Origin: Bryobacteraceae bacterium | Lineage (GTDB): Bacteria; Acidobacteriota; Terriglobia; Bryobacterales; Bryobacteraceae | Reading direction: 5' to 3' | Length of the DNA: 64,000 bases | Assembly (NCBI GenBank): GCA_026002855.1 | Contig: BPGD01000001.1 | Location: forward strand, 3,108,001 to 3,172,000 | In this document: one piece after another, positions 1 through 64,000 of the stretch | Layout of the letters: each line of letters opens with the position of its first letter | Position numbering within the stretch: position 1 is the first letter of the stretch | Notes under the pieces: generated by a model | Database searches by the model: none | Seen by the model: the letters and a program-made list of their open reading frames with translations, nothing else | Told to the model about the DNA's origin: nothing | Translations under genes and position numbers: made by a program

Positions 1-453
1 CGGCCAGCGCGCACGTCCCGATCCATAACCCCGGTTCAGGGCCCGCGACAGAAGCATGTCCTGGGTTCCGATCAGCACTGCATCCCCTTCCGGGTCAAGA
101 TGCCAATCAGTCGGCGAAAGTCCCCCCATGAGAACATGAACTTTGGGCTGGTTTGGCAATTTCACGCGCTCGATCCAATCCCGGACAGACCGCTCCGTCT
201 GCTCTACCAGCGTTCGCATGGGCAGGCAGTAGACCAGACGCCGGGGCCAGTTGGAGTCTTGTCTGCACACCCTGTGCCAAAGCCACGTCAGGACCACGCC
301 GGCGGTCTTTCCGAAGCCCGTCGGAATTCGTATCAGACGGTTGCGGCAGATGCTGTCCGCTGCAAGCCGTGCCTGCCACTTGTGAACGCTTTGGAAGCCC
401 GTTGCCTGTCCAAAAAAAGCGCTGAAACCGCCATCAAAGATACTGCTCGACAT
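1..453 (-). CDS. cas3: Type I-G-like Cas3 helicase, N-terminal part (runs off left edge)
   Basis: An open frame starts at ATG 453 and stays open to base 1, giving the first 151 residues. A GGAGAG ribosome site sits just upstream. The protein shows a Walker A motif (PTGFGKT) near residue 50, then LVYCLPMRTLVEQT (motif Ia region) and a GTQDMLLSRALNRGYG segment, all characteristic of the Cas3 helicases of type I-G (formerly I-U, GSU0051-like) CRISPR systems. No HD nuclease domain precedes the helicase, which fits that subtype, where HD lies at the C-terminus. Cas3 unwinds and degrades target DNA after recruitment by Cascade. The rest of the gene and any other cas genes would lie to the left, outside the window. 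There is no array on the visible side. The family call rests on motif recognition only. Confidence 0.85.
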   Translation of the reverse strand, partial: MSSSIFDGGFSAFFGQATGFQSVHKWQARLAADSICRNRLIRIPTGFGKTAGVVLTWLWHRVCRQDSNWPRRLVYCLPMRTLVEQTERSVRDWIERVKLPNQPKVHVLMGGLSPTDWHLDPEGDAVLIGTQDMLLSRALNRGYGSGRARWP

Positions 454-1145
454 CGCTCTCCATGAAATACGTCAATTCTACAACGAGTGTGCCCCAACAC
501 AAACACCCCTGATATCCATAAATCTCACCCCAAGTGCATCCAAAAGTCTCCTCAGGGGATTTCCTGCGGTATTAAGTTGGCTCAAGATTCATTGTCCGCC
601 GTCCGTGGGGTTACGCCATTGCCAGCCTGCCAGTGACAGTGGCTCACCGGTTGAGCCACCGGTTGCATTCCAGCGCTTCATAGCGGACCACAATCGGGCA
701 AAACGCCATCACTGCATCTTGGGCCAGCTTGCCGTTCTCCTGAGTTTTCACACAGCGGATGGGTCCGTCACCGCCCTCCATCCGGGACGCTACGCGGTGG
801 AATCTGCTTCTGAAGCCGCGCTTTTCAGCTGTGTATGCCTGATTTCCCTCGGTGCCGCCGTTGCGTATCTCCAGCCCTCACGGCTGCTTCTCCGCGGGTA
901 TCCATAAACGGTCAGACCACTCATCAGAAGTCCAGGCAGCGCGAGTTTTCTGCCCACTCGCGAGCTCAGGGTCGGTAACGTCCCGACAGGTTCGGTTGCT
1001 TTCCCCATCACACCACTTCCCACTTTTTTCACCCCGCCCCATCCCCCTCATCCCAAATCACTTCCTCCACCCCCGCCCACAACCCGCCCCCGCGCGCCTT
1101 CCCCGCCTCCCCTACAATGCCGCCCGGGAGGCACACCGCGCACCC
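454..1145. other. Intergenic stretch upstream of cas3, no confident gene
   Basis: No CRISPR repeats, tRNA or recognised gene is seen. A short inverted repeat (GGCTCA...TGAGCC) lies at 641-657. A small minus-strand frame is open from 877 to a stop at 644 (ATG at 781, 45 codons), with protein-like composition but no recognisable family. It may be a relic. The stretch must hold the cas3 promoter, but no convincing -10/-35 pair was found. From about 1020 onward the plus strand becomes very C-rich. Confidence 0.5.
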
Positions 1146-1625
1146 ATGAACCCAGACTCCAACACCTCAACCCCCAACCCCACGCCCCGCAAACGCTCCG
1201 GCGGCCCCAAAACCCCCGAGGGCAAGGCCCGCTCCGCCCTCAACGCCCTCAAACACGGCCGCTACTGCCGCCTCCACACCCTCCTCGCCTCCGAGTCCAC
1301 CCAGGAGTTCGAGTCCCTCTACGCCTCCCTCCTCGACCGCTTCCAGCCCCGCCACCCCCACGAGGCCCTCCTCGTCCGCCAGCTCGCCAGCCTCGAATGG
1401 CGCAAACAGCGCTATGACGCCCTCGAAACCCGCCTCCTCGACCGCCAGCTCCTCGCCCAGCAGGCCCTCACCCGCGCCCACGGCCTGCCCCCTGACCCCG
1501 ACCTCGACCTCCAGCGCGGCCTCGACGACCTCCTCGCCAACTCCCGCGTCCTCCAGTTCCTCTCCACCCGCCTCGCGCGCCTCACCCACGAACGCGACGC
1601 TCTCCTCCGCGCCCTCGAACGCTGA
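1146..1625 (+). CDS. TPEGKARS/NALKHG-family conserved hypothetical protein
   Basis: The 159-residue product begins with a Ser/Thr/Pro-rich segment, then GGPKTPEGKARSALNALKHG (about residues 19-38), a signature of a multicopy family common in Acidobacteria and Planctomycetes. A helical region follows (LLVRQLASLEWRKQRYDALETRLL). Its function is not known. Codons end almost exclusively in C, and the coding strand is strikingly C-rich compared with all other genes here. GGGAGG lies 14 bases before the ATG, a long spacing, so the start is only probable; the frame is open upstream to 852. The frame is ended by TGA 1623-1625, after which it stays open for hundreds of bases, so the protein may once have been longer. 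A 117-bp piece of this gene is duplicated at 2092-2208. Confidence 0.6.
   Translation: MNPDSNTSTPNPTPRKRSGGPKTPEGKARSALNALKHGRYCRLHTLLASESTQEFESLYASLLDRFQPRHPHEALLVRQLASLEWRKQRYDALETRLLDRQLLAQQALTRAHGLPPDPDLDLQRGLDDLLANSRVLQFLSTRLARLTHERDALLRALER
1376..1492 (+). repeat. Direct repeat, copy 1 (inside the TPEGKARS gene)
   Basis: This segment encodes RQLASLEWRKQRYDALETR and the following residues to AHGLPP. It matches 2092-2208 at an offset of 716 bases with roughly 85 percent identity by eye. Because 716 leaves remainder 2 on division by 3, both copies are read in the frame of their own local ORF. Confidence 0.8.
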
Positions 1626-1984
1626 CGCCGCGCCTTCCCCAGCCCCGAAATCCTCCCCCAGCCCCCCATCCCCCAACCCATCGACCCCGGCCCCCGCCCC
1701 ACGCCCCCGGACCCGCCCCTCGACCCCCTCCTCGACCCCCTCCTCGACCCCCATCCCGCCCACGCCCCCCTCGCCTTCACCCCGCCCGCCCACAACCACC
1801 CCTCAGACTCCCCTTCCGACTCCCGCCCCTCCGCCCCGCAATCGCCCCCGCCTCGCCCCGCAGACTCCGTCCGCCTTGCCCAAAAATCGGAAAACCCCCG
1901 CCAAATCCCGCATAAATCCAACAAAATCCAGTCACATATCCAAAAAATAACCACGAAAAACGAACTCAAAACGAACTCAAAACC
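1626..1984 (+). other. C-rich tail after the TPEGKARS gene
   Basis: This stretch is dominated by C runs (CCCC, CCTC, GACCCC) with very little G on the plus strand, and includes three near-repeats of CTCGACCCC around 1720-1750. The frame of the preceding gene stays open through it after its TGA. The last 60 bases turn A-rich (CCAAAAAATAACCACGAAAAACGAAC). No independent gene is supported. It is either a degraded C-terminal extension or low-complexity filler. Confidence 0.5.
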
Positions 1985-2527
1985 ATGCCCACATTTCTCT
2001 ACCAACCCGAGTCCCCTTTCCCCGAGCCCCATCTCTTCTTCGGCCTCGATCTCGGCCGCCGCCACGACCCCTCCGCCCCAGTCTTCTTCGCCTGCCAGCT
2101 CGCCACCTTCGAACAGCGCAGACAGAGCTATGACGCCCTCGAAGCCCGCCTCCTCGACCGCCCGCACCCCGCCCAGCCGGCCCTCACCCACGCCCACGGT
2201 CTCCCGCCAGCTCTGCTCGCCGAGGCTCGGCCACAGCAGACGCCGGGCCGCCACAACCCCGGGGACGCCCGAAACAGCGCTGGCGCGCAGGCCCCCAGAG
2301 ACGCCGCATTTTCTCGGTCTCCACCTCAGCTGTCGCTTCTCATGTCCTCTCAGGACGCGCCGCCTCGACCATCACCCGAGGCCGGGCCGGCCTGGCCTAC
2401 GGCCCGGGCCGCTGCTGCGGCCTTTGGCTGCGGCTCAGAACCCGCCCCGCCCCCAGCCACTTTCATCCCTGCTGACCTCCTGCGGTACCACGGGACTCCA
2501 CTTCGGCCCCGCCGCAGGCCCATCTGA
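1985..2527 (+). pseudogene. Mosaic remnant: terminase-like N-terminus fused to a TPEGKARS fragment
   Basis: The frame opens with about 33 residues containing FFGLDLGRRHDPSAP. This resembles the first strand and Asp motif (GLDLGQ..DPSA) of RNase H-fold terminase-like nucleases. It then switches directly into ACQLATFEQRRQSYDALEAR and beyond, a diverged copy of residues 78-115 of the neighbouring TPEGKARS protein. The remainder to 2527 is low-complexity and has no recognisable fold. The simplest reading is a deletion or recombination product between a terminase-like gene and a duplicated copy of the small gene, now decaying. The terminase resemblance rests on one short motif and is tentative. 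Confidence 0.5.
2092..2208 (+). repeat. Direct repeat, copy 2 (inside the mosaic remnant)
   Basis: Diverged copy of 1376-1492, including an exactly shared TATGACGCCCTCGAA core and a shared CGCCTCCTCGACCGCC segment. Confidence 0.8.
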
Positions 2528-3006
2528 CCCTGTTCGGCCGAGACGTTTAACTCCGAAAAATCGAATTCATTCTTGCCGCCGCGGCCACCCAGGCCGGCTC
2601 CGCGGTCTCCCTCAAAGACCAACAGTTGCTCAGGACATGCGCGTCGCCCTCAGGCTACAGGCAATGCTCTGCGAAGGAACTCGCTTCAGGGGCCCTCGTC
2701 AGGCTGAATCGGTCCGGTGCCTCCTGATTTCTCGCCTCAGGCCTGATCTGAGCCCTTTTCTCGGATCGGGATTCGTTCAACGGCGCCGCCTCACTGCGCG
2801 CATGCCTGGCGAGGCCACCGCCTGCCGGTCACCAGCTTGCCGGCTCCGGCATCTCCGTGCCGCCCGGCGTCGCCGTAGGCCCCGTGCCGGGTCTCCCGGC
2901 CACGGGGCCGTCCGTGGGAAGCCGCCGCTCGCGGACGCATTCCCGATGCCAGCTCGGTGCAAAAAAGAAGCCCCGAAATCCGTATTGAGCTGTGAGGATG
3001 CAAACG
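2528..3006. other. Non-coding or degenerate stretch before the PEP-CTERM gene
   Basis: No recognisable gene, repeat or RNA was seen. A plus-strand frame is open across it, but its translation is Arg/Pro-rich with no family signal, as expected for C-rich DNA. The C bias fades toward 2900. Confidence 0.45.
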
Positions 3007-3651
3007 ATGAAGACTGGGAACCTCATTCGATTCGCCATGCTGCTGTGCCTCGGGCACCTGACCTGGGGCGGGGTCGTATTTTCAGACAACTTTGATCCTG
3101 TCTCCAACCTCTGGTCTGCCGGCGCCGGGGGCGCATACTATGGATGGAACCTTGCCGGCTGCGGCATGGCCTCCAACTATACCGGAGGGTCTGGCGACGC
3201 GTTCTGTACCCTGAGCATGAATGCGGGGCCGGGCGTGTATTTCATGCTTCTGTATTCCCCGATCATCGATCTTTCCGGGGCCGGCAGCGCCACGTTGACC
3301 TACCGGGCCAATTTCCAGAACAGTGGTAACGACATTTTGGACCTGAATGTCAGCACGGACGGCGGTCTCAACTGGAGCAACGTCCTCCGCTGGCAGGAAC
3401 CCCACGGCGGTTTCTACGCTCTGCCTGGGGAACTGGTCACCGTGGACCTCACCCCTTACCTTTCCCCCAGCTTCCTCATGATGTGGAGCTATTACCAGAC
3501 CGTTCCACAAGGAGGGGACTGGTACGTCCAGCTCGACGACATTCAGATAACGACTCCGGGCAACGGGCAGGCGGAGGTCCCGGAACCTGGCACAGCGGCG
3601 CTTCTGTCCGGCGGACTCGCGCTGCTGCTGGCACGCCACCGCCGCCGCTGA
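3007..3651 (+). CDS. PEP-CTERM sorting-domain protein (secreted)
   Basis: The 214-residue product has an N-terminal signal peptide (MKTGNLIRFAMLLCLGHL), then a beta-rich region of about 160 residues with an SDNFD start and a YVQLDDIQI end that resembles jelly-roll adhesion-type domains. It ends with a canonical PEP-CTERM signal: VPEPGTAALL, a hydrophobic stretch, then RHRRR at the very end. Such proteins are exported and then cut and anchored by an exosortase. No exosortase gene is in the window. ATG 3007 is chosen because GAGG at 2994-2997 gives 9-base spacing; GTG 2992 and ATG 2998 are in frame but overlap that site. Ligand or role unknown. Confidence 0.85.
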   Translation: MKTGNLIRFAMLLCLGHLTWGGVVFSDNFDPVSNLWSAGAGGAYYGWNLAGCGMASNYTGGSGDAFCTLSMNAGPGVYFMLLYSPIIDLSGAGSATLTYRANFQNSGNDILDLNVSTDGGLNWSNVLRWQEPHGGFYALPGELVTVDLTPYLSPSFLMMWSYYQTVPQGGDWYVQLDDIQITTPGNGQAEVPEPGTAALLSGGLALLLARHRRR

Positions 3652-4240
3652 ACGTCCCCCCGCCCGGCGGCCCCGCAGTTCACACTTCGGACATTCAGCC
3701 GAAATGTCCTGCGGGGCGGCCAAGAAGCGCATCGGGAAGAATCCCCCCAGGGCGTTCGTCCTGTCCGTCAGGGTGGATGGATGAAGTCGGCCCCGACAGG
3801 CCGGGCATCGGCCCGCTCGCTGTCAGGCGGATTGGCCCTGGGGCGAGGCCAGCGGTGGCGGCCGACGAATGTCGGACCTGGCTGCGACTCATCCAATGCA
3901 CGTCGATGTCCAACATCTCGCTTGGGGGCGTCACAATGGTTCCTTCATCGCGTCTTCACTCGGCGGGCTCGGGGCCCCGTTTGATCCGCACGAGCCTCCA
4001 GAAACACCCTCCTTCTCCGCCTGGCCGGCTGCCGGCCTCTGCCCGCGCGGCCGGATTCCAGCCCCGTTTCAGCGCAATCTCCGGGGGGCCTTGCGTGGCT
4101 CGCAACCCCAGGGCATCACGCTGGACGGACTGAACCTTCCTTCTCGCCATGCACTGTGGAAGGAAATCGGAGGGCGGGGAAGAGCCTGCACGCGGCTTGA
4201 TATACTCCCTTCATCCACATCCTGGAACAGGGACAGAGCC
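3652..4240. other. Intergenic region between PEP-CTERM and S9 peptidase genes
   Basis: Apart from a hairpin at 3671-3716 nothing is recognised. The S9 frame is open upstream to 3869, but its translation there has no protease similarity and precedes the signal peptide, so it is not counted as coding. Confidence 0.5.
3671..3716 (+). terminator. Terminator-like two-part stem-loop after PEP-CTERM gene
   Basis: An outer stem CCCCGCAG (3671-3678) pairs with CTGCGGGG (3709-3716). An inner stem GGACATT (3689-3695) pairs with AATGTCC (3703-3709). It lies 20 bases after the stop codon. No T tract follows, so it may act as a 3'-end stabiliser or a factor-dependent stop rather than a classical intrinsic terminator. 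Confidence 0.45.
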
Positions 4241-6658
4241 ATGAAGATCCGCCGCAGAAACTTCCTCGCGCTGATTGTTTGCGCGGCCCTCGCGCCCGCT
4301 GACGAATTCCCGTATCAGAAGCCGCCGAAAGAAATCCTCGACGTGCTGCACGCACCGGCCCCGCCGGTGGATCTTATCAGTCCAACCCGCGCCCACGTGC
4401 TGCTGGTGGAGCGCGAGCTGATGCCTCCCATCGCCGAGCTGGCGCGGCCGATGTTCCGGCTGGCCGGACTGCGGATCAACCCGGCCAACAACGGCAGGCA
4501 CTTGCCGGCCAGTACGGTGACGGGCCTGACCGTGCTCGCAGTGGAGAGCGGGGCGCGCTCGCGCGTGAACCTGCCGGCGGGCGTGCGCTTTACGATGCCC
4601 GCCTGGAGTCCGGACGGGAAGCGCTTCGCGCTGCTCGGTTACACGCCTGCCGCGGTGGAGCTGTACTTCGGGGCGGTGGATTCGCCTGTGCTGCGCCGGG
4701 TGCCGAACCTGCGGATCGACGACACCATCGACAGGATCGTGGCCTGGTGGGCGGGAAGCACGGAGCTGCTGGTGCGCGCCGTGCCAGCGCGGCAGGGCGC
4801 GCCGCCGCGGAAGCCGGCGGCGCCGGCGGGACCGAACGTGCAGGAGTCGGCCGGCCAGGCGGGACCGGTGCGAACCTTCCAGGACATGCTCACCAGCCCC
4901 TACGATGAAAAGCTGTTCGAGCATTATTGCACGTCGCAATTGACGTTGGTCAACGCCGACACCCTGCGGACGCAGGCCGTTGGCGAACCGAAGATCTTTC
5001 TGGACGCAACGCCATCGCCCGATGGACGCTTCGTGCTGGTTGAGTGGATCCACCGGCCGTTTTCCTATCTGCACCCCTATACGGCATTCCCCAGAGAGAC
5101 GGAAGTCTGGGACCGGGCAGGAAAACCCGTGCACAAGATCCACTCGGCGCCGTTGCAGGACCGGCTGCCGATCGAAGGCGTGCCGGTCGGCCCCCGCAAC
5201 GTGAGCTGGCGGCCCGATCAGCCCGCCACGCTCCTCTGGTGGGAGGCGCTCGATGACGGAGATCCGCGCAAGAAGGTGCCGCACCGGGACCGGCTGATGA
5301 CGCTGAGGGCGCCGTTCACGGAAACGGCCCAGGAAGTGTATCGCACGCGCCACCGGGCGAGGGGGCTTCAGGTGCTCGAAAAGGGCGGCGTCGCGCTGGT
5401 GACCGATTACGACCGCGACCGCCGCTGGGTGGAGACGGCGCGAATCTTTCTCGACAACCCTTCGGCGGCGTCGAAGGTGATCTGGTCGCGCAACGTGCAG
5501 GACCGTTACCGCGACCCGGGCATGCCGGTGATGAAGACGCTGCCCAACGGGGCGCGAGTCGTTCATCAGAGTGGCGACTGGATCTTTCTCTCCGGGCCCG
5601 GAGCGACGCCGCAGGGCGAGCGGCCGTTCCTCGACCGGTTCCGCATTGAGACCGGCGAAAGCGAGCGGCTGTTCCGCGCCGGAGAAAAAGGCTATGAGGC
5701 CTTCGCGGCGCTGTTGGCCGAGGACGGCTCGCGCTTCCTCACGCGCTTTGAAACACCGGATTCGCCGCCGAACCTGTCCATCCGCACGCGCGGCAGCGAC
5801 GAGCGCCGCGCGCTTACGGACTTCAAAGACACAACGCCGCAACTGCGCGGGATTCGGCAGCAGCTTGTCACTTACAAACGCAGGGACGGCGTGCAGCTCT
5901 CCTTCACGCTGATGCTGCCGCCCGGCTACCGGGAGGGCGAGCGCCTGCCAACGATCCTGTGGGCCTACCCGCTGGAATATACGGACGCCGACACGGCCGG
6001 CCAGATCGGCGGCTCGACACAACGCTACGTTCAAATGCGCGGGGCCAGCCATCTGTTCCTGCTGCTCCAGGGCTACGCGATTCTCAACAATGCGACCATC
6101 CCGATCGTTGGCGATCCGGAAACGGTGAACAACACTTACATCGAACAGCTCATCCTGGGCGCCGAGGCGGCCATTGACAAGGCCGTGGAGATGGGCGTGA
6201 CGGACCGCAACCGGGTGGGCGTCAGCGGCCACAGCTACGGCGCCTTCATGACGGCGAACCTGCTGGCGCACACGCGGCTGTTCAAGGCCGGGGTGGCGCG
6301 GTCCGGCGCCTACAACCGGACACTGACGCCGTTCGGATTCCAGAGCGAGCGGCGCACGTTCTGGCAGGCGCGGGACATTTACATCAAGATGTCCCCATTT
6401 ACGTTTGCCGACCAGATTAAGGACCCACTGCTGCTGATCCACGGCGAGGCGGACAACAATCCAGGCACGTTCCCGATCCAGTCCGAGCGGATGTATCAGG
6501 CCGTGCGGGGCAACGGGGGCACGGTGCGGCTGGTGATGCTGCCCCACGAAAGCCACGGCTACCTGGGCCGCGAGAGCGTGGAACATGCCATCTGGGAAAT
6601 GCTCACCTGGTTTGACCGTTATGTGAAGAATGCCGGCCGCACCCGCCCAAGCGAGTGA
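4241..6658 (+). CDS. Secreted S9-family (prolyl oligopeptidase-like) serine peptidase
   Basis: The 805-residue product starts with a signal peptide (MKIRRRNFLALIVCAALAPADE) followed by a beta-propeller-like N-terminal half and a C-terminal alpha/beta-hydrolase domain. The catalytic triad can be placed: Ser665 in GVSGHSYGAF, Asp738 in HGEADNNPG and His772 in PHESHGY. This is the layout of dipeptidyl-peptidase or acylaminoacyl-peptidase type S9 enzymes, which cleave short peptides, here in the periplasm. A Pro/Ala-rich insert (PPRKPAAPAGP) lies near residue 190. ATG 4241 is preferred because it places the signal peptide at the N-terminus; the ribosome site is weak. A stem-loop follows 17 bases after the stop. 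The gene appears to be monocistronic. Confidence 0.88.
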   Translation: MKIRRRNFLALIVCAALAPADEFPYQKPPKEILDVLHAPAPPVDLISPTRAHVLLVERELMPPIAELARPMFRLAGLRINPANNGRHLPASTVTGLTVLAVESGARSRVNLPAGVRFTMPAWSPDGKRFALLGYTPAAVELYFGAVDSPVLRRVPNLRIDDTIDRIVAWWAGSTELLVRAVPARQGAPPRKPAAPAGPNVQESAGQAGPVRTFQDMLTSPYDEKLFEHYCTSQLTLVNADTLRTQAVGEPKIFLDATPSPDGRFVLVEWIHRPFSYLHPYTAFPRETEVWDRAGKPVHKIHSAPLQDRLPIEGVPVGPRNVSWRPDQPATLLWWEALDDGDPRKKVPHRDRLMTLRAPFTETAQEVYRTRHRARGLQVLEKGGVALVTDYDRDRRWVETARIFLDNPSAASKVIWSRNVQDRYRDPGMPVMKTLPNGARVVHQSGDWIFLSGPGATPQGERPFLDRFRIETGESERLFRAGEKGYEAFAALLAEDGSRFLTRFETPDSPPNLSIRTRGSDERRALTDFKDTTPQLRGIRQQLVTYKRRDGVQLSFTLMLPPGYREGERLPTILWAYPLEYTDADTAGQIGGSTQRYVQMRGASHLFLLLQGYAILNNATIPIVGDPETVNNTYIEQLILGAEAAIDKAVEMGVTDRNRVGVSGHSYGAFMTANLLAHTRLFKAGVARSGAYNRTLTPFGFQSERRTFWQARDIYIKMSPFTFADQIKDPLLLIHGEADNNPGTFPIQSERMYQAVRGNGGTVRLVMLPHESHGYLGRESVEHAIWEMLTWFDRYVKNAGRTRPSE

Positions 6659-6675
6659 GGCGTAACGGTTGCCGT

Positions 6676-6710
6676 GGGCTTGCCGTCGTACAAGAAGGGA
6701 CGGCAAGTCC
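6676..6710 (+). terminator. Stem-loop after S9 peptidase gene
   Basis: A 9-bp perfect stem CTTGCCGTC (6679-6687) / GACGGCAAG (6699-6707) is extended by three more pairs (one G-U) to 6676-6710, with an 11-base loop. It starts 17 bases past the TGA. No U tract follows. It could be a factor-dependent terminator or part of the leader of the next gene. Confidence 0.5.
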
Positions 6711-6789
6711 CTCTCGCAGAAAACGTTCCGCGCCCGGAGGCGCGATACCCACCAGCCCAGGTGGCTTGTGGAAGGAGGCGACAACACTG

Positions 6790-7272
6790 ATGCGGCCCCT
6801 TTTGTGTGTTCTCGTTCTGGGGGTAGCGCTGGCCTGCGGGCAGACCGTGCCAGCCTCGCCGGCCCCGGCCGGGGCCAGGGACCTGCCCACGGTGGCCCAG
6901 GAGGTTTTGAGCGCCGTCCAGAATGTGAAGAATCACACCAGCACCCTGCTGAAGGAGCTCGACAGGAAGGATCCGGACCGCCAGGCCGTGCAGGCGGGAC
7001 TGGCCGAGGCGCTGGCTCAGGCGAAGCAGATCAAAAAGCTGATTGAAGAGCTGGATGCCTTCTATTCATCCATGCCGGAGGCTCAACAAAGCGCGCTGCG
7101 GCGCTCATGGTCGGTGGGCATGATTCTGAACGGGTGCATGGAGGCGGCTCACGACTCGCTGGCTGAGCCTTCCGCGGACATCTGGAGCGAGGTCCGTTCG
7201 GGCCTCGAGTGCGCGCAGCGGAGGGCGGATCAGTTGGAGGACGTGCTTTCGCCGTTCCGGCGCACCCGTTGA
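6790..7272 (+). CDS. Small secreted helical protein, unknown function
   Basis: The 160-residue product carries a signal peptide ending ALACGQ and is otherwise alpha-helical and charged (AEALAQAKQIKKLIEELDA). It has no recognisable domain. The Cys in ALACGQ could be a lipid-anchor site, but Ala at -3 is a poor lipobox, so simple secretion is more likely. The start is well fixed by AAGGAGG at 6772-6778, 11 bases before ATG 6790. It shares its layout (signal peptide, then short helical bundle of similar length) with the next gene at 7405, and the two may form a pair. Confidence 0.7.
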   Translation: MRPLLCVLVLGVALACGQTVPASPAPAGARDLPTVAQEVLSAVQNVKNHTSTLLKELDRKDPDRQAVQAGLAEALAQAKQIKKLIEELDAFYSSMPEAQQSALRRSWSVGMILNGCMEAAHDSLAEPSADIWSEVRSGLECAQRRADQLEDVLSPFRRTR

Positions 7273-7327
7273 GCCGGCTCGTGTGAAACCGGGCTGAGCG
7301 GTTCTCCGTCAATCAGGGTGCGTGGCG

Positions 7328-7347
7328 GCGGAGGCCGCCGCCTCCGC
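7328..7347 (+). other. Strong GC hairpin between the two small secreted-protein genes
   Basis: GCGGAGGC (7328-7335), a four-base CGCC loop, and GCCTCCGC (7340-7347) form a perfect 8-bp stem in the 132-base gap. It is followed by no T tract, so it is more likely an mRNA-stability or processing element than a terminator. Confidence 0.45.
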
Positions 7348-7404
7348 GGCGGCAATGCCGGCACGCATTCTGGATGAACCCGAATCTGCTAAGGAGGAAC
7401 AGCG

Positions 7405-7869
7405 ATGCGGAGCCTGTGGAAGCTTGCCACTGCGATGCTTTGCGCCGCGACACTCCTGGCGGCGGATGCGGATTCGAAGGCCGCGTTGAAGGACACGGCC
7501 CAGAAGCTGATCACGGAGAGCCGGACGACGCGCGAGATGGCGATGCAGATCGCCGAGCAATTGCGCAAGTCGGCCGATACGGGCGCCATCCGTGATCAGA
7601 TTGCGACGCTTGAGCAGCATGCCGCTTCGATCCGTCAGTTGATTGCGGATCTCGAGTCCAAGGGCAATGAGCTGACGGCGCGGCAGCGGCAGCAGCTGGA
7701 GACAGCGCGCAAGGTGGCCGAGATCCTCAACGTGTTCATTGAGAACAAGAAGCAGATGCTGGCCTCGGTCACTTCCCCGCGCGACCGCGAACAGGTGCGC
7801 TATCAGGCCATCGGCGTGGCGCAGCGGGCGGAGATGATCGAGAAGACGATCTCGAAGCTGGGCCTGTAA
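7405..7869 (+). CDS. Small secreted coiled-coil protein, unknown function
   Basis: The 154-residue product has a signal peptide (MRSLWKLATAMLCAATLLAAD) and then an almost purely helical, heptad-like body rich in Gln, Glu, Lys and Ala (IREQ-type patterns such as IATLEQHAASIRQLIADLES). No enzymatic motif or known family was recognised. ATG 7405 has an ideal AAGGAGG at 7391-7397. It ends at an intrinsic terminator (7920-7947). The neighbour at 6790 has the same signal-plus-helices layout. Confidence 0.75.
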   Translation: MRSLWKLATAMLCAATLLAADADSKAALKDTAQKLITESRTTREMAMQIAEQLRKSADTGAIRDQIATLEQHAASIRQLIADLESKGNELTARQRQQLETARKVAEILNVFIENKKQMLASVTSPRDREQVRYQAIGVAQRAEMIEKTISKLGL

Positions 7870-7919
7870 GGGCGCTGGTTTCGTGATCCTGGGTCCCGGC
7901 TGTAAGGCTGGGCCTGAGC

Positions 7920-7947
7920 GACCCCGAGAAATCGGGGTCTTTTTTTC
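7920..7947 (+). terminator. Intrinsic terminator after the coiled-coil gene
   Basis: GACCCCGA (7920-7927), a GAAA loop and TCGGGGTC (7932-7939) form an 8-bp stem followed at once by a run of T. It lies 50 bases after the stop at 7869 and faces the end of the convergent kinase gene. It is the clearest terminator in the window. Confidence 0.92.
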
Positions 7948-8023
7948 TTCGCGGCGCCGCATCGACGGCATTGAGGCCCATGCGCTGAGGGGGGCCGGAT
8001 CTGAACCGCTGGACGAACGGCGC

Positions 8024-10510
8024 TCAGGGAAGCAGCCTGGCCCGGAGTCCCTGGAGTTCCTCGAGCTTGGACGGGAAGGGGGCGAAGGCTACCGTGCAGG
8101 CCTGATGCTGGCTGCGGGCCTTTTCGACGAGGGCGTCAGACTGTGCTGTCAGCCGGGCCCGGCGGGCACCCTGGGCCGCGGCCGCCTGGAACAGGGGAAC
8201 TTCAGCAGCGAAGAGCAGGGCCGTGGCCGGGCGTCCACAGCCGCGTTCTCCTTCGATGACGGCCAGTTTCCGGGCCAGATCCAGGCAGGCGGCGCTTTCC
8301 TGGCCGGCCTCATGGAATCTCGACAGGCGGGCGAGAACGGCCGTCATCTGGCAATGCACGTTCACCGCGCCCTGAAGAATGCGCACACTGTGGGGATCGG
8401 CGGCGTAAAACTCATCGCGGATGGCGGCGGCCTCGGAGAAATAGGCGAGGGACTTCTGGTAATTTCCCCCGGATTTTGAAATCAGTCCAAGATCCGAGAG
8501 GGCGAAGGTCATGTTGTAGCGCTGGCTTTCATCGCGTGGGTTGCGGTGGAGGAGTTCCCGGTCGATGGCGAGAGCACGTTCGTAATGACTTTCGGCCGCG
8601 GCCGGATCGCTGGTGATGAGCTGGGCGCCGAGCCGCTTGAGGGCAAAAGCCTTCTGGGAGAGAGTGGATCGGCTGGAGGCCTGGTCCGGGGGGAGGGAAT
8701 CGAAAAGCGCCAGTGCCTTTCGGTACAGCCGGATGGTGTCGCTGCGATGGCCCAGGAGGCCGCGGATCATGGCGAGCTGGCTCCAGTTGATCGCGGCGAG
8801 AGAGGCCGCTTCCGGTGGGGCCGGTTGGAGAGCCTGGATTTCTCCGGTCACATTCTCGAGCCGCTCTCCAAGGGATTCCGCATCGGCCCTGTCTTCCAGC
8901 GCCGCGGCGGCGAGTCCGGCCTCGACGAGCAGGCCGGACTGCGTCTGGAGCAGAGCGAAGTCAGGTGGCTTGAGGCGTCGCGCGGCCTCGACGGCGGCCA
9001 GTCCCTTGCGGAATGCCTGCATGGCCTCCCGCTGGCGGCCGAGGTTGTCGCTGAAGGCGGAACCGAGCACGTTGCCGAGCCGGCGGTACCCTTCGGCGAG
9101 CTCGACAAGCAGGGCCGCATCCTGTGAAGCGGTGCGCGCCGAGCCGTCCAGGAATTGCATGGCCCGGTCCAGCAGCAGGGCTCGGGCGCTGGTTGAACCG
9201 GGGGCCTTCTGGAGCGCTTCATTGATTTCGAAGACGAGCGACCGCGAGAGCTTCTGAATTTCGAGGGCGCGCTGTTCGGCGCGCCTCTGCGCGAGGCGCG
9301 CCTCGCGGGCCTGCCAGGCGGTAGCCAGGCCGCCGGCCAGCAGCGACAGCAACAGGGCGGCGAAAGCGACGGCGAGGCCGCGGTTGCGGCGCGCCCACTT
9401 GCCGAGGCGGTAGGCCACGGAGGGGGGCGTGGCCGAGACCGGTTTCCCTTCGAGCCAGGCTTGCAGGTCCCGCGCCACCGCATCGGCGGAGCGGTAGCGC
9501 GCGGCCGGCTGTTTGCGCAGGCACTGCATGACGATGTTGTCGAGGTCGCCGCGCAGGAGTCGGCTGGCGGCCGTGGGCGCAACCGCGGAGGGGGCCTTCG
9601 GTTCGGCCTCGAGTACGAGCCGCATGGCCTCGAGCGGGCTCAGCCCGGCCACGTCGTAGGGGCGGCGCCCGGCGAGCGTCACATACAGCATCACGCCGAG
9701 CGAGTAGATATCGGTCGCGGTGGTAGCCGGGCCGCCAGTGATCTGTTCGGGGCTTGCGTATTCCGGCGTCAGGACATAGGTTGCGGTGTGATCGGCTCCG
9801 GCCTCCGGTTCCTCGCTGAGCAGTTTGGCGATGCCGAAATCGAGCAGTTTTGGGCGGCCATCGGCGGTGACGAGAATGTTGGCGGGCTTGAGGTCACGGT
9901 GAATGACCAGATGTTGGTGGGCGTGGCGGACGGCGTCGCAGATGATGATCATCAGCCGGATGCGCTCCTGGAGCGAGGGTTGCCGCTCACGCAGCCAGCG
10001 GTCGAGCGGGATGCCGTCGACGAATTCCATCACGAGATAGGGAAGTCCCTCCGGGGTGGCGCCGCCGTCGATGAGCGCGGCGATGCCCGGATGCGACAGC
10101 CCGGCCAGCAGACGCCGCTCCTGGCGGAATTGTTCGGCCAGTTTCCTGCTCACGAATCCAGCGCGGATCAGCTTCAGCGCGAAGCGCGTCTGGAAGCCCT
10201 CGCCCTCGCGGAGGGCTTCAAAGACAACGCCCATGCCGCCGCGTCCGATCTCGCGGACCAGGCGCCAGGAGCCGATGCGCCGCCCCTCCCAGTCGCCCCC
10301 GATGGCCTCCTCGATGGCGGGATGAAGGGCGAGGGTCGGGTTTTCGAGGAAATCTTCCGAGCGGGAGTACTCTTCCAGAAGATGGAGGACTTCGCGCTGG
10401 ATCGCCGGATTGGCGCATGTTCTTTCAAGCCACGGGCGGCGCTCGCCGGCATCGAGCCCGAGGGCGTCGCCGAAGAGGCGTTTTACCTGCTCCCAGTCTT
10501 CTGTGTTCAT
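8024..10510 (-). CDS. Membrane serine/threonine protein kinase with C-terminal TPR-like region
   Basis: The 828-residue product has an N-terminal segment (1-75) typical of kinases paired with ECF sigma factors. The kinase domain covers about residues 82-355, with a GRGGMG loop (89-94), Lys113, HRDLKPAN (204-211) and DFG (224-226). One transmembrane helix (about 378-399) is followed by a long extracytoplasmic helical, TPR-like region. This is the Pkn/PASTA-less Hanks-type architecture very common in Acidobacteria. It would phosphorylate cytoplasmic targets in response to a signal sensed outside. The gene lies 6 bases after the ECF sigma stop, and its ribosome site (GAGGGTGA) overlaps that stop, so the two are translated as a unit. 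Confidence 0.93.
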   Translation of the reverse strand: MNTEDWEQVKRLFGDALGLDAGERRPWLERTCANPAIQREVLHLLEEYSRSEDFLENPTLALHPAIEEAIGGDWEGRRIGSWRLVREIGRGGMGVVFEALREGEGFQTRFALKLIRAGFVSRKLAEQFRQERRLLAGLSHPGIAALIDGGATPEGLPYLVMEFVDGIPLDRWLRERQPSLQERIRLMIIICDAVRHAHQHLVIHRDLKPANILVTADGRPKLLDFGIAKLLSEEPEAGADHTATYVLTPEYASPEQITGGPATTATDIYSLGVMLYVTLAGRRPYDVAGLSPLEAMRLVLEAEPKAPSAVAPTAASRLLRGDLDNIVMQCLRKQPAARYRSADAVARDLQAWLEGKPVSATPPSVAYRLGKWARRNRGLAVAFAALLLSLLAGGLATAWQAREARLAQRRAEQRALEIQKLSRSLVFEINEALQKAPGSTSARALLLDRAMQFLDGSARTASQDAALLVELAEGYRRLGNVLGSAFSDNLGRQREAMQAFRKGLAAVEAARRLKPPDFALLQTQSGLLVEAGLAAAALEDRADAESLGERLENVTGEIQALQPAPPEAASLAAINWSQLAMIRGLLGHRSDTIRLYRKALALFDSLPPDQASSRSTLSQKAFALKRLGAQLITSDPAAAESHYERALAIDRELLHRNPRDESQRYNMTFALSDLGLISKSGGNYQKSLAYFSEAAAIRDEFYAADPHSVRILQGAVNVHCQMTAVLARLSRFHEAGQESAACLDLARKLAVIEGERGCGRPATALLFAAEVPLFQAAAAQGARRARLTAQSDALVEKARSQHQACTVAFAPFPSKLEELQGLRARLLP

Positions 10511-10516
10511 GGGCGG

Positions 10517-11113
10517 TCACCCTCTGCGGCCGGGTTCAGAACCGCCGGCGGTGAGGCGGCGATGGATCCAGGTCTTGGCCAACAGCCAGTCCCGCTTCAC
10601 GGTGGCCGGTGAAATGCCTAGCACATGCGCGGTTTCTTCGATGCTGAGGCCCCCGAAAAACCGCATCTCGACGATGCGGGCCTGCTGCGAATCGAGCTGT
10701 TCGAGCTCGTTCAGGGCAGTGTCGAGATCGAGCAGATCGACAGGGTCGGCCCCGGAGGAGCCGGCGGCCTCGTCCACCTGAACCCTTTCGTCATTACCTC
10801 CGCGCTTGGCCGCACCCTGTGCGCGGCGGTAGTCCACAAGAATGCCTCGGATGATGCGCGAGGCGACGGCGTAAAAGTGCGACCGGTCTGACCACTGAGG
10901 TTCCTGCTTCTGGGCCAGCCGCAGGTACGCCTCATGGACCAGAGCAGTGCATTGCAGAGTCGGGTCGGGGCGCTCCTGCCGGAGATGCCGCATGGCAATG
11001 CGGTGGAGCTCGGGATAGACGATTTCGACGAGACGGTTCAGCGCATTGGCGTCTCCGGCGCTCCACTTCCGGAGCAGAAGCGTGATCTCCTGCGGTGTCT
11101 CTGGTTCCTCCAT
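10517..11113 (-). CDS. ECF-type RNA polymerase sigma factor, TIGR02999-like
   Basis: The 198-residue product has sigma region 2 (ALVHEAYLRLAQKQ, then SHFYAVASRIIRGILVDYRR) and region 4 with a helix-turn-helix (SIEETAHVLGISPATVKRDW). The ALVHEAYLRL / RGILVDYRR signatures mark the ECF group that is usually linked to TPR-type serine/threonine kinases, and such a kinase is the next gene, 6 bases downstream. ATG 11113 is chosen because the upstream in-frame part (to 11311) is not sigma-like. No anti-sigma factor is present. The kinase may control the factor by phosphorylation, as proposed for this group, which is inference here. Confidence 0.92.
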   Translation of the reverse strand: MEEPETPQEITLLLRKWSAGDANALNRLVEIVYPELHRIAMRHLRQERPDPTLQCTALVHEAYLRLAQKQEPQWSDRSHFYAVASRIIRGILVDYRRAQGAAKRGGNDERVQVDEAAGSSGADPVDLLDLDTALNELEQLDSQQARIVEMRFFGGLSIEETAHVLGISPATVKRDWLLAKTWIHRRLTAGGSEPGRRG

Positions 11114-11577
11114 GAGGTCTTTCGGGCATTGTAACCCCTGTGGGCGGGTTGGGGCTGCCGAGAGAGACGCGCGGATCGGGGCAGGAGGGGTAGGGGCAGG
11201 GAACAGATCTTCAGCCAGATGGAAGGAGACGGCAGGATCCGGCGCGCAGTCAGCGAGTCTCCGCATGGGCGGTCTCTTTCGGGAGAGGCCGGCGTATCCA
11301 CCAGGAGGCATAGTTGGATGCGCGGCTGGGAGGAAGAATGGGCCGAAGCGGACTCCTCCTCACCGCACAATGCGCGGCATCCGCTCCAGCCCATGGTCCC
11401 GGCGCATCTCCTCCTCCACTGAGCCGGGGTCTCCTCCCTCATCGATCCCGTCAGACCCTCCGAGAGCTGGCGAGATTCGAACGGCGGTTCCACCCAAGGC
11501 AAAACCGCCTGTCATATGAGATACCGGAACCGCGGCAAAAAACGGCTCACGCCGGGTGCAAGAACCGGTGGCGGCCA
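11114..11577. other. Intergenic region upstream of the ECF sigma gene
   Basis: Apart from a weak terminator-like element at 11537-11554 belonging to the neighbouring gene, no gene, RNA or repeat was recognised. The sigma/kinase promoter should lie in the part near 11114-11300, but no confident motif was found. Confidence 0.45.
11537..11554 (-). terminator. Weak intrinsic-type terminator after the transglutaminase gene
   Basis: Read on the minus strand, CGGC-GTGA-GCCG is followed by six T. The stem is only 4 bp, so termination efficiency is doubtful. It lies 24 bases past the stop of the gene ending at 11578. Confidence 0.35.
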
Positions 11578-13704
11578 TCAGCGGCGGGCCGTGGGGAGGG
11601 TGTCGATGCGGTCCATCCAACGGGAGAGGTCGGCGGCGGCAGCGGGGTCGGCGGCGTAACGGAAACGATGGTAGGCGGCCGTAAAGGATCGCACCGAAGC
11701 ACCGGGCTCGCCGTCGGGCAGGCAGCGGGCGAACTCGGCGGGGGTCATCCATGCGGGTTTTTCAAAGCCTGATTTCTTCAGCCGGGTCAGCATCCTTTCG
11801 TAGATGATGGCGGCATCGTGAGGTGTGGCAGCGCCCTGCCGCAGTTTGCGGCGGCCCATGGTGAGCCGCCACCACCGGCGTAGGGCGGCACGTTGCCAGA
11901 AGGCGGCCAACGAGGCCGACGCCAGCAGAACGAGGAACAGCATGACGTCGGCCGGCGGCGCCTCGTGCCGCGCGCCATGACGAAGCCGCTGCCACCAGAC
12001 GGCCCAGCCGCGCCACGCGAACCTGTGCCGGGACTGTTCCACCTGCATCGCCAAAGAGAGCTGGCGGTCGACGTCGTAGCCGAGGACCCATTCCTGCCAG
12101 AAGACGCCCAGGGCGTCCGACCACTGGTTCAGGCGGTCGAGCAGGGTGTCGGCGCGCTGTTCGGGGTCGGGCGGCGTGGGGTCATAGTCCACCCAGCCGC
12201 GGCCGTCGATCCAGGCCTCCACCCAGGTATGGGCGTCGGAGGCGCGCACCACCTGCCAGCCGGTGAGAGAGTTGTAACTGCCCTCCCGATAACCGGTGGC
12301 GACGCGCGCCGGCACCCAGACGGCGCGCAGGAGCACGGCCATGGCGGAGGCAAAGTACTCGCAGTGGCCTTTTCTGCCCTCGAAGAGGAACCATGCGAGC
12401 GGATCGTCGACCTCACGGTCCAAGGCCCGCAGCGAGTACTGGTAGTTGCTGAGGAGATATGTCTCGATGCGTCGCGCCCGCTCCTGGTCCGTGCTCGCCC
12501 CGGCGGTGATGTGGCGCGCCAGCTCGATGATACGGGGATCCACGACGGGCAGACGGAGATAAAAGTTGCGTTCGGCGGGCGTGAGCGGGTCCGCGCGTGG
12601 CGGCGTCATCGTGGCGTGGACGACGTAACGGAAGCCCTCCGGGTTGGCCAGCGGCGCGCGGTAGCCGGTGGCGGCGGAGGCGAGAATCAGCGGCGTGGAC
12701 ACGCGCAGATATTCGGGGGTTCCGGCAATGAACAGCCAGTCCGAACCGGGATTGTTGAGGAAGACTTCGTAGGTGAAGCGCCTTCCCGGCAGACGGAGCT
12801 GGTCGTCATCGAGCAGTTTGACGAGTCCCTCTGCCGGGCGAAGCGTCCGGCCTTCGCGCGCGCCGGTGCTGTACCAGCGCCATCCGTCGAACTCGCCCAG
12901 CGCGGTGGCGCGCCACCTGAGTGAAGGCGGACGCCGCTCGAGAAAGCGGACGCGGAAGACGGCCGCCGTGTTGCGCCGAATCTCGCCCACCTGCCCGAGC
13001 ATGATCTCAGGGGCGAAACCCGAAGAGCGTCCGGCGGGCTTCAGCAGATGTTCCAGGGCGGCGCGCGCGGTGCGCGGAAGGAAGAAGAACAGGCCGGTTG
13101 TCATCGCCAGCACGGCAAGCGTCGACAGCACGGTGAGGCGCGCCAGGCGCGCCGGCAGCCGTCCGCCGGCGCTGGTCACAGGGCGGCGGCCGCGTTGCGC
13201 GCGGAGAATCTCCTCGCTCGACAGGGCGGCGATGGTTGCGGCCAGAAAGAGGCAGAGAAACAGCAGGAAAGAAAGGCTCGCCGAAACGATGGAGGCGGCC
13301 AGCACGGCCAGAAAGGCGATCACCTTCAGAAGCAGGAAATCGCGCGGGGTGCGAGCGGTGAGGATCTTGGCGATGAAGACGAAGAAGACCAGGTGGAGAG
13401 TCGCCTTGAGAAAATCGCGCGAGATCCAGAGATAATCGGCAGGGTAAAAGACCAGATACGCGACAGTGGCCGCGTTGACCCAGCGCGCCGGCACATCGAC
13501 ATGGGCCAGGCCGGCGGCGGAGAGGGTGCGCAGCAGCAGGGCGGCGCCGGCGGCGGCGAGCGCTGCCACGTCGGCCGCGTCGTGCGACAGGGCGCCGGAT
13601 CCGGCCAGGGCGCAGTAAGCGCTGGCCAGCATGAGCAGAACCGCGCTCTCATGGAAGCGCTCTGGCGCCGCGGCAACCCTCACCGGCTGCCCGTTCCCAG
13701 CCAT
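11578..13704 (-). CDS. TgpA-like transglutaminase-domain membrane protein (DUF3488-transglutaminase-DUF4129)
   Basis: The 708-residue product has about six transmembrane helices in the first 210 residues, an extracytoplasmic transglutaminase core, another helix (VMLFLVLLASASLAAFW) and a C-terminal DUF4129-like tail. The catalytic Cys448 (KGHCEYFASAMAVLLRA), His492 (SDAHTWVEAW) and the Asp at about 506-508 (WVDYDPTPP) are all present, so an active cysteine hydrolase or transferase acting in the periplasm is likely. In many bacteria such genes sit beside moxR and a DUF58 gene; here moxR is 21 kb away (32749) and no DUF58 is seen. ATG 13704 has GGAAG upstream and overlaps the preceding lipoprotein gene by 25 bases. 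A longer frame to 13917 has no homology-like content. Confidence 0.88.
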   Translation of the reverse strand: MAGNGQPVRVAAAPERFHESAVLLMLASAYCALAGSGALSHDAADVAALAAAGAALLLRTLSAAGLAHVDVPARWVNAATVAYLVFYPADYLWISRDFLKATLHLVFFVFIAKILTARTPRDFLLLKVIAFLAVLAASIVSASLSFLLFLCLFLAATIAALSSEEILRAQRGRRPVTSAGGRLPARLARLTVLSTLAVLAMTTGLFFFLPRTARAALEHLLKPAGRSSGFAPEIMLGQVGEIRRNTAAVFRVRFLERRPPSLRWRATALGEFDGWRWYSTGAREGRTLRPAEGLVKLLDDDQLRLPGRRFTYEVFLNNPGSDWLFIAGTPEYLRVSTPLILASAATGYRAPLANPEGFRYVVHATMTPPRADPLTPAERNFYLRLPVVDPRIIELARHITAGASTDQERARRIETYLLSNYQYSLRALDREVDDPLAWFLFEGRKGHCEYFASAMAVLLRAVWVPARVATGYREGSYNSLTGWQVVRASDAHTWVEAWIDGRGWVDYDPTPPDPEQRADTLLDRLNQWSDALGVFWQEWVLGYDVDRQLSLAMQVEQSRHRFAWRGWAVWWQRLRHGARHEAPPADVMLFLVLLASASLAAFWQRAALRRWWRLTMGRRKLRQGAATPHDAAIIYERMLTRLKKSGFEKPAWMTPAEFARCLPDGEPGASVRSFTAAYHRFRYAADPAAAADLSRWMDRIDTLPTARR

Positions 13705-14096
13705 TCTGCTTCCAGTTTCGCAGAAAATTCGGCCAGCCCCTGCGTGGTCTCCATCGGCGAGGAGCACACGACGAACAGGTCGCGGTGATGGAAAGCGACC
13801 GAGCCGGGTTCGTGCTTCCACCGCTGGCGGGCCTCCAGCGCGGCTGCGGGAGAGCGCATGCGGAAGACGTCGACAAGCACGACCGATGCGTGGGACTGGT
13901 AGCCGGCGCGCATCCATTCGACGGGCGCGGCGGCGCGGAGGGCCTGCGGGAGTGAGTCGGGCGCCGGACGCTCGATCCCGGTCCGCTTCCAGACGATGGC
14001 CACCTGCTCCGGCAGTTCCGGAATGCGCGACGCGGGCGTGCGGATGCAGGCCGTCAGCATCGTCACGGTGACGGCGGCAACCGGGGCGAGACGCAT
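13680..14096 (-). CDS. Small lipoprotein, unknown function, coupled to the transglutaminase
   Basis: The 138-residue product has a signal peptide with a good lipobox (MLTAC, Cys at residue 17), so it should be lipid-anchored. The mature part shows no domain I recognise; a basic/aromatic VAIVWKRTGIERP opening and a VAFHHRDLFVVCSS strand suggest a small alpha/beta fold. Its 3' end overlaps the start of the TgpA-like gene by 25 bases, so the two are co-translated and probably work at the same membrane. Confidence 0.75.
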   Translation of the reverse strand: MRLAPVAAVTVTMLTACIRTPASRIPELPEQVAIVWKRTGIERPAPDSLPQALRAAAPVEWMRAGYQSHASVVLVDVFRMRSPAAALEARQRWKHEPGSVAFHHRDLFVVCSSPMETTQGLAEFSAKLEAEWLGTGSR

Positions 14097-14167
14097 CGCC
14101 TCGAAGATATCATCTCTGCGCTGAGGCAGCGCCGGCGGCGGACCGATTGCGTAGAATGAGGAACGCC

Positions 14168-15283
14168 ATGCTGAGCCGAAGAACCATGCTGACGATGCCC
14201 GCCCTCGGGTTTCCGGTCCTGCTGCGGGCGCAGGGAGATGAAAGCGGCTTTGAGCCGCTGCGCGACTGGATCATCGTCGACGGGCCCGAGTCCGCCTTTG
14301 CCGTTTCCGGCAACAGCGTCACCGTACAGGCCCACGCCTCCTTTCCGGCGTGGCTGCGCAGCGCAAGAGAGTACCGGAATTTTGAACTGCGCGGAGAATT
14401 CCTCGTGGACGGGTGGAATGATTCCGGCATTTATCTGCATGCTCCGATGCACGGTTATCCGACGGATGCCGGAATTCAGATCAAGCTTTTCCACCAACCG
14501 GAGGAAAATCCAACGCCCTATTCCTGCGGATCCGTCTTTCCGGTCATTGCGCCGAGGAAGGTCGTGGTGAAAAAGGGATGGAATGAATTCCGGATTCTGG
14601 CCGACGATCCAGTGCTGCGCGTCTGGATGAACGGCGAGCTGGTGCAGGACCTGAACCAGCGGACGCACCCGCAGCTCCGCGAGCGGCTCCGGGAAGGCTA
14701 CCTGGGCATCGCCGGCGCCTCCTGCGTGGTGCGGCTTCGAAACCTCCGGGTGAAGGAGCTTCCCGGGCGCGAGGAGTGGACGGTGCTTTACGGCGGGCCG
14801 GAAGACCTGGAGAAAAACTGGCGCGTGACCGTGGGCAAGGTGGACGCCCTCGCCATCGGGCCGGTGTTGCGCATCGACGGCGACGGTCTGCTCGGTACGA
14901 AGGAAATGTTCCGGGATTTCTACCTGCAATGCTATGTGCGCGGCTGTCCGCAGCACAACAGCGGCGTGATTTTCCGCAGCGCGGGAAAGGGCACGGACCC
15001 GGCGTATTCCCATGAGATCCAGCTTCACCCGGTGCCGGACGCTCACTTCCCGACCGGCTCGCTGTACCATTTCAGGCGGTCGAAATATCCACGCATTGAG
15101 GACGAGAAGTGGTTCCTCTTCGAGCTGTGGGTCCAGGGTCGGGACTGCCGGGTGCGGATCAACGGGGAGACGGTGATGGAGTACGCGGGCCTGAACCGCC
15201 TGGAACCGGGCTTCATCGAGCTTCAGGCGCACCGACGGGGCTACTGGGTGGAGTTCCAGCGCATCCGGGTGCAGAAACTTTGA
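14168..15283 (+). CDS. Secreted DUF1080-type protein with two LamG/glucanase-like domains
   Basis: The 371-residue product has a Tat-type signal (LSRRTMLTMPALGFPVLLRAQ). It is built from two related halves. Residues ~25-200 contain DSGIYLHAP, WNEFRILADD and LRNLRVKEL; residues ~205-371 contain NSGVIFRSAG, EIQLHPV and GFIELQAHRRG. Both carry the DUF1080 (3-keto-disaccharide hydrolase) pattern, a concanavalin-like sandwich that binds or cleaves sugars outside the cytoplasm. DUF1080 proteins are greatly expanded in Acidobacteria and Planctomycetes. ATG 14168 is preferred over TTG 14147 because GAGG at 14158-14161 gives 6-base spacing and places the twin arginines properly. It is transcribed away from the lipoprotein gene at 14096. 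Confidence 0.85.
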   Translation: MLSRRTMLTMPALGFPVLLRAQGDESGFEPLRDWIIVDGPESAFAVSGNSVTVQAHASFPAWLRSAREYRNFELRGEFLVDGWNDSGIYLHAPMHGYPTDAGIQIKLFHQPEENPTPYSCGSVFPVIAPRKVVVKKGWNEFRILADDPVLRVWMNGELVQDLNQRTHPQLRERLREGYLGIAGASCVVRLRNLRVKELPGREEWTVLYGGPEDLEKNWRVTVGKVDALAIGPVLRIDGDGLLGTKEMFRDFYLQCYVRGCPQHNSGVIFRSAGKGTDPAYSHEIQLHPVPDAHFPTGSLYHFRRSKYPRIEDEKWFLFELWVQGRDCRVRINGETVMEYAGLNRLEPGFIELQAHRRGYWVEFQRIRVQKL

Positions 15284-15305
15284 CGCGCCGGCCCGCCTGC
15301 TGACG

Positions 15306-15322
15306 CGAGCACGTTCTGCTCG
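15306..15322. terminator. Short hairpin between convergent genes
   Basis: CGAGCA (15306-15311), a five-base loop and TGCTCG (15317-15322) form a 6-bp stem in the 71-base gap between two converging genes. There is no T tract in either direction, so its role as terminator is only plausible by position. Confidence 0.3.
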
Positions 15323-15354
15323 AAGACGAACCCTGACGGGCGGCCGGCTGCGGC

Positions 15355-16248
15355 CTAGCGCGACACCTGAACCTTGGGGGTGGCCAGGTAGCCGACGATG
15401 ACGTCCTTGCGCACTTCGTTGACGACGATCTCGTACGGCTGGCGTGCCTTGGAAGTGTAGAACTGGACCGGCTCGTTGATCGTCTTGTCTTTCTTCTCGA
15501 CCTTCTTGTCGTCCACGGTGATTTCGATGGTATAGCGGTTGCGCTTCGGGTCCGTGCGCTTGAGCTGGATGAAGACGTCGCCCACTTTCTGGGGCTGCTT
15601 CGTCTTGCCGAGGTTGAACTCGAAATAGTTTCGTTCGCCAAGGGCCTTCAGCGCGGCCAGCTCTTTGGCATTCGTGGCGATGAGTCCGCTCTGGACGCCC
15701 AGGTCGCCGGCGACGCTCTTCAGCTGGGCGATCGTCTTCTCGAGTTCGGATTTCGTGCTGCTGAGCTCGCTCTTGACCGAACCGACCTCGGTGGACACTT
15801 CGCCGATCTTCGTCGTGGTCTGCTGCTCGACCTGGGAGATCTGGCCGCGCAACTGGGCTTCGCTTGCCTTCTGCTGCTGGGCCAGCCGGGCCGCGAGTTC
15901 CTCGGCGTGCTTCTGCGCCTCGAGCTTGGCCTGGCCAGTGGCCGTGGCCACCTGGCGGCGGGCGGCCTCGAGCTCGTCCTTCAGGGCCTCAATGTTGCGC
16001 TGAGCGGCAGCCGAGGTCACCGTGGAGGCCTCCCGCGCCCGATTGACTTCTGCCATCAGCGCCTCCCGGTTCTGCGCCATCTCCTTCTTCAGTGCGTCCA
16101 CCTGAAGGAAGAGATAAACGTTGGCGGCCACCAGCGCGATGACTGCGCCGAACAGGATGGCCGTCTTCACGCCGCCTCCGCCGCTCTGGGTCGGATACAC
16201 ATAGGTCGGTTGCTGGCCCTGGGGGGGCATGTAGTTGGGATCGCTCAC
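15355..16248 (-). CDS. Single-pass membrane protein with long coiled coil
   Basis: The 297-residue product has a short Pro/Gln/Tyr-rich cytoplasmic N-terminus, one transmembrane helix (about residues 28-48, VKTAILFGAVIALVAANVY), a coiled coil of about 150 residues rich in Ala, Gln, Lys and Glu, and a C-terminal beta-rich domain (YFEFNLGKTKQPQKVGDVFIQLK...). No catalytic motif is visible; a structural or scaffolding role in the envelope is inferred. The start is GTG 16248 with AAGGAG 8-9 bases upstream. I know it only as a conserved hypothetical type. Confidence 0.78.
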   Translation of the reverse strand: MSDPNYMPPQGQQPTYVYPTQSGGGGVKTAILFGAVIALVAANVYLFLQVDALKKEMAQNREALMAEVNRAREASTVTSAAAQRNIEALKDELEAARRQVATATGQAKLEAQKHAEELAARLAQQQKASEAQLRGQISQVEQQTTTKIGEVSTEVGSVKSELSSTKSELEKTIAQLKSVAGDLGVQSGLIATNAKELAALKALGERNYFEFNLGKTKQPQKVGDVFIQLKRTDPKRNRYTIEITVDDKKVEKKDKTINEPVQFYTSKARQPYEIVVNEVRKDVIVGYLATPKVQVSR

Positions 16249-16318
16249 GCGTGAAACTCCTTGGCTTCGACTCGTCGGTCTGCTGATACCAGATTAACAG
16301 GAAATCATCCGACGCGGG

Positions 16319-16933
16319 TTAGCGTGCCGCGTCGCGCGCCTGCGCAGCCGCCTGCGGACGGGCGAAGTCGAGATATTCCTGTCTGGGGACGCCCGGTTCG
16401 AAGCAGCGCCGACAGCGGGCTTCATAGACTCCGACGGCGCCGACCACGATCAGGTCGTCGCTCTCGACCAGCCGCTGCGTGTGCTTGGCCGGATTGCCGC
16501 AGCGCATGCAGATGGCCAGGGTTTTGGTGATCGATTCGGCCAGGCACAACAGGTCCGGGATCGGAGGGAAGGGGCGGCCCATGTAGTCCGTATCGAGACC
16601 GGCGATGATGACCTGCTTGCCGGAGTCGGCCATCTGCTGCGCCACCGTCACCAGGTCCTGGCCGAGGAAGTTGGCCTCATCGATGCCGACGACCTGAGTG
16701 CGCCAGTCCAAACGGTCCAGGATCTCCCTGGCGCTGGAGACGACTTCGGATTTCATGCGAGTGTCGGCATGACTGACGATTTCATCAGCCGAGTAGCGCG
16801 TGTCTAGCGCCGGCTTGAAGACCTGCACGCGCTTGCGCGCAATCAGCGCGCGGCGCAGGCGGCGGATGAGCTCTTCGCTCTTGCCGGAGAACATCGGCCC
16901 GCAGATCACCTCAATCCAGCCGAGGTGGCCCAT
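16319..16933 (-). CDS. tdk: Thymidine kinase
   Basis: The 204-residue product is a type II thymidine kinase, which phosphorylates thymidine to dTMP in nucleoside salvage. It shows a P-loop GPMFSGKSE (residues 12-20), the DEANFL catalytic Glu segment, the AGLDTDYMGRPF lasso region and a four-Cys zinc site (CMRCGNPAKHTQR and CRRCFEPG). ATG 16933 is chosen to match the usual N-terminus (MGHL...VICGPMFSGKS). ATG 16945 is in frame, with AGGTG upstream, and is an equally possible start. The upstream 395-base gap carries palindromes that may be regulatory. Confidence 0.95.
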   Translation of the reverse strand: MGHLGWIEVICGPMFSGKSEELIRRLRRALIARKRVQVFKPALDTRYSADEIVSHADTRMKSEVVSSAREILDRLDWRTQVVGIDEANFLGQDLVTVAQQMADSGKQVIIAGLDTDYMGRPFPPIPDLLCLAESITKTLAICMRCGNPAKHTQRLVESDDLIVVGAVGVYEARCRRCFEPGVPRQEYLDFARPQAAAQARDAAR

Positions 16934-17066
16934 GATGACTTCCATCACCTGACAGGATACGATGCCTGCTCCGCGCTTTGCCCGAACGCCGGCTGGATCG
17001 CATGAGACCAGGCGCCCGATTTCTTCCGGCACCAGGAGGTGGTCCCACTGGGGCCAAAACGATAAT

Positions 17067-17100
17067 GCCGGTGAGGACTCGGAGGAAGATCCTCACCGGC
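17067..17100 (-). terminator. Strong hairpin, terminator-like on the minus strand
   Basis: GCCGGTGAGGA (17067-17077) pairs perfectly with TCCTCACCGGC (17090-17100) around a 12-base loop. Read on the minus strand it is followed by ATTATCGTTTT, a moderately T-rich tail. It lies 229 bases beyond the alkaline phosphatase stop and would separate that gene from tdk. Confidence 0.5.
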
Positions 17101-17138
17101 GGACAGCCAGCCAGAATCGGAGGAAAGTGCTGGCAACA

Positions 17139-17154
17139 AACAGCGTACGCTGTT
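17139..17154. promoter_or_regulatory. Perfect 16-bp palindrome, candidate operator
   Basis: AACAGCGTACGCTGTT is its own reverse complement. The half-site AACAGCG recurs at 17188-17194. The position, about 205 bases upstream of the tdk start and in a gap, fits a dimeric repressor site (for example TetR-like). No candidate regulator is adjacent. Confidence 0.4.
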
Positions 17155-17181
17155 GATGTGAGCCTAACGCATCCCGCGGCG

Positions 17182-17193
17182 GCTGTCAACAGC
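17182..17193. promoter_or_regulatory. Second inverted repeat sharing the AACAGC half-site
   Basis: GCTGT-CA-ACAGC forms an inverted repeat 27 bases from the end of the 16-bp palindrome and uses the same GCTGT/ACAGC half-sites with different spacing. Confidence 0.3.
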
Positions 17194-17328
17194 GATTGAG
17201 GTCCCTTATTCCGACCACTGCGCAGGCTGCCTTCTGCCGGAGCGGAGTGGCTCCCCGCGCACCGGCCGATGACGGGCACGAGGCGCGCTTTGAGGCCGTG
17301 CGCACCCCTGGGGGCAAGGGACGAGGCG

Positions 17329-18864
17329 TCAGGCCCAGTCCGGGCGTTCGCGCGGCGTGAAGGCCACTTCGCGGAACTGGCGGGCCGCGACCGGGTCCAT
17401 CGAGGGATTGCGGAAGCGGATGCCGGCGAGTTGCGTCAGCGCGCTGAAGACTTCGGTGTTGCGGAGGAAGCCCGAGAAGCGGTCCGCGCCGGGGCCGAGC
17501 GCGGTCACCAGAGTGTAGTCGGACGTATGCGTCGTCCCGGTCCAGAAAATGCCCGTGTGGTTGCCAACTGCCTGGCCGAGGATGCCGACGGCGGAGTCGA
17601 GCTGGCGGTTCACACAGAGTTTGCGTTCGCCGGCGGCACAGCGGCGGAGGATCTCCGCTTCCTCCTGCGTGAAGGTGAAGCCAAAATACTGCCGGGCGAG
17701 TTCCTGGATGCGTCCGATCGTGGGCGGACCGCCGGCCACGCCGGAAGGCTGCTCGGACTTCATCGAATACTCGGCCGTGCCGGCCAGGAGGGGGCTGATG
17801 GCGCTGAAGCTCGCCTTGATGCCCGCCAGGCGCTCAAAGCACGCATTGCTCTGGCGGTACTCGATGCCCATGCCGACGAGGCCGGGGTTGGAGTTGCCGT
17901 GGTCGCTGGTGACGACGACAAGCGTGTCCGGGCGCGACTCGGCGAAGCGGAGCACCGCTTCCATGGCTTCATCAAAGGCGATCTGATCCCAAAGCAGGCC
18001 GGCGGCGTCGTTGGCGTGAGCCGCGTGGTCCACGCGGGCCCCTTCGATCTGAATCAAAAAGGGCCGGTTCTGTTTTTCAAGGAGCGCAAGCGCCGTGGCC
18101 GCCATTTCGGCGAGCGTGGGGACGAGCTCGCGGGCGGTTTCGCTGTTGCGGTGGTCGACCGTATACGGCATATGGCTGCCGCTGAACAGACCCAGCAGGC
18201 GTTTCGCCGAGGGCGCCTGGGCGAGCATCTGGGCGCGGTTTTCGACGAACGCATAGCCGGCCCGGCGGAAGTCGGCCACCAGATCCCGGCCGTCCCTGCG
18301 GGACTCCGGGGTAAAGAAACGCCGCCCCCCGCCGAGGATGACGTCCACCTTGTTCAGGTACTGTTCGGCGATGAGGTGTTCATCGTCGCGCCGGCGGACG
18401 CTGGCGGCAAAGCCCGCCGGCGTCGCATGCGTGACCGTCGCCGTGGTGACCAGAGCGGTGAGCCAGCCTTTGTCGCGCACCAGGTCCATGACGGGCGTCA
18501 GCCGCGTCCCGTCGGGCAGCATGTTCACCCATCCGTTGAAGATCCGCGAGCCGGAACCCCACGATGAAGAAGCCGAGGAAGAATCCGTCACCAGCGAATC
18601 CAGCGAGGCCATGTCCATCCAGCCGCGGACCGCCTCCGGACGGTCGAGCAGCGCGTGCCACAACAGCCCTTTGCCGCGCACGCGAAGCGAGAACTGCTCG
18701 GCCAGAGGAAGAACCGAAGGGCTCATGCCGTCGGCGACCATGAAAATGATGCGACGTGGCTCGGCGCCACGCCTCTGCGAGGCTCCATACAGGGCCTCCA
18801 GGCCGCCGGCGACGGTGGCGAGCACGCCGGCGCGGGTGAAGAGGGATCTGCGGTCGATCGTCAT
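17329..18864 (-). CDS. Alkaline phosphatase (PhoA superfamily), Tat-exported
   Basis: The 511-residue product begins with a twin-arginine signal (IDRRSLFTRAG) and shows the metal and nucleophile motifs of the alkaline phosphatase family: MVADGM (Asp45), TDSSSASS (nucleophile Ser95), THATPAGFAA, EGARVDHAAHAND, TSDHG and THTSDYT. It hydrolyses phosphate monoesters in the periplasm and could release phosphate for the polyphosphate genes at the right end, though that link is only thematic. ATG 18864 is chosen because it places RR at residues 5-6; TTG 18885 is in frame. It follows the alpha/beta hydrolase gene by 17 bases and is probably co-transcribed with it. Confidence 0.92.
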   Translation of the reverse strand: MTIDRRSLFTRAGVLATVAGGLEALYGASQRRGAEPRRIIFMVADGMSPSVLPLAEQFSLRVRGKGLLWHALLDRPEAVRGWMDMASLDSLVTDSSSASSSWGSGSRIFNGWVNMLPDGTRLTPVMDLVRDKGWLTALVTTATVTHATPAGFAASVRRRDDEHLIAEQYLNKVDVILGGGRRFFTPESRRDGRDLVADFRRAGYAFVENRAQMLAQAPSAKRLLGLFSGSHMPYTVDHRNSETARELVPTLAEMAATALALLEKQNRPFLIQIEGARVDHAAHANDAAGLLWDQIAFDEAMEAVLRFAESRPDTLVVVTSDHGNSNPGLVGMGIEYRQSNACFERLAGIKASFSAISPLLAGTAEYSMKSEQPSGVAGGPPTIGRIQELARQYFGFTFTQEEAEILRRCAAGERKLCVNRQLDSAVGILGQAVGNHTGIFWTGTTHTSDYTLVTALGPGADRFSGFLRNTEVFSALTQLAGIRFRNPSMDPVAARQFREVAFTPRERPDWA

Positions 18865-18881
18865 CGCTCGTGGTCTTTTTC

Positions 18882-19886
18882 TCAATTTTGTCTGATTTTC
18901 GTCAACGCCTGCATGACGGTCGCGTGAATGGCCTGTGTCACCGCGTCCGGGGCGTCCAGCTGGAGCCAGTGGCCGCTGCCCGGAATCACTGCATGCGTGC
19001 CGCCCGCCGACTGCCGCGCCCAGCGGCGGTGGGATTCGACAACTTCCGGCGGCGCGGTGGCCGCCGAGAGCACATGGACCGGAATCGCGCGCAGCGGTGC
19101 TTCATCGAGCGGCGCCGCGCAGTATTCGGGCAGCCGTTCCAGATACTCGGCCATGGTGACGAAGCTCCGCGGCAGGCACCAGCGCGCCTTGACGCGAGGC
19201 CACACCTCGGGTGGCAGCTTCTGGATCTCGCCCGCCAGCCGTTTGGTTACGTCGCTGCCCCGGCCGCTGGCGGCAACGGCGAGCATCGTCGGCAGCCGGC
19301 GCGATCCCAGCAGCAGGAGATCCAGGCCGAGCCGCACCACGCCCCAGCGGGCCAGCGACGCGCCGCGGCGCGAAAGCATCACACCGCGGGCGAGCATCCG
19401 GCGGCGGACGTCGGAGAGCGGGAACCATTCGAACGGTTCCAGCGGATCCAGCAGCACAAGCGCGGCGACCTTTTCCGGAAAGCGCGCCGCGTAGTGGCGC
19501 ACCAGGAGGCCACCGAAGGAATGCCCGGCCAGCACGCATGGAACCGGAAGGCCGGCCCCCGTGACAACGGCATCGAGTTCGGTGAGGAGATTGTCCAGTG
19601 TGCGCGGCGTGGATGCGGGTTCGCTATAGCCGAGTCCGCGGCGGTCGTAACTGACGACGCGGGCATGGGGGGTGAGGCGGTCCTGAACGAGTTTCCAGCT
19701 TGCGCTGGAAGCGGCGATGCCTGCTTCGAGCAGAACGCAGGGCCCGCTGCCGGCGTCGACAACGTGAAAGCCGTCCAGCATGCGGCCGGGAGGCGGCCAA
19801 CGCCGCGCGTCGCGTCTTTCGCCGAGCCACTGATACAGCCGCCCGGCGGCGGGCAGCGCGGCAACCGGCAGCAGCCACTCCCACAT
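18882..19886 (-). CDS. Alpha/beta hydrolase, membrane-anchored at N-terminus
   Basis: The 334-residue product starts with a hydrophobic segment (WEWLLPVAALPAAG). The alpha/beta-hydrolase fold follows, with YDRRGLGYSEP, the nucleophile elbow AGHSFGG (Ser123), an Asp region after LVLLDPLEP and a C-terminal His in PGSGHWLQ. An esterase- or lipase-like activity is expected; the substrate is unknown. It lies 3 bases after the gene at 19890-20516 and 17 bases before the alkaline phosphatase, within a minus-strand run. Confidence 0.85.
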   Translation of the reverse strand: MWEWLLPVAALPAAGRLYQWLGERRDARRWPPPGRMLDGFHVVDAGSGPCVLLEAGIAASSASWKLVQDRLTPHARVVSYDRRGLGYSEPASTPRTLDNLLTELDAVVTGAGLPVPCVLAGHSFGGLLVRHYAARFPEKVAALVLLDPLEPFEWFPLSDVRRRMLARGVMLSRRGASLARWGVVRLGLDLLLLGSRRLPTMLAVAASGRGSDVTKRLAGEIQKLPPEVWPRVKARWCLPRSFVTMAEYLERLPEYCAAPLDEAPLRAIPVHVLSAATAPPEVVESHRRWARQSAGGTHAVIPGSGHWLQLDAPDAVTQAIHATVMQALTKIRQN

Positions 19887-19889
19887 GGA

Positions 19890-20516
19890 TCAGTGATCCG
19901 CGCGTCCGTAGACGATCAGCGCAACAGGCGTTCCGCCGATGGTCGTGTGCAGGACCTGGTCCGATTCGCCCTCAGCAGTGATGCCCGATTGGGCCGGGCC
20001 GGATTCCTTCCACAGGCTCAACACCAGCGGGTGCGGCGTGCGCGAAGCCTTGCGGCTCATGTCCATCAATGCATCGAAGGACGGCCTGGCTGACGCGTCT
20101 TTGTCAATATCAATCGGGGACAGGATGGCGAAGTCCCGTTGCGGAGCGACGCCCTGATGGTCGCCGTTCATGGGAAAGAAGCTGATCCGCATCGTGTAGA
20201 CGCCTGGGCGAATCAACTGGCCGCGGCGGTCGCTCCAGCGCGATGGAACGCGGACCACGCCGAGGAACGTGCCGTGGGCAATGCCCCAGGTGGCGTTCTG
20301 TTCCGGAGTCCCTTCGGGGCCCACCTGACGGGCAAACCAGAACTCGGCCAGAATGTTTCCATCGGGCCTGATCACCTTGACGCCCTCTGGCGTCAGCGCG
20401 GCTGCCAGGGCGGCAGCCTCCGGCGGCGGAGGACCAGCGGGCTCGGTGCGGTAGTCCTCGGCCGCGGCCACGCCGGCCAGCAGAAAAAACGTCAACAGGA
20501 CACGAAATCGCCTCAT
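19890..20516 (-). CDS. Secreted protein of unknown function
   Basis: The 208-residue product has a signal peptide (MRRFRVLLTFFLLAGVAAAED) and a beta-rich body with ILAEFWFARQVG, PGVYTMRISFFPMNGDHQGVAPQRDFAIL and DALMDMSRKASRTPHPLVLSLW segments. The pattern vaguely recalls DUF2911-like secreted domains, but I do not recognise it with confidence. ATG 20516 lies 2 bases after the stop of the DUF4380-like gene, and no separate ribosome site is visible, so it depends on coupling. Confidence 0.75.
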   Translation of the reverse strand: MRRFRVLLTFFLLAGVAAAEDYRTEPAGPPPPEAAALAAALTPEGVKVIRPDGNILAEFWFARQVGPEGTPEQNATWGIAHGTFLGVVRVPSRWSDRRGQLIRPGVYTMRISFFPMNGDHQGVAPQRDFAILSPIDIDKDASARPSFDALMDMSRKASRTPHPLVLSLWKESGPAQSGITAEGESDQVLHTTIGGTPVALIVYGRADH

Positions 20517-20518
20517 AT

Positions 20519-21484
20519 CTATTTCGATGCAAGCAGCGGCCCGAGGATGCGGTCCAGCTCGTCGTCGGTCCATGCGGCCGGGCGCGCGGGCCTGTGCAGG
20601 CTCCAGCGCTCCACATGTTCCACCGCCGTTCCCGGCGCGACCTTCGAGATGGGGCCGAGCGTTTCCAGTTCGAGGAAATCCGCGTTGGTGAACGTTTCAA
20701 ACGAGCAGCCGAAGTCCGGGTAGGTCTTTGAGGGGTCGGCGTCATAACGCTTCAGGAACAGTTCGCCGTTCAGGAAGTAGGCACCCCAGGTCTTCGGGTT
20801 GAAGTGGCCGATCTTCATCGGGGCCGGATTGGCGGGATCCTGCCGCAGCACGAAATATTTTTTCAGCCACGTCCAGCGCGGGTCGGAGAGGTCCGTGTAG
20901 GCCCACATGACCAGCGGGTTGGTGGGGGCCAGATCCTTCGGATGCGTGCCGCGCGGCGGGAAGCCGCTGACGCCGTGGCCGCCGGGGGACATCATCGTGA
21001 GCGCCCACGGGGCGAACTCCAGTGGCATGATGCCGCGGTTGAAGAGCCGGTGAATGACGGTGACTTCCGTCCCGCGCGGCGCCAGGCGGATCTCAAGCTG
21101 CTTCTGGATGCCGGTTTCCTTCTCCACCGGCTGCGTGGCAATGAGCGCGCCGCCGCGGATTTCCACCTGGACGGGTGAGTTGTCCGGCGGGTACGTGTAG
21201 CGTGGGTCCTCCGGAGCGACCCAGACGCGGTGGCCGCCGCGGGCCACCCAGGCGGGCTCGCCCGATTTTCCCGCCGTTTCTTTCTGGACCCAGAAGAAGT
21301 TCTGCCCGCCGCGGAAGCCGTAGAACATCACGCGGGGGCCGATGTCGGAAGTGACGATGAGCTCCGCCTCGCCATTGGTGATGCGGTAGCAGTTGGGCCA
21401 GCCGCTGAAGGAAGTCTTTTCGATGGTGACCTGCGCGTCCATGGCGATTGTCGTGAGCAGCCCGAAAAGCAACAGCCGTCTCAT
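20519..21484 (-). CDS. Secreted DUF4380-like protein (mutarotase-type fold)
   Basis: The 321-residue product has a signal peptide (RRLLLFGLLTTIAMDAQ) followed by ITNGEAELIVTSDIGPRVMFYGF, GGHRVWVAPED, IHRLFNRGIMPLEFAPWALTMM and FNPKTWGAYFLNG. This pattern is typical of DUF4380-like proteins that adopt a galactose-mutarotase-like beta sandwich. A sugar-binding or sugar-processing role outside the cytoplasm is likely but unproven. It is tightly packed between the methyltransferase gene (5 bases) and the next secreted protein (2 bases). Confidence 0.75.
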   Translation of the reverse strand: MRRLLLFGLLTTIAMDAQVTIEKTSFSGWPNCYRITNGEAELIVTSDIGPRVMFYGFRGGQNFFWVQKETAGKSGEPAWVARGGHRVWVAPEDPRYTYPPDNSPVQVEIRGGALIATQPVEKETGIQKQLEIRLAPRGTEVTVIHRLFNRGIMPLEFAPWALTMMSPGGHGVSGFPPRGTHPKDLAPTNPLVMWAYTDLSDPRWTWLKKYFVLRQDPANPAPMKIGHFNPKTWGAYFLNGELFLKRYDADPSKTYPDFGCSFETFTNADFLELETLGPISKVAPGTAVEHVERWSLHRPARPAAWTDDELDRILGPLLASK

Positions 21485-21489
21485 CGCCG

Positions 21490-22512
21490 CTATTGTTTCC
21501 TGCGGGCGAGAATGGCGTCAAGCGGCGTCCCGGTGCGGCGGGCTTCCACTCCGGTGAAGCCGGCCGCCTCGAGCAGCGCGCGGAATTCGCTTTCGGTCCG
21601 TTCGCGGCCCTCGGTGCAGACAAGCATATTGAGCGATTGCATGGCGGCGCTTGCCGGGCCGCAGCGGTCTTCTTCGAGGATTTTTTCGGCGATGAGCACG
21701 ACGCCGCCGGGCAGCAGCGCCGCATGAACACGTGTGAGCAGTTCCCGGCAGCGCGTATCGTCCCAGTCGTGGAGAATGCGGCCCAGGGCGTAGAGTGAAG
21801 CGGGCGGCAGTTCGTCGCGGAAGAAATCGCCCGCCTGGCAGGCGATGCGGCCGCGTGCGGACGAGGCGGCGATGTGCGGCTGCGCATAGGGGATCACCTC
21901 CGGCAGGTCATAGACGATGGCGCGCATGCGGCCATAGCGCTCGCAGGCGGCAATGGCGAGGTGGCCTGTGCCGCCGCCGAGATCGACCAGCGTGTCGAAG
22001 GCATTCAGGTTGAAAATGCGCACCACCGCGGGCGAGCTCAGCAGGCCGAGGCCGTGCATGCCGGCGAGGAATTCGCCCCGCGCCTGTTCGGTCCGATAGA
22101 AGTGATCAAAGAGCGAGCCGCGCGCGCCGAAGACTTTATCCCAGCGCGGCCGCGCCTCGCGGACGGCGCCGGCCAGATCGCCCCACAGTGGGTAGAGCGC
22201 GTCATCCGAGTACAAAATGTATCCTGCCAGCGAACGAGGGCTCGAGCGGACCAAATAGGCGCTGCTCAGCGGAGTGTTCGAAAAAACGCCCTCGCGGCGC
22301 TCCAGCAGTCCAAGCGAGGCGCAGCCTTCCATCAGCCGCTCGAGCGCGCCGGCGTCGGCGCCGATTTGGGCGGCGATTTCGGCGGCGCGGGCCGGGCGCT
22401 CTTCGAGCGCGTCAAAGACGCCGAGCCGTACGGCGGTGAACATTGTCTTCGAGCGCCGGAAGGCCTCGATGAGATCCAGAACCGGAGCAGGGTCTGCGGC
22501 CGTCATCGTCAT
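21490..22512 (-). CDS. SAM-dependent O-methyltransferase (ASMT/COMT-like)
   Basis: The 340-residue product has an N-terminal winged-helix dimerisation domain (FTAVRLGVFDALEERPARAAEIAAQIG region) and a C-terminal Rossmann methyltransferase domain with VDLGGGTGHLAIA (SAM site) and the catalytic HDWDD motif near residue 247. This is the class of small-molecule hydroxyl O-methyltransferases. The substrate cannot be told from sequence. ATG 22506 is an alternative start. It lies between the Kef antiporter and the DUF4380 gene in the minus-strand run. Confidence 0.87.
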   Translation of the reverse strand: MTMTAADPAPVLDLIEAFRRSKTMFTAVRLGVFDALEERPARAAEIAAQIGADAGALERLMEGCASLGLLERREGVFSNTPLSSAYLVRSSPRSLAGYILYSDDALYPLWGDLAGAVREARPRWDKVFGARGSLFDHFYRTEQARGEFLAGMHGLGLLSSPAVVRIFNLNAFDTLVDLGGGTGHLAIAACERYGRMRAIVYDLPEVIPYAQPHIAASSARGRIACQAGDFFRDELPPASLYALGRILHDWDDTRCRELLTRVHAALLPGGVVLIAEKILEEDRCGPASAAMQSLNMLVCTEGRERTESEFRALLEAAGFTGVEARRTGTPLDAILARRKQ

Positions 22513-22558
22513 TCATTCTCGCGAAGCGGAGACGGGGCCGGCGCCCGCCGGAAATCGG

Positions 22559-24244
22559 TCAGAGATTTTCGCCGAGATACCGTTCCTTGACGGTCTGGAT
22601 CAGCTCTTCGGCGCGTTGTGCGTCCACGCCGCTGCGCCGCATGGCCTGCCGCGCCATCTCCATGCCGCCTTCGAATTCCGGCAGCACGGCAGCGGCCGCG
22701 CCCAACCGCTTCAGCTCCTCGATCAGCCCGGCGTGCGCTGCGCGGGCGATCACCGGGACATCCGGAGCGAGCCGCCGCGCGCGCTCCGTGGCGAGGCGGA
22801 CCGTGCCGGCGTCCGGCACCGTGAGAATCAGCATGCGGGCGTTCTTCAACCCGGCGGCGCGCAGGACGGCTTCACTGGTGACGTCGCCCCAGAGGCATAA
22901 GACTCCTTCGGCGCGGAGATCGTTGAAGATGGCATGGTTGAGCTCGATCACCACCACCGGCAGGCCGGCTGCGCGCAGCACGCCGGTGACAGCGCGTCCG
23001 GTGCGGCCGTATCCGGCAACGAGGATGTGGCCGCGCAGCTTTTCGCGCGGCGCTTCAAAATGCCGCACGTTTTGCGGCGGCGGCACATGGCGTCGCCACC
23101 AGCGGCCGAGCGGCAGCGCCAGGGCAGCCACGGCCGGAGCGGCGGCAATGGTCAAGATGGTGCAGGTGAGCGCGAAGTCGTAAGTCTCTTTGCCGATGAA
23201 GCCGCCGCGGATGCCCGTGCGCGCCAGCACAAATGAAAATTCGCCGACGCTTGCCATGCCGAGGCCGACAATCCACGGCGCCATGTAAATGTAGCCGAAG
23301 GCGCGCGCCAGCAGCCCGATGAAGACGGATTTCATCAGCAGGATGAAAACCACGCCGCCGATGATCTTCCACGGGTGCGACATCACAAAGGCGGGCTCGA
23401 ACAGCATGCCCACGGAAACGAAGAAAAGCAGGCCGAAGATGTCGCGCAGCGGAGCGAGCTCGCCCAGCGCCTGGTGGCTGAACTCGCTTTCGCTCAACAT
23501 CAGGCCGGCGAGGAACGCGCCGAGGGCGAAGCTCAGCCCGGCCTGATGCATTGCAAAGCCGACGCCCACGCTGATGGCGACCACCGCCACCAGGAACATC
23601 TCCCGCGAGCCCCAGCGGAGGATCCGCTTCAGCACCCAGGGAAACAGCCGCGTGCCCAGCAGAATGACGCCGAGCAACATCACTGCGGCCACCGCCGCCG
23701 AGCGAAGGATTTTTTCGGCTGCCCCGCTCCAGGCGCCGACCTGCGGGAGCAGGACCAGCATCGGGATCACCGCCAGGTCCTGCATGACGCACAGCCCGAT
23801 CATCACGCGGCTGGCCAGCGTGCGCGAGACGCCGCGCTCATCGATCATCTTGACGATGACCATCGTGCTCGACATTGCTGCCATCGCCCCGAACCAGACG
23901 GCGTCGATGACGCTCATGCCGAACAGGCGCTGTCCGGCCAGCCAGGCCAGCGCACCACAGCCGAGGATCTGGATGGGGCCCCCCAGCAGGGCGATGCGCC
24001 GCACTGCGAGCATGTCCCGGATGGAGACTTCCAGCCCCAGACTGAACAGCAGCAGCGCCACGCCGATTTCGGCCAGCAGCTCAATGTCGTGGATGGATTG
24101 CACGCGCGGGCCTGCCGTGTTGGGCCCTACCAGAACGCCGGCGGCGACGTAGCCGACCAGAAGCGGCAGGCGCAGCAGCCGCGCCACAATGGCTCCGGCC
24201 AGCCCCGCGACGACGATCAGGACGAAATCGGCGGCAATGCCCAT
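22559..24244 (-). CDS. Kef-type CPA2 cation:proton antiporter with TrkA-N domain
   Basis: The 561-residue product has 12 or so hydrophobic helices over residues 1-390 (for example LPLLVGYVAAGVLVGPNTAG and the LLLFSLGLE motif typical of CPA2). A cytoplasmic NAD-binding RCK/TrkA-N domain follows (HILVAGYGRTGRAV near residue 400). It exchanges K+ or Na+ for H+ across the inner membrane, gated by ligands on the RCK domain. The usual second RCK_C domain is missing; only about 40 residues follow the Rossmann part. It is 32 bases downstream of the ECF ATPase gene and may be read through from that operon. Confidence 0.92.
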   Translation of the reverse strand: MGIAADFVLIVVAGLAGAIVARLLRLPLLVGYVAAGVLVGPNTAGPRVQSIHDIELLAEIGVALLLFSLGLEVSIRDMLAVRRIALLGGPIQILGCGALAWLAGQRLFGMSVIDAVWFGAMAAMSSTMVIVKMIDERGVSRTLASRVMIGLCVMQDLAVIPMLVLLPQVGAWSGAAEKILRSAAVAAVMLLGVILLGTRLFPWVLKRILRWGSREMFLVAVVAISVGVGFAMHQAGLSFALGAFLAGLMLSESEFSHQALGELAPLRDIFGLLFFVSVGMLFEPAFVMSHPWKIIGGVVFILLMKSVFIGLLARAFGYIYMAPWIVGLGMASVGEFSFVLARTGIRGGFIGKETYDFALTCTILTIAAAPAVAALALPLGRWWRRHVPPPQNVRHFEAPREKLRGHILVAGYGRTGRAVTGVLRAAGLPVVVIELNHAIFNDLRAEGVLCLWGDVTSEAVLRAAGLKNARMLILTVPDAGTVRLATERARRLAPDVPVIARAAHAGLIEELKRLGAAAAVLPEFEGGMEMARQAMRRSGVDAQRAEELIQTVKERYLGENL

Positions 24245-24276
24245 GCGTCTATTTCAAATTTTCAGCCGTCAGGCTG

Positions 24277-24942
24277 CTACTTCAGCCCGTGCCGGAGCAG
24301 GAGCTCCGCGTCCGCAAGCAGTTCGTGTGTGGGCCCGTCGGCCACGATGAGGCCCTCATCGAGAATGAGGAGCCGCGTGGTGGTGCGGGCGAGGAAATCC
24401 AGATGATGACTGGCGATCAGCTTCGCGCAGCCGAGGCGGTTCAGGTGGCTGGCAAGAAGGCGGCAGGAACGCGGGTCGAGCTCGCTGGTGGGCTCGTCCA
24501 GCAGCAGGAGGTCCGGCTCCAGGGCGAGCGCGGCAGCGAGCGCCGCCCGCTTCTGCTCGCCAAGGCTCAACTGGTGCGCCGGCCGGTCCGCAGCCCCATC
24601 CAGCCCCGTGGCGGCGAGGGCCGCCAGGGCGCGCCGCCGCGCCTCTTCGCGAGGCAGGCCGCGGTTTTCGAGCGGCAGCATGATGTCGTCGAGCACGGAC
24701 GGCATGAAGAGCTGGTCTTCCGGATTCTGAAACACCGCGGCGAAACGTTCGCTCACATCCACGCGGCCGGCTGAGGGCCTCAGCAGCCCCATCAGGCACC
24801 ACAGCAGGGTCGTTTTGCCTGCGCCGTTGGGACCTACCAGTCCGGCGCTCTCTCCAGAAGCGAGCAGGAACGACACGCCTCGTAGAACTGTCCGGCCGCC
24901 CCAGGCGAACTCCAGATTTTCGACGCGCGCCGCAGCGCTCAT
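24277..24942 (-). CDS. ECF transporter ATPase (CbiO/EcfA-like)
   Basis: The 221-residue product is an ABC ATPase with Walker A GPNGAGKTT (about 37-45), a Q-loop in FQNPEDQLFMPSV (typical of EcfA/CbiO), signature LSLGEQKR and Walker B LLLLDEPTSELD. It is shorter than usual EcfA (about 270-280) and lacks their C-terminal extension. Its ATG overlaps the stop of the T-component gene (ATGA). A single A gene means a homodimeric energising module. ATG 24942 is chosen because the upstream open frame has no ATPase similarity. Confidence 0.9.
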   Translation of the reverse strand: MSAAARVENLEFAWGGRTVLRGVSFLLASGESAGLVGPNGAGKTTLLWCLMGLLRPSAGRVDVSERFAAVFQNPEDQLFMPSVLDDIMLPLENRGLPREEARRRALAALAATGLDGAADRPAHQLSLGEQKRAALAAALALEPDLLLLDEPTSELDPRSCRLLASHLNRLGCAKLIASHHLDFLARTTTRLLILDEGLIVADGPTHELLADAELLLRHGLK

Positions 24943-25352
24943 CCCGCCATTCCTCTCACAAGCATCGCCGCGTAGAAGCGTTCGGCCCGCCGCAGCACGC
25001 GTGGAAACAGGCTGGCGGTGGCGCCGGCCAGCGGACGCCAGGCCGCAGCGCCGCGACGGCGGCCAACGGCCAGCTTCCAGGCAAAAAAGAGAGACCGGAT
25101 TTCCTCGAGAAATATCCGCAAAAAGTGCGCCAAAACGAGGAAATAGAGCGCCACAGGACGCAGGAAATTCCGGCCGAGACACCAGCGTGCGGCGCGCGCC
25201 CAGGGCACAAGACGCGAGGCCGCCAGGCCAGCCGCCGCCACGGCCAGCATCTTTGCCGCGATCCAGGGCGGCCTCCGGAGGGCAAACCATTCCGCCGCGG
25301 CGACGGCGGCGGCAAAAATCAACAGGCCCATCCAGGCGGCAGGAAGTCTCAA
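24939..25352 (-). CDS. ECF transporter T component (CbiQ/EcfT-like), short form
   Basis: The 137-residue product has hydrophobic helices (MGLLIFAAAVAAAEWF, MLAVAAAGLAASRLVPW, ALYFLVLAHFLRIFL) and ends with RAERFYAAMLVRGMAG, matching the C-terminal Ala-Arg-Gly motif region of CbiQ/EcfT proteins that couples to the ATPases. It is much shorter than the usual 220-270 residues. The start is TTG 25352 overlapping the methyltransferase stop (TTGA), with GGAGAGG upstream. ATG 25331 is possible but less well placed. Assignment rests on position between S and A genes and on the C-terminal motif. Confidence 0.72.
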   Translation of the reverse strand: MRLPAAWMGLLIFAAAVAAAEWFALRRPPWIAAKMLAVAAAGLAASRLVPWARAARWCLGRNFLRPVALYFLVLAHFLRIFLEEIRSLFFAWKLAVGRRRGAAAWRPLAGATASLFPRVLRRAERFYAAMLVRGMAG

Positions 25353-25948
25353 GCCGGCCTCTCCGCGACCACTGTGTAGGATACCTCGGTTTCCTCGGCC
25401 TTGAGGATGCGCGCGCCCAGCGAGGCGCACAGGTCCGCGAGCTCGCGGGCGGCAGGAAGGCGGTCCTCGGCCACGGCCCCGCCGATGGAGGCGTGCATCG
25501 CATTGAGCGCTTCGCTCGACATCAGGTGGCCGACGCCCAGCCTGCCGCCGGGCCCCAGCAGGGCGAGCAGGCGGCCGAGGGCGAGCTTCTTGTCCTCGAC
25601 ATGCGGCAGGGCGCTGAAGCAGAGCACGGCGTCGAAGGCGCATTCCCGCAATGGCGGCGCGCAGAGGTCTCCGCAGACCCATTGCACGGCCGTACGCCGC
25701 GCGTGCTTGCGGCGGTTTTCCCGGAGCATGGCGTGGGCGAAGTCGAGCTCGATGATCAGCTCCGGCGGCTGCGGCAGCTCAAGCAGCGCGGGCACGAGCA
25801 CGCCTGTGCCGGCGCCGGCGTCGACGACGCGGCGGCAGCCACCGCCAACAACTTCGCGCAGAAATGTTCCAACGCGGGCGGCCGTCTCCGGCTGTCCCGG
25901 AAGCGTGTCCCAGCGCTCAGCGAGCTCATTGAACCAGGCGCGTTTCAT
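25349..25948 (-). CDS. Class I SAM methyltransferase inside the ECF operon
   Basis: The 199-residue product has the SAM motif VVDAGAGTGVLVPAL (about 41-55), an acidic motif II (IIELDFAHAML) and CFSALPHVEDKK before a GPGGRLGVGHL strand, as in UbiE-like small-molecule methyltransferases. Its start overlaps the S-component gene by 23 bases and its end overlaps the T-component gene, so it is an integral part of the transport operon. It may modify the imported compound or a precursor. The substrate is unknown. Confidence 0.85.
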   Translation of the reverse strand: MKRAWFNELAERWDTLPGQPETAARVGTFLREVVGGGCRRVVDAGAGTGVLVPALLELPQPPELIIELDFAHAMLRENRRKHARRTAVQWVCGDLCAPPLRECAFDAVLCFSALPHVEDKKLALGRLLALLGPGGRLGVGHLMSSEALNAMHASIGGAVAEDRLPAARELADLCASLGARILKAEETEVSYTVVAERPA

Positions 25949-26462
25949 CCAGCAGCGGACCTCCGCGGCGCCGCAGGGCCGCGACGGCCAGCGGCGTCAC
26001 CACCAATTGAAGCACAACGCCCGGCAGGCCCTGCACGAGCATCGCCAGCGAAGCGAACCCCGGCGGCAACTCCAGCCAGGAGGCCGCCACCCAGGCCCCG
26101 GCCAGCGCCGCGGCCCGGCCAGACGCAACCGCCACCGGCACGGACACCCACAGCGGCAGCCGACGCGTCGCCGCGGCCGCCGATGCCAGCACGAATCCTT
26201 CCGCGCTCATGATGGCCGCAACGGGCGGATAGAGCGGCGGCATGCCCGTGGCAAAGGCTGAGATCCAGGGAATCGCCAGGCCCGTGGCCGCCGCCCAGCT
26301 CCAGCGGCTCAGATAGCCGTTGACCAGCAGCGGCAGCAACATCGGCAGAAATCGCGAACCCAGCCCGACCGCGTGGAAGGCGATCGGCAGGGCCAGCGCC
26401 AGCGCGCCCATGGCGGCGCTGATCACCAGCGAACGGAGGCTCGATTCGGAGAGGCGGTGCAT
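25926..26462 (-). CDS. ECF transporter substrate-binding (S) component
   Basis: The 178-residue product has about six transmembrane helices. It carries the pattern FHAVGLGSRFLPMLLP (29-44) ... ISAFATGMPPLYPP (67-80), which I recognise from the PF12822-type ECF S-component family (FHxxGxG, FLPM, TGMPP). S components bind a vitamin or metal with high affinity and dock onto the T/A module. The ligand of this subfamily is not clear to me. It begins 4 bases after the TonB-receptor stop, pairing an outer-membrane receptor with an inner-membrane ECF system. Confidence 0.78.
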   Translation of the reverse strand: MHRLSESSLRSLVISAAMGALALALPIAFHAVGLGSRFLPMLLPLLVNGYLSRWSWAAATGLAIPWISAFATGMPPLYPPVAAIMSAEGFVLASAAAATRRLPLWVSVPVAVASGRAAALAGAWVAASWLELPPGFASLAMLVQGLPGVVLQLVVTPLAVAALRRRGGPLLDETRLVQ

Positions 26463-26466
26463 CGCG

Positions 26467-28422
26467 TCAAAAGCTCAGCGTCCATCCCGCCGCAGCGTTT
26501 GCGCCGGGCATCGTGTAACCGGGCAGCACCTCGTAGCGGTGATTCAGCAGATTGTCGCCCAGCACGAAGAACGTGGTGCGGCGGCTGACACGCCAGGACG
26601 CCTGGAGCGTCAGCAGCGGATAGCCGCCAAGAGTGGCCGTACGCGCCGTGTTGGCGAAGCGGCGTCCTACGAGCATCGCCGAAAGGTTGGCGGAGAAGCG
26701 GCTTTTGGAGAACTGGATGGCGCCGTTAAACTTGTTTTTGGGCAGCAGCGGGGCGATCTGGGCCGAACGGAGCAGTCCGGCTCCGGCGCTGAATCGCCAC
26801 GCGCGCGAAGGCTGCCACTGGGCATTCAGATCCGCCCCGCGCAGAATGGCGCGCCCGGTATTTTCCAGCCGCAGGTTCGGGAAGCGCCCGAGCGTGACGA
26901 TCTGATCGGAAAGCGAAGAATAATAGCCCGTTGCCCAGGCAGAAAGCGTGCGATGGGGCTGCACGTAGAACGTCGAATGCCAGTGCCAGAGCCTTTCCGG
27001 TTGCAGGCCGGGGTTCGGAGCGGGGAACAGGTACAGCTCGCGGATGGTTGGGTTGCGGAAACCCCGGCTTACTCCCGCCGACCAGGAAACCATGCGGGAG
27101 ACCCTGACGGTTGCGGAAGCCTCCGGCACGGAGAGACTGCCGTAGACCGAATGCCGGTGATAGCGGTAGCCGCCGTTGAAGAGCAGCCGCGGCGCGGCCT
27201 GCCACTGCACGCGGGAAAATCCAGCGCCTTCATCCAGCGTGTGAGCGCCGTAATCCAGCCGGGATTTTATGTTGCGGGCCCGGCCTCCGTAGTGGTTGAA
27301 ATCGCCGCCCAGATCGAGCGTCAGGTCCGGCCGCAGGGCGAAAGTCTGCACGGCGCGCAGGCCTTTGGTGGAGTCCGTGGAACGGAATCCATCGGTTATG
27401 AAGTGCCTCCCCCAGGCCCCGTACTGTCGCACGTATCCGTAGGTTCGTCCGTAGGAGTTGTTGAGATTCAGGCTGTAGCCGCCGCGGCCGACGCGTGCGT
27501 AACTGCCCTGCAACGGCGCGAAAAAGGGGCCCGGGTCTTCCACATGGAAAAATCCATATCGGCTTTCGAGCGATGCTTTCCAGTGCTCTGAGAGATCGCC
27601 CCCGAACGTGAACGTACCGTCCGGGCTGCGAAAATCAGACGACGGGCGCTCGCCGGAAGTGCCCGAATAGCCGGCGTTCAGGGAATAAAATGCACGGGAA
27701 AATCTGGCCGCATGATTCAGGCGGTTCTGCGTGGTCCACCACGATCCCAGCGAAGAGGTAAGACGCGTCTGGAACCCCGCCTCGGGCCGCGCCGGGATCA
27801 CCTCGACGGCGCCTCCCATCGCGTTGGATCCGTAAAGAACGGAAGCCGGGCCCAGCGTCACCCGCACGGAGGCCGCATCGGATAGCGTGTACAGATCGGG
27901 CAGCGGATGGCCCATCAGTGCCTGAAAGTCCGGGCGGCCGTCGACGACAATCAGCACGCCGGTGTTCGGGCTGCCGCCAATGCCGCGGATGCTTACCGCG
28001 CCCGTGCCATTGGTGGCGATGCCGTAGCCCATGATGCCGCGCCGGGTGACAAACGCCGACGGCGCAAGCCGGTCCACCGCGTCGAGAACGGTTCGGGCGC
28101 CGGTGGCCTCGATCTCGAGCGCACTCGTTGAAACACTCTGGGCTGTTTCCGCGCCGGAGGCGCGCACCACCACGTCCACGGTGGTTCTGAGAGGCGCGGG
28201 TTCCAGGGTGACGCGGATTTCGGACTGCCCTTCAGGCAGCATGACCGTCTTTGCCGCAAAACCCGGCGCGCTGATGCGCGCCGCCGACCCATTGCGTTCG
28301 ATAACGGCATCCGGGATCAGCGCGCCTGTGGGATCCACCACCTGGATGGCGGGTCCGCCAGATTGCGCAGCGCCGAGGATCAAGGAGAAAAAGAGCGGAA
28401 GAAACGAAACGGTCCGGGGCAT
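26467..28422 (-). CDS. TonB-dependent outer-membrane receptor, first gene of the ECF operon
   Basis: The 651-residue product has a signal peptide, a short carboxypeptidase-regulatory-like domain (residues ~25-75, IQVVDPTGALIPDAVI), a plug domain (~90-200, VSIRGIGGSPNTGVLIVVDGR) and a 22-strand type barrel ending in the C-terminal Phe (AGWTLSF). This is the build of BtuB/FepA-type receptors that import scarce ligands using TonB energy. The following genes encode an ECF transporter, so the same ligand probably passes on to it. Several His-rich extracellular-loop-like segments (LWHWHSTFYVQPHRT, YRYHRHSVYG) are present; whether they bind metal is unknown. A perfect hairpin ends 8 bases before the ATG. 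Confidence 0.92.
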   Translation of the reverse strand: MPRTVSFLPLFFSLILGAAQSGGPAIQVVDPTGALIPDAVIERNGSAARISAPGFAAKTVMLPEGQSEIRVTLEPAPLRTTVDVVVRASGAETAQSVSTSALEIEATGARTVLDAVDRLAPSAFVTRRGIMGYGIATNGTGAVSIRGIGGSPNTGVLIVVDGRPDFQALMGHPLPDLYTLSDAASVRVTLGPASVLYGSNAMGGAVEVIPARPEAGFQTRLTSSLGSWWTTQNRLNHAARFSRAFYSLNAGYSGTSGERPSSDFRSPDGTFTFGGDLSEHWKASLESRYGFFHVEDPGPFFAPLQGSYARVGRGGYSLNLNNSYGRTYGYVRQYGAWGRHFITDGFRSTDSTKGLRAVQTFALRPDLTLDLGGDFNHYGGRARNIKSRLDYGAHTLDEGAGFSRVQWQAAPRLLFNGGYRYHRHSVYGSLSVPEASATVRVSRMVSWSAGVSRGFRNPTIRELYLFPAPNPGLQPERLWHWHSTFYVQPHRTLSAWATGYYSSLSDQIVTLGRFPNLRLENTGRAILRGADLNAQWQPSRAWRFSAGAGLLRSAQIAPLLPKNKFNGAIQFSKSRFSANLSAMLVGRRFANTARTATLGGYPLLTLQASWRVSRRTTFFVLGDNLLNHRYEVLPGYTMPGANAAAGWTLSF

Positions 28423-28429
28423 GCCTTCA

Positions 28430-28460
28430 CGGTAGCACGTTTGTCTGAAGCGTGCTACCG
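28430..28460 (-). promoter_or_regulatory. Perfect 10-bp stem-loop between the S9/FGE gene and the TonB receptor start
   Basis: CGGTAGCACG (28430-28439) pairs with CGTGCTACCG (28451-28460) around an 11-base loop. On the minus strand it lies 7 bases after the peptidase stop and ends 7 bases before the receptor ATG, touching its GAAGG ribosome site. It may be a terminator of the upstream gene, or a structure that limits receptor translation. No T tract follows. Confidence 0.5.
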
Positions 28461-28467
28461 AGGAACG

Positions 28468-31119
28468 TTACTTGTCCCGGACAACGCGGAACCCGATGTA
28501 GTCAGGCCGCGAGGTCACCGGCGCCTTCGCGTCGGCAGGCTGGTCGGCGCTGCCGCCAAGGACCTTGCCCTTGCCGTCCTTGCCCACGACCCATTCGGCC
28601 GCGTTCCCGCCGAGGTCGAACAACGGGTCCTCACCGGAGCCGGCGAAGGAGCCGACAGGGCGCAGCAGCGCGCCCGGGCCGGCCTGGTCCACCAGTTCCC
28701 GGAGCCGTGCGGCGTCATCGTAGTTCACCGCATAGCCGGCCCAGAAATCGAGCGTGTTCTCGTTCCGGTTCCGATCGAGCAGGCTCTCGAGTTCGTCCTC
28801 GCTGCCGAGACGGTATTTCTGGCCGGTTTTTTTCGAGAGCCACTCGCAATATTGCTGCGCTTTTTCGAAGGGCACGTTCGTGGCCGGGTAGAGCTCGGTT
28901 CCGGCCGGGACGGAATAGCCGGGGTCGAAGGCCCGGAACTGGGCGCGGGTGACTTCAAACCGGCCAATGGCGATGGAGCCGCGGTCCACGGTTTCGGGGA
29001 CTTCCGGCAACGACTTGAGGCGCTGAAGGGCGGCCAGCGGGGAATTCGGCTTGAGCGAAGGATTTTCGGCCGGCGCCGCGCCGAACAGGTACCTGTCGAA
29101 CCAGGCCAGCTCCTCCTCCACCTTGCGCTTCTGGTGGACGTACTTGCGCAGGCTGTGCGGTTCGCCAGGGAAGAGAATGAAACGCACCGGCGTTTTTCCG
29201 TAGTGTTGCAGCGCGCGGTAATGCTGCCAGCCCTGCTCGGTGGGCACCTGGCGGTCTTCCGTGCCGAAGAAAATGATGGTCGGGCTGGTGACCTTTTCCA
29301 TTTTGAAAAGCGGCGACTTTTTTACATAGAAATCGGGATCGTCCATCGGCGTCTTGCCGAGGTAGTACTGTTCGAAGGCGTCGCCGAAGACGGCGTTGCC
29401 CCAGTCGCTGGTCCAGTTGACGTCGCCGGCGCCGGCGCCCACTGCCTTGTAGCGGGTTGTCCGCACCGAGAGCTCGATACTGATGATCGAACCGTTGGAC
29501 CAGCCCAGAACGCCGAGTTTTTCAGGATCGACAAGGCCTTTGGCGATGAGATGATCGACGCCTTTTTCCACGTCGATCCATTCGAGCTCGTTGTACTTTC
29601 CGCCGGAGATCGACTCGCCGAATTTTAGTCCGTAATTTGAGGAACCGTGGTAGTTGGGCTTCAGGATAAAGGCGCCGCGCTGCGCGTACAACTGGTGTGG
29701 ATAGGCCCAGCTTTCGCGGAAAGCATCCGGGTCATGGCCGTGAGGCCCGCCGTGGATCATCACCACCAGCGGATACTTCCTGCCGGGCTGGTAGTCGTGG
29801 GGATAGTAGAGAATGCCCTCGATTTCGTCATCCAGTGCGCCCTTCCAGCGGATGACCTCCGTTTTTGCGATCGTTTTCTTTCTGAAATTCTCGTTGGTTT
29901 CAATGAACGGCGCCGGCTCCTCGAAGCGGCTGCCCGCCAGCCGCGCCGCCATGAAGACGGGCGGGGTCGAGGCATTCGAGCGGACATAGACGATCCGGCC
30001 GCCGTCCGTCGAGACGGACACCTGATGAACGTCCGGCTCGTCGATCCACTCGCGCCGCCAGGCGTTGCCGGTCTCGTAGTAGCGCGCCACCCGGTTGCGG
30101 GCGCCGTTGGCAAGCAGGGCCACGAAGCCATCCGGGGCGACTGCGGGAGAGGCGGCCAGACCGTTGTCCCAGTCCAACGCCACCTCGACGGGCTTTGCGG
30201 TGGCGGCGGCGGCAAGCGGCTCGGCCAGCGCCATTGGGAAATGGTAAAGCCGGGTGACGCTGGCGTTGTAGAGGTAGGGATGCGTCGTATAGGGGGCGGT
30301 GAAATAGAACGATTTCGAATCGGCTTTCCAGTGGAATGAGCGCGGGTAGAGTTTTTGTCCCGCGAACAGCTCGACGCTCTCCCCGCTCGACAGCCGGGTG
30401 AGAAATGTGGCGGGTTTGATCTTCTGGTTGTAGATTTCAGCGAGGCTGCGGTTGTGGACGGTGAGTGCCCACTGGCCGTCCGGCGAGACATCCACGCTGG
30501 TGATGCGGTCGCGATTTGAAGTGATGCGCGTCACTTTGCCGCCCTTGACCTCGACGCGGAACAGACGAACGGGCGGCTCGTGCTCTTCGTCATCCACGAC
30601 ACGCGAGGTATCCTTCGCCTCCTTGATCTTCTGGTCATACAGCGACGGGTCTTCCGGGGCGGCGACGGCGATGGCATCGTCGCTGATCCAGTCAAAGGAG
30701 CGCACGCCGCGTTCGAAACGGGTCAGCGGCCACGGCTCGCCGCCGTAAGCGTACATCAGCCAGACCTGCTGGCCGGCCGGTTCGCCGGGGCCGCCTGCCG
30801 GCTGTGCGGGTGCGCCGGCGGGGCGGCGGCTGGTGAGAAATGCGATCAGCCGCCCCGAGGGAGAAAACTTCGGGCTGGACGCGCCGTCCTGGCCACGAGT
30901 GAGCTGGATGGCCTCCGCCTCGCCGAAGCGCTTCAGCCAGAGGTGGCTGACGGATTCGCCCTTTTCCTTGTCGATGCGCGACTTCACGAAGACAGCCGCG
31001 CGGCCGTCGCGGGAGAGCTCCAGGCTGCCCACCTGCTCCTGAAGCAGGATGTCATCCACGGTCCACCGATCTGCGGCGGATAACGACAGGCAGAAGAGGG
31101 CGAAGAGGTACCGCTTCAT
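28468..31119 (-). CDS. S9 peptidase fused to an FGE/SUMF1-like domain
   Basis: The 883-residue product has a signal peptide (to about residue 16), a beta-propeller (20-420) and an alpha/beta-hydrolase domain with nucleophile Ser541 (GWSNGS), Asp622 ([10 protein letters not shown]) and His655 (GEPHSLRK). From about residue 712 it continues into a second domain with the formylglycine-generating-enzyme fold signature: [57 protein letters not shown] and a final [10 protein letters not shown]. The S9 part should be an active periplasmic peptidase. The FGE-like part has only one Cys (758), not the catalytic Cys pair of true FGE, so it is probably a binding or structural module. The fusion is unusual. 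Confidence 0.9.
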
Positions 31120-31190
31120 ACGCTTCCATTATGCGCGAATGGCGCAGACGCGCCCGCGCGCGCCGAACCGATATGCTGGGAGGGAGCGCC

Positions 31191-32711
31191 ATGCCACTGT
31201 ACAAGCGTTATCTCGAGTACTTGGTGACCGAGCCTGCCACCGGCCTGAGCCTGGACATTTCGCGGATGAACTTTTCCAGCGCCTGGCTGGACTCGATGGA
31301 GCCTGCCATGCAGCGCGCCTATGAGGAAATGACGCAGCTTGAGAAAGGCTCCATCGCCAACCCGGACGAGAACCGGATGGTGGGCCACTACTGGTTGCGC
31401 GCGCCGGCGCTGGCGCCTTCGGCCGACATCCGGATCGCGATCGAAGAGACGCAGGCGCGCGTTCGCGAGTTCGCGGCGCGGATCCACGACACAGGCTTCT
31501 TCACGGATGTGCTCAGCATCGGCATCGGCGGATCCGCGCTGGGGCCCATGTTTCTGGCCGACGCGCTGGGCCATCCACGGCGAGACCGCATGCGGCTGCA
31601 CTTTCTGGACAACACCGATCCGGACGGCATCGAACGGGTTTTCAGCGCACTGGAGGGACGGCTGGACCGCACGCTGGTCATTGTGATCTCGAAGAGCGGC
31701 ACGACGCCGGAAACGCACAACGGCATGAAGCTGGCCGAGGCGGCGTTTACCCGCGACGGCCTCGCCTTTGCACCGCAGGCGGTGGCAGTGACCATGCCCG
31801 GCTCAAAGCTTGACCGATATGCGCAGGAGAACGGCTGGCTGGAGCGCTTTCCGATGTTCGACTGGGTGGGCGGCCGCACATCGGTGACTTCCGCAGTAGG
31901 GCTGCTGCCGGCCGCATTGCAGGGCCTGGACACGCAGGGGCTGCTCGAAGGCGCCGCGCGAATGGATGAGGCGACGCGGTCCCGCATCACACGGCGCAAC
32001 CCGGCGGCGCTGCTGGCATTGATGTGGCACTATGCGACCGGCGGCCGCGGCCGCAAGGACATGGTGATCCTCCCCTACAAGGACCGGCTGTTGCTGTTCG
32101 GCCGCTATCTCCAGCAGCTCATCATGGAGTCGCTGGGAAAACAGTTCGACCGCGACGGACGGCTGGTGGAGCAGGGCATCACCGTTTACGGCAACAAGGG
32201 CTCGACGGACCAGCACGCCTATGTGCAGCAGTTGCGGGAGGGCGTGAACAATTTCTTCGTCACCTTCATCCGCGTGCTGGAAGACGGCGGCGACGCGCTG
32301 GAGCTGGAGCCAGGCGTGCGCGCCGGCGATTATCTGGACGGATTTCTGCTCGGCACCCGGCAGGCGCTGACCGAGAACGGGCGCGAATCCATTCTGATCA
32401 CGATTCCGCGCGTGGACGCCCACAGCGTGGGCGCGCTGATCGCGCTCTACGAGCGGGCCACGGGGTTCTATGCCTCGCTGGTCAACATCAACGCCTATCA
32501 TCAGCCCGGCGTGGAGGCCGGCAAGAAGGCGGCGGCGGCGCTGCTGGAGCTCCAGAAGAGGCTGCTTGCGGCGCTGGGCCCAGCGGCCAAGCCGGTGGAC
32601 CGGCTGGCGGCCGAAGCGGGCGCGGACTCCGAGGAGGCGGTGGCGCTGATCCTCGAACACCTGGCGGCGAACGGGCGCGTGAAGGCATCCAGGGCCGGTT
32701 ACAGCCTGTAA
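31191..32711 (+). CDS. pgi: Glucose-6-phosphate isomerase
   Basis: The 506-residue product interconverts glucose-6-phosphate and fructose-6-phosphate in glycolysis and gluconeogenesis. It has the SIS-domain motifs [22 protein letters not shown] (phosphate-binding), [13 protein letters not shown] and [16 protein letters not shown] with the catalytic Glu/His region, and [14 protein letters not shown] near the end. The last 45 residues form an extra helical tail reminiscent of a small winged-helix ([19 protein letters not shown]). ATG 31191 has a strong GGGAGGG upstream. It is divergent from the S9/FGE gene. Confidence 0.95.
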
Positions 32712-32748
32712 GGGCGGCTGGCGCGCCGGGCCGGTATCATGGTAGAGG

Positions 32749-33708
<960 letters not shown>

Positions 33709-33723
33709 CGAGCATCCCGGAGT

Positions 33724-34797
33724 ATGAAAACTGCCATCATCGGCCTGCCCATGACGGGCAAGACCAGCCTCTTCACGATTCTGACCGGCGTGCATGAGAC
33801 GGCACGCACCGGCGCGATGGAAACGAAAGTGGGCGTGACGAAGGTGCCGGACCCGCGGCTGGAAGCGCTGGCAAAGGTGTTTTCGCCGCAAAAGGTGACG
33901 CACGCGACGATCGAGTTCATCGATTTTCCTTCGATTTCCCGCGAGTCGCTGCGCGATCCGTCGCTGCTGGCCAGCCTGCGCGTCGCGGATGCGCTGGCGC
34001 ATGTCGTCCGGCTGTTCGAGGACGACACGGTTCCCCACGAGAAAGGCTCGATCGATCCGATGCGCGACATCGCCGATGTGGACACGGAACTGGTGCTGAG
34101 CGACCTCGCGGTGGTCGAAAAGCGGCTCGAACGGCTGGAAAAGGACCGCAGGAAGATGAAGGACCCGGGACTGGACCGCGAGTTCGAGCTGCTCGAGCAG
34201 GCGCGGCGGATGCTCGAAAACGGCGAGCCGCTGCGCGGCTGGGACCTCCAGGGCGAGGACGAAAAGCGGCTGCGCGGTTTCCAGTTTCTTTCGCAGAAAC
34301 CGATTCTTTTTGTGCTGAATGTGGGCGAAAAAGACGCGCCCCGCATGACGGAAATCGAGCAGGAATACCGGGAAAAACTGCTCTCTGGAAAGAGCCGCTC
34401 CGAAGTGACCGCAGTCTGCGGGAAGATCGAGGCGGAGCTGGCCGAGCTGAGTCCCGAGGAGCAGAAAGAATACCTGGCCTCCTACGGGCTGCCCGGTTCG
34501 AGCCTGGACCGGCTGGTGAGCGTCATGTACCGGCTGCTTGGGCTGATGAGTTTCCTGACCGCCGGCGAGACCGAGGTGCGCGCCTGGACCATCCCGGTGA
34601 ATTCCACCGCAGTGAAGGCGGCCGGAGCCATCCACTCGGACTTCGAAAAGAAGTTCATCCGCGCCGAGGTGGTGCCGTGGCAGGCGCTCGTGGAGCACGG
34701 CGGCTATGCCAGCGCGCGTGAAAAAGGGCTGCTGCGCCTGGAGGGCAGGGACTACATCGTCAAGGACGGCGACGTGCTCGTCATCCGCCACGGGTGA
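33724..34797 (+). CDS. YchF/Obg-type P-loop NTPase, variant G1 motif
   Basis: The 357-residue product matches the YchF family in length and layout: N-terminal G domain, a coiled-coil insertion (VVEKRLERLEKDRRKMKD) and a C-terminal TGS/DUF933 domain (IHSDFEKKFIRAEVV ... LEGRDYIVKDGDVLVIR). YchF hydrolyses ATP and associates with ribosomes under stress. The P-loop is GLPMTGKTS instead of the usual GLPNVGKST, and the G3 region reads FIDFPSI instead of DIAGL, so this may be a divergent paralogue. NVGEKD stands at the NxxE position linked to ATP preference. It follows moxR by 15 bases and is likely co-transcribed. Confidence 0.85.
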   Translation: MKTAIIGLPMTGKTSLFTILTGVHETARTGAMETKVGVTKVPDPRLEALAKVFSPQKVTHATIEFIDFPSISRESLRDPSLLASLRVADALAHVVRLFEDDTVPHEKGSIDPMRDIADVDTELVLSDLAVVEKRLERLEKDRRKMKDPGLDREFELLEQARRMLENGEPLRGWDLQGEDEKRLRGFQFLSQKPILFVLNVGEKDAPRMTEIEQEYREKLLSGKSRSEVTAVCGKIEAELAELSPEEQKEYLASYGLPGSSLDRLVSVMYRLLGLMSFLTAGETEVRAWTIPVNSTAVKAAGAIHSDFEKKFIRAEVVPWQALVEHGGYASAREKGLLRLEGRDYIVKDGDVLVIRHG

Positions 34798-34812
34798 GCG
34801 GCGCGCCGGGCG

Positions 34813-35865
34813 TCACTCCATCCGCCGGAGGGCGGCGAAGAGTTCGCGGAAACAGAGTACCGCCTCGACGACCTCCGGCCGCGGCGCCTTGTCTTCACGA
34901 AAGTAGGCGCGGACGAACGGGCCGAAACCGACCCAGGTGGTCTGGAGCATTCCCAGCATCCGTTCGGCCACAGGTGGGGCCGCGGTGGCGCGGGTGCGCC
35001 CGATGATTTCCAGTTGCGCCAGCGCCACCGACGGCCGGCGCCACGGCGAGCTGACGACGGAGAGGCCCTGGAGCGCGAAGAACGTGGCGGTGGGGTGCGG
35101 CGCCTCATAGTGCCAGTCGCAGATGACGACGTCTCGCGGGATCAACTGGATGGCCCGCGCCGTGCCGTTTTCAGAGGCTTCCCATTTGCCGATGCCGGTG
35201 AGACGGCCGTCCAGCAGCCGGTCACCCCAGATCCAGAGCCGCACGTTGCGCCCGGCCAGACAGTCCCGGACTGCGGAGACCTCCCCGGCAAACAGTTCCG
35301 CCCTGTCGCGGCCTCGGCAGCGGGGACAATCGTCCTCGCCAAGGAGGAATACCTCATCCATGCCGGCGTGGAAGTCCGTGGCGCCGGAGGCGTCCAGCAG
35401 CTCGCCGATCAGATCAAAAATGACCTTGTGAATCTCCGGATGGAGCGGGCAATAACTGCGGCAATAAATTCCCTCATTATTGGGATATTTGCCGGGCGTT
35501 TCGTCAAATTCCGGATGGGCGCGGAGAAGTCCAAACGTGGTTTTCGCCCACGACTGGTGGCCCAGGAGGTTGATCATCGGCACCAGCCGCACGCCCGCCT
35601 TGCGGCAGGCGTCGGCCAGGCGGACAAGGTCGTCCCTGGTCAGCGCCGGCTCGTCGATCACTTCGGGATGCGACGCGTACCGGTAGCGGTAATTGATTTC
35701 CAGCACCAGCGTGTTTACGCCTTCTTTCGGCAGCGCCTCCGAGATGAAGCGAAGGGCCAGGTCCATGTCCTCCGGCTGGGGCGCGGCGAGATGGATGCCG
35801 CGGACCGGAAGCGGCCCAGCCAGAGCCGCCGAGGCCGTAAGGAGAAAAAGAGCGGGCAGCTTCAT
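34813..35865 (-). CDS. Secreted GH20-like beta-N-acetylhexosaminidase catalytic domain protein
   Basis: The 350-residue product has a signal peptide (MKLPALFLLTASAALAGP) and a TIM-barrel with LVLEINYRYRY, VRLVPMINLLGHQSW and DFHAGMDEVFLL, where the neighbouring Asp-Glu pair matches the GH20 catalytic dyad. A CPRCRGRDR segment follows, and WIWGDRLLDG further on. The N-terminal GH20b domain usual in hexosaminidases is absent, so this is the catalytic barrel alone. It would release terminal GlcNAc/GalNAc outside the cytoplasm. ATG 35865 is preferred; TTG 35883 and ATG 35874 are in frame. The 3' end faces the YchF gene across 15 bases. Confidence 0.8.
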   Translation of the reverse strand: MKLPALFLLTASAALAGPLPVRGIHLAAPQPEDMDLALRFISEALPKEGVNTLVLEINYRYRYASHPEVIDEPALTRDDLVRLADACRKAGVRLVPMINLLGHQSWAKTTFGLLRAHPEFDETPGKYPNNEGIYCRSYCPLHPEIHKVIFDLIGELLDASGATDFHAGMDEVFLLGEDDCPRCRGRDRAELFAGEVSAVRDCLAGRNVRLWIWGDRLLDGRLTGIGKWEASENGTARAIQLIPRDVVICDWHYEAPHPTATFFALQGLSVVSSPWRRPSVALAQLEIIGRTRATAAPPVAERMLGMLQTTWVGFGPFVRAYFREDKAPRPEVVEAVLCFRELFAALRRME

Positions 35866-35875
35866 GCGGCCCATT

Positions 35876-37360
35876 CTATTCAAGCGGGCGGTAAACGGGG
35901 ATCATCGTGGCGGCGAAGGCGCCGAGGCCGGCCGCCAGGCACAGCCAGGCGAACCAGTCGCCGTGCCGCGTGTAGAAGGTGCGTGTTGAAAGGAAGCGGA
36001 AGGGGAGCCTGGCGGCGCGCAGTTCCTGTTCGGGCAGGCGGGCCCACACCTGGCCGGAGGGATCAATGGAAGCGGTGATGCCGTCGTTGGCGGCGCGCAG
36101 CAGCCAGCGACGGTTCTCCACCGCGCGCATGCGCGCCAGCAGCAGGTGCTGCGCCCGCGCGGCGCTGCGGCCGAAGTAGCCGTCGTTGGTGAGATTGACG
36201 AGGACCTCCGCGCCCTGTGCGGCGAACTGGCGGACGTAATCCGGGAAGGCGGACTCGTAGCAGATGAAGACGCCGAGGCCGTGGTCGCCGGCCTGAAGCA
36301 CACGGGCGCCTTCGCCGGCGGCGTAGTCTCCGGCTTCGGAAGAGATTTTGCGGATCCAGCGGAAGCCGGCCGGAACGAACTCGCCGAACGGCACCAGCCG
36401 CGCCTTGTCGTAGCGGCCGGCGAGGCGGCCGGCAGCATCCAGCAGCACGGCGGAATTCAGCGGCTCGTGGCCGGGGGTATAGGCCACGGTGCCGAAGAGA
36501 AACGGGGCGCGGGCCAGGCGCGCCGTGTCGGTCACCTCACGCCGGAACTGCGGGTCGTCGTAGTAGTAGAAGGGCGCCGGCACTTCGGGCCACAGGATCA
36601 GCGATGCCGGCGGCCGGGCCGGATCGAGCGCGGCCTGCAAGGTGCGGAAGGCGAGGCGGCGCGTGGTATCGCGAAGCGAGTGCTCGTCCCAGCGGGCATC
36701 GGCGGCAACGTTTGGCTGAAGGGCGACGGCCTCGCGGTCATACACACTGCGGCGGTCGAGCGGGGGAAGAATCCAGAGCAGCAACAGCGGCGACAGCCAG
36801 AGGAGCTCCACGCGCCGGCGGCGCAGCCACATCGCCGCCACCGCAGCGGCGATCATCGCGAAGACAAACGAGAGTCCATAGACGCCGATCCACGGGGCCA
36901 GCCGCATGGGAACATCCATGCCGATGCCGGCATTGCCGAGGGCGAGCCATGCGAACCCGAGCGGGCCATGCGTTCTTTCGATTCCTGTCCACAGGGCGGC
37001 CACTGCCGGGATGGCCCACCCGCGGCGCATCAGCGGGCCGGCAAGCGTGGCGAAGACGGCCAGATGCAGCCCCTTGGCCAGCGCAAACAGCGCCAGCGCC
37101 ACCCAGCTCAGGACATGGTTCAGGCCGCCGTAGTTCGCCAGGACGTCACGGATCCAGCCACAGACGAGGATCCAGAAAAGCGCTCCCGCGGCCCAGCCGG
37201 CCAGGAATCGGCGGCCTGCGCGCGGCTCATGAGCAAGCGAAAACAGCAGCGGAACCAGCGCCAGCGGCGCGAGCGCCGGCCAGCCGATGGGCGGAAACAG
37301 CGCAGCCAGCAACAGGCCCGTCAGGCAGGAGCCGGCCGCCAGAAGCCAGGGAAGTCGCAT
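35876..37360 (-). CDS. lnt: Apolipoprotein N-acyltransferase
   Basis: The 494-residue inner-membrane enzyme adds the third acyl chain to lipoproteins. About seven transmembrane helices in the first 200 residues are followed by the nitrilase-like domain with catalytic Glu in LILWPEVPAP, Lys in KARLVPFGEFVP and Cys in FICYESAFPDY, i.e. the full Glu-Lys-Cys triad. A final helix (WFAWLCLAAGLGAFAATM) closes the protein. Several lipoproteins in this window would be its substrates. The gene follows the SPOR-protein gene by 9 bases and the helicase gene before that, in one direction. Confidence 0.93.
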   Translation of the reverse strand: MRLPWLLAAGSCLTGLLLAALFPPIGWPALAPLALVPLLFSLAHEPRAGRRFLAGWAAGALFWILVCGWIRDVLANYGGLNHVLSWVALALFALAKGLHLAVFATLAGPLMRRGWAIPAVAALWTGIERTHGPLGFAWLALGNAGIGMDVPMRLAPWIGVYGLSFVFAMIAAAVAAMWLRRRRVELLWLSPLLLLWILPPLDRRSVYDREAVALQPNVAADARWDEHSLRDTTRRLAFRTLQAALDPARPPASLILWPEVPAPFYYYDDPQFRREVTDTARLARAPFLFGTVAYTPGHEPLNSAVLLDAAGRLAGRYDKARLVPFGEFVPAGFRWIRKISSEAGDYAAGEGARVLQAGDHGLGVFICYESAFPDYVRQFAAQGAEVLVNLTNDGYFGRSAARAQHLLLARMRAVENRRWLLRAANDGITASIDPSGQVWARLPEQELRAARLPFRFLSTRTFYTRHGDWFAWLCLAAGLGAFAATMIPVYRPLE

Positions 37361-37369
37361 CGGCCAGGC

Positions 37370-37981
37370 TCAGTATTTCACCAGAATCGCATTGGTCACG
37401 CCGAGCGACGAGAGTTTCGCACGGGCATCGGCGATCTGTTCATTGGTGGCCAGCGGCCCGACCAACACGCGGCAGAGTTCGGGCGACTTCGGCGAGGGCG
37501 TGACGTAGCCGGAGAGGCCCGTCTTGCTGATCAGATAGCTGAGCATCGTTTCGGCATCGGCGCGCTGCGTCGCGGCTGCCTGGAGATAGGTGCCGGCGGG
37601 CGGCTTTTCCACAAAAAGCCTGTTGGGGACGGCAGGCTGTTTCCGCGGCTCTTCCTGAGGCGTTGGGGGCGCATGGAGAGCGGTTTCCTGCGCTGGTCGG
37701 CGATCCGCTGGCTTCTGTTCCGCTTCCTGCTGCCTTTCCTGAGAGGTGGGAGGCGTGACAACGGCGCCGGACGAAGACCTCGTGGCGTCTACCGAAATGG
37801 GCACCTGGGCCGGCGGCTGCTGGCTGGCGGCGGCCTGCCTGCCGCCGATGCTACGGCCCACCAGGAAGCCCATGGCGAAGAACAGGCCGAGCAGAAGGAC
37901 CAGGATGAAGAAGACCAGAATGATCTGGCGGTTGCCGAGGATCAGCTCGAACTCGCCCTCGTCTCGCGTTGGCATTGTCAT
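37370..37981 (-). CDS. SPOR-domain membrane protein
   Basis: The 203-residue product has a short cytoplasmic start, a transmembrane helix (IILVFFILVLLLGLFFAMGFLVG, about residues 20-42), a Pro/Gln/Glu-rich periplasmic linker and a C-terminal SPOR domain (TYLQAAATQRADAE, CRVLVGPLATNEQIADARAKL). SPOR domains bind denuded peptidoglycan at division sites (as in FtsN or DedD). ATG 37981 is chosen because GGAAGG lies 9 bases upstream; ATG 37975 is next in frame. It lies 109 bases after the helicase gene and 9 before lnt. Confidence 0.87.
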   Translation of the reverse strand: MTMPTRDEGEFELILGNRQIILVFFILVLLLGLFFAMGFLVGRSIGGRQAAASQQPPAQVPISVDATRSSSGAVVTPPTSQERQQEAEQKPADRRPAQETALHAPPTPQEEPRKQPAVPNRLFVEKPPAGTYLQAAATQRADAETMLSYLISKTGLSGYVTPSPKSPELCRVLVGPLATNEQIADARAKLSSLGVTNAILVKY

Positions 37982-38090
37982 GGAGATTTTCCTTCCGATG
38001 GAACGGCGGCGCCAGCGCGCACTGCCGAAGAAACCTAACAGTTGAGAATAATCCCTGCGGGGCGGCCGCCACAACCTGCCGGCCGGGACT

Positions 38091-41000
38091 TCATCGGACG
38101 ATCACGGGACACGCGCCGCCGGTAAACGGGCACCACCGGCATTCCGGCTGCTCACGCGGAGGGAACTCGCCGCGGCGGCATGCCTCGCGCCAATCCGCCA
38201 GCGTGGCTTTCGCCGCAGCGAAGGCAGCGGATGACAGCTCCACCGGATGCGCCTCGCCTTCGCGGAGCGCGAAGAGCCAGGCCTCCGCCACGCGCTTCCC
38301 GGTGAGAATTTCCAGCGCCAGCGCGTACAGGAGCAACTGCAATTCGTAACCTTCCCGCCGGGCGTCGCTCAGGTACTGGTCTGTCTTGTAATCGACAATA
38401 ACCGGACCCTCGCCCGAATCGAACCAAAGGTCCACCTGCCCGTGAAGCAATGTGCCATCGATTTCGACGAGAAAATCCATCTCGCGCCGGCACAGCGGCG
38501 CCTGCCGCGCGCGGCGGGCGAGATCGCTGCGCTCGAAGACTTCAGCCAGCTGCCGGGCCTCCGCGGACACCTCGCGGCGGACGCCGGCAAGATAGTCGTG
38601 GACCTCCGTGCCGAGATCGAGCGCGCCGCCTTCGCCGCCCGGCGCTACGGGCCAGTCCAGCCTGGCGCTGAGCAGATACCGGCGTGGGCAGCGCGCGAAG
38701 AGCGCCAGTTGCGTGACGGAAACTCGGGACGGCGCTTCGGGTTCTTCCGCCAGACGGGTGATCTCTACGGGGGGCGCAGCCTGGACCACCGCGGGGGCCG
38801 CCGGAATCTGCGGCTCGCCGGCGACGCGGGTGATCCGGGCGAGGCCGTTGTCCACGGCAGCGCCCGGATCCTCCGGGATCTGAAGGCCAAGGCCGTTGAG
38901 AACCGTCTTGTGCCAATCCGCTTGCCTGCTCTGCGCCGTGTTGATGAAGGACAGGATCAGGCGCTCCTTGGCGCGGGTGAGTGCGACATAGAGCAGACGG
39001 TCGCGCTCGGCGGACTCGCGGATCTTTTGCGCGGCGATGATCGACGCGTACGTGGGGTCACAGACGATCTGACCAGACGGCAGCCTCCACCGGAAGCCGA
39101 GTCCTGATGCCGGATCATATTGCACCGGGTCATGCTCTCTGGATTCACCCTTTTGCAGGTCGGCCACCGCCACGATGGGAAATTCCAGACCTTTGGCTTT
39201 GTGGATGGTCATCACCTGCACGGCATCGCCGGCCTCGAGCACGGGTGCGTTGGCTTCAGCGGCCGACTCCCGAAGCCGCTCGACCTCATCTACAAGAGCG
39301 CCGGGATCCCGTCCGGCGCCCGCTTCGAGCCTGTCGAGCAGGCCGAGGAACTTCGTGCAGTTGGCGGCCCCGAGCGCATCCAGCCGCTTCATATAGCCGC
39401 TCTCGTCAGCGAACCGCGCCAGCACGGCCGAGACGGGCATGGACCGGGAAAGCGCGCGGAGCGCCTCCATCCGGGCCCGCTCTTCGGGCAACCACAGGGT
39501 GCGGGCGATCCGGCGGCGGAAAATATCCTCGTCCGAAACGCCGAAAAACGGCGAGCGAAGCAGGGCGAAGGCGGCAATTTCATCTTCCGGAAATGCGATG
39601 ACCCGGAGCAGATTGAGAAGATCAATGACCTCGCCCGATTCGAAAAATGTTTTTCCGCCGGAAATGACATAAGGAATGGAAAATCTCTCAAGCGCATCCT
39701 CGATGGCCGCAAAAGAGCCGGAATTCCGGACAAAGATGGCCATGTCAGAAAAGCGCGCTGTCCTGTTTTCGCCCGAAAGAGGCCGGCCATAAAGCTCCCG
39801 AAGGCGCGCGGCCAGCCAGAGATGCACGTTTGCCTCATCGCCGCGTGCGCGGTCCGTACAGAGGATCTCGACATACGGACTTTCGCCCTGGGCGAAGGTT
39901 GCGCTCGCCTTCAGATCGTGATGACGAATCCCCTTGTTGTCCCAATGAGGCTCGACCAGGATTCTTGAGACCGCTTCCAAAATCTCGCTCCGCGTTCGGT
40001 AATTTTCTTCGAGTCTGTCAACAGTAGCCCCAGACTGCCGGACGCTTTGCTCATATTCTTCGAACAGCCCCGGCTCGGCGTGCCGGAAGCCATAAATCGA
40101 CTGATTGATGTCGCCGACGGCAAAAAAACGGCTGGGCCGGCGGACGAGCGCGAGGATTTTCCACTGAATCGGATTGGTGTCCTGAAGCTCGTCCATCAGG
40201 ACATGCTCATAGGACTGCTGCACCTGCTGGCGGATCCCCTCGTCTCCCCTGAGCATCTGAAGCGTAATTTCTTCCAGATCGAGAAAATCCACGGCAGCCA
40301 GATCTTTGCGCAACGCAGCGTAAAGCTGGTGGAAGCGTTCCAGGATTTCGCAGAGAAGTTCGCGCTGCGGACCGAATTCGCGGGCGGCCCAGGCCTGAAG
40401 GTATTGTGCGGCGAGCTGCCTCATGTTGTTAACCGGGGCCTTTACGGCATCGCTGGCGCCGGTCAATTTCACTGTCTTGAGGCGCTCAGGGAGCTGGTCC
40501 GCCGGGATCCTGTCAAGATCAGATTGCAGGCTCACGAGTGCATCCAGCCTGGCCCTGGCGGCGTCCGTCTGTCTGGCCGACCTGGCGGCCTGAATTGCAA
40601 CATCCAGCTCCGCGCGGAACTCCGCAAGCAAATTCTCCGGCTCTGGCAGCGTGGGCGGCTTCAGGGCGTCCTGAAGATTTCCGCTCACGCGGATGGCTTC
40701 ATAAACGGCCAGAAGCTGTCGCGCCATGTCGTCGGCCGGCCAGGCCGAGGCAAGCCGCAGGAATTCGTCCGGCTTTTCGCGGGCCACGTGGTCGAGCGCA
40801 GCCTGCATGGCGGCACGGCGGTGAGCGGCTGCCCCGACATCGTCGAGCACCTCAAAGCGCGGATCGAGGCCGGCGCGGAGGGCGTGCTGCCGGAGCAGCG
40901 CGTAACAGAAGCCGTGGATGGTGGAAATCTGCGCCCGCTCGAGCCGCTGGCGCATCGGGGGATCGTGCGAAAAACGTTTTGCCAGGCGCGCGCGGATTTC

Positions 41001-41210
41001 ATTCGCCGCCTTTTCGGTGAAAGTGATGGCGAGGATTTTTTCCGGATCCACACCGCTTTCCACAAGCCAGGCGAAGCGCTCTACAAGCACGCGCGTCTTT
41101 CCCGACCCCGGACCGGCGACAACACAGACGTCCTGCCCCGTGCGCTTTACCGCTTGTCGCTGCGCATTATTGAGACCGGAAACCTGTTTTGCGGCGCTGG
41201 ACATGCTCAC
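38091..41210 (-). CDS. UvrD-family helicase-nuclease, AddA-like
   Basis: The 1039-residue product has all superfamily-1 helicase motifs: VAGPGSGKTR (I), ITFTEKAANEI (Ia), MDELQDTNP (II), GDINQSIYGFR (III), NYRTRSEI (IV), MTIHKAKGLEFPIV (V) and VALTRAKERL (VI). A C-terminal PD-(D/E)XK nuclease follows, with HGQVDLWF and VIVDYKTD. Cys residues in LFARCPRRY and CRWCPFTGGACP look like the four ligands of an iron-sulphur cluster, as known for AddB- and RecB-type nucleases. It should process double-strand break ends for recombination. No addB partner is adjacent, so it may be a single-polypeptide (AdnA or AddA-like) form. Confidence 0.9.
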   Translation of the reverse strand: MSMSSAAKQVSGLNNAQRQAVKRTGQDVCVVAGPGSGKTRVLVERFAWLVESGVDPEKILAITFTEKAANEIRARLAKRFSHDPPMRQRLERAQISTIHGFCYALLRQHALRAGLDPRFEVLDDVGAAAHRRAAMQAALDHVAREKPDEFLRLASAWPADDMARQLLAVYEAIRVSGNLQDALKPPTLPEPENLLAEFRAELDVAIQAARSARQTDAARARLDALVSLQSDLDRIPADQLPERLKTVKLTGASDAVKAPVNNMRQLAAQYLQAWAAREFGPQRELLCEILERFHQLYAALRKDLAAVDFLDLEEITLQMLRGDEGIRQQVQQSYEHVLMDELQDTNPIQWKILALVRRPSRFFAVGDINQSIYGFRHAEPGLFEEYEQSVRQSGATVDRLEENYRTRSEILEAVSRILVEPHWDNKGIRHHDLKASATFAQGESPYVEILCTDRARGDEANVHLWLAARLRELYGRPLSGENRTARFSDMAIFVRNSGSFAAIEDALERFSIPYVISGGKTFFESGEVIDLLNLLRVIAFPEDEIAAFALLRSPFFGVSDEDIFRRRIARTLWLPEERARMEALRALSRSMPVSAVLARFADESGYMKRLDALGAANCTKFLGLLDRLEAGAGRDPGALVDEVERLRESAAEANAPVLEAGDAVQVMTIHKAKGLEFPIVAVADLQKGESREHDPVQYDPASGLGFRWRLPSGQIVCDPTYASIIAAQKIRESAERDRLLYVALTRAKERLILSFINTAQSRQADWHKTVLNGLGLQIPEDPGAAVDNGLARITRVAGEPQIPAAPAVVQAAPPVEITRLAEEPEAPSRVSVTQLALFARCPRRYLLSARLDWPVAPGGEGGALDLGTEVHDYLAGVRREVSAEARQLAEVFERSDLARRARQAPLCRREMDFLVEIDGTLLHGQVDLWFDSGEGPVIVDYKTDQYLSDARREGYELQLLLYALALEILTGKRVAEAWLFALREGEAHPVELSSAAFAAAKATLADWREACRRGEFPPREQPECRWCPFTGGACPVIVR

Positions 41211-41262
41211 CCGGTATTATCCCGGATCGGTCCGCGCGGTTTGGTGATATCAGGTGTGCGGG

Positions 41263-41592
41263 TCACGTCTGCGCATTGCGGAACATGACGAGCAGCATGA
41301 CGACGTCCGTCTTTGCCCGGATGGCGTGTTCGAGCTGCGGCGGCATGTAGACGAGCGTGCCTATGCCCGCTCCGCGGACATCACCGCCGAGCGTGAGTTC
41401 CGCTTCTCCGCTGGCGAAATAGAGCAGCGCGGGCACGGGCGCCGTGTGCGCCGAGAGTTCCTGCCCGGGCGCGAAACAGAACTGAATGATTTTGGCATGG
41501 CCGTCCGCGTGCAACGTGCGGCTCAGGATGCCATTCGGCGGCAGCGGCGCATGCTCGCGCAGGTCGGACAGAAAGAAGTACGTGTCACTCAT
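41263..41592 (-). CDS. Small cupin-domain protein
   Basis: The 109-residue product is one cupin barrel: FAPGQELSAHTAPVPALLYFASGEAEL (motif 1 with a single His) and VYMPPQLEHAI (motif 2 His). Only two of the usual metal-binding His/Glu positions are clear, so metal binding is uncertain. Its start overlaps the ferredoxin gene end by 8 bases, so the two are co-expressed, divergently from the Crp/Fnr regulator. Small cupins in such a position often sense small molecules or quench reactive species; no specific role can be given. Confidence 0.83.
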   Translation of the reverse strand: MSDTYFFLSDLREHAPLPPNGILSRTLHADGHAKIIQFCFAPGQELSAHTAPVPALLYFASGEAELTLGGDVRGAGIGTLVYMPPQLEHAIRAKTDVVMLLVMFRNAQT

Positions 41593-41824
41593 GGGCGCGT
41601 TTCCTTTTCAGAGAATTTCGGCCGAACCCCGTGCGGGCGCCTTCAACGGAAATCGCGCTCGCCGGGCAGAAGGTCAGACAAAGAGGCTCGCTGCGGTCCC
41701 GGCAGGAATGACACAGGGCGGCATCGAGTACCATCCGGCGGCCGGTGCGGCGTATGGCGCCGTCCGGGCAAATTGCCGCGCAGGCGCCGCAGCCGGTACA
41801 TTGGAAGCGGATTCGTAATTTCAT
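41585..41824 (-). CDS. Small 2[4Fe-4S]-type ferredoxin
   Basis: The 79-residue product has one canonical cluster motif CTGCGACAAICP (CxxCxxCxxxC, Cys 9-19 region) and a second, looser set CHSCRDRSEPLCLTFCP (Cx2Cx7Cx3C). It would carry electrons in the cytoplasm. ATG 41824 has a strong GGGAGG 6 bases upstream, which lies inside the first codons of the divergent Crp/Fnr gene. A longer frame to 41860 lacks support. It is the first gene before the cupin. Confidence 0.87.
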   Translation of the reverse strand: MKLRIRFQCTGCGACAAICPDGAIRRTGRRMVLDAALCHSCRDRSEPLCLTFCPASAISVEGARTGFGRNSLKRKRAHE

Positions 41825-41835
41825 CGGCGCCTCCC

Positions 41836-42510
41836 ATGCCCACGCTTCGCGAAGAGACATTCCGCCGGACGCCGCTGTTCAGCACGCTTTCGGAAGTGCT
41901 GCGGCAGCAGCTGGCGGCGCTCGCAGTGGAGAAGCGCTTCGACGCCGGCGAGACGATTTTCTACGAAGGCGAGCCGTGCGACGGGCTTTATGTGATCGGA
42001 GAGGGCACGGTCAAGATCTGCAAGGCCAGCCCGACCGGCCGCGAGATCATGCTCGCCATGGAGAGCGCCCCATCGAGCGTGGCCGAGGTGCCGCTGTTTG
42101 ACGAAGGCGCCTATCCGGCCACGGTGCGGACGCTTACGCCGGTGACGGCGTTCCTGCTGCGGAAGGAGGATTTCCGCCGGTTCTGCCTTCAGCACCCCGA
42201 AGTTGCGTTGTGTGTGTTTGCGATCCTCGGCCGGCGGCTGCGTCAGCTCGTGTCGCTGATTGAAGCGATCACGTTTGGCAGCATGCGGCAGCGGCTGGCG
42301 CGCATCCTGCTGGAATCGTACGAGCTCGGCGAGCTGGAGGAATCTCCGCTGACGCACGAGGAGCTGGCGATGCGGCTCGGCACCGTGCGCGAAGTCGTGA
42401 GCCGCAATCTGGCGCGCTTCCAGGCCGAAGGCATGTTGCGCATCGACCGCCGCCGGATCGAGATCACGGACCCTGAGGCCCTGCGGGCGGAGGCCGAAAC
42501 CGAGTTTTAG
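41836..42510 (+). CDS. Crp/Fnr-family transcription regulator
   Basis: The 224-residue product has a cyclic-nucleotide-binding-like beta barrel (about 12-125), a dimerisation helix and a C-terminal winged helix-turn-helix (LTHEELAMRLGTVREVVSRNL). The recognition helix carries Arg185, Glu186 and Arg190, the same REx3R pattern with which Crp reads GTGA. FNR-type N-terminal cysteines are absent, so it should not carry an oxygen-sensing cluster; it resembles Dnr/NnrR or Crp-type members, so the signal is open. Two matching GTGAC-N4-GTCAC dyads lie downstream, before the radical SAM and hemerythrin genes. ATG 41836 has no clear ribosome site and is only 11 bases from the divergent ferredoxin start. 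Confidence 0.9.
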   Translation: MPTLREETFRRTPLFSTLSEVLRQQLAALAVEKRFDAGETIFYEGEPCDGLYVIGEGTVKICKASPTGREIMLAMESAPSSVAEVPLFDEGAYPATVRTLTPVTAFLLRKEDFRRFCLQHPEVALCVFAILGRRLRQLVSLIEAITFGSMRQRLARILLESYELGELEESPLTHEELAMRLGTVREVVSRNLARFQAEGMLRIDRRRIEITDPEALRAEAETEF

Positions 42511-42558
42511 CCCACGGTGCATCTGATGGCAGTGTGCGGCCGGCAGGGACGCGAGTCC

Positions 42559-42572
42559 GTGACCGCAGTCAC
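42559..42572 (+). promoter_or_regulatory. Crp/Fnr box before the radical SAM gene
   Basis: GTGACCGCAGTCAC is a perfect GTGAC-N4-GTCAC dyad. A -10-like TAGCCT at 42595-42600 would put transcription start near 42607, so the dyad is centred at about -41.5, the class II activator position. It is the same motif as at 44223-44236. Confidence 0.7.
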
Positions 42573-42621
42573 TGCCTGCACGTTCGTTCCCGCCTAGCCT
42601 GAAGACGGGAAGAACGGACCG

Positions 42622-43716
42622 ATGCGCGATTTCAGCCAAGCGCCCTTTCTCGTCATATGGGAGCTGACGCAGGCGTGCGACCTTGCCTGCCGCCACTGCC
42701 GCGCCTCGGCGCAGCCGGCCCGGCATCCTCAGGAGCTGACCACGGCGGAAGCGATGGGGGTGCTTGCACAGATCCGTGCGTTCGGAGATCCGCTGCTGGT
42801 TTTTACCGGCGGTGATCCGCTCAAGCGGGAAGACCTGTTTGACATTCTCACCGCGAGCGTTCGCTCGGGGCTCCGCACGGCGATCACGCCGAGTGCGACA
42901 CCGCTGCTGACACGGGACGCCGTGCGCAGGTTTCGCGACATCGGCATCGCCCGCATGGCGGTGAGCGTCGACGGCGCCGACGAAGAACAGCACGACCGAT
43001 TTCGAGGGGTTGAGGGCAGTTTTCGCATCACGCTGGACGCGCTGCGCGCCGCGCGGGAACTCGGCCTGGAAACCCAGGTGAACACGACGGTGACGCGCCG
43101 CAATCTGCCTTCGCTTGAGCGCATCGCTGAAGTCGTAGCAGAGCATGGCGTGAAGTTGTGGAGCGTGTTTTTCCTGGTTCTCACCGGAAGGGCGCTGCTC
43201 GAAGATGATCTGGAGGCGGAAGAATACGAACAGGTGTTTGAGCGTCTCTTGCGCATTTCTCTTACGGCGCCATTTGACATCAAGACGACCGAGGCCCAGC
43301 ATTACCGCCGCTATCTGGCCCAGCAGAAGAAGCTGGCGCAGCTTCCCACCAAGGTCGGCAACGGACCGGCGTTGCGGCAGGCGGGGATCAACGACGGGAA
43401 GGGATTTCTGTTCATATCCCACACCGGGGAGATTTACCCGTCCGGATTTCTTGAGATATCGGCAGGAAATGTGAGATCGATTTCTCTTGCGCAGGCCTAT
43501 CGCGAGTCCCGGCTTTTCCGGCTGCTGCGGGACGGCGACGCGCTTGGCGGCAAGTGCGGCGCCTGCGAATACCGGAACCTCTGCGGCGGATCCAGGGCGC
43601 GGGCGTGGGCGTTCACCGGAGATTTTCTTGCGCCGGACCCGAGGTGCTCCTATGTGCCGCCGGGCTTCTCCGCGCCCGCATTTCAGCCGCAACCTGCCGT
43701 TGCTCGTCCGCGCTGA
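42622..43716 (+). CDS. Radical SAM/SPASM protein, TIGR04053-like
   Basis: The 364-residue product has the radical SAM cluster motif CDLACRHC (CxxxCxxC, residues 19-26), a glycine-rich SAM site (VFTGGDPL), SVDGADEEQHD and a C-terminal SPASM-type Cys set (CGACEYRNLCGG). It resembles NirJ/AhbD-like and TIGR04053 enzymes, which act on haem precursors or peptides; the exact reaction is unknown. A Crp/Fnr dyad centred at about -41.5 precedes it, pointing to activation by the neighbouring regulator. Its last 104 bases overlap the convergent hemerythrin gene. Confidence 0.88.
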   Translation: MRDFSQAPFLVIWELTQACDLACRHCRASAQPARHPQELTTAEAMGVLAQIRAFGDPLLVFTGGDPLKREDLFDILTASVRSGLRTAITPSATPLLTRDAVRRFRDIGIARMAVSVDGADEEQHDRFRGVEGSFRITLDALRAARELGLETQVNTTVTRRNLPSLERIAEVVAEHGVKLWSVFFLVLTGRALLEDDLEAEEYEQVFERLLRISLTAPFDIKTTEAQHYRRYLAQQKKLAQLPTKVGNGPALRQAGINDGKGFLFISHTGEIYPSGFLEISAGNVRSISLAQAYRESRLFRLLRDGDALGGKCGACEYRNLCGGSRARAWAFTGDFLAPDPRCSYVPPGFSAPAFQPQPAVARPR

Positions 43717-44188
43717 GCTGGCGGCGCACCATCGGGATCAGCGTTTCGTCCTCCCGGGCGATGTGCCGGCGGTAGAGTGCAACGAACTGTTCGGCCAGCG
43801 CTCGCAGCTCCGGCCAGGCCGGTTCGCCGCGCCGGGCCCGTTCCACGCCTTCGCGAAGTCTGGCGGCCAGCCGGTCCGCTTCCACATGGTCGTGTTCGAG
43901 GCCGGCAAGAAAGGTCCACTCGCCCCGCTCCAGGCTTTGGCGCAGGCGCGGAAAGACGCTCTCCTCCTCGTCCTCCGTGTGCAACGCGCCGCTTGTGTCC
44001 AGGAATGCCATCGCCGAGGCGAGCGCGGCCAGCGCCTCTTCAGGTCTGTCGGCCGGCGCCGCGGCCGCGCGCTCGATGGCATCGATGCGTTGCTCGATGC
44101 GGCGGTGGCATGCATACAGAAAATCCGCCGGCTGGTCAGGCGATGCCGGCGCTGTTCTGGCGTGAAACAGGTTTTCTGGCGGGATCAT
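43613..44188 (-). CDS. Hemerythrin (HHE) domain protein
   Basis: The 191-residue four-helix protein has ligand-type residues at the expected spacing: His28 (ACHRRIE), His70 and Glu74 (LHTEDEEESVFP), His99/His101 (LEHDHVEAD), His142 and Glu146 (RRHIAREDE). It should hold a di-iron site that binds O2 or NO. The start is uncertain: GGAG lies only 2 bases before ATG 44188. A perfect Crp/Fnr dyad sits 35 bases upstream, at the stop codon of the corrinoid activator gene. It overlaps the 3' end of the radical SAM gene on the other strand. Confidence 0.88.
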   Translation of the reverse strand: MIPPENLFHARTAPASPDQPADFLYACHRRIEQRIDAIERAAAAPADRPEEALAALASAMAFLDTSGALHTEDEEESVFPRLRQSLERGEWTFLAGLEHDHVEADRLAARLREGVERARRGEPAWPELRALAEQFVALYRRHIAREDETLIPMVRRQLSADEQRQVAAEMRARRSPAAHRSTSGPAQENLR

Positions 44189-44222
44189 ATCTCCAGAGTG
44201 GACGCGCGAAAAGCGGGAATCG

Positions 44223-44236
44223 GTGACTCAGGTCAC
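44223..44236 (-). promoter_or_regulatory. Crp/Fnr box before the hemerythrin gene
   Basis: GTGACTCAGGTCAC, with flanks making CGGTGAC-TCAG-GTCACCG, a perfect 7-bp dyad. It overlaps the stop codon of the corrinoid activator gene (44233) and lies 35 bases before the hemerythrin ATG. A position at -41.5 would imply a nearly leaderless transcript. Confidence 0.65.
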
Positions 44237-45663
44237 CGCAGCCGGTAGGGTTCCAGCCGCATGCTCTCGGCGAAGACGTCCTGAAAAGTCGGATCCGCGG
44301 CGAGTTCCACATGTTCGGTCATAGCGAGGATCCGGCGGATGCGCTGCTGGCGGGACGAGGGCTCCAGCAGCAGCATGCGCGCGCCGCGCAGCGCTGCGTT
44401 GCCGGCGGGTTCCACCTCGACGTCTTCCGGCAGCAGCCCGATGCGCTTCGCGCTGCCGGGATGAAGGTAGTTGCCGAATGCTCCGGCCAGCCGCAGCCGG
44501 ACCGCGTTGCGGGCCAGCAATTTCATTCCCGCGGCCATCGCGCCTTTGGCGAGTTGGAGCTGGCGGATGTCCGACTGCGTGATTTCGATGCCCGGAGCCA
44601 GCGGCAGCGGGTTTTCCTTTAGACGTCCGTCGGGCAGGAGCAGCCCGGCGTCGAGTGCACGGGCCGCGGCGTCCACCAGCCCACTGCCACAGATGCCGCG
44701 TGGCTCGGTGTCCCCGATCACGTGGGGAGCCAGGCGGCCGTTTTCCAGGCGGACGGCATCGATGGCGCCTTCGCAGGCGCGCATGCCATGACGGATGCGG
44801 CCGCCCTCAAAGGCCGGGCCGGCGGCCGTGGATGCGCACCGCAGGGAGCGGCTCCACGCCACGACAATCTCACCATTGGTCCCGATGTCGAACAGCGCCT
44901 GCTGGTTCGCCGCGCGATCCAGGCGGGTGGCCACAACGCCCGCCAGCAGGTCGCTTCCCACGAATCCGCCCAGGCACGGCAGGAAGGTGGTCGGCGCGCG
45001 CCAGGGCATCTCGTCGGGTCCAAAAGACTGCTCGCCCGTATTGGGTGAAAGGAACGGAACGCCGGCCAGCGGCGCTACATCCAGGCCGCAGAACAGGTGG
45101 TGCATGGCTGTATTTCCGACGAGCAGGACTTCCGAAATTCGCCGGCCTGCGGCCAGGCGCCGCAACATCGCGCCGAGCTGATCGCGGATGAGCTGCCGGA
45201 GCTCGCCGGGGTGGCGCAGCTCATGCTGGATGCGGCTCATGACATCCGCGCCGAAGCGCGCCTGCGCGTTCAGCGCTGTTTCAATACCTTCGATTTCGCC
45301 TGTTTCCAGATGGACAAGCTGCGCCACCAGCGTGGTCGTGCCCAGATCGACGGCGACGCCCCACCCGCGGCGCGGCTCCACGGCCGTGCCGGCTTCATCC
45401 GAGAGGACGCGAATCGACCATTGCTCGACCTCCACCGTCACCGGGCCCGATGTTTCAGCCATGCAGGCCAGCCGCCACCCATCAGCGAGCTCGCGCGCGC
45501 TGAGTAGTTGGCGCATCGGCTCCGTGACGGGGATCTTGCCGTCGAGCACGCGCACGCGGCAGCCGCCGCAGATGCCCTCTCCGCCGCAGGGAAACTCCAG
45601 GCCGGCCTCGCGCAACTGTTCGGCCAGGCGCCTGCCGGGCAGGGGGCGCAACGTGAGTTTCAC
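44233..45663 (-). CDS. Corrinoid protein reductive activator (RACo/RamA-like; 2Fe-2S + ASKHA DUF4445)
   Basis: The 476-residue product has an N-terminal 2Fe-2S ferredoxin domain with Cys26, Cys32, Cys35 and Cys67 (FPCGGEGICGGC ... LAC). It then has an ASKHA-type ATPase domain typical of DUF4445, with VAVDLGTTTLVAQL, LLVGNTAMHHLF, FDIGTNGEI and GICGSGLVDAA. Proteins of this type use ATP to drive re-reduction of inactive Co(II) corrinoid to Co(I). Its ATG overlaps the stop of the UroD-type methyltransferase gene (ATGA), and it is the last gene of the corrinoid operon. Its substrate is presumably the corrinoid protein encoded at 48325. Confidence 0.9.
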   Translation of the reverse strand: MKLTLRPLPGRRLAEQLREAGLEFPCGGEGICGGCRVRVLDGKIPVTEPMRQLLSARELADGWRLACMAETSGPVTVEVEQWSIRVLSDEAGTAVEPRRGWGVAVDLGTTTLVAQLVHLETGEIEGIETALNAQARFGADVMSRIQHELRHPGELRQLIRDQLGAMLRRLAAGRRISEVLLVGNTAMHHLFCGLDVAPLAGVPFLSPNTGEQSFGPDEMPWRAPTTFLPCLGGFVGSDLLAGVVATRLDRAANQQALFDIGTNGEIVVAWSRSLRCASTAAGPAFEGGRIRHGMRACEGAIDAVRLENGRLAPHVIGDTEPRGICGSGLVDAAARALDAGLLLPDGRLKENPLPLAPGIEITQSDIRQLQLAKGAMAAGMKLLARNAVRLRLAGAFGNYLHPGSAKRIGLLPEDVEVEPAGNAALRGARMLLLEPSSRQQRIRRILAMTEHVELAADPTFQDVFAESMRLEPYRLR

Positions 45664-46673
45664 AGCCGGCTGCGCGCGAAGCGCGTCATCGCATCCATGT
45701 TCTCATGCGGCGTGCCGCGAGGCACTTCGCACCCTGGTCCAACGATCCACGACGGTGCGGCGGCCTGGTAACAGGCATCCAGCGCGGCCTCGATCCCTTC
45801 CGGCGTTGCATCGCGCAACACGCGGACCGGATCGATGTTGCCGAGCAGCACCTGCGGTTCGGGCATGGCGGCCCGGGCCTCGGCCATCGGCGTCAGAAAA
45901 TCAAGATCGACAATTTCCGCACCGGTTTCGCCCATTCCACGGGCGATTTTGCGCGTATTGCCACAAATGTGAAGCCTGACCGGCGCGCCCGCCTCGTGGA
46001 TGGCGGCCACCAGTTTCTTTTCGTACGGCAGCACAAATCGCTCATACAGCCGCGGGCCCACGAGCGAGGCCGCCGCGTCGCCGATGCCGATCATGGCGGC
46101 GCCGGCTTCGATCTGCGCGCGGGCAAAGGCGGATTCGGCCCGCACGCAGTAGTCAAACAGCGCCTCGACGAAGGGCGCATCGTCGATGAAATCCAGCATC
46201 AGCGTGTTGAGTCCGCGCAGATCCGCCCCCAGCGCGCATGGGCCTTCCACCCAGCCTTCCACCAGCAGTTCGTTGCCGGCCTCGCGCGCGAGCAGCGCCA
46301 CGCCGTCCACCCGGTCCTTCATCCGGCTGCCGGGCGCGAGCGGGTCCGGCAAGGGCAGCCGGGCCAGCCGGCTTTTCTCCTGAAGCAGGGCGCAGCTTTC
46401 GACGATGGCCGGTGGCTGGTCTTCGAACCACTCGATGGTCCCGCCGAGATCGGCGGTCTCGCGGGCCGGATCAGAAATCACGCTCACATGGTCGAAGCCG
46501 AAGCGTCGGGCGGCAGCAAGCTGCGCCTGGACGAGCACGCGGTGGTCGCGGGCGTAGTCGCCGTACCGAACCCGGGCGAAGTCCGCCGCAAACATCATCG
46601 TGATCGGCATCAGGGGCAGGTGGTCGATTGGCTCATGCCGGATCCGGCCCAGGAGCCTTTCCTTTCCCGTCAT
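45660..46673 (-). CDS. UroD/MtaA-type methylcobamide methyltransferase
   Basis: The 337-residue TIM-barrel protein belongs to the uroporphyrinogen decarboxylase superfamily but has the zinc ligands of the methyltransferase branch: His235 and Cys237 (LHICGNT) and Cys315 (GPGCEVPRGTPHENM), as in MtaA, MtbA and CmuA. These move methyl groups between a corrinoid protein and a thiol or a methyl donor. In this operon it may be either the entry enzyme (substrate to corrinoid) or the exit enzyme. ATG 46673 with GGAGG 8 bases upstream is preferred to GTG 46682. It overlaps the activator gene by 4 bases. Confidence 0.88.
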   Translation of the reverse strand: MTGKERLLGRIRHEPIDHLPLMPITMMFAADFARVRYGDYARDHRVLVQAQLAAARRFGFDHVSVISDPARETADLGGTIEWFEDQPPAIVESCALLQEKSRLARLPLPDPLAPGSRMKDRVDGVALLAREAGNELLVEGWVEGPCALGADLRGLNTLMLDFIDDAPFVEALFDYCVRAESAFARAQIEAGAAMIGIGDAAASLVGPRLYERFVLPYEKKLVAAIHEAGAPVRLHICGNTRKIARGMGETGAEIVDLDFLTPMAEARAAMPEPQVLLGNIDPVRVLRDATPEGIEAALDACYQAAAPSWIVGPGCEVPRGTPHENMDAMTRFARSRL

Positions 46674-46703
46674 TGGTGACACCTCCGGCGCAATGCGCGC
46701 TCC

Positions 46704-47450
46704 TCAACCCACGATTTCCCGGACGGTCTCCACGGAAACCACGCGGTCGTCATATGTGGCCCGGATCCGCTCGCCCGGCTGGACGAGCAGGAATTCCCCG
46801 CCGCCCCAGTCGCCGTTGACGAGGCGGCGGAACAACTCCAGGCTGCCGCGGATTTTCTGAAATTCCCAGCCATTTTCGGCCGCTTCCCAGCGGGATTCTT
46901 CTTCAAAACGGCGGTCGGATTCAAGGCCGGTTTCGATGTAGACGAGCCGCTGGTAATTCTGGCGGTAGCAGGTCAATTCCTCATATAAATAGCGGCCGTT
47001 TTCTTCGCCATATTTTGCGACAAGCTCCTCCAGTGTGGCGTCAAGGCCGGCGGTTGCGTGGGTCAGTTGGCGGAGCCCCTTGCCGCGTTCAAGCCAGCCG
47101 GTGGAGCGGTAGAGCGTTCCCGGGTGCTCCTCAAAGAACTGCTGGTAGCGCTGGCGCCCGCCCATGAGCAGCGCGATGCAATCATGCGCGCGCGGCAGCA
47201 CGAGCATCGTGTGGCGCGCCTCGATGCCGTCGAGTCCGTTGCCGCACAGTCCATAGCCGAGCAGAATGGCGTCATAGGCGCCGCGGGGCACGGCGTCGAT
47301 CCTTTCCTGGACGAGCGCGGACATCCTCTTGCCGCCGAGGTCGTGCCATCCCTTGGGGAGAAACGCGGCGTCGACAAGGTGCGGCGACCGCGCCACCGCG
47401 TCGCACATCTCACGGTAAAGGACCTCGCAACTGATCAGGCGCAGTTTCAC
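46704..47450 (-). CDS. DUF1638-family protein
   Basis: The 248-residue product contains ISCEVLYREM, LLGYGLCGNGLDGI, LPRAHDCIALLMGGR and YRQNYQRLVYIETGL, which mark DUF1638. This family is repeatedly encoded beside corrinoid proteins and methyltransferases of methylamine-type systems, but its biochemical role is undefined. Conserved Cys and His residues (CGN, HDC) hint at a metal or corrinoid contact. Start GTG 47450 overlaps the stop of the homocysteine methyltransferase-like gene (GTGA), with GGGAGG upstream. It lies 30 bases before the UroD-type gene. Confidence 0.85.
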   Translation of the reverse strand: MKLRLISCEVLYREMCDAVARSPHLVDAAFLPKGWHDLGGKRMSALVQERIDAVPRGAYDAILLGYGLCGNGLDGIEARHTMLVLPRAHDCIALLMGGRQRYQQFFEEHPGTLYRSTGWLERGKGLRQLTHATAGLDATLEELVAKYGEENGRYLYEELTCYRQNYQRLVYIETGLESDRRFEEESRWEAAENGWEFQKIRGSLELFRRLVNGDWGGGEFLLVQPGERIRATYDDRVVSVETVREIVG

Positions 47451-48319
47451 AAAGCCTCCCGGGCGGCCGCCAGAGCGCGAACGAAATCGGGCGTCGTGCC
47501 GCAGCAACCGCCGACAAATGCGGCGCCGGCTTCGACCAGTGGAGCCAGGTGCGCGGCGAACTGTTCAGGCGATCCGAGATAAACTGCGCGACCGTCGCGC
47601 CACGCAGGCAGGCCGGCGTTGGGCTTGATCCAGACGGGCAGCCCGCTGGCCGCCTTCAGCCGTGCGCAGAGCGGCACGAAGCGCTCGATGCCTGCGCCGC
47701 AGTTGGCTCCGACCGCATCCACGCCAACGGCGCGCATCTCTGCCGCGGCCATCTCCGGCGTCACGCCCATCATCGTGCGGTCGCGGTTCCGGCCCGTGTC
47801 AAACGCGAACGACACGATGACGGGCAGCCCGGTGGCGAGTGCCGCCCGCGCTGCGATTCGCGCCTCCCCCAGATCGCTCATCGTCTCCACGAGCAGGGCA
47901 TCCGGGCCCGCCTGGGCCAGCGATTCGGCCTGTTCGGTGAAGGCGCGATCCAGATCTTCCGCGCTGACTTCGCCGTTGATCAACATCTTGCCGGAGGGGC
48001 CGATGGAGGCAAACACGAGTGCGCGGCCGGCGGCGGCGCGGCGGCTGATCTCGACACCTGCCCGATTGATCCCGCCAACCTCTCCGGCCAGCCCGGCCTC
48101 AGCCAGTGCGATGCGGTTCGCGCGGAACGTGTTCGTGAGGATGACTTCGCTGCCGGCCTCCACATATTCGCGCGCCACCTGGAGGACCAGCTCGGGACGC
48201 GCCAGGTTCCATGCGTCCGGCAGCGCGCCCGGCTCGAGGCCAAGCGCCTGAAGGCGCGTGCCCCAGGCGCCGTCGGTGATCACCACCCCGCGGCCCGTCC
48301 ATGGATCCAGTGGCGGCAT
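47447..48319 (-). CDS. Homocysteine S-methyltransferase-like protein
   Basis: The 290-residue barrel has the zinc-binding cysteines of the homocysteine/betaine methyltransferase family: Cys207 (GANCGAG) and Cys272-Cys273 (GGCCGTT), along with TDGAWGTRL and TNTFRAN near the N-terminus. It matches the first (homocysteine) domain of MetH as a stand-alone protein. It could pass a methyl group from the corrinoid protein to homocysteine to make methionine, or act on another thiol. It follows the corrinoid protein gene by 5 bases and overlaps DUF1638 by 4 bases. Confidence 0.9.
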   Translation of the reverse strand: MPPLDPWTGRGVVITDGAWGTRLQALGLEPGALPDAWNLARPELVLQVAREYVEAGSEVILTNTFRANRIALAEAGLAGEVGGINRAGVEISRRAAAGRALVFASIGPSGKMLINGEVSAEDLDRAFTEQAESLAQAGPDALLVETMSDLGEARIAARAALATGLPVIVSFAFDTGRNRDRTMMGVTPEMAAAEMRAVGVDAVGANCGAGIERFVPLCARLKAASGLPVWIKPNAGLPAWRDGRAVYLGSPEQFAAHLAPLVEAGAAFVGGCCGTTPDFVRALAAAREAL

Positions 48320-48324
48320 GGCGG

Positions 48325-48969
48325 CTATTGCCGGGCGGCCTGAACGAACTGCCGGGCCAGGGCCACCGCGGCGGTGGCATTTTCGCCGTAGCCGTCGGCG
48401 CCGATTTCGCGGGCGAACTGCGGAGTGACCGGCGCGCCGCCGACCATCACCTTGACGCTCTCCCGCAGCCCGGCTTTTTCGAAAGCCTCGATGGTGCGCC
48501 GCATCGACGGCATCGTCACCGTGAGCAGGGCGGAAAGCGCAACAATTGAGGCCCGCTTTTCCTGGACCGCTTCAACGAACCTTTCGGGAGCAACATCAGC
48601 GCCCAGGTCGATCACCTCGAAGCCGCCGCCTTCGAGCATCGACGCAACCAGATTCTTGCCGATATCATGAAGGTCGCCCTTCACCGTGCCAATGACGACG
48701 CGGCCCGCGGGTTGAGCGCCGCTAGCCGCCAGCAGCGGGCGCAGCAGCTCGAGCGCGCCTTTCATCGCGCGCGCCGAAAGCAGCAGTTCGGGCACGAAAT
48801 ACTCTTCGCACTCGAAGCGCCTGCCGACCTCGTCCATCGCGGGGACCATGGATTTCGTGATCAGCTCCATCGGGTCGCAGCCCTCGTCCAGGGCCTCTTT
48901 CGTCACGGCCACCGCAGTTTTCTGGTCGCCGTTGAGCACTGCGTCATACAGCCTGTGAAGATCAGCCAT
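48325..48969 (-). CDS. Cobalamin-binding methyltransferase corrinoid protein (MtbC/MtaC-like)
   Basis: The 214-residue product has an N-terminal four-helix cap domain (1-88) and a C-terminal Rossmann B12-binding domain with GDLHDIGKNLV, where His101 is the lower cobalt ligand. LSALLTVTM and VGGAPVTPQFAREIGADGYGEN complete the B12 signature. It carries the methyl group between partner enzymes. ATG 48969 has GAGGAG 6 bases upstream; the TTG at 48975 is not needed. It is the first gene of a five-gene operon with a sigma70-like promoter just upstream (49015-49043). Confidence 0.93.
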   Translation of the reverse strand: MADLHRLYDAVLNGDQKTAVAVTKEALDEGCDPMELITKSMVPAMDEVGRRFECEEYFVPELLLSARAMKGALELLRPLLAASGAQPAGRVVIGTVKGDLHDIGKNLVASMLEGGGFEVIDLGADVAPERFVEAVQEKRASIVALSALLTVTMPSMRRTIEAFEKAGLRESVKVMVGGAPVTPQFAREIGADGYGENATAAVALARQFVQAARQ

Positions 48970-49014
48970 CCGCAACTCCTCAGAGCGCCGCCGGGCGGGC
49001 GTAAGTCTGCGATA

Positions 49015-49043
49015 AGCGTATCGAAAACTCCAGAATGGGTCAA
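49015..49043 (-). promoter_or_regulatory. Sigma70-like promoter of the corrinoid operon
   Basis: TTGACC (49038-49043) and TACGCT (49015-49020) are spaced by 17 bases on the minus strand, in the 80-base gap between the dehydrogenase gene and the corrinoid gene. A transcript would start about 40 bases before ATG 48969. Confidence 0.5.
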
Positions 49044-49049
49044 CCGTGA

Positions 49050-50201
49050 TTACAGCGCTTCGCGCAGCACGCGGGCGAGCTCTTCTTCACTCAGCGCCAC
49101 CGGATTGCCCTTCATGCTGCTCGATCGCGCCGCCTTCCTGCACAGCTCCGGGATGTGTTCCTCGCGGATGCCGTATGCGGACAGCCGCGGGATTTCGAGC
49201 TCCTGCCGGATCCCATCCAGCCACACGGCCAGCTCATCGGCCTCCGCCTGCGGCCCGCACAGGATGCGTGCGGCTTCATCGTAGCGGGCCAGCGCAGGAC
49301 TCCCTGGGGCGCGCTCGCGCAGCGCCCTGAGGTTGGCGCGCGTCACCGGGGCCAGGAGGGCCGCACAGACGGCGCCGTGCGGGGCAGGGAATGAACCGCC
49401 GACCGGCGCCGCAAATCCGTGCACTGCGCCGAGGCCGGCGTTGGCCAGCGCCATGCCGCTCAAAAGGCTTGCCAGGGCCATGTCCGTGCGCGCCCCCAGA
49501 TCGTCGCCGTCGTGGAAGGCGCGCTGAAGCGAACGGCCGGCGCGGCACAGTCCCTCGCGGCAGAACATGTCGGTCATGGGATTGGCGCGGACGCTGACGA
49601 ACGGTTCGAGCAGTTGGGCCAGTGCGTCCAGGCCCGTTGCAGCGGTGACGGCAGGAGGCGCAGTCAGCGTCAGCTCAGGGTCGACGACGGCGAGTTTCGC
49701 AAGCATCAGCGGGCTGCGCAGGCTTGCTTTGACGCCGTGTTGGGGCGAATGGAGCACGGCGTTGCGCGTGGCCTCGCTGCCGGTGCCGGAGGTGGTCGGC
49801 ACGGCGATGAAAGGCACAGGGGCGTGCGCAAGCGGCTGCCCGCCACCGATCACTTCCAGGTAGTCGAGCACATCGCCGGGGTTGGCCAGCATGGCGGCGA
49901 TGGCCTTGCCGGCATCCAGCGCACTGCCTCCGCCGCAGGCGATCACGAGGTCGCACCCTTCCCGGCGGGCCGTCTCCGCTCCGGTGCGCACGGTGTCGAG
50001 CGTGGGTTCGCCGTCGGTGGGAAAGGGCGTGCAGCCGACGCCCGCCTTGTGCAGGTCCGCCACCAGGCGCGCCGCATGGCGGGGGTTGCGCCCGGTGACC
50101 AGCAAAGCGCGCTTGCCAAAGCCGCGCGCCGCCGGCGCGATCTCGCGCGCCGCGCCCGGGCCAAAGACGATGCGCTGCGCGGTGGCGAATTCCCACGTCA
50201 T
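49050..50201 (-). CDS. Iron-containing alcohol dehydrogenase
   Basis: The 383-residue product belongs to the group III alcohol dehydrogenases: NAD-site GGGSALDAGKAIA, VPTTSGTGSEATRNAV, and metal ligands in GLDALAQLLEPF, AVHGFAAPVGG and PAPHGAVCAALL. It interconverts an alcohol and an aldehyde or ketone with NAD(P). Lying 4 bases after the monooxygenase-like gene and 80 bases before the corrinoid operon, it could oxidise an alcohol or aldehyde produced by demethylation, but that link is only positional. Confidence 0.92.
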   Translation of the reverse strand: MTWEFATAQRIVFGPGAAREIAPAARGFGKRALLVTGRNPRHAARLVADLHKAGVGCTPFPTDGEPTLDTVRTGAETARREGCDLVIACGGGSALDAGKAIAAMLANPGDVLDYLEVIGGGQPLAHAPVPFIAVPTTSGTGSEATRNAVLHSPQHGVKASLRSPLMLAKLAVVDPELTLTAPPAVTAATGLDALAQLLEPFVSVRANPMTDMFCREGLCRAGRSLQRAFHDGDDLGARTDMALASLLSGMALANAGLGAVHGFAAPVGGSFPAPHGAVCAALLAPVTRANLRALRERAPGSPALARYDEAARILCGPQAEADELAVWLDGIRQELEIPRLSAYGIREEHIPELCRKAARSSSMKGNPVALSEEELARVLREAL

Positions 50202-50205
50202 TGCA

Positions 50206-50511
50206 TCACCAGCCTTCGTCGCCAGGGAAAATGTTGGTGAATTTTACGCTCGAACGCGGCTGGGCCATCATCGGCGCCACCGTGTCCCGCCACTTCGCGT
50301 AGTGTGGCGTCTCCTTGTGCGCGGCCGCCGCCTCCGGCGAGCGGTATACCTCGACCAGGACGAACTTTGTCGGGTCGTCCATCTGCTGGATCACGTCAAA
50401 CCGCGCCACCCCCGGCTCTTTCAGGCTGGCGCTGGCGTTCTCGATTGTGGCCTCCCGGAAGGCCTCCACTGACTCGGGTTTCACCCACACATGAACATGA
50501 ACGATCAGCAT
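50206..50511 (-). CDS. Antibiotic biosynthesis monooxygenase (ABM/LsrG-like) domain protein
   Basis: The 101-residue ferredoxin-like protein has [23 protein letters not shown] and [22 protein letters not shown], the ABM pattern of LsrG and YgiN quinol monooxygenases, which act without a cofactor on small quinone-like or ketone substrates. It is the first gene of a pair with the alcohol dehydrogenase (4 bases). It is divergent from the GH2 gene, with a shared 147-base promoter region. Confidence 0.9.
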
Positions 50512-50658
50512 CGGCGCACCTCGGCGGGCCGATTGCCCGCGCCTTCTGACCCTCATGATAGAGAAACCGCGGGCGGGCGGCATCCCTCGGCGTCGCCGCG
50601 GCGAATCCCTTGCACCGTTGTGATATCGTCGATGTCGGACTTCCAGGAGCCTGTTCTC

Positions 50659-53600
50659 ATGCTGTTCCGCAGACTCGTTCTTCTGCTTGCCGTCCCGCTC
50701 GCGCTGGCGCTGGCGGCGCCTCCGGAATGGGACAATCCGGCCATCACCACGATCGGCGTGGAGCCGCCCCGCGCCACGATGATGATCTACCCCGATGCGG
50801 CCACGGCCCGTACCTTTGATCCGGCGAGGTCTCCGTGGATGCTCTCTCTCAACGGGGACTGGAAGTTCCGCGGCGTGCTGCGCCCGGCGGACCGGCCCAC
50901 GGATTTCCATCGGCCCTCATATGACGACTCGGGCTGGCGCACGATGCCGGTTCCGGGCGTGTGGCAGATGCATGGCTTTGACATCCCCATTTACACGAAC
51001 TGGCTGTATCCGTTCCCGCAGGACCGCAATAAAATGCCGTCGCCGCCTTACGATTTCAATCCGGTCGGCAGTTACCGGCGCACATTTACGGTGCCACATA
51101 CCTGGAAAGGGCGCACGGTTTATCTCCATTTTGCCGGCGTTGATTCCTGCTTTTACGTGTGGGTAAACGGCCAATTCATCGGCTACCACGAGGACAGCCG
51201 CACGCCGGCGGAATTCAACATCACCAAAGTCCTCAAACCCGGCCTGAACACGCTCGCCGTGCAGGTGTACCGCTTTGGCGACGGCGCCTATCTCGAAGAC
51301 CAGGACATGTGGCGGATGAGCGGCATTTACCGTGAAGTCTTCCTCTGGTCCACCGCCGCCACGCACGTGCGGGACTTCGAAGTGCACACGGACCTGGACG
51401 CGGCCTACCGGGATGCCAGGGTCAGGGTGAAGGCGGAGATCCTCGAGCCGAAGGACTGCACGCTGGAGTTCGAACTGCGGGACGCCTCCGGCAAAGCCGC
51501 CGGGACGGCCAGCGCCAAGTGCGCGCCGCAGGTCGAGCTTGCGCTCGCCGTGCCGAATGCGCGGCTGTGGAGCGCGGAGATCCCGTACCTCTACGAGGGC
51601 CTGCTGACGCTCAGGAACGGCGCCGGCGCGATCATCGAGGTGATTCCGCAACGCGTCGGCATCCGCAAGGTCGAGATCCGGGGCGGGAAACTTCTGGTGA
51701 ACGGGCGGGCGGTGATCTTCAAGGGCGTCAATCGCCACGAGCATTCGTCCGTGACCGGGAAAGTGATGTCGCGCGATCTGATGATTCGCGATATCGAACT
51801 GATGAAGCGGCACAACGTGAATGCGGTGCGCACGTCGCACTATCCGGACCACCCGCTGTGGTACGAGCTTTGTGACATCTACGGCCTGTATGTCATCGAC
51901 GAGGCCAACATTGAGGCGCACCATTACGGCAACGGGCCCAAAGGCAACCTCCTTACCGAGTCGCCTGAATGGTCCCGGGCGTATCTCGAACGGGTGCGCA
52001 GCATGATCGAGCGCGACAAGAATCACCCGTCGGTGATCATCTGGTCGATGGGCAACGAGAGCGGCGACGGACTGAACGCGCGTCTGACGTACGAATGGGC
52101 CAAACAGCGCGATCCGTCGCGGCCCTGGCATTACGAAGGATCGAGCGCGAATCGGGGAGCAAATTTCGACATCAATTCCTTCATGTATCCGCCTCCGGCG
52201 CGCGTGGCGGAGGAGGCAGCCAAGCTGCCGGACAAGCCGCTGCTGCTGTGCGAATACGCGCACTCGATGGGCAATTCGACCGGAGGTCTGAAGGAATATT
52301 GGGACATTTTCTACTCGGGCACCAACGCGCAGGGCGCATTTGTGTGGGATTGGGTGGACCAGTCCCTGCGCGTGCCGGTGCCCGGAGAATATCGTGTCAA
52401 TACGCCAGCCACGCATTTCCTCGCCTATGGCGGCTGGTGGGAAGACAAGTCCGGAGTGCGCAATGACAACAACTTCAACTGCAATGGACTGGTCTCCGGG
52501 GACCGCACGCCGCATCCGGGGCTGGCGGCGATCAAATACGCCTATCGCTATCTCCATGCCTCGCCCGTGGATCTGGCCCAGGGCAGGGTCCGCGTGAAGA
52601 ACTGGTTCCAGTTCCTCAATCCGCGGGACTACGCGGTGGGACAGTGGAGCGTGCAGGAGTCGGGCCGCGCGCTTGCCACCGGCACGTTGCCGGCGTTGGA
52701 CATCGAGCCCGGCGGGGAAGCGGAATTCGCGCTGAATCTGCCAAAAATTACTCCGAAGCCTGGCGCCGAATACTGGCTGAATCTCAGCTTCCGGCTGAAA
52801 AACGCCACACGCTGGGCGCCGGCTGGACATGAAATCGCCTGGGAACAGTTTGCGCTGCCCTGGAAAGCCGGGGGTCCGAAGGCGGACTTTTCCCGGTCGC
52901 CGGCGCTGAAGATTGATGAGAAGGACGGAATTTTCGTTCTGTCGAGTCCGTTGATTCGGGCGATCTTCGATCCGCGTGTCGGCACCTTTACCGAATACAG
53001 GTATCAGGGTGTGCTGCTCCTGGAGCGCGGTCCGCTGCCGGACTTCTGGCGGGCTCCTACAGACAATGATTTGGGCGCATGGAAAGCGATGCGAGCGCGG
53101 ATCGAGCGGGATCCGGCGCAGAACTGGTTTCTGTGGCGGGAGGCCGCGCCGCGCATGACGATTACCGAGGCGAAGCTCGAACGGGTTGACGAGCGCACGG
53201 CGCGCGTGGCGGTGAAGGCCGGGCTGTACGGGATGGGCGGGGCCACGGCCGCCTGGACGTTCACCATTTACGGCAACGGCGAGATCCTTGTCGAGATGTC
53301 CTACCAGCCGGGTGAGGAGAAGCGGGCGATGATGCCTCGTTTCGGTTCGGAGCTTGTGCTGGCACGCGGTTTCAACAACTGGTCGTGGTACGGCCGCGGC
53401 CCCGCGGAAACATACATCGACCGCCAGTTCGAACGGATCGGCGTCTACCAAAGCATGGTGGAGAAAGAATGGGTCGAATATTCCCGCCCGCAGGAAAACG
53501 GCAACAAGACCGGCGTGCGCTGGAGTGCCTGGACCAATGCCCAGGGCCTTGGGCTGCTGGCCGTGGGCGCGCCGGAGCTTTCCGTTTCCGCGCGCAGGTT

Positions 53601-53832
53601 CACAAAGGAGGACATGGAGCGCGCGGCCTACTCGTTCCAGATGCAGCCGCAGGGGCCCATCTACGTCAACCTCGACTGGAAACAGATGGGCGTGGGCGGC
53701 ATTGACAGCTGGTCGCCAAACGCGCTGCCGATGCCGGCTTACCGGATCGACTCATCCCAGCCGATGAGCTACCGCTACCGGCTGGTGCCGGTGGCGGGCC
53801 CGTATGAAGCGAAAACGAGGGAGGTGTTTTGA
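50659..53832 (+). CDS. Exported GH2 beta-galactosidase (LacZ-like)
   Basis: The 1057-residue product has a signal peptide ([21 protein letters not shown]), a jelly-roll sugar-binding domain ([27 protein letters not shown]), immunoglobulin-like domains and the TIM barrel with acid/base Glu467 ([10 protein letters not shown]) and nucleophile Glu532 ([11 protein letters not shown]). A C-terminal Bgal_small_N domain ([18 protein letters not shown]) completes the five-domain LacZ layout. Export is unusual for LacZ and points to periplasmic cleavage of galactosides. ATG 50659 has AGGAG 9 bases upstream. Its stop overlaps the mutarotase start. Confidence 0.93.
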
Positions 53833-54998
53833 CGGTGGGACATCCGACTCGCCGCCAGTGGTTGCAGGCGGCGCTGCCCTCGGCGGCGCTGCTTGCCTCC
53901 TGCAAATCCGTTGACAAAGGAGCTCGAGGGTCCGTGACTGTTCAGGAATTCGGAAAATTGCCGAACGGTGAAACTGCTCAGCTTTTCATCCTGAAAAACA
54001 GGAATGGCGTGGAGGCCGCCATCACGAATTACGGCGGCATTATTGTCACGCTGAAGACCTATGATGGGAAGGGCCTGCTGGCCGATGTCGCGCTGGGGTT
54101 TGAAACCCTGGCCGGATATCTCGGCAAACACCCCTATTTCGGCGCAATCATCGGCCGATACGGAAACCGCATCGGCAAGGCACGCTTCACGCTGGACGGG
54201 GTGACTTATCAGCTGGCGAAGAATGACGGCGAAAACTCGCTGCACGGCGGCAACGAGGGCTTCGACCGCAGGCTCTGGAAAGCGCGCACCGAGTCCGGCG
54301 CGGACTCGCAGACGCTGGTACTCAGCTACACCAGCCCGGACGGTGAAGAGGGCTATCCCGGCACGCTGGCCACGGAAGTGCGGTATACGCTGCTGGATGA
54401 CGACACGTTCCGCATCGATTACCGTGCGACAACGGACAAAAAGACCGTGGTCAATCTGACCAATCACACGTATTTCAATTTGGCCGGACAGGGAAATGGC
54501 GACATCCTGAATCATGAAATCCAGATCAACGCCAGCCGTTTTACGCCGGTGGACGAGGGACTGATCCCGACGGGAGAGCTGCGTCCGGTGGAGGGCACGG
54601 CGTTCGATTTCCGCAAGCCCAGGCGCATTGGCGAGCGCATTGACGCCGACGACGAGCAGATTCGGCGCGGCCGCGGCTACGACCACAACTTCGTGCTTGA
54701 CCGGCAGGGTGATGGCCTCAGCTTCGCAGCCCGGGTCACGGAGCCGTCCACGGGGCGCGTGCTGGAGGTGTGGACTACCGAGCCGGGGATGCAGTTTTAC
54801 ACGGGCAATTTCCTGGATGGCACCGTCATCGGAAAGGGCGGCAAGGCGTATCCGCGCCGTTCCGGATTCTGTCTGGAAACGCAGCATTTCCCGGATTCGC
54901 CGAACCGGCCGGAGTTCCCTTCCACGGTGCTCGAGCCCGGTCAGGAGTATCGCTCGACGACGGTGTGGAAGTTCCTGACGGCGCCACCGCGGAAGTAG
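53829..54998 (+). CDS. galM: Secreted aldose 1-epimerase (galactose mutarotase)
   Basis: The 389-residue product carries a lipobox-like signal (TRRQWLQAALPSAALLASC) and the galactose mutarotase fold with IITNYGGIIVTLK, GRYGNRIGKARF, ENSLHGGNEGFD (catalytic His), LTNHTYFNLAG (His) and FCLETQHFPDSPN (catalytic Glu). It interconverts alpha and beta galactose freed by the preceding beta-galactosidase. The start TTG 53829 overlaps the GH2 stop (TTGA), with GGGAGG upstream; GTG 53835 is possible. Both genes form one operon. Confidence 0.93.
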   Translation: MTVGHPTRRQWLQAALPSAALLASCKSVDKGARGSVTVQEFGKLPNGETAQLFILKNRNGVEAAITNYGGIIVTLKTYDGKGLLADVALGFETLAGYLGKHPYFGAIIGRYGNRIGKARFTLDGVTYQLAKNDGENSLHGGNEGFDRRLWKARTESGADSQTLVLSYTSPDGEEGYPGTLATEVRYTLLDDDTFRIDYRATTDKKTVVNLTNHTYFNLAGQGNGDILNHEIQINASRFTPVDEGLIPTGELRPVEGTAFDFRKPRRIGERIDADDEQIRRGRGYDHNFVLDRQGDGLSFAARVTEPSTGRVLEVWTTEPGMQFYTGNFLDGTVIGKGGKAYPRRSGFCLETQHFPDSPNRPEFPSTVLEPGQEYRSTTVWKFLTAPPRK

Positions 54999-54999
54999 C

Positions 55000-55611
55000 T
55001 CAGCGCAGCGCGCGTTCGAGTTCCTGCGCCAGCAGGGCGGCACGGCGGCCGAGCTCGGCCGCCGCCGCCAGATCGCGCGGGCGGATCTGCTCGGCCTGCT
55101 GGAGGAAAGTCCGGATGCGGTTGGCCAGGTCAGCCTGCTCCCGGGACAGATTCCTGCCACGGAGGGAGTTGAGAACGCGGCGGGCGGCGGCCAGGTCCGC
55201 ATCGAGCTGGCGCGCGTACTGCGAGGCGACATCTCCCGGCAGCACTTCGCCGAGCCTCGGCTGAGGCACCGCCGGCGGCGTTTCTGCCGGCGGTTGGGGC
55301 GCGGCGGGAGGCTCCTCCGGCTTTGGAGCGGGAGGGCGCGGCGCCGCCCGGCGCGCGCGGGAGGGCTTTGGCGGTGGGGGGAGCTGTTCCGTTGCCGCTG
55401 GTAGCGGCGGTTTGGGCAGCGCGGCCGGGGGCTGCTGTCGGTCGGCCGGCGCGGGCTCTTCCATCGGGACGGGCGCAGGCGTAATGGGCGGGGGCGGTTG
55501 GAAGGCCGGCGGGGGCGCCGGCGGCGCTGCTGCGGGAGCGCGCCGGCGGCATGCAGCCCCGCCGAGCAGCAACGCGGCGGCCAGTACCGCGGCGAAGATC
55601 CGCGCGCTCAC
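55000..55611 (-). CDS. Proline-rich lipoprotein, unknown function
   Basis: The 203-residue product has a signal peptide with a Cys (GGAACRR) that could be lipidated. A low-complexity Pro/Ala/Glu linker of about 90 residues follows, and then a C-terminal helical segment (ASQYARQLDADLAAARRVLNSLRG ... RALLAQELERAL). The linker suggests a tether across the periplasm. Start GTG 55611 overlaps the stop of the sensor kinase gene (GTGA), so it belongs to that operon. Function not recognised. Confidence 0.7.
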   Translation of the reverse strand: MSARIFAAVLAAALLLGGAACRRRAPAAAPPAPPPAFQPPPPITPAPVPMEEPAPADRQQPPAALPKPPLPAATEQLPPPPKPSRARRAAPRPPAPKPEEPPAAPQPPAETPPAVPQPRLGEVLPGDVASQYARQLDADLAAARRVLNSLRGRNLSREQADLANRIRTFLQQAEQIRPRDLAAAAELGRRAALLAQELERALR

Positions 55612-57434
55612 GCCGGCACCTCCGCTTCCAGCGGAAGCCGGATGTAGAAGGCCGCTCCGCCGCCCGGAGCGTCTCCGATCTCAATCGAACCGTTGTGGAG
55701 CTGCACGGCCCGGTAGGTCATGGCCAGCCCGATTCCCGTTCCGTTCTGCTTGGTCGTAAAATATAAATTGAAGACTTTTTCCCGGAATTGTGGCGGAATT
55801 CCCGGGCCCGTATCGGAAATTTCCAGGTCCGCCTGTCCGGCGGATTTCCGCAGCCGCACCGAAAGCCTTCCGCCTTCCGGCATGGCCTCCAGACCGTTGC
55901 GCAGTACGTTGAGCAGAGCCTGCCTGAGAAGTCCGGCGTCGCCACGTACAAGGGCAGGCTGTTCCAGTCCTTCGCTCTCAAGTTGCACTCCCTGCCGCTC
56001 CGCCTCCGGCCCGAGCAGGGCCAGCAGTTCGCCGGTCAGGCGGGCAATGTCCAGCGGTTCCGTCTGCAACTCCACCGGGCGGGTGAAATCCAGAAATGTC
56101 CGCACAACGCGGTCCAGCCGGACAATCTCCTGGGCGATGACATCGATCTCCTGCTGTGCTTCGGGCAGTTCAGGCAGTACGCGCGAGCGCAACAGCTCCA
56201 GCCGCAGGGCAATGGAGTTGAGGGGATTCTTGATTTCGTGCGCCACGCCGCTGGTGAGCCGGCTGATGGCAGCCAGCCGCGAGCTCAGGTTCAACTGAGT
56301 CTCCACCAGACGGCGGCCTTCGGCGTCGCGAAGGCGCAGCAGGAATGCCCCCTGGGGAAGAAAATCCAGACTGGCCAGCAGCCTGCCGGCGCGCGCCTCC
56401 TTGAAGGGCGTGCGCGAAGCCAGCGCCTGGGACAGAAGCGAGCCGATGGGCGTCTCCTGCGGGAACAGAACGTCGGCACGCAGGCCGGTCACCTTTTGCC
56501 GCGGCACGTGGAGGAGGCGCTCGGCGGCTTCGCTACAAACGACCAGCCGCCCGTCGCTGCCAAACAGCAGGATGGACTCTTCCAGCCCTTCGATCATCCG
56601 TTCGACGCTGCCGCGGAGCTGCTCGGCCCCTGCCTGCGCGCCGCGGAACTGCTCGCCCAGCAGGCGGAGCTTCTCCTGCACGGCAGCGATCTCGCGCGCC
56701 GTGGGCGCGGCCTCCGGCAGCGCGGTTTCGCCGCTTCGGATTCGGTCAATGGTCTCGCTGATTCCTTTCAGCGGAAGCAGCGCCGCCTGCGCCATCAGCC
56801 AGGCCATCGCCACCGAAAGAAGCAGCAGCGGCAGCGACGCCAGCGCCGACTGGCGCAGCTCCGGGACAATGGCATCGCGCAGCAACACCGAGGAGACCAA
56901 CACCTGGATCGCGAAGACCACCTCGCGGCGGCTGTTTCCAGGCAGCTCCACACCCAGCTCGACACGGTCTTCATAATCGACGTGGCCTCCCAGCACGGCC
57001 TGGAGCTTGTCGAGCGGGCCCATCTCGAGCAGCCTGCGCAGCGGCACGCGCGGCTGCATGAGCTGTCCGCGGCGAGCCGGGTTCGAGCTGGCCAGGATCC
57101 GGCCGCTGCCGTCGGAAACGGAAATTTCGATGAGTGTCCTCGTCTGCGCCAGCGTCGAGGCGAGCAGTTCCGGCAGCTCGGCGTCTGTGCGGATCGCTTC
57201 CTGCCAGTGGTGGATCAGTTCATCCAGAGGCGCGATGGTGCCCGCGTCGCGGCTGGCGCGGCCCGCGCGGTCCAGCACATAGCGCTTGACGAACTGCGCG
57301 GTCATGTGGGCGCGGTCGCCCGTGTGTTGGAGTGACACGGAAATCAGTGTGTGCAGCTCCACCACCATGAGCGTCAGCGCCACCGCGGCCACCAGCCCGA
57401 TGGTGGTCAGCATCACGCGCGCCCGCAGCGACAT
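55608..57434 (-). CDS. NtrB-like sensor histidine kinase
   Basis: The 608-residue product has a periplasmic sensor flanked by two transmembrane helices (about 7-27 and 205-225), a PAS-like segment (~280-380, GSDGRLVVCSEAAERLL), HisKA with SGVAHEIKNPLNSI and an HATPase domain (LLNVLRNGLEAM, DTGPGIPPQF, GTGIGLAM). It would autophosphorylate and pass phosphate to the NtrC-like regulator encoded 3 bases upstream. The ligand sensed is unknown. It lies before the proline-rich lipoprotein in the same operon. Confidence 0.92.
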   Translation of the reverse strand: MSLRARVMLTTIGLVAAVALTLMVVELHTLISVSLQHTGDRAHMTAQFVKRYVLDRAGRASRDAGTIAPLDELIHHWQEAIRTDAELPELLASTLAQTRTLIEISVSDGSGRILASSNPARRGQLMQPRVPLRRLLEMGPLDKLQAVLGGHVDYEDRVELGVELPGNSRREVVFAIQVLVSSVLLRDAIVPELRQSALASLPLLLLSVAMAWLMAQAALLPLKGISETIDRIRSGETALPEAAPTAREIAAVQEKLRLLGEQFRGAQAGAEQLRGSVERMIEGLEESILLFGSDGRLVVCSEAAERLLHVPRQKVTGLRADVLFPQETPIGSLLSQALASRTPFKEARAGRLLASLDFLPQGAFLLRLRDAEGRRLVETQLNLSSRLAAISRLTSGVAHEIKNPLNSIALRLELLRSRVLPELPEAQQEIDVIAQEIVRLDRVVRTFLDFTRPVELQTEPLDIARLTGELLALLGPEAERQGVQLESEGLEQPALVRGDAGLLRQALLNVLRNGLEAMPEGGRLSVRLRKSAGQADLEISDTGPGIPPQFREKVFNLYFTTKQNGTGIGLAMTYRAVQLHNGSIEIGDAPGGGAAFYIRLPLEAEVPA

Positions 57435-57437
57435 CGC

Positions 57438-58832
57438 CTACTCCCCCGCCTGCTCGGCGCCGTACTCGCGCAGCTTGTTGAACAGCGTTTTCTGGCTGAT
57501 GCCCAGGATGGCCGCGGCGCGCGTGCGGTTGTTGTTCGTGTAGCGCAGCGTCGCCTCGATCAGCGCGCGTTCTGCCTCATCCACTGTCGTGCCGATCGGC
57601 AGCCGGATTTCGTTGCCTGCCGCGGCGGCCGCATCCAGCTTTGATGGAGAGAATGCCGATGAGTCGAAATGCTGCCGGCCGAGCGGGCCGGAGCCGGCGA
57701 GGATGACGGCGCGCTCCAGCGCGTTGCGCAACTGGCGGACGTTGCCGGGCCAGCTCTGCTGGCGAAGCCACTCGAGCGCATCCGGCGAGACACCCGTCAC
57801 GCGGCACTGGTGGCGCTGGTTGAGTTCGGCAATCATGGCCTCGCACAGGAGCGGCAGGTCGGCCAGCCGCTCGCGCAGAGGCGGCATGCGGATTTCGAAC
57901 ACGTGGAGGCGGAAATACAGATCTTCGCGGAAGCGGCCGGCGCGCACTTCATCATCCAGACGGCGGTTGCTGGCGGCGATCACTCGTACGTCCACGTCGA
58001 TCTCGCGGGCGCCGCCCAGCCGCCGAACGCGTCTCTCTTCAAGGACGCGCAGGAGCTTGGCCTGTGTCGCCAGCGGCATCTCGCCGATCTCGTCGAGCAG
58101 CAGCGTGCCTCCGTGGGCGAGTTCAAAGCAGCCGCGCCGCCGTTCCAGCGCGCCCGTGAACGCGCCCTTTTCGTGGCCAAACAGTTCGCTTTCGATGAGC
58201 GTTTCCGGCATGGCCGCACAGTTGATGGCGACGAACGGTCCGTCGCGGCGCGGACTCAACTGGTGCAGCGCCCGCGCCGCCAGCTCCTTGCCGGTGCCGC
58301 TTTCGCCCGTGATCAGCACGGTGGCCGACGTTGGAGCCACCTGGCGGATCAGCGAGAAGATTTCGCGCATCGGCGGCGATGCGCCCACCAGATCGCCCAG
58401 CACGCCCTGGGAGCTGAGCTGCCGCTCGAGCCGCTCGCTGTATTCGGCCAGGCGCCGCTGCGCCACGGCCCGCTCCAGCAACAGGCGCAGCGCGCCCGTC
58501 TGCAAGGGCTTTTCGAGGAACCAGAAGGCCCCGAGGTCATGCACCATGCGGATGGCCGTCTCGATGTTGCCGAAAGCGGTGAGCACGATGGCGGGCGGGG
58601 CGTTGCCCAGCTCCCGCAGACGGCGGAGCAGTTCGGCGCCGTCCATGCCTGGCATCATGAGATCCGTAACAATGGCCGCGGCATCGAATTCACGCAGTTT
58701 CTCGAGCGCCTCCCTGCCGTCGGCCGCGGTTTCGGTGCGGTAACCCCAGGCCTCCAGCATGCTGGCCAGCGCAGAGCGCTGGTTCAACTCGTCATCGACG
58801 ACAAGGACTCCCGGACGGTTCGCCTCCGGCAT
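57438..58832 (-). CDS. NtrC-family sigma54-dependent response regulator
   Basis: The 464-residue product has a receiver domain (VLVVDDELNQ; phosphate-accepting Asp in IVTDLMMPGMDG), an AAA+ domain with GESGTGKE, ELFGHEKGAFTGA and GGTLLLDEIGEMP, and a Fis-type helix-turn-helix (RTRAAAILGISQKTLFNKL). The GAFTGA loop contacts sigma54, so it activates sigma54 promoters. It pairs with the sensor kinase 3 bases downstream. No obvious sigma54 site was found near these genes. Confidence 0.95.
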   Translation of the reverse strand: MPEANRPGVLVVDDELNQRSALASMLEAWGYRTETAADGREALEKLREFDAAAIVTDLMMPGMDGAELLRRLRELGNAPPAIVLTAFGNIETAIRMVHDLGAFWFLEKPLQTGALRLLLERAVAQRRLAEYSERLERQLSSQGVLGDLVGASPPMREIFSLIRQVAPTSATVLITGESGTGKELAARALHQLSPRRDGPFVAINCAAMPETLIESELFGHEKGAFTGALERRRGCFELAHGGTLLLDEIGEMPLATQAKLLRVLEERRVRRLGGAREIDVDVRVIAASNRRLDDEVRAGRFREDLYFRLHVFEIRMPPLRERLADLPLLCEAMIAELNQRHQCRVTGVSPDALEWLRQQSWPGNVRQLRNALERAVILAGSGPLGRQHFDSSAFSPSKLDAAAAAGNEIRLPIGTTVDEAERALIEATLRYTNNNRTRAAAILGISQKTLFNKLREYGAEQAGE

Positions 58833-58929
58833 GCGCTTCCTCTCAGACTATACCGGTTCCCGGCACGCTACGATAAGCGGGGAGGACGTGCCGAGCGTGC
58901 CGTGTGGGACTTGCGGGCCGTGTTCGTTG

Positions 58930-59298
58930 ATGCCTGTTTCGCGCCGGGCGGTGCTCGCCATGACGTCTCTGCCCCTGATGCCCGCCGCAGGACGCGGCGA
59001 GCATGGCCCTGCGCTGCGCATTGAACGCATCCAGCTGACTTCGGCCACTCCGTGGGCCGAGCTGGCCCGTGCCTGCCGCGAGCGCGGGCTACGCGATCTG
59101 CGGCGCATTGTGGCCCGGCCCGAGCCGGCATGGTGGCCTCACACGCGCGAACTGCCGCCGCGCTGGCAGGCGTGGCTGGAGTTTTCCGGGGGCCGGGCGC
59201 TCGTGGCGGAGTGCCGGCCTGGCCGCGGCATCGTGCACGAAAGGCCCGAACGATTCGGGGCCGTGACGCGCGCCGTTGCCGCAGCGCTGCTCGCATAG
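58930..59298 (+). CDS. Small exported protein, unknown function
   Basis: The 122-residue product has a twin-arginine-type signal (MPVSRRAVLAMTSLPLMPAA). The body is beta- and Trp-rich (WAELARACRERG, WWPHTRELPPRWQAWLEF) with no recognised domain. ATG 58930 is chosen because it places SRR correctly; the frame is open upstream to 58759 without gene-like content. It is divergent from the NtrC-like gene. Support is moderate. Confidence 0.5.
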   Translation: MPVSRRAVLAMTSLPLMPAAGRGEHGPALRIERIQLTSATPWAELARACRERGLRDLRRIVARPEPAWWPHTRELPPRWQAWLEFSGGRALVAECRPGRGIVHERPERFGAVTRAVAAALLA

Positions 59299-59358
59299 AG
59301 AGAGGGTCTCAGCGCGGCCCGCTGACACCGGAAGAGTAGACGGTTTCGCGTGCCGCGT

Positions 59359-59628
59359 TCAGTCCATGCTGTCGGGATTGTAGGGCCTGTAACCGCTGGC
59401 GCACATCAACTCGCGCGCGCGTGCGTCCACATCCGGCGTGACGTAGAAAAATGCCCCGTGCAGCGCGCGGCGGAACAGGAATCCACCCATGTAGAGGTCC
59501 GCTTCCACCAGGTAATCGATGCCCGCCTGTGTGAGCAGTTCCTCCACCGCCTTCGCCTCGCGCAGGCGTTTTGCGATGTAGAGCAGGATCAGTTCCTGGC
59601 CTTTGAAGAATGACTCGTCGCGACGCAT
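59359..59628 (-). CDS. Small DUF2007-like protein
   Basis: The 89-residue product contains a helix-strand pattern (REAKAVEELLTQAGIDYLVEADLYMGGFLFR) and a C-terminal VTPDVDARARELM segment typical of DUF2007-type small signalling domains, which are found alone or next to membrane proteins. ATG 59628 is chosen because the upstream open frame (to 59985) has no gene-like content. No operon partner is certain. Confidence 0.6.
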   Translation of the reverse strand: MRRDESFFKGQELILLYIAKRLREAKAVEELLTQAGIDYLVEADLYMGGFLFRRALHGAFFYVTPDVDARARELMCASGYRPYNPDSMD

Positions 59629-59672
59629 CCGGCCTGTCCTCAGGCTAACAGGCGCAGTGGCGATTCCGCCCG

Positions 59673-61022
59673 CTATTTGAACACGAGCGTGGACTCGGCC
59701 TGAAAGCGGCGGTAGTTGCGGAAGACGATCTCGTTGCGGGAGCAGTTCACCGTGCCGCGTTCGCAGCCGCGCGTCTCGGCCCGCGCGGGCATCAGTAGGT
59801 TGGCGCCAGCAATCGTCACGGGAGCGAACTGGACCGTGCATTCGGCCTTGTCCTGCGGGAACGAGGCAGGGATGGACACAGCCCGCTGCTCGATCCGCAG
59901 CAGGCGGCCTGTCTGCTCGTCGATCCAGAGGCGACCTTTCTGCGCCGGCTTGAGCCTTTCGCCGGAAGGGGCGACGAGAGTCCAATGAGAATTTTCCGGG
60001 CGGATCGAGAACTCGAAGACCACGGCAGGCCGCCCGCCCGCGGTTTCACGCCCCAGGCGCACGAACGAAGCGCGCGTGGCCGGACTGAGGATATCAGCCG
60101 CCGTGGTGAAAAACTCGCCCGTGGACCATGCGCCGGTGGTCTCCGGGTTGCCCTGCATCGGACGCCCGTTGAGACGCACGTTGCGGTATTCTTCCTTGCC
60201 GCCGGACCACGCAAGCTCTGCCTCAATCACATCGAGCCGGTTCCAGGAGGCTTCATTGTTGAAGCTGACGTAACGCGTGGTGACCTGTTCGACCAGAAAA
60301 TCCGGCATCGCCGCCTCCATTTCCGCCATCGCCGCGCGGGCACGGGCGATCATGGGGTCCGCCTCGGGTTCTTCTTCCGGAGCGGGGGGCTCCGCTCGGG
60401 CGGACGGGGCGGCCGCGGGCGCAGGCGGAGCGGCGGCGGGAGCAGGGGCCACCGCGGGCGCGGCTTCGGGCGCCGCCGTCTCCAGCGGGCGCGCCGCCGC
60501 CTCGCGCTCGGCGGGCGTGCCCTCGCGCAGGAACACGACGACGCGCGCCGTTTCCGGATCATCGGCGTCGCACTGAACCTCGAGCTGGTCACCCGGCTTG
60601 AGGAGCGAATCGCGCACCGGCTCGCCCTTTTTATTGCGGAACTGCGTGCGCGCCAGCAGGCGGAAGCGGAGAATTCCCTGGTCGTGGGTGTCGAGAACCA
60701 GTTCTTTTTCCGCCAGCCGCCGGAGCATTCCTTCGAATTTTTCGACGGCGCCTCTCCTGGCCTCGTCTTTTGATTTCTTTTTGGGCCAGGGGATGCGCGG
60801 CGCGGGAATTCCGCCCGGAACCCTGGAGCCCGGATACGGATAAGGGTCTGGCGGGTACTGCCCCGGAGGATATTGTCCCGGAGGGTACTGCCCCGGAGGG
60901 TACTGGCCCGGAGGATATTGCCCTCGTGGATACTGGCCGGGCAGAGACGGAGACACAAGGGCGGCGACCACAAAAAGTGCCAGCCCCCTGCGAATCCCCG
61001 TCCTGTCCCGGTGCCGTCTCAT
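59673..61022 (-). CDS. Secreted protein with GQYPP repeats, unknown function
   Basis: The 449-residue product has a signal peptide ([18 protein letters not shown]), then six or so tandem [10 protein letters not shown] units, a conserved charged region ([20 protein letters not shown]), a long Ala/Pro linker and a C-terminal beta-rich domain ([20 protein letters not shown]...[15 protein letters not shown]). A possible membrane- or wall-contacting domain of unknown ligand. ATG 61022 follows from the signal peptide; ATG 61061 is in frame but would lengthen the charged start. Confidence 0.7.
60852..60939 (-). repeat. Tandem 15-bp repeat encoding GQYPP
   Basis: About six units of a 15-bp sequence (on the plus strand like GGGTACTGCCCCGGA, with variants GATATTG and GGTACTGG) lie in frame. 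Sequence variation between units is mostly silent (TATTG/TACTG), so the repeat length may vary between strains. Confidence 0.8.
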
Positions 61023-61084
61023 GCCTGCCTTGATGATAGGCGCGCACGGCGGCGCGGTCAACCGGAAGCGGGTACTCTGGCGTC

Positions 61085-61453
61085 ATGGACGTTGGCTGGA
61101 TCCGCGCCTTGTGTCTCGCCATGCCGGGAGCCACGGAGGAAATCCTCTGGGGCAGCGAACTCGTGTTCAAAGTCGGCGGCAAAATGTTTTGCGTGGTCTC
61201 GCTGGAGCCCGGGCCTGTCTGGCTTTCTTTCAAGACGGAGGAAGAGACGTTTGCCGAACTCGTCGAGCGCCCGGGCATCGTCCCGGCGCCTTACCTGGCG
61301 CGTGCACACTGGGTGGCGCTGGAAACAGCAGACGCCATGCCGCCCCAGGAGCTGAAAGACCGGCTTCGACGTTCCTGGGAGCTGGTGACTGCGCGGCTGC
61401 CGGGAAAAGTGCGCGCCGGCCTTATTTCGAAGCGGAAGACAGCCAGAGGCTGA
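61085..61453 (+). CDS. MmcQ/YjbR-family protein
   Basis: The 122-residue product has the MmcQ/YjbR pattern: CLAMPGATEEILWGSELVFKVGGKMFCVVSLE and ELVERPGIVPAPYLARAHWVALE. Members have a double-wing DNA-binding-like fold with unclear function. It is divergent from the GQYPP gene (62 bases apart), and its last 32 bases overlap the convergent hydrolase gene. Confidence 0.88.
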   Translation: MDVGWIRALCLAMPGATEEILWGSELVFKVGGKMFCVVSLEPGPVWLSFKTEEETFAELVERPGIVPAPYLARAHWVALETADAMPPQELKDRLRRSWELVTARLPGKVRAGLISKRKTARG

Positions 61454-62168
61454 TCTCGGCGAGGATCGCCGCCTCGACCACGGCCCACACCGCCGGGTCA
61501 TTGTCCATTTTCCAGTGCGCCAGTCCGATGCGCCGCGCGATGGCCGGATAGCCGCTCATGTCGACCTGCCGGTGTCGATAGGTGAACGGAATGTTGCCGA
61601 GGATGAGGGTGCGCGATGGATCGGCGGCGCGAATGACCGGCTCGCCGCGGATCGGGCCGGGGTCGCGTTGATAGAGGTTCAACGCGCGGGCCACATTGGC
61701 GGGAATGATATGGTCGCGGCGGCCGACGCTGTCCACCTGCACGGTGAGCCGCACCGGAACGCCGTAGCGGGCCAGATCGCGGGCCAGGTACACGGCGGCC
61801 GCGCCTCCGAAGCTCTGGCCGTAAAAGACGAGCGCCACGGAGGAGGCTTCGTCCGCGCTGATTCTGCCATCGCCGTTGTAGTCCAGGCTCTCGATGAGCA
61901 GGCGTTTCACCAGACGGCGGTCGTGGTTGCCCGCCGTTTCCACAAACAGACCGGGCACATTGCGTTCCCTGAGGCGGAGCGCCAGGCGGCGGACGCTGCG
62001 GCGGTCGTCGTCCCAACGCTCCCAGGCCCCGAGGAATCCCACCACGAGCATCGACCCGCGGGGCAGGGGAATGGGGGCAGACCAGTCACTTTGCTGAAAA
62101 CGCCCGTGCGGCGCGGCCGCAAGCAGGGCCGCCGGCAGCACCAGTGCGGCGGGCAGGCGCAGCATCAT
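61422..62168 (-). CDS. Exported alpha/beta-hydrolase-like protein with an EF-hand
   Basis: The 248-residue product has a signal peptide, then LVVGFLGAWERWDD, a canonical EF-hand calcium loop DYNGDGRISADE (residues 96-107; ligands D1, N3, D5, S9, E12 all in place) and a GQSFGG elbow (Ser119) of the alpha/beta-hydrolase type. DSVGRRDHIIP follows and AHWKMDNDP near the end, with a possible Asp and His. Whether it is active is not certain. The ATG 62168 overlaps the stop of the PPK2 gene (ATGA), so it ends the polyphosphate operon. Confidence 0.78.
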   Translation of the reverse strand: MMLRLPAALVLPAALLAAAPHGRFQQSDWSAPIPLPRGSMLVVGFLGAWERWDDDRRSVRRLALRLRERNVPGLFVETAGNHDRRLVKRLLIESLDYNGDGRISADEASSVALVFYGQSFGGAAAVYLARDLARYGVPVRLTVQVDSVGRRDHIIPANVARALNLYQRDPGPIRGEPVIRAADPSRTLILGNIPFTYRHRQVDMSGYPAIARRIGLAHWKMDNDPAVWAVVEAAILAEISLWLSSASK

Positions 62169-62911
62169 TTTTTTCTGAGCTTCTTCAGCGGATCCGCGGG
62201 CTCGTAGTTCAGCTCCTCGCTGAGCAGCTCCACGAGTGTGGACAGGATTTTGACGCGCGCGAAATACTTGTCGTTTCCTTCGATCAGCCGCCAGGGGGCG
62301 GTGATCGTGCCCGTCTTCAGCAGCATGTCCTCCACCGCCTGCTCGTAGGCGGGCCACTTGGCGCGGTTGCGCCAGTCCTCGGCGGTCAGCTTCCAGGCCT
62401 TATAGCCCGTCTTCTGGCGTTCGCGGAAGCGCCGGAGCTGTTCGTCCCGGGAAATATGGATCCAGAATTTTGCCAGAATTGTGCCGAAATCCTTCAGTTG
62501 GCGCTCAAAGGAATTGATCTCCTTATAGGCCCGGCGCCAGGCGTCTTCCGTGCAGAACCCCTCCACGCGTTCCACCAGCACGCGGCCGTACCAGGTGCGG
62601 TCGAAAATGGCGATCTGGCCGCGCGGAGGCAGGCGCCGCCAGAAGCGGTACAGATAATGGCGTGTCCTGTCCTCGCCCTCGGGCGCGCTGATCGGGTAGA
62701 CGACATAGCCGCGCGGATCGAGCTTTTCGGTAATGCGGCGGATGGCTCCGCCCTTGCCGGCGGCGTCCCAGCCCTCGAAGGCGATGATCACGGGCCGCTT
62801 CTGGACATAGACCTGCCAGCCGAGTTCGCGGAGCTGGATCTGCCGGCGCGCCAGTTGCACCATGTATTCGTCGCGCGGCAGCGAGAGCGTGAGATCGAGC
62901 GATTCGAGCAT
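62165..62911 (-). CDS. Polyphosphate kinase 2 family protein (second copy)
   Basis: The 248-residue product is a single PPK2 domain with Walker A FEGWDAAGKGG (45-55), RHYLYRFWRRLPPRG and Walker B FDRTWYGR (103-110). PPK2 enzymes use polyphosphate to phosphorylate nucleoside mono- or diphosphates. Its ATG (62911) shares one base with the stop of the upstream PPK2 gene. The N-terminal MLESLDLTLSLPRDE resembles the start of that gene (MLENVNLNLSLGRQ), pointing to tandem duplication. Confidence 0.92.
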   Translation of the reverse strand: MLESLDLTLSLPRDEYMVQLARRQIQLRELGWQVYVQKRPVIIAFEGWDAAGKGGAIRRITEKLDPRGYVVYPISAPEGEDRTRHYLYRFWRRLPPRGQIAIFDRTWYGRVLVERVEGFCTEDAWRRAYKEINSFERQLKDFGTILAKFWIHISRDEQLRRFRERQKTGYKAWKLTAEDWRNRAKWPAYEQAVEDMLLKTGTITAPWRLIEGNDKYFARVKILSTLVELLSEELNYEPADPLKKLRKK

Positions 62912-63729
62912 CAGGCGCCTCCGTTCTCCTCGCCGCTGACCCGGGCGGCGACCCGGCGCAGCTCGGCATCCCGCGGATTGACCGGGGCCACCGGCGGAGC
63001 GGCCGGGCCCAGGGCGCGCTCCAGCGCCGCGATGATCGTCTGGAAGACCTTCCGCCGCGCCCACCGCCGGCAGGTGGCCTCGACGATCGTCCATGGCGCG
63101 TATTCGCTTTCGGTGCGTTCAAACATTTCCTCGGCGGCCCGGAGATATTGGTCGTACTTCTCGTGACGTTTCCAGTCGTCTTTGGTGATGCGCCAGCTTT
63201 CCAGCGGATCTTTTTCGATTTTTTCGAAACGCTTTTTCTGTTCTTTTTTACTGATATGGAACCAGAATGTCAGGATTACCGTCCCGTCGTCGGCGAGCAT
63301 GCGCTCGAATTCGGCGATGTCCAGATAGGCCTTTCGCCATTCCTTTTTCGGCACGAGCTTCTCCACGCGGTCATCGAGCACGCGCCGGTACCAGGAATGG
63401 TCGAAGATGGCCATTTCGCCACGGTTTGGCGCCTTCAGCCAGAATCGCCACAGCCACGGATACTCCTGTTCGTGGGTGCGCGGAGGCGTGATCGTATGGA
63501 GCTTGAAGCCGCGCGCGTCGAGACGGGCGGTGAGGGTGGCAATGGCGCCGCCTTTGCCGGCCGCTTCCCATCCTTCAAAAACGATGATCGAAGGAATGCC
63601 ATGATCCCAGCAGGCCTTCTCCAGATCGAAGAGGCGCCTTTGCAGCGCCGGCAGCTCGCGCTGCCAGGCCTGGCGGCCCAGGCTGAGGTTCAGGTTTACG
63701 TTTTCGAGCATTTCATCTGAAGAAGCCAT
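62911..63729 (-). CDS. Polyphosphate kinase 2 family protein (first copy)
   Basis: The 272-residue product is a PPK2 domain with Walker A FEGWEAAGKGG (51-61), WLWRFWLKAPNRG and Walker B FDHSWYRR (109-116). A C-terminal extension of about 30 residues (AAPPVAPVNPRDAELRR) is absent in its partner. Together the two single-domain genes resemble the two-domain polyphosphate:AMP phosphotransferase split in two. It overlaps the PPK1 gene end by 34 bases, so it is translated with it. Confidence 0.92.
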   Translation of the reverse strand: MASSDEMLENVNLNLSLGRQAWQRELPALQRRLFDLEKACWDHGIPSIIVFEGWEAAGKGGAIATLTARLDARGFKLHTITPPRTHEQEYPWLWRFWLKAPNRGEMAIFDHSWYRRVLDDRVEKLVPKKEWRKAYLDIAEFERMLADDGTVILTFWFHISKKEQKKRFEKIEKDPLESWRITKDDWKRHEKYDQYLRAAEEMFERTESEYAPWTIVEATCRRWARRKVFQTIIAALERALGPAAPPVAPVNPRDAELRRVAARVSGEENGGA

Positions 63730-64000
63730 TGCTGCGCATTGAGGGGCCTGTCGCCCGCCTTGCGCGGAACCCGTTCGTACGTTCCGTCCCTTTTCATGCG
63801 CCGCGCCTTCACATTGTCCCTGAGATAGACGGCCAGCACCCTGTCGCGGAGATACCGGATCAGCGAGTTCTTCTCCACCGGGAAGAGGGTCTCGACGCGG
63901 CGGTTCAGGTTGCGGGGCATGAGGTCGGCCGAGCCGAGCAGCACCTCCTCGTCGCCGTTGTTGCGGAACCAGTAAATGCGGCTGTGTTCGAGGAAGCGGC
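63696..64000 (-). CDS. ppk1: Polyphosphate kinase 1, C-terminal part (runs off right edge)
   Basis: About 101 residues are visible, ending at a stop at 63696. Segments HSRIYWFRNNGDEEVLLGSADLMPRNL, RRVETLFPVE and DNVKARRM match the C-terminal catalytic domain of PPK1, which makes polyphosphate from ATP. The start is outside the window. It is the first visible gene of an operon with two ppk2 genes and the EF-hand hydrolase. Confidence 0.93.
   Translation of the reverse strand, partial: RFLEHSRIYWFRNNGDEEVLLGSADLMPRNLNRRVETLFPVEKNSLIRYLRDRVLAVYLRDNVKARRMKRDGTYERVPRKAGDRPLNAQQWLLQMKCSKT

Follow-up and report, generated by a model that had tools for sequence, protein, structure and literature searches.

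The genome of a Bryobacteraceae bacterium (GenBank assembly GCA_026002855.1, contig BPGD01000001.1) contains five adjacent genes resembling a corrinoid methyl-transfer system, which raises the question of which enzyme loads the methyl carrier and where the methyl group goes. The window, i.e., the whole stretch of 64,000 nucleotides that was analysed (positions 3,108,001 to 3,172,000 of the forward strand), contains this set as an earlier note had described it; all five genes lie on the minus strand and the products are each above the Pfam cut-off. The operon probably demethylates some small molecule and passes the methyl groups to homocysteine, giving methionine. The genes and their two neighbours, in the direction of transcription, are the following:

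49050..50201, minus strand: iron-containing alcohol dehydrogenase (PF00465, PF25137), ending 80 bp upstream of CP
48325..48969, minus strand: CP, corrinoid (B12-binding) protein, methyl carrier, MtgC/MtbC-like (PF02607 94 bits, PF02310 113 bits)
47447..48319, minus strand: HMT, homocysteine S-methyltransferase of the MetH-domain/MtgE type (PF02574 224 bits)
46704..47450 (conserved start; open frame up to 47507), minus strand: DUF1638 protein (PF07796 120 bits)
45660..46682 (conserved start 46673), minus strand: UROD, UroD-superfamily methyltransferase with a His-Cys-Cys motif (PF01208 200.6 bits)
44233..45663, minus strand: RACo/RamA-type ATP-dependent corrinoid reductive activator with a 2Fe-2S domain (PF14574, PF17651, Fer2)
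43613..44188, minus strand: hemerythrin-domain protein (PF01814), 44 bp downstream of RACo

By their coordinates, CP and HMT are separated by 5 bp and DUF1638 and UROD by 21 bp, UROD and RACo overlap by 4 bp, and HMT and DUF1638 overlap by 4 bp if DUF1638 begins at its conserved start (47450) and by 61 bp if its longest open frame (from 47507) is taken. His101 of CP, named earlier as the B12 histidine, was confirmed within the motif DLHDIG (positions 99-104); the score of this protein against TIGR02370 is 206.5 bits, below the cut-off of 215.3. HMT contains both zinc cysteine motifs, GANC and GGCCG, and its best solved chain is 1q7m, a methyl-folate:homocysteine methyltransferase (170 bits). 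The assignment of HMT as a betaine-homocysteine methyltransferase (BHMT) was set aside on scores, since BHMT chains reached at most 60 bits (1lt7, 60 bits) and the match to PRK07534 (209.9 bits) is below the cut-off of 338. The C-x5-C-x2-C motif is present in RACo. Judging by the sequences, the set appears to be what it had been taken for, a corrinoid methyl-transfer set with a homocysteine enzyme in place of a folate or coenzyme M acceptor.

The suggestion that a homocysteine acceptor would be an undescribed variant has to be dropped, since such acceptors are known together with DUF1638 and a RamA-like activator. The split B12-dependent methionine synthase of Phaeobacter inhibens and MtgBCDE of Ruegeria pomeroyi, as described in PMC5764234 and PMC12478193, have in common with the operon a separate corrinoid protein (PF02607 and PF02310), a separate PF02574 protein, DUF1638 and the RamA-like activator. 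According to these reports, the corrinoid protein of the split methionine synthase receives its methyl group through a folate subunit, and DUF1638 and the RamA-like protein serve as helpers; the window operon, in contrast, has no recognised pterin subunit and no MttB-type MtgB but a UroD-type methyltransferase instead, in a genome that encodes a complete MetH besides. Relative to the split methionine synthase, the difference lies in the lack of a recognised folate subunit and the presence of UroD-type enzymes.

The invariant residues of DUF1638, C8, H36, D37, C69, H89, D90 and C91, were derived from 34 sequences; the predicted structure (pLDDT 86.8) had no fold match in the PDB at E ≤ 0.001, and a PDB sequence search gave one match with an E-value of 0.56.

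All 79 aligned sequences retain the zinc motif of UROD (H238-x-C240 and C318). The best solved match is 4ay7, a methylcobalamin:coenzyme M methyltransferase, and UROD shares the H-x-C...C pattern with the soluble coenzyme M methyltransferases MtaA and MtbA, but its scores do not reach the NCBIfam cut-offs of the MtaA, MtbA and MtaA/CmuA models (TIGR01463, 150.7 bits, cut-off 235.4; NF041608, 137.9 bits, cut-off 600), and the methanogenesis context is absent. The UroD-type MT I systems MtoB, MtvB, OdmB, VdmB and CdmB also combine a UroD-fold enzyme with a corrinoid protein and an activator, but they are described in PMC13222342 as using a separate MT II to folate, and by profile UROD is closer to 4ay7 than to CdmB. 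Compared with MT I/corrinoid/MT II demethylases, the window genome has neither a recognised pterin-type MT II nor an MttB-type MT I.

PMC10418091 ties the His-Cys-Cys zinc motif to sulfur or selenium substrates, and the UROD motif is of that type, not of the O- or N-methyl type. The type I mlp gene clusters (MGCs) of that report share with the operon the UroD-family His-Cys-Cys enzyme, the corrinoid protein and the RACo/RamA-type activator and, as described there, include no folate methyltransferase; each has at least the two UroD proteins Mlp2 and Mlp3, whereas the window operon has one UroD gene together with HMT and DUF1638. The report describes these clusters from obligate anaerobes only.

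Relatives encode a further UroD-family protein, about 420 residues long and designated here as F6, mostly beside the corrinoid gene and sometimes elsewhere. Among 61 genomes of the family, the 25 that have UROD account for 92 of 97 strong F6-family matches, and up to seven such matches occur in a single genome. The predicted fold of F6 matches uroporphyrinogen decarboxylases and 4ay7/4ay8; the F6 profile retrieved nothing from the PDB sequences at E-values up to 0.1. It is likely that F6, sometimes with F15, is the entry enzyme in most relatives. The window genome (G000) contains no strong F6-family match and has other genes at the position of F6 and F15 in its genus-mate G044. The statement that the entry enzyme is missing stands for MttB-type enzymes, PF06253 having no match genome-wide. 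As for F6, its presence in relatives makes its absence a property of the window genome and not of the system. The window operon, a naturally occurring core from which the likely usual entry enzyme is absent, offers a clear test case. The dN/dS values across the five genes (0.04-0.21 against L082, L083 and L084; 0.04-0.07 for CP) are lineage averages, and L083, from the F6-carrying G044, is among the sequences compared, so that they do not by themselves prove selection after the loss of F6. The UroD-family matches in the window genome are four: a HemE-like protein, the operon UROD and two divergent proteins. Both divergent proteins were rejected as entry enzymes; one (L016) scores 31.7 bits with the F6 profile and by eye has no H-x-C at the corresponding position, and the other (L015) has no match to this profile.

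All five operon genes are found together in 26 of the 80 kept loci, L114 of the cultured Aquisphaera insulae JC669 being one with the full set. UROD and DUF1638 are both present in 23 of the 61 genomes, UROD only in 2, DUF1638 only in 5 and neither in 31. The draft genomes G003 and G037 have CP, HMT and DUF1638, and the draft genome G048 has F6, DUF1638 and RACo, without a UROD ortholog; the module can thus do without UROD. Several further genomes have UROD away from the operon, and in 34 of the 80 loci, some of which are short contigs, the stretch covered around UROD contains none of CP, HMT, DUF1638, RACo and F6. DUF1638, in turn, is not tied to UROD, as its neighbours in G023 are CP, RACo and a pterin-type match. 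The module occurs in Acidobacteriota, with parts also in other phyla, and gives both an unexplained domain, DUF1638, and a UroD branch of unassigned function a place in a defined, conserved gene set. Apparent fusions of UROD with HMT, CP and DUF1638 (in L115, L136 and L119, respectively) proved to be open frames extended out of frame.

A search with PF00809 recognised no stand-alone pterin-binding (MtgD-type or methyl-folate:corrinoid) methyltransferase in the window genome; the three matches are MetH, a DHPS-type protein just below the TIGR01496 cut-off (149.5 bits, cut-off 162.6) and a protein judged by eye to be FolP-like. The genome encodes a full-length MetH, activation domain included, and also a bifunctional HMT/MTHFR.

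Taken together, the data suggest, with a probability of about 0.47, a corrinoid-dependent methyl-transfer module with homocysteine as its final acceptor, in which UROD is the donor-side enzyme here. UROD would transfer the methyl group of a small donor, in this genome perhaps a thioether, thiol or selenoether, to Co(I) of CP; HMT would use methyl-Co(III) to methylate zinc-bound homocysteine, presumably the accepting thiol, to methionine; RACo, with ATP and its 2Fe-2S domain, would rescue corrinoid oxidised to Co(II); and DUF1638 may aid RACo or mature CP. The domains and motifs of the five proteins argue for this reading, as do the pairing of DUF1638 with a RamA-like helper, reported likewise for the genetically tested split methionine synthase, the absence of a recognised pterin subunit among the PF00809 matches, the recurrence of the five-gene loci, the co-occurrence of UROD with DUF1638 and the clustering of F6 in UROD genomes. 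UROD is placed on the donor side by elimination, since F6 is lacking. It resembles, however, coenzyme M methyltransferases, which act on the acceptor side; also against the reading are the dispensability of UROD, its frequent separation from the module and the independence of DUF1638, and the methionine supply can do without the operon, given MetH and the bifunctional enzyme.

Perhaps CP, HMT, DUF1638 and RACo instead form an auxiliary methionine synthase that uses methyl-folate and obtains its pterin domain in trans, UROD being an add-on with its own role. This agrees with the homology to the split synthase of the above reports, with the module in G003 and G037, where no UROD ortholog accompanies it, and with the many loci in which UROD stands apart, but no MtgD-type protein was recognised in the window genome, the complete MetH has its own activation domain, and UROD and DUF1638 occur together in 23 of the 30 genomes having either, which makes this quite improbable.

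The conserved UROD motif, with the sulfur/selenium link of PMC10418091, is consistent with the methyl-sulfur or methyl-selenium salvage proposed for type I MGCs, where UROD would demethylate a thioether or selenoether and the methyl group would go to methionine. UROD is also the only system-linked donor candidate found in the window genome, which encodes SelD with an in-frame TGA. The distribution of SelD, however, does not follow that of UROD (SelD is present in 23 of the 25 genomes that have UROD and in 29 of the 36 that do not), mtnA of the ordinary methionine salvage route is already present, and there is one such UroD protein here against at least two in type I MGCs as described; we consider such salvage unlikely.

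The neighbours of F6 lean towards sugar genes, in small numbers, and F6 carries His-Cys-His where UROD has His-Cys-Cys. Both features would fit a hub for the O-demethylation of methylated sugars or sugar acids, where F6 and its paralogues demethylate sugar methoxy groups, CP carries the methyl groups, HMT and UROD act on the acceptor side, and the window genome keeps a remnant without the main entry enzymes. A sugar-porter gene lies inside the operon on four distinct contigs (L053 = L102, L063 = L134, L106 and L117), and F6 is abutted in L051 and L054 by a fucokinase/fucose-1-phosphate guanylyltransferase gene (above cut-off) and a GntP-permease frame. F6 and HMT of L100 are flanked by acid-sugar dehydratase-like and galactonate-transporter-like genes (both below the NCBIfam cut-off); the F6 copy in L278 adjoins UxuA-like, transporter-like, RraA-like and alpha-L-rhamnosidase genes. 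Families recurring among the near genes of 20 further F6-family loci include MR_MLE and GFO/IDH/MocA (3 each) and alpha-L-fucosidase, ThuA, AP_endonuc_2, AXE1 and GH42M (2 each), but these are only 2-3 per family among 109 near genes, with the top 25 families listed. Among the far genes, sulfatase/SGSH_C is likewise seen (2 of 76), sugar-type families such as aldose epimerase and glycoamylase occur once each, and the genomes look rich in sugar genes regardless. With F6 absent from the window genome and no published precedent found, we regard this role as doubtful. Equally doubtful is a wider scheme for Acidobacteriota, and probably some Planctomycetota and Verrucomicrobiota, in which a panel of UroD-type entry enzymes would demethylate plant or microbial methyl sugars and uronic acids via a shared CP to homocysteine, not folate, the window genome having a stripped-down core. 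If the entry enzymes do act on methylated sugars, such bacteria would remove sugar methyl groups without oxygenases, and B12 and methionine synthesis would be joined to polysaccharide breakdown.

A plasmid search for UROD relatives returned five records (best identity 30.5%), and an Rfam scan of the window found nothing reaching the gathering score. The hemerythrin-domain protein has a homologue in 5 of the 80 loci, and its membership in the system is uncertain. The promoter that the earlier note had assigned to the operon itself was not found: a sigma-70-type scan, which overlooks other promoter types, gave no site in the 80 bp before CP, and the alcohol dehydrogenase gene is possibly the first gene of the operon transcript. 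A homologue of the dehydrogenase occurs in 2 of the 80 loci, and the closest relative, L082, has the same adjacency to CP.

The genome that includes the window (G000:C1:3108001-3172000) is a single contig of 4.44 Mb. The set of five genes reported in the earlier note was found complete, and consists of genes for a corrinoid protein (CP), a MetH-type homocysteine methyltransferase (HMT), a DUF1638 protein, a UroD-family methyltransferase (UROD) and a RACo-type corrinoid reductive activator (RACo). The operon and its surroundings, in window positions, are as follows:

48969-44233, minus strand: CP, HMT, DUF1638, UROD and RACo, five tightly packed genes
stops 80 bp upstream of the operon, same strand: iron-alcohol dehydrogenase
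43613-44188, minus strand: hemerythrin gene, beginning 44 bp downstream of the operon
42622-43716, plus strand: TIGR04053 radical-SAM gene, converging on the hemerythrin gene just 3' of the operon

All motifs looked for in the five proteins are intact, and dN/dS ranges from 0.04 to 0.21 across the five genes in comparisons with three relatives (L082, the closest, L083 and L084); the operon of L083, which belongs to the genus-mate G044, is 73-87% identical to that of the window. The separate promoter proposed earlier is unsupported, since a sigma-70-type scan found no sigma-70-like site immediately 5' of the CP gene and no Rfam family reached the gathering score anywhere in the window. Homologues of the radical-SAM and hemerythrin genes occur in 6/80 and 5/80 related loci, respectively.

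CP scored 206.5 bits with TIGR02370 (cut-off 215.3) and 204.4 bits with an MtgC model (cut-off 370); among solved chains, HMT was nearest to 1q7m, T. maritima MetH (170 bits), with BHMT at 60. UROD reached 150.7 bits with the MtaA/CmuA model TIGR01463 (cut-off 235.4), and a profile search of solved chains placed 4ay7, the coenzyme M methyltransferase of M. mazei, before uroporphyrinogen decarboxylases and CdmB. H238, C240 and C318 of UROD are kept in 79/79 aligned sequences (window plus 78/79 translated loci; L109, where the frame ran on, was excluded), and one paper ties this His-Cys-Cys motif to S- or Se-methyltransferases (PMC10418091). In DUF1638, residues C8, H36, D37, C69, H89, D90 and C91 are invariant in 34 sequences; a confident structure prediction (pLDDT 86.8) had no PDB match at E ≤ 0.001 and puts C8, C69 and C91 at or shortly past the ends of predicted strands, a placement that would fit a site for a metal or cofactor. 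In L124, L142, L150 and L160, a long protein, PAS-type-sensor-like by eye, lies directly 3' of UROD, its start falling within 4 bases of the UROD stop on either side.

The absence of an MttB-type entry enzyme was borne out, no MttB match being found anywhere in the window genome. The operon HMT is one of three PF02574 matches in this genome; the others are a bifunctional HMT/MTHFR and a MetH that has pterin, B12 and activation domains, so methionine synthesis need not depend on the operon. Among the three PF00809 matches (MetH, a DHPS-type protein with 149.5 bits for TIGR01496, cut-off 162.6, and a protein judged FolP-like by eye), none was recognised as a folate partner like that of split methionine synthases. 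Besides UROD, PF01208 matches a HemE-like protein (413.9 bits) and two divergent ones, four in all. The genome also contains mtnA.

Named genomes yielded 401 UROD relatives when scanned, and the best 80 were retained; these come from Acidobacteriota (Bryobacterales or Bryobacteraceae in many titles), Planctomycetota, Verrucomicrobiota, Hydrogenedentota and a few other phyla. All five genes are present in 26/80 loci, 17 of which also carry F6, a second protein of the UroD family (about 420 residues) that occurs in 23/80, and in 34/80 loci CP, HMT, DUF1638, RACo and F6 are all absent from the stretch covered, which is sometimes short; since the loci were located through UROD, these counts are skewed in its favour. 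Among 61 family genomes, whose loci overlap with the named-genome loci (L083/L047, L102/L053 and L134/L063 are the same contigs), so that the sets are not independent, UROD-like matches reach E ≤ 1e-20 in 28; with three at 27-31% identity dropped (G016, G042, G052), 25 UROD genomes remain, with best matches of at least 56% identity (partial in G017, with an in-frame stop in G045). DUF1638 was found in 28/61 genomes: 23 have both genes, 2 UROD only, 5 DUF1638 only and 31 neither (Fisher p 8e-10, which overstates the association, the genomes being related).

UROD is not a constant part of the module. In draft genomes, most of them >90% complete, CP, HMT and DUF1638 (G003, G037) or F6-DUF1638-RACo (G048) occur without a UROD ortholog, operon pieces lie separate from UROD (G002, G025, G033, G045, G056, G060), or DUF1638, CP and RACo lie together along with a pterin-type match (G023). 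Two family genomes (L078, L079) have a more ordinary corrinoid operon of a UroD-type protein, a corrinoid protein and RACo; in L078, a PF00809 protein adjoins RACo.

The likely entry enzyme of the relatives is F6; in 12 of its 23 loci it directly precedes CP in the same orientation, in 8 it is just upstream and divergent (one, in L148, with only 27% identity) and in 3 it lies elsewhere. At the UROD His-Cys-Cys positions, F6 has His (20/20), Cys (18/20) and His (19/20); F15, a third UroD protein found in some loci, has H-x-C-G and G-S-E-C in 5/5 sequences examined. The F6 profile has 97 strong matches (E ≤ 1e-30, counted once per contig and including some split-gene pieces), 92 of them in the 25 UROD genomes, and the median per genome is 4 in UROD genomes versus 0 in others; G010 has three and no F6 ortholog, and the window genome has none at this threshold. 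In G044, F6 and F15 occupy an unlinked site, among genes that are rhamnosidase-, nitroreductase- and transporter-like by eye; the window genome retains both flanks of this site (74-81% identity), which there enclose 5.8 kb of other genes. Loss of F6 in the window genome is the simpler reading, short of proof.

A homocysteine acceptor, regarded earlier as an undescribed variant, is already known with DUF1638 and RamA-like helpers: Price et al. 2018 showed both proteins to be involved in the split methionine synthase of Phaeobacter inhibens, with no specific role offered for DUF1638 in the available text (PMC5764234), and a 2025 PNAS paper extends this to MtgBCDE (PMC12478193). For UroD-based clusters without a folate enzyme, Kountz and Balskus propose methyl-selenide or methionine salvage (PMC10418091). 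The present gene combination was not found in the open-licence literature searched; the finding stands as an observation, and the module varies known corrinoid modules.

The methyl group would pass from a donor through a UroD enzyme to CP and on to homocysteine, with RACo providing reactivation and DUF1638 acting as a helper. In the window genome, CP would be loaded by UROD, the only system-linked candidate found there, whose zinc motif points to a thioether or selenoether as the donor; in the relatives, F6 and F15 may bring additional donors, perhaps O-methyl sugars. UROD is the weakest step of this mechanism: its closest solved relative acts on the acceptor side in methanogens, so UROD may instead pass the methyl group to another thiol.

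Sugar porters (TIGR00879) and a fucokinase, all over cut-off, lie beside F6 or within the operon in various relatives. Other neighbours of this kind are a GntP-permease frame, genes for a rhamnosidase and for UxuA-like and RraA-like proteins, and two kinds of protein that stay under cut-off, acid-sugar dehydratase-like and galactonate-transporter-like. Because the sugar idea arose from those loci, 20 further F6-family loci were scanned with Pfam, covering 109/110 near genes (1-3 genes away; one of >1200 residues was excluded) and 76/76 far genes. MR_MLE and GFO/IDH/MocA recur near the F6-family genes three times each, and alpha-L-fucosidase, ThuA, AP_endonuc_2, AXE1 and GH42M twice each, as do non-sugar families; far genes include sulfatase/SGSH_C twice and aldose epimerase, sugar-binding, DUF4838 and glycoamylase once each. 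The F6 neighbours lean to sugar genes, a lean and not proof, drawn from small numbers, automatic gene calls and the top 25 families.

SelD is present in 23/25 UROD genomes and 29/36 others and thus does not track UROD. The SelD gene of the window genome (G000:C1:2807112-2808017, L316) has one in-frame TGA, as do 43/52 SelD matches of the family; this suggests a SelD that is a selenoprotein in its own right. Elsewhere in the window genome (L016:6753-9229), an RraA-like gene comes after a divergent gene of the UroD family, and RraA-like genes also adjoin F6-family genes in L278, L279 and L286.
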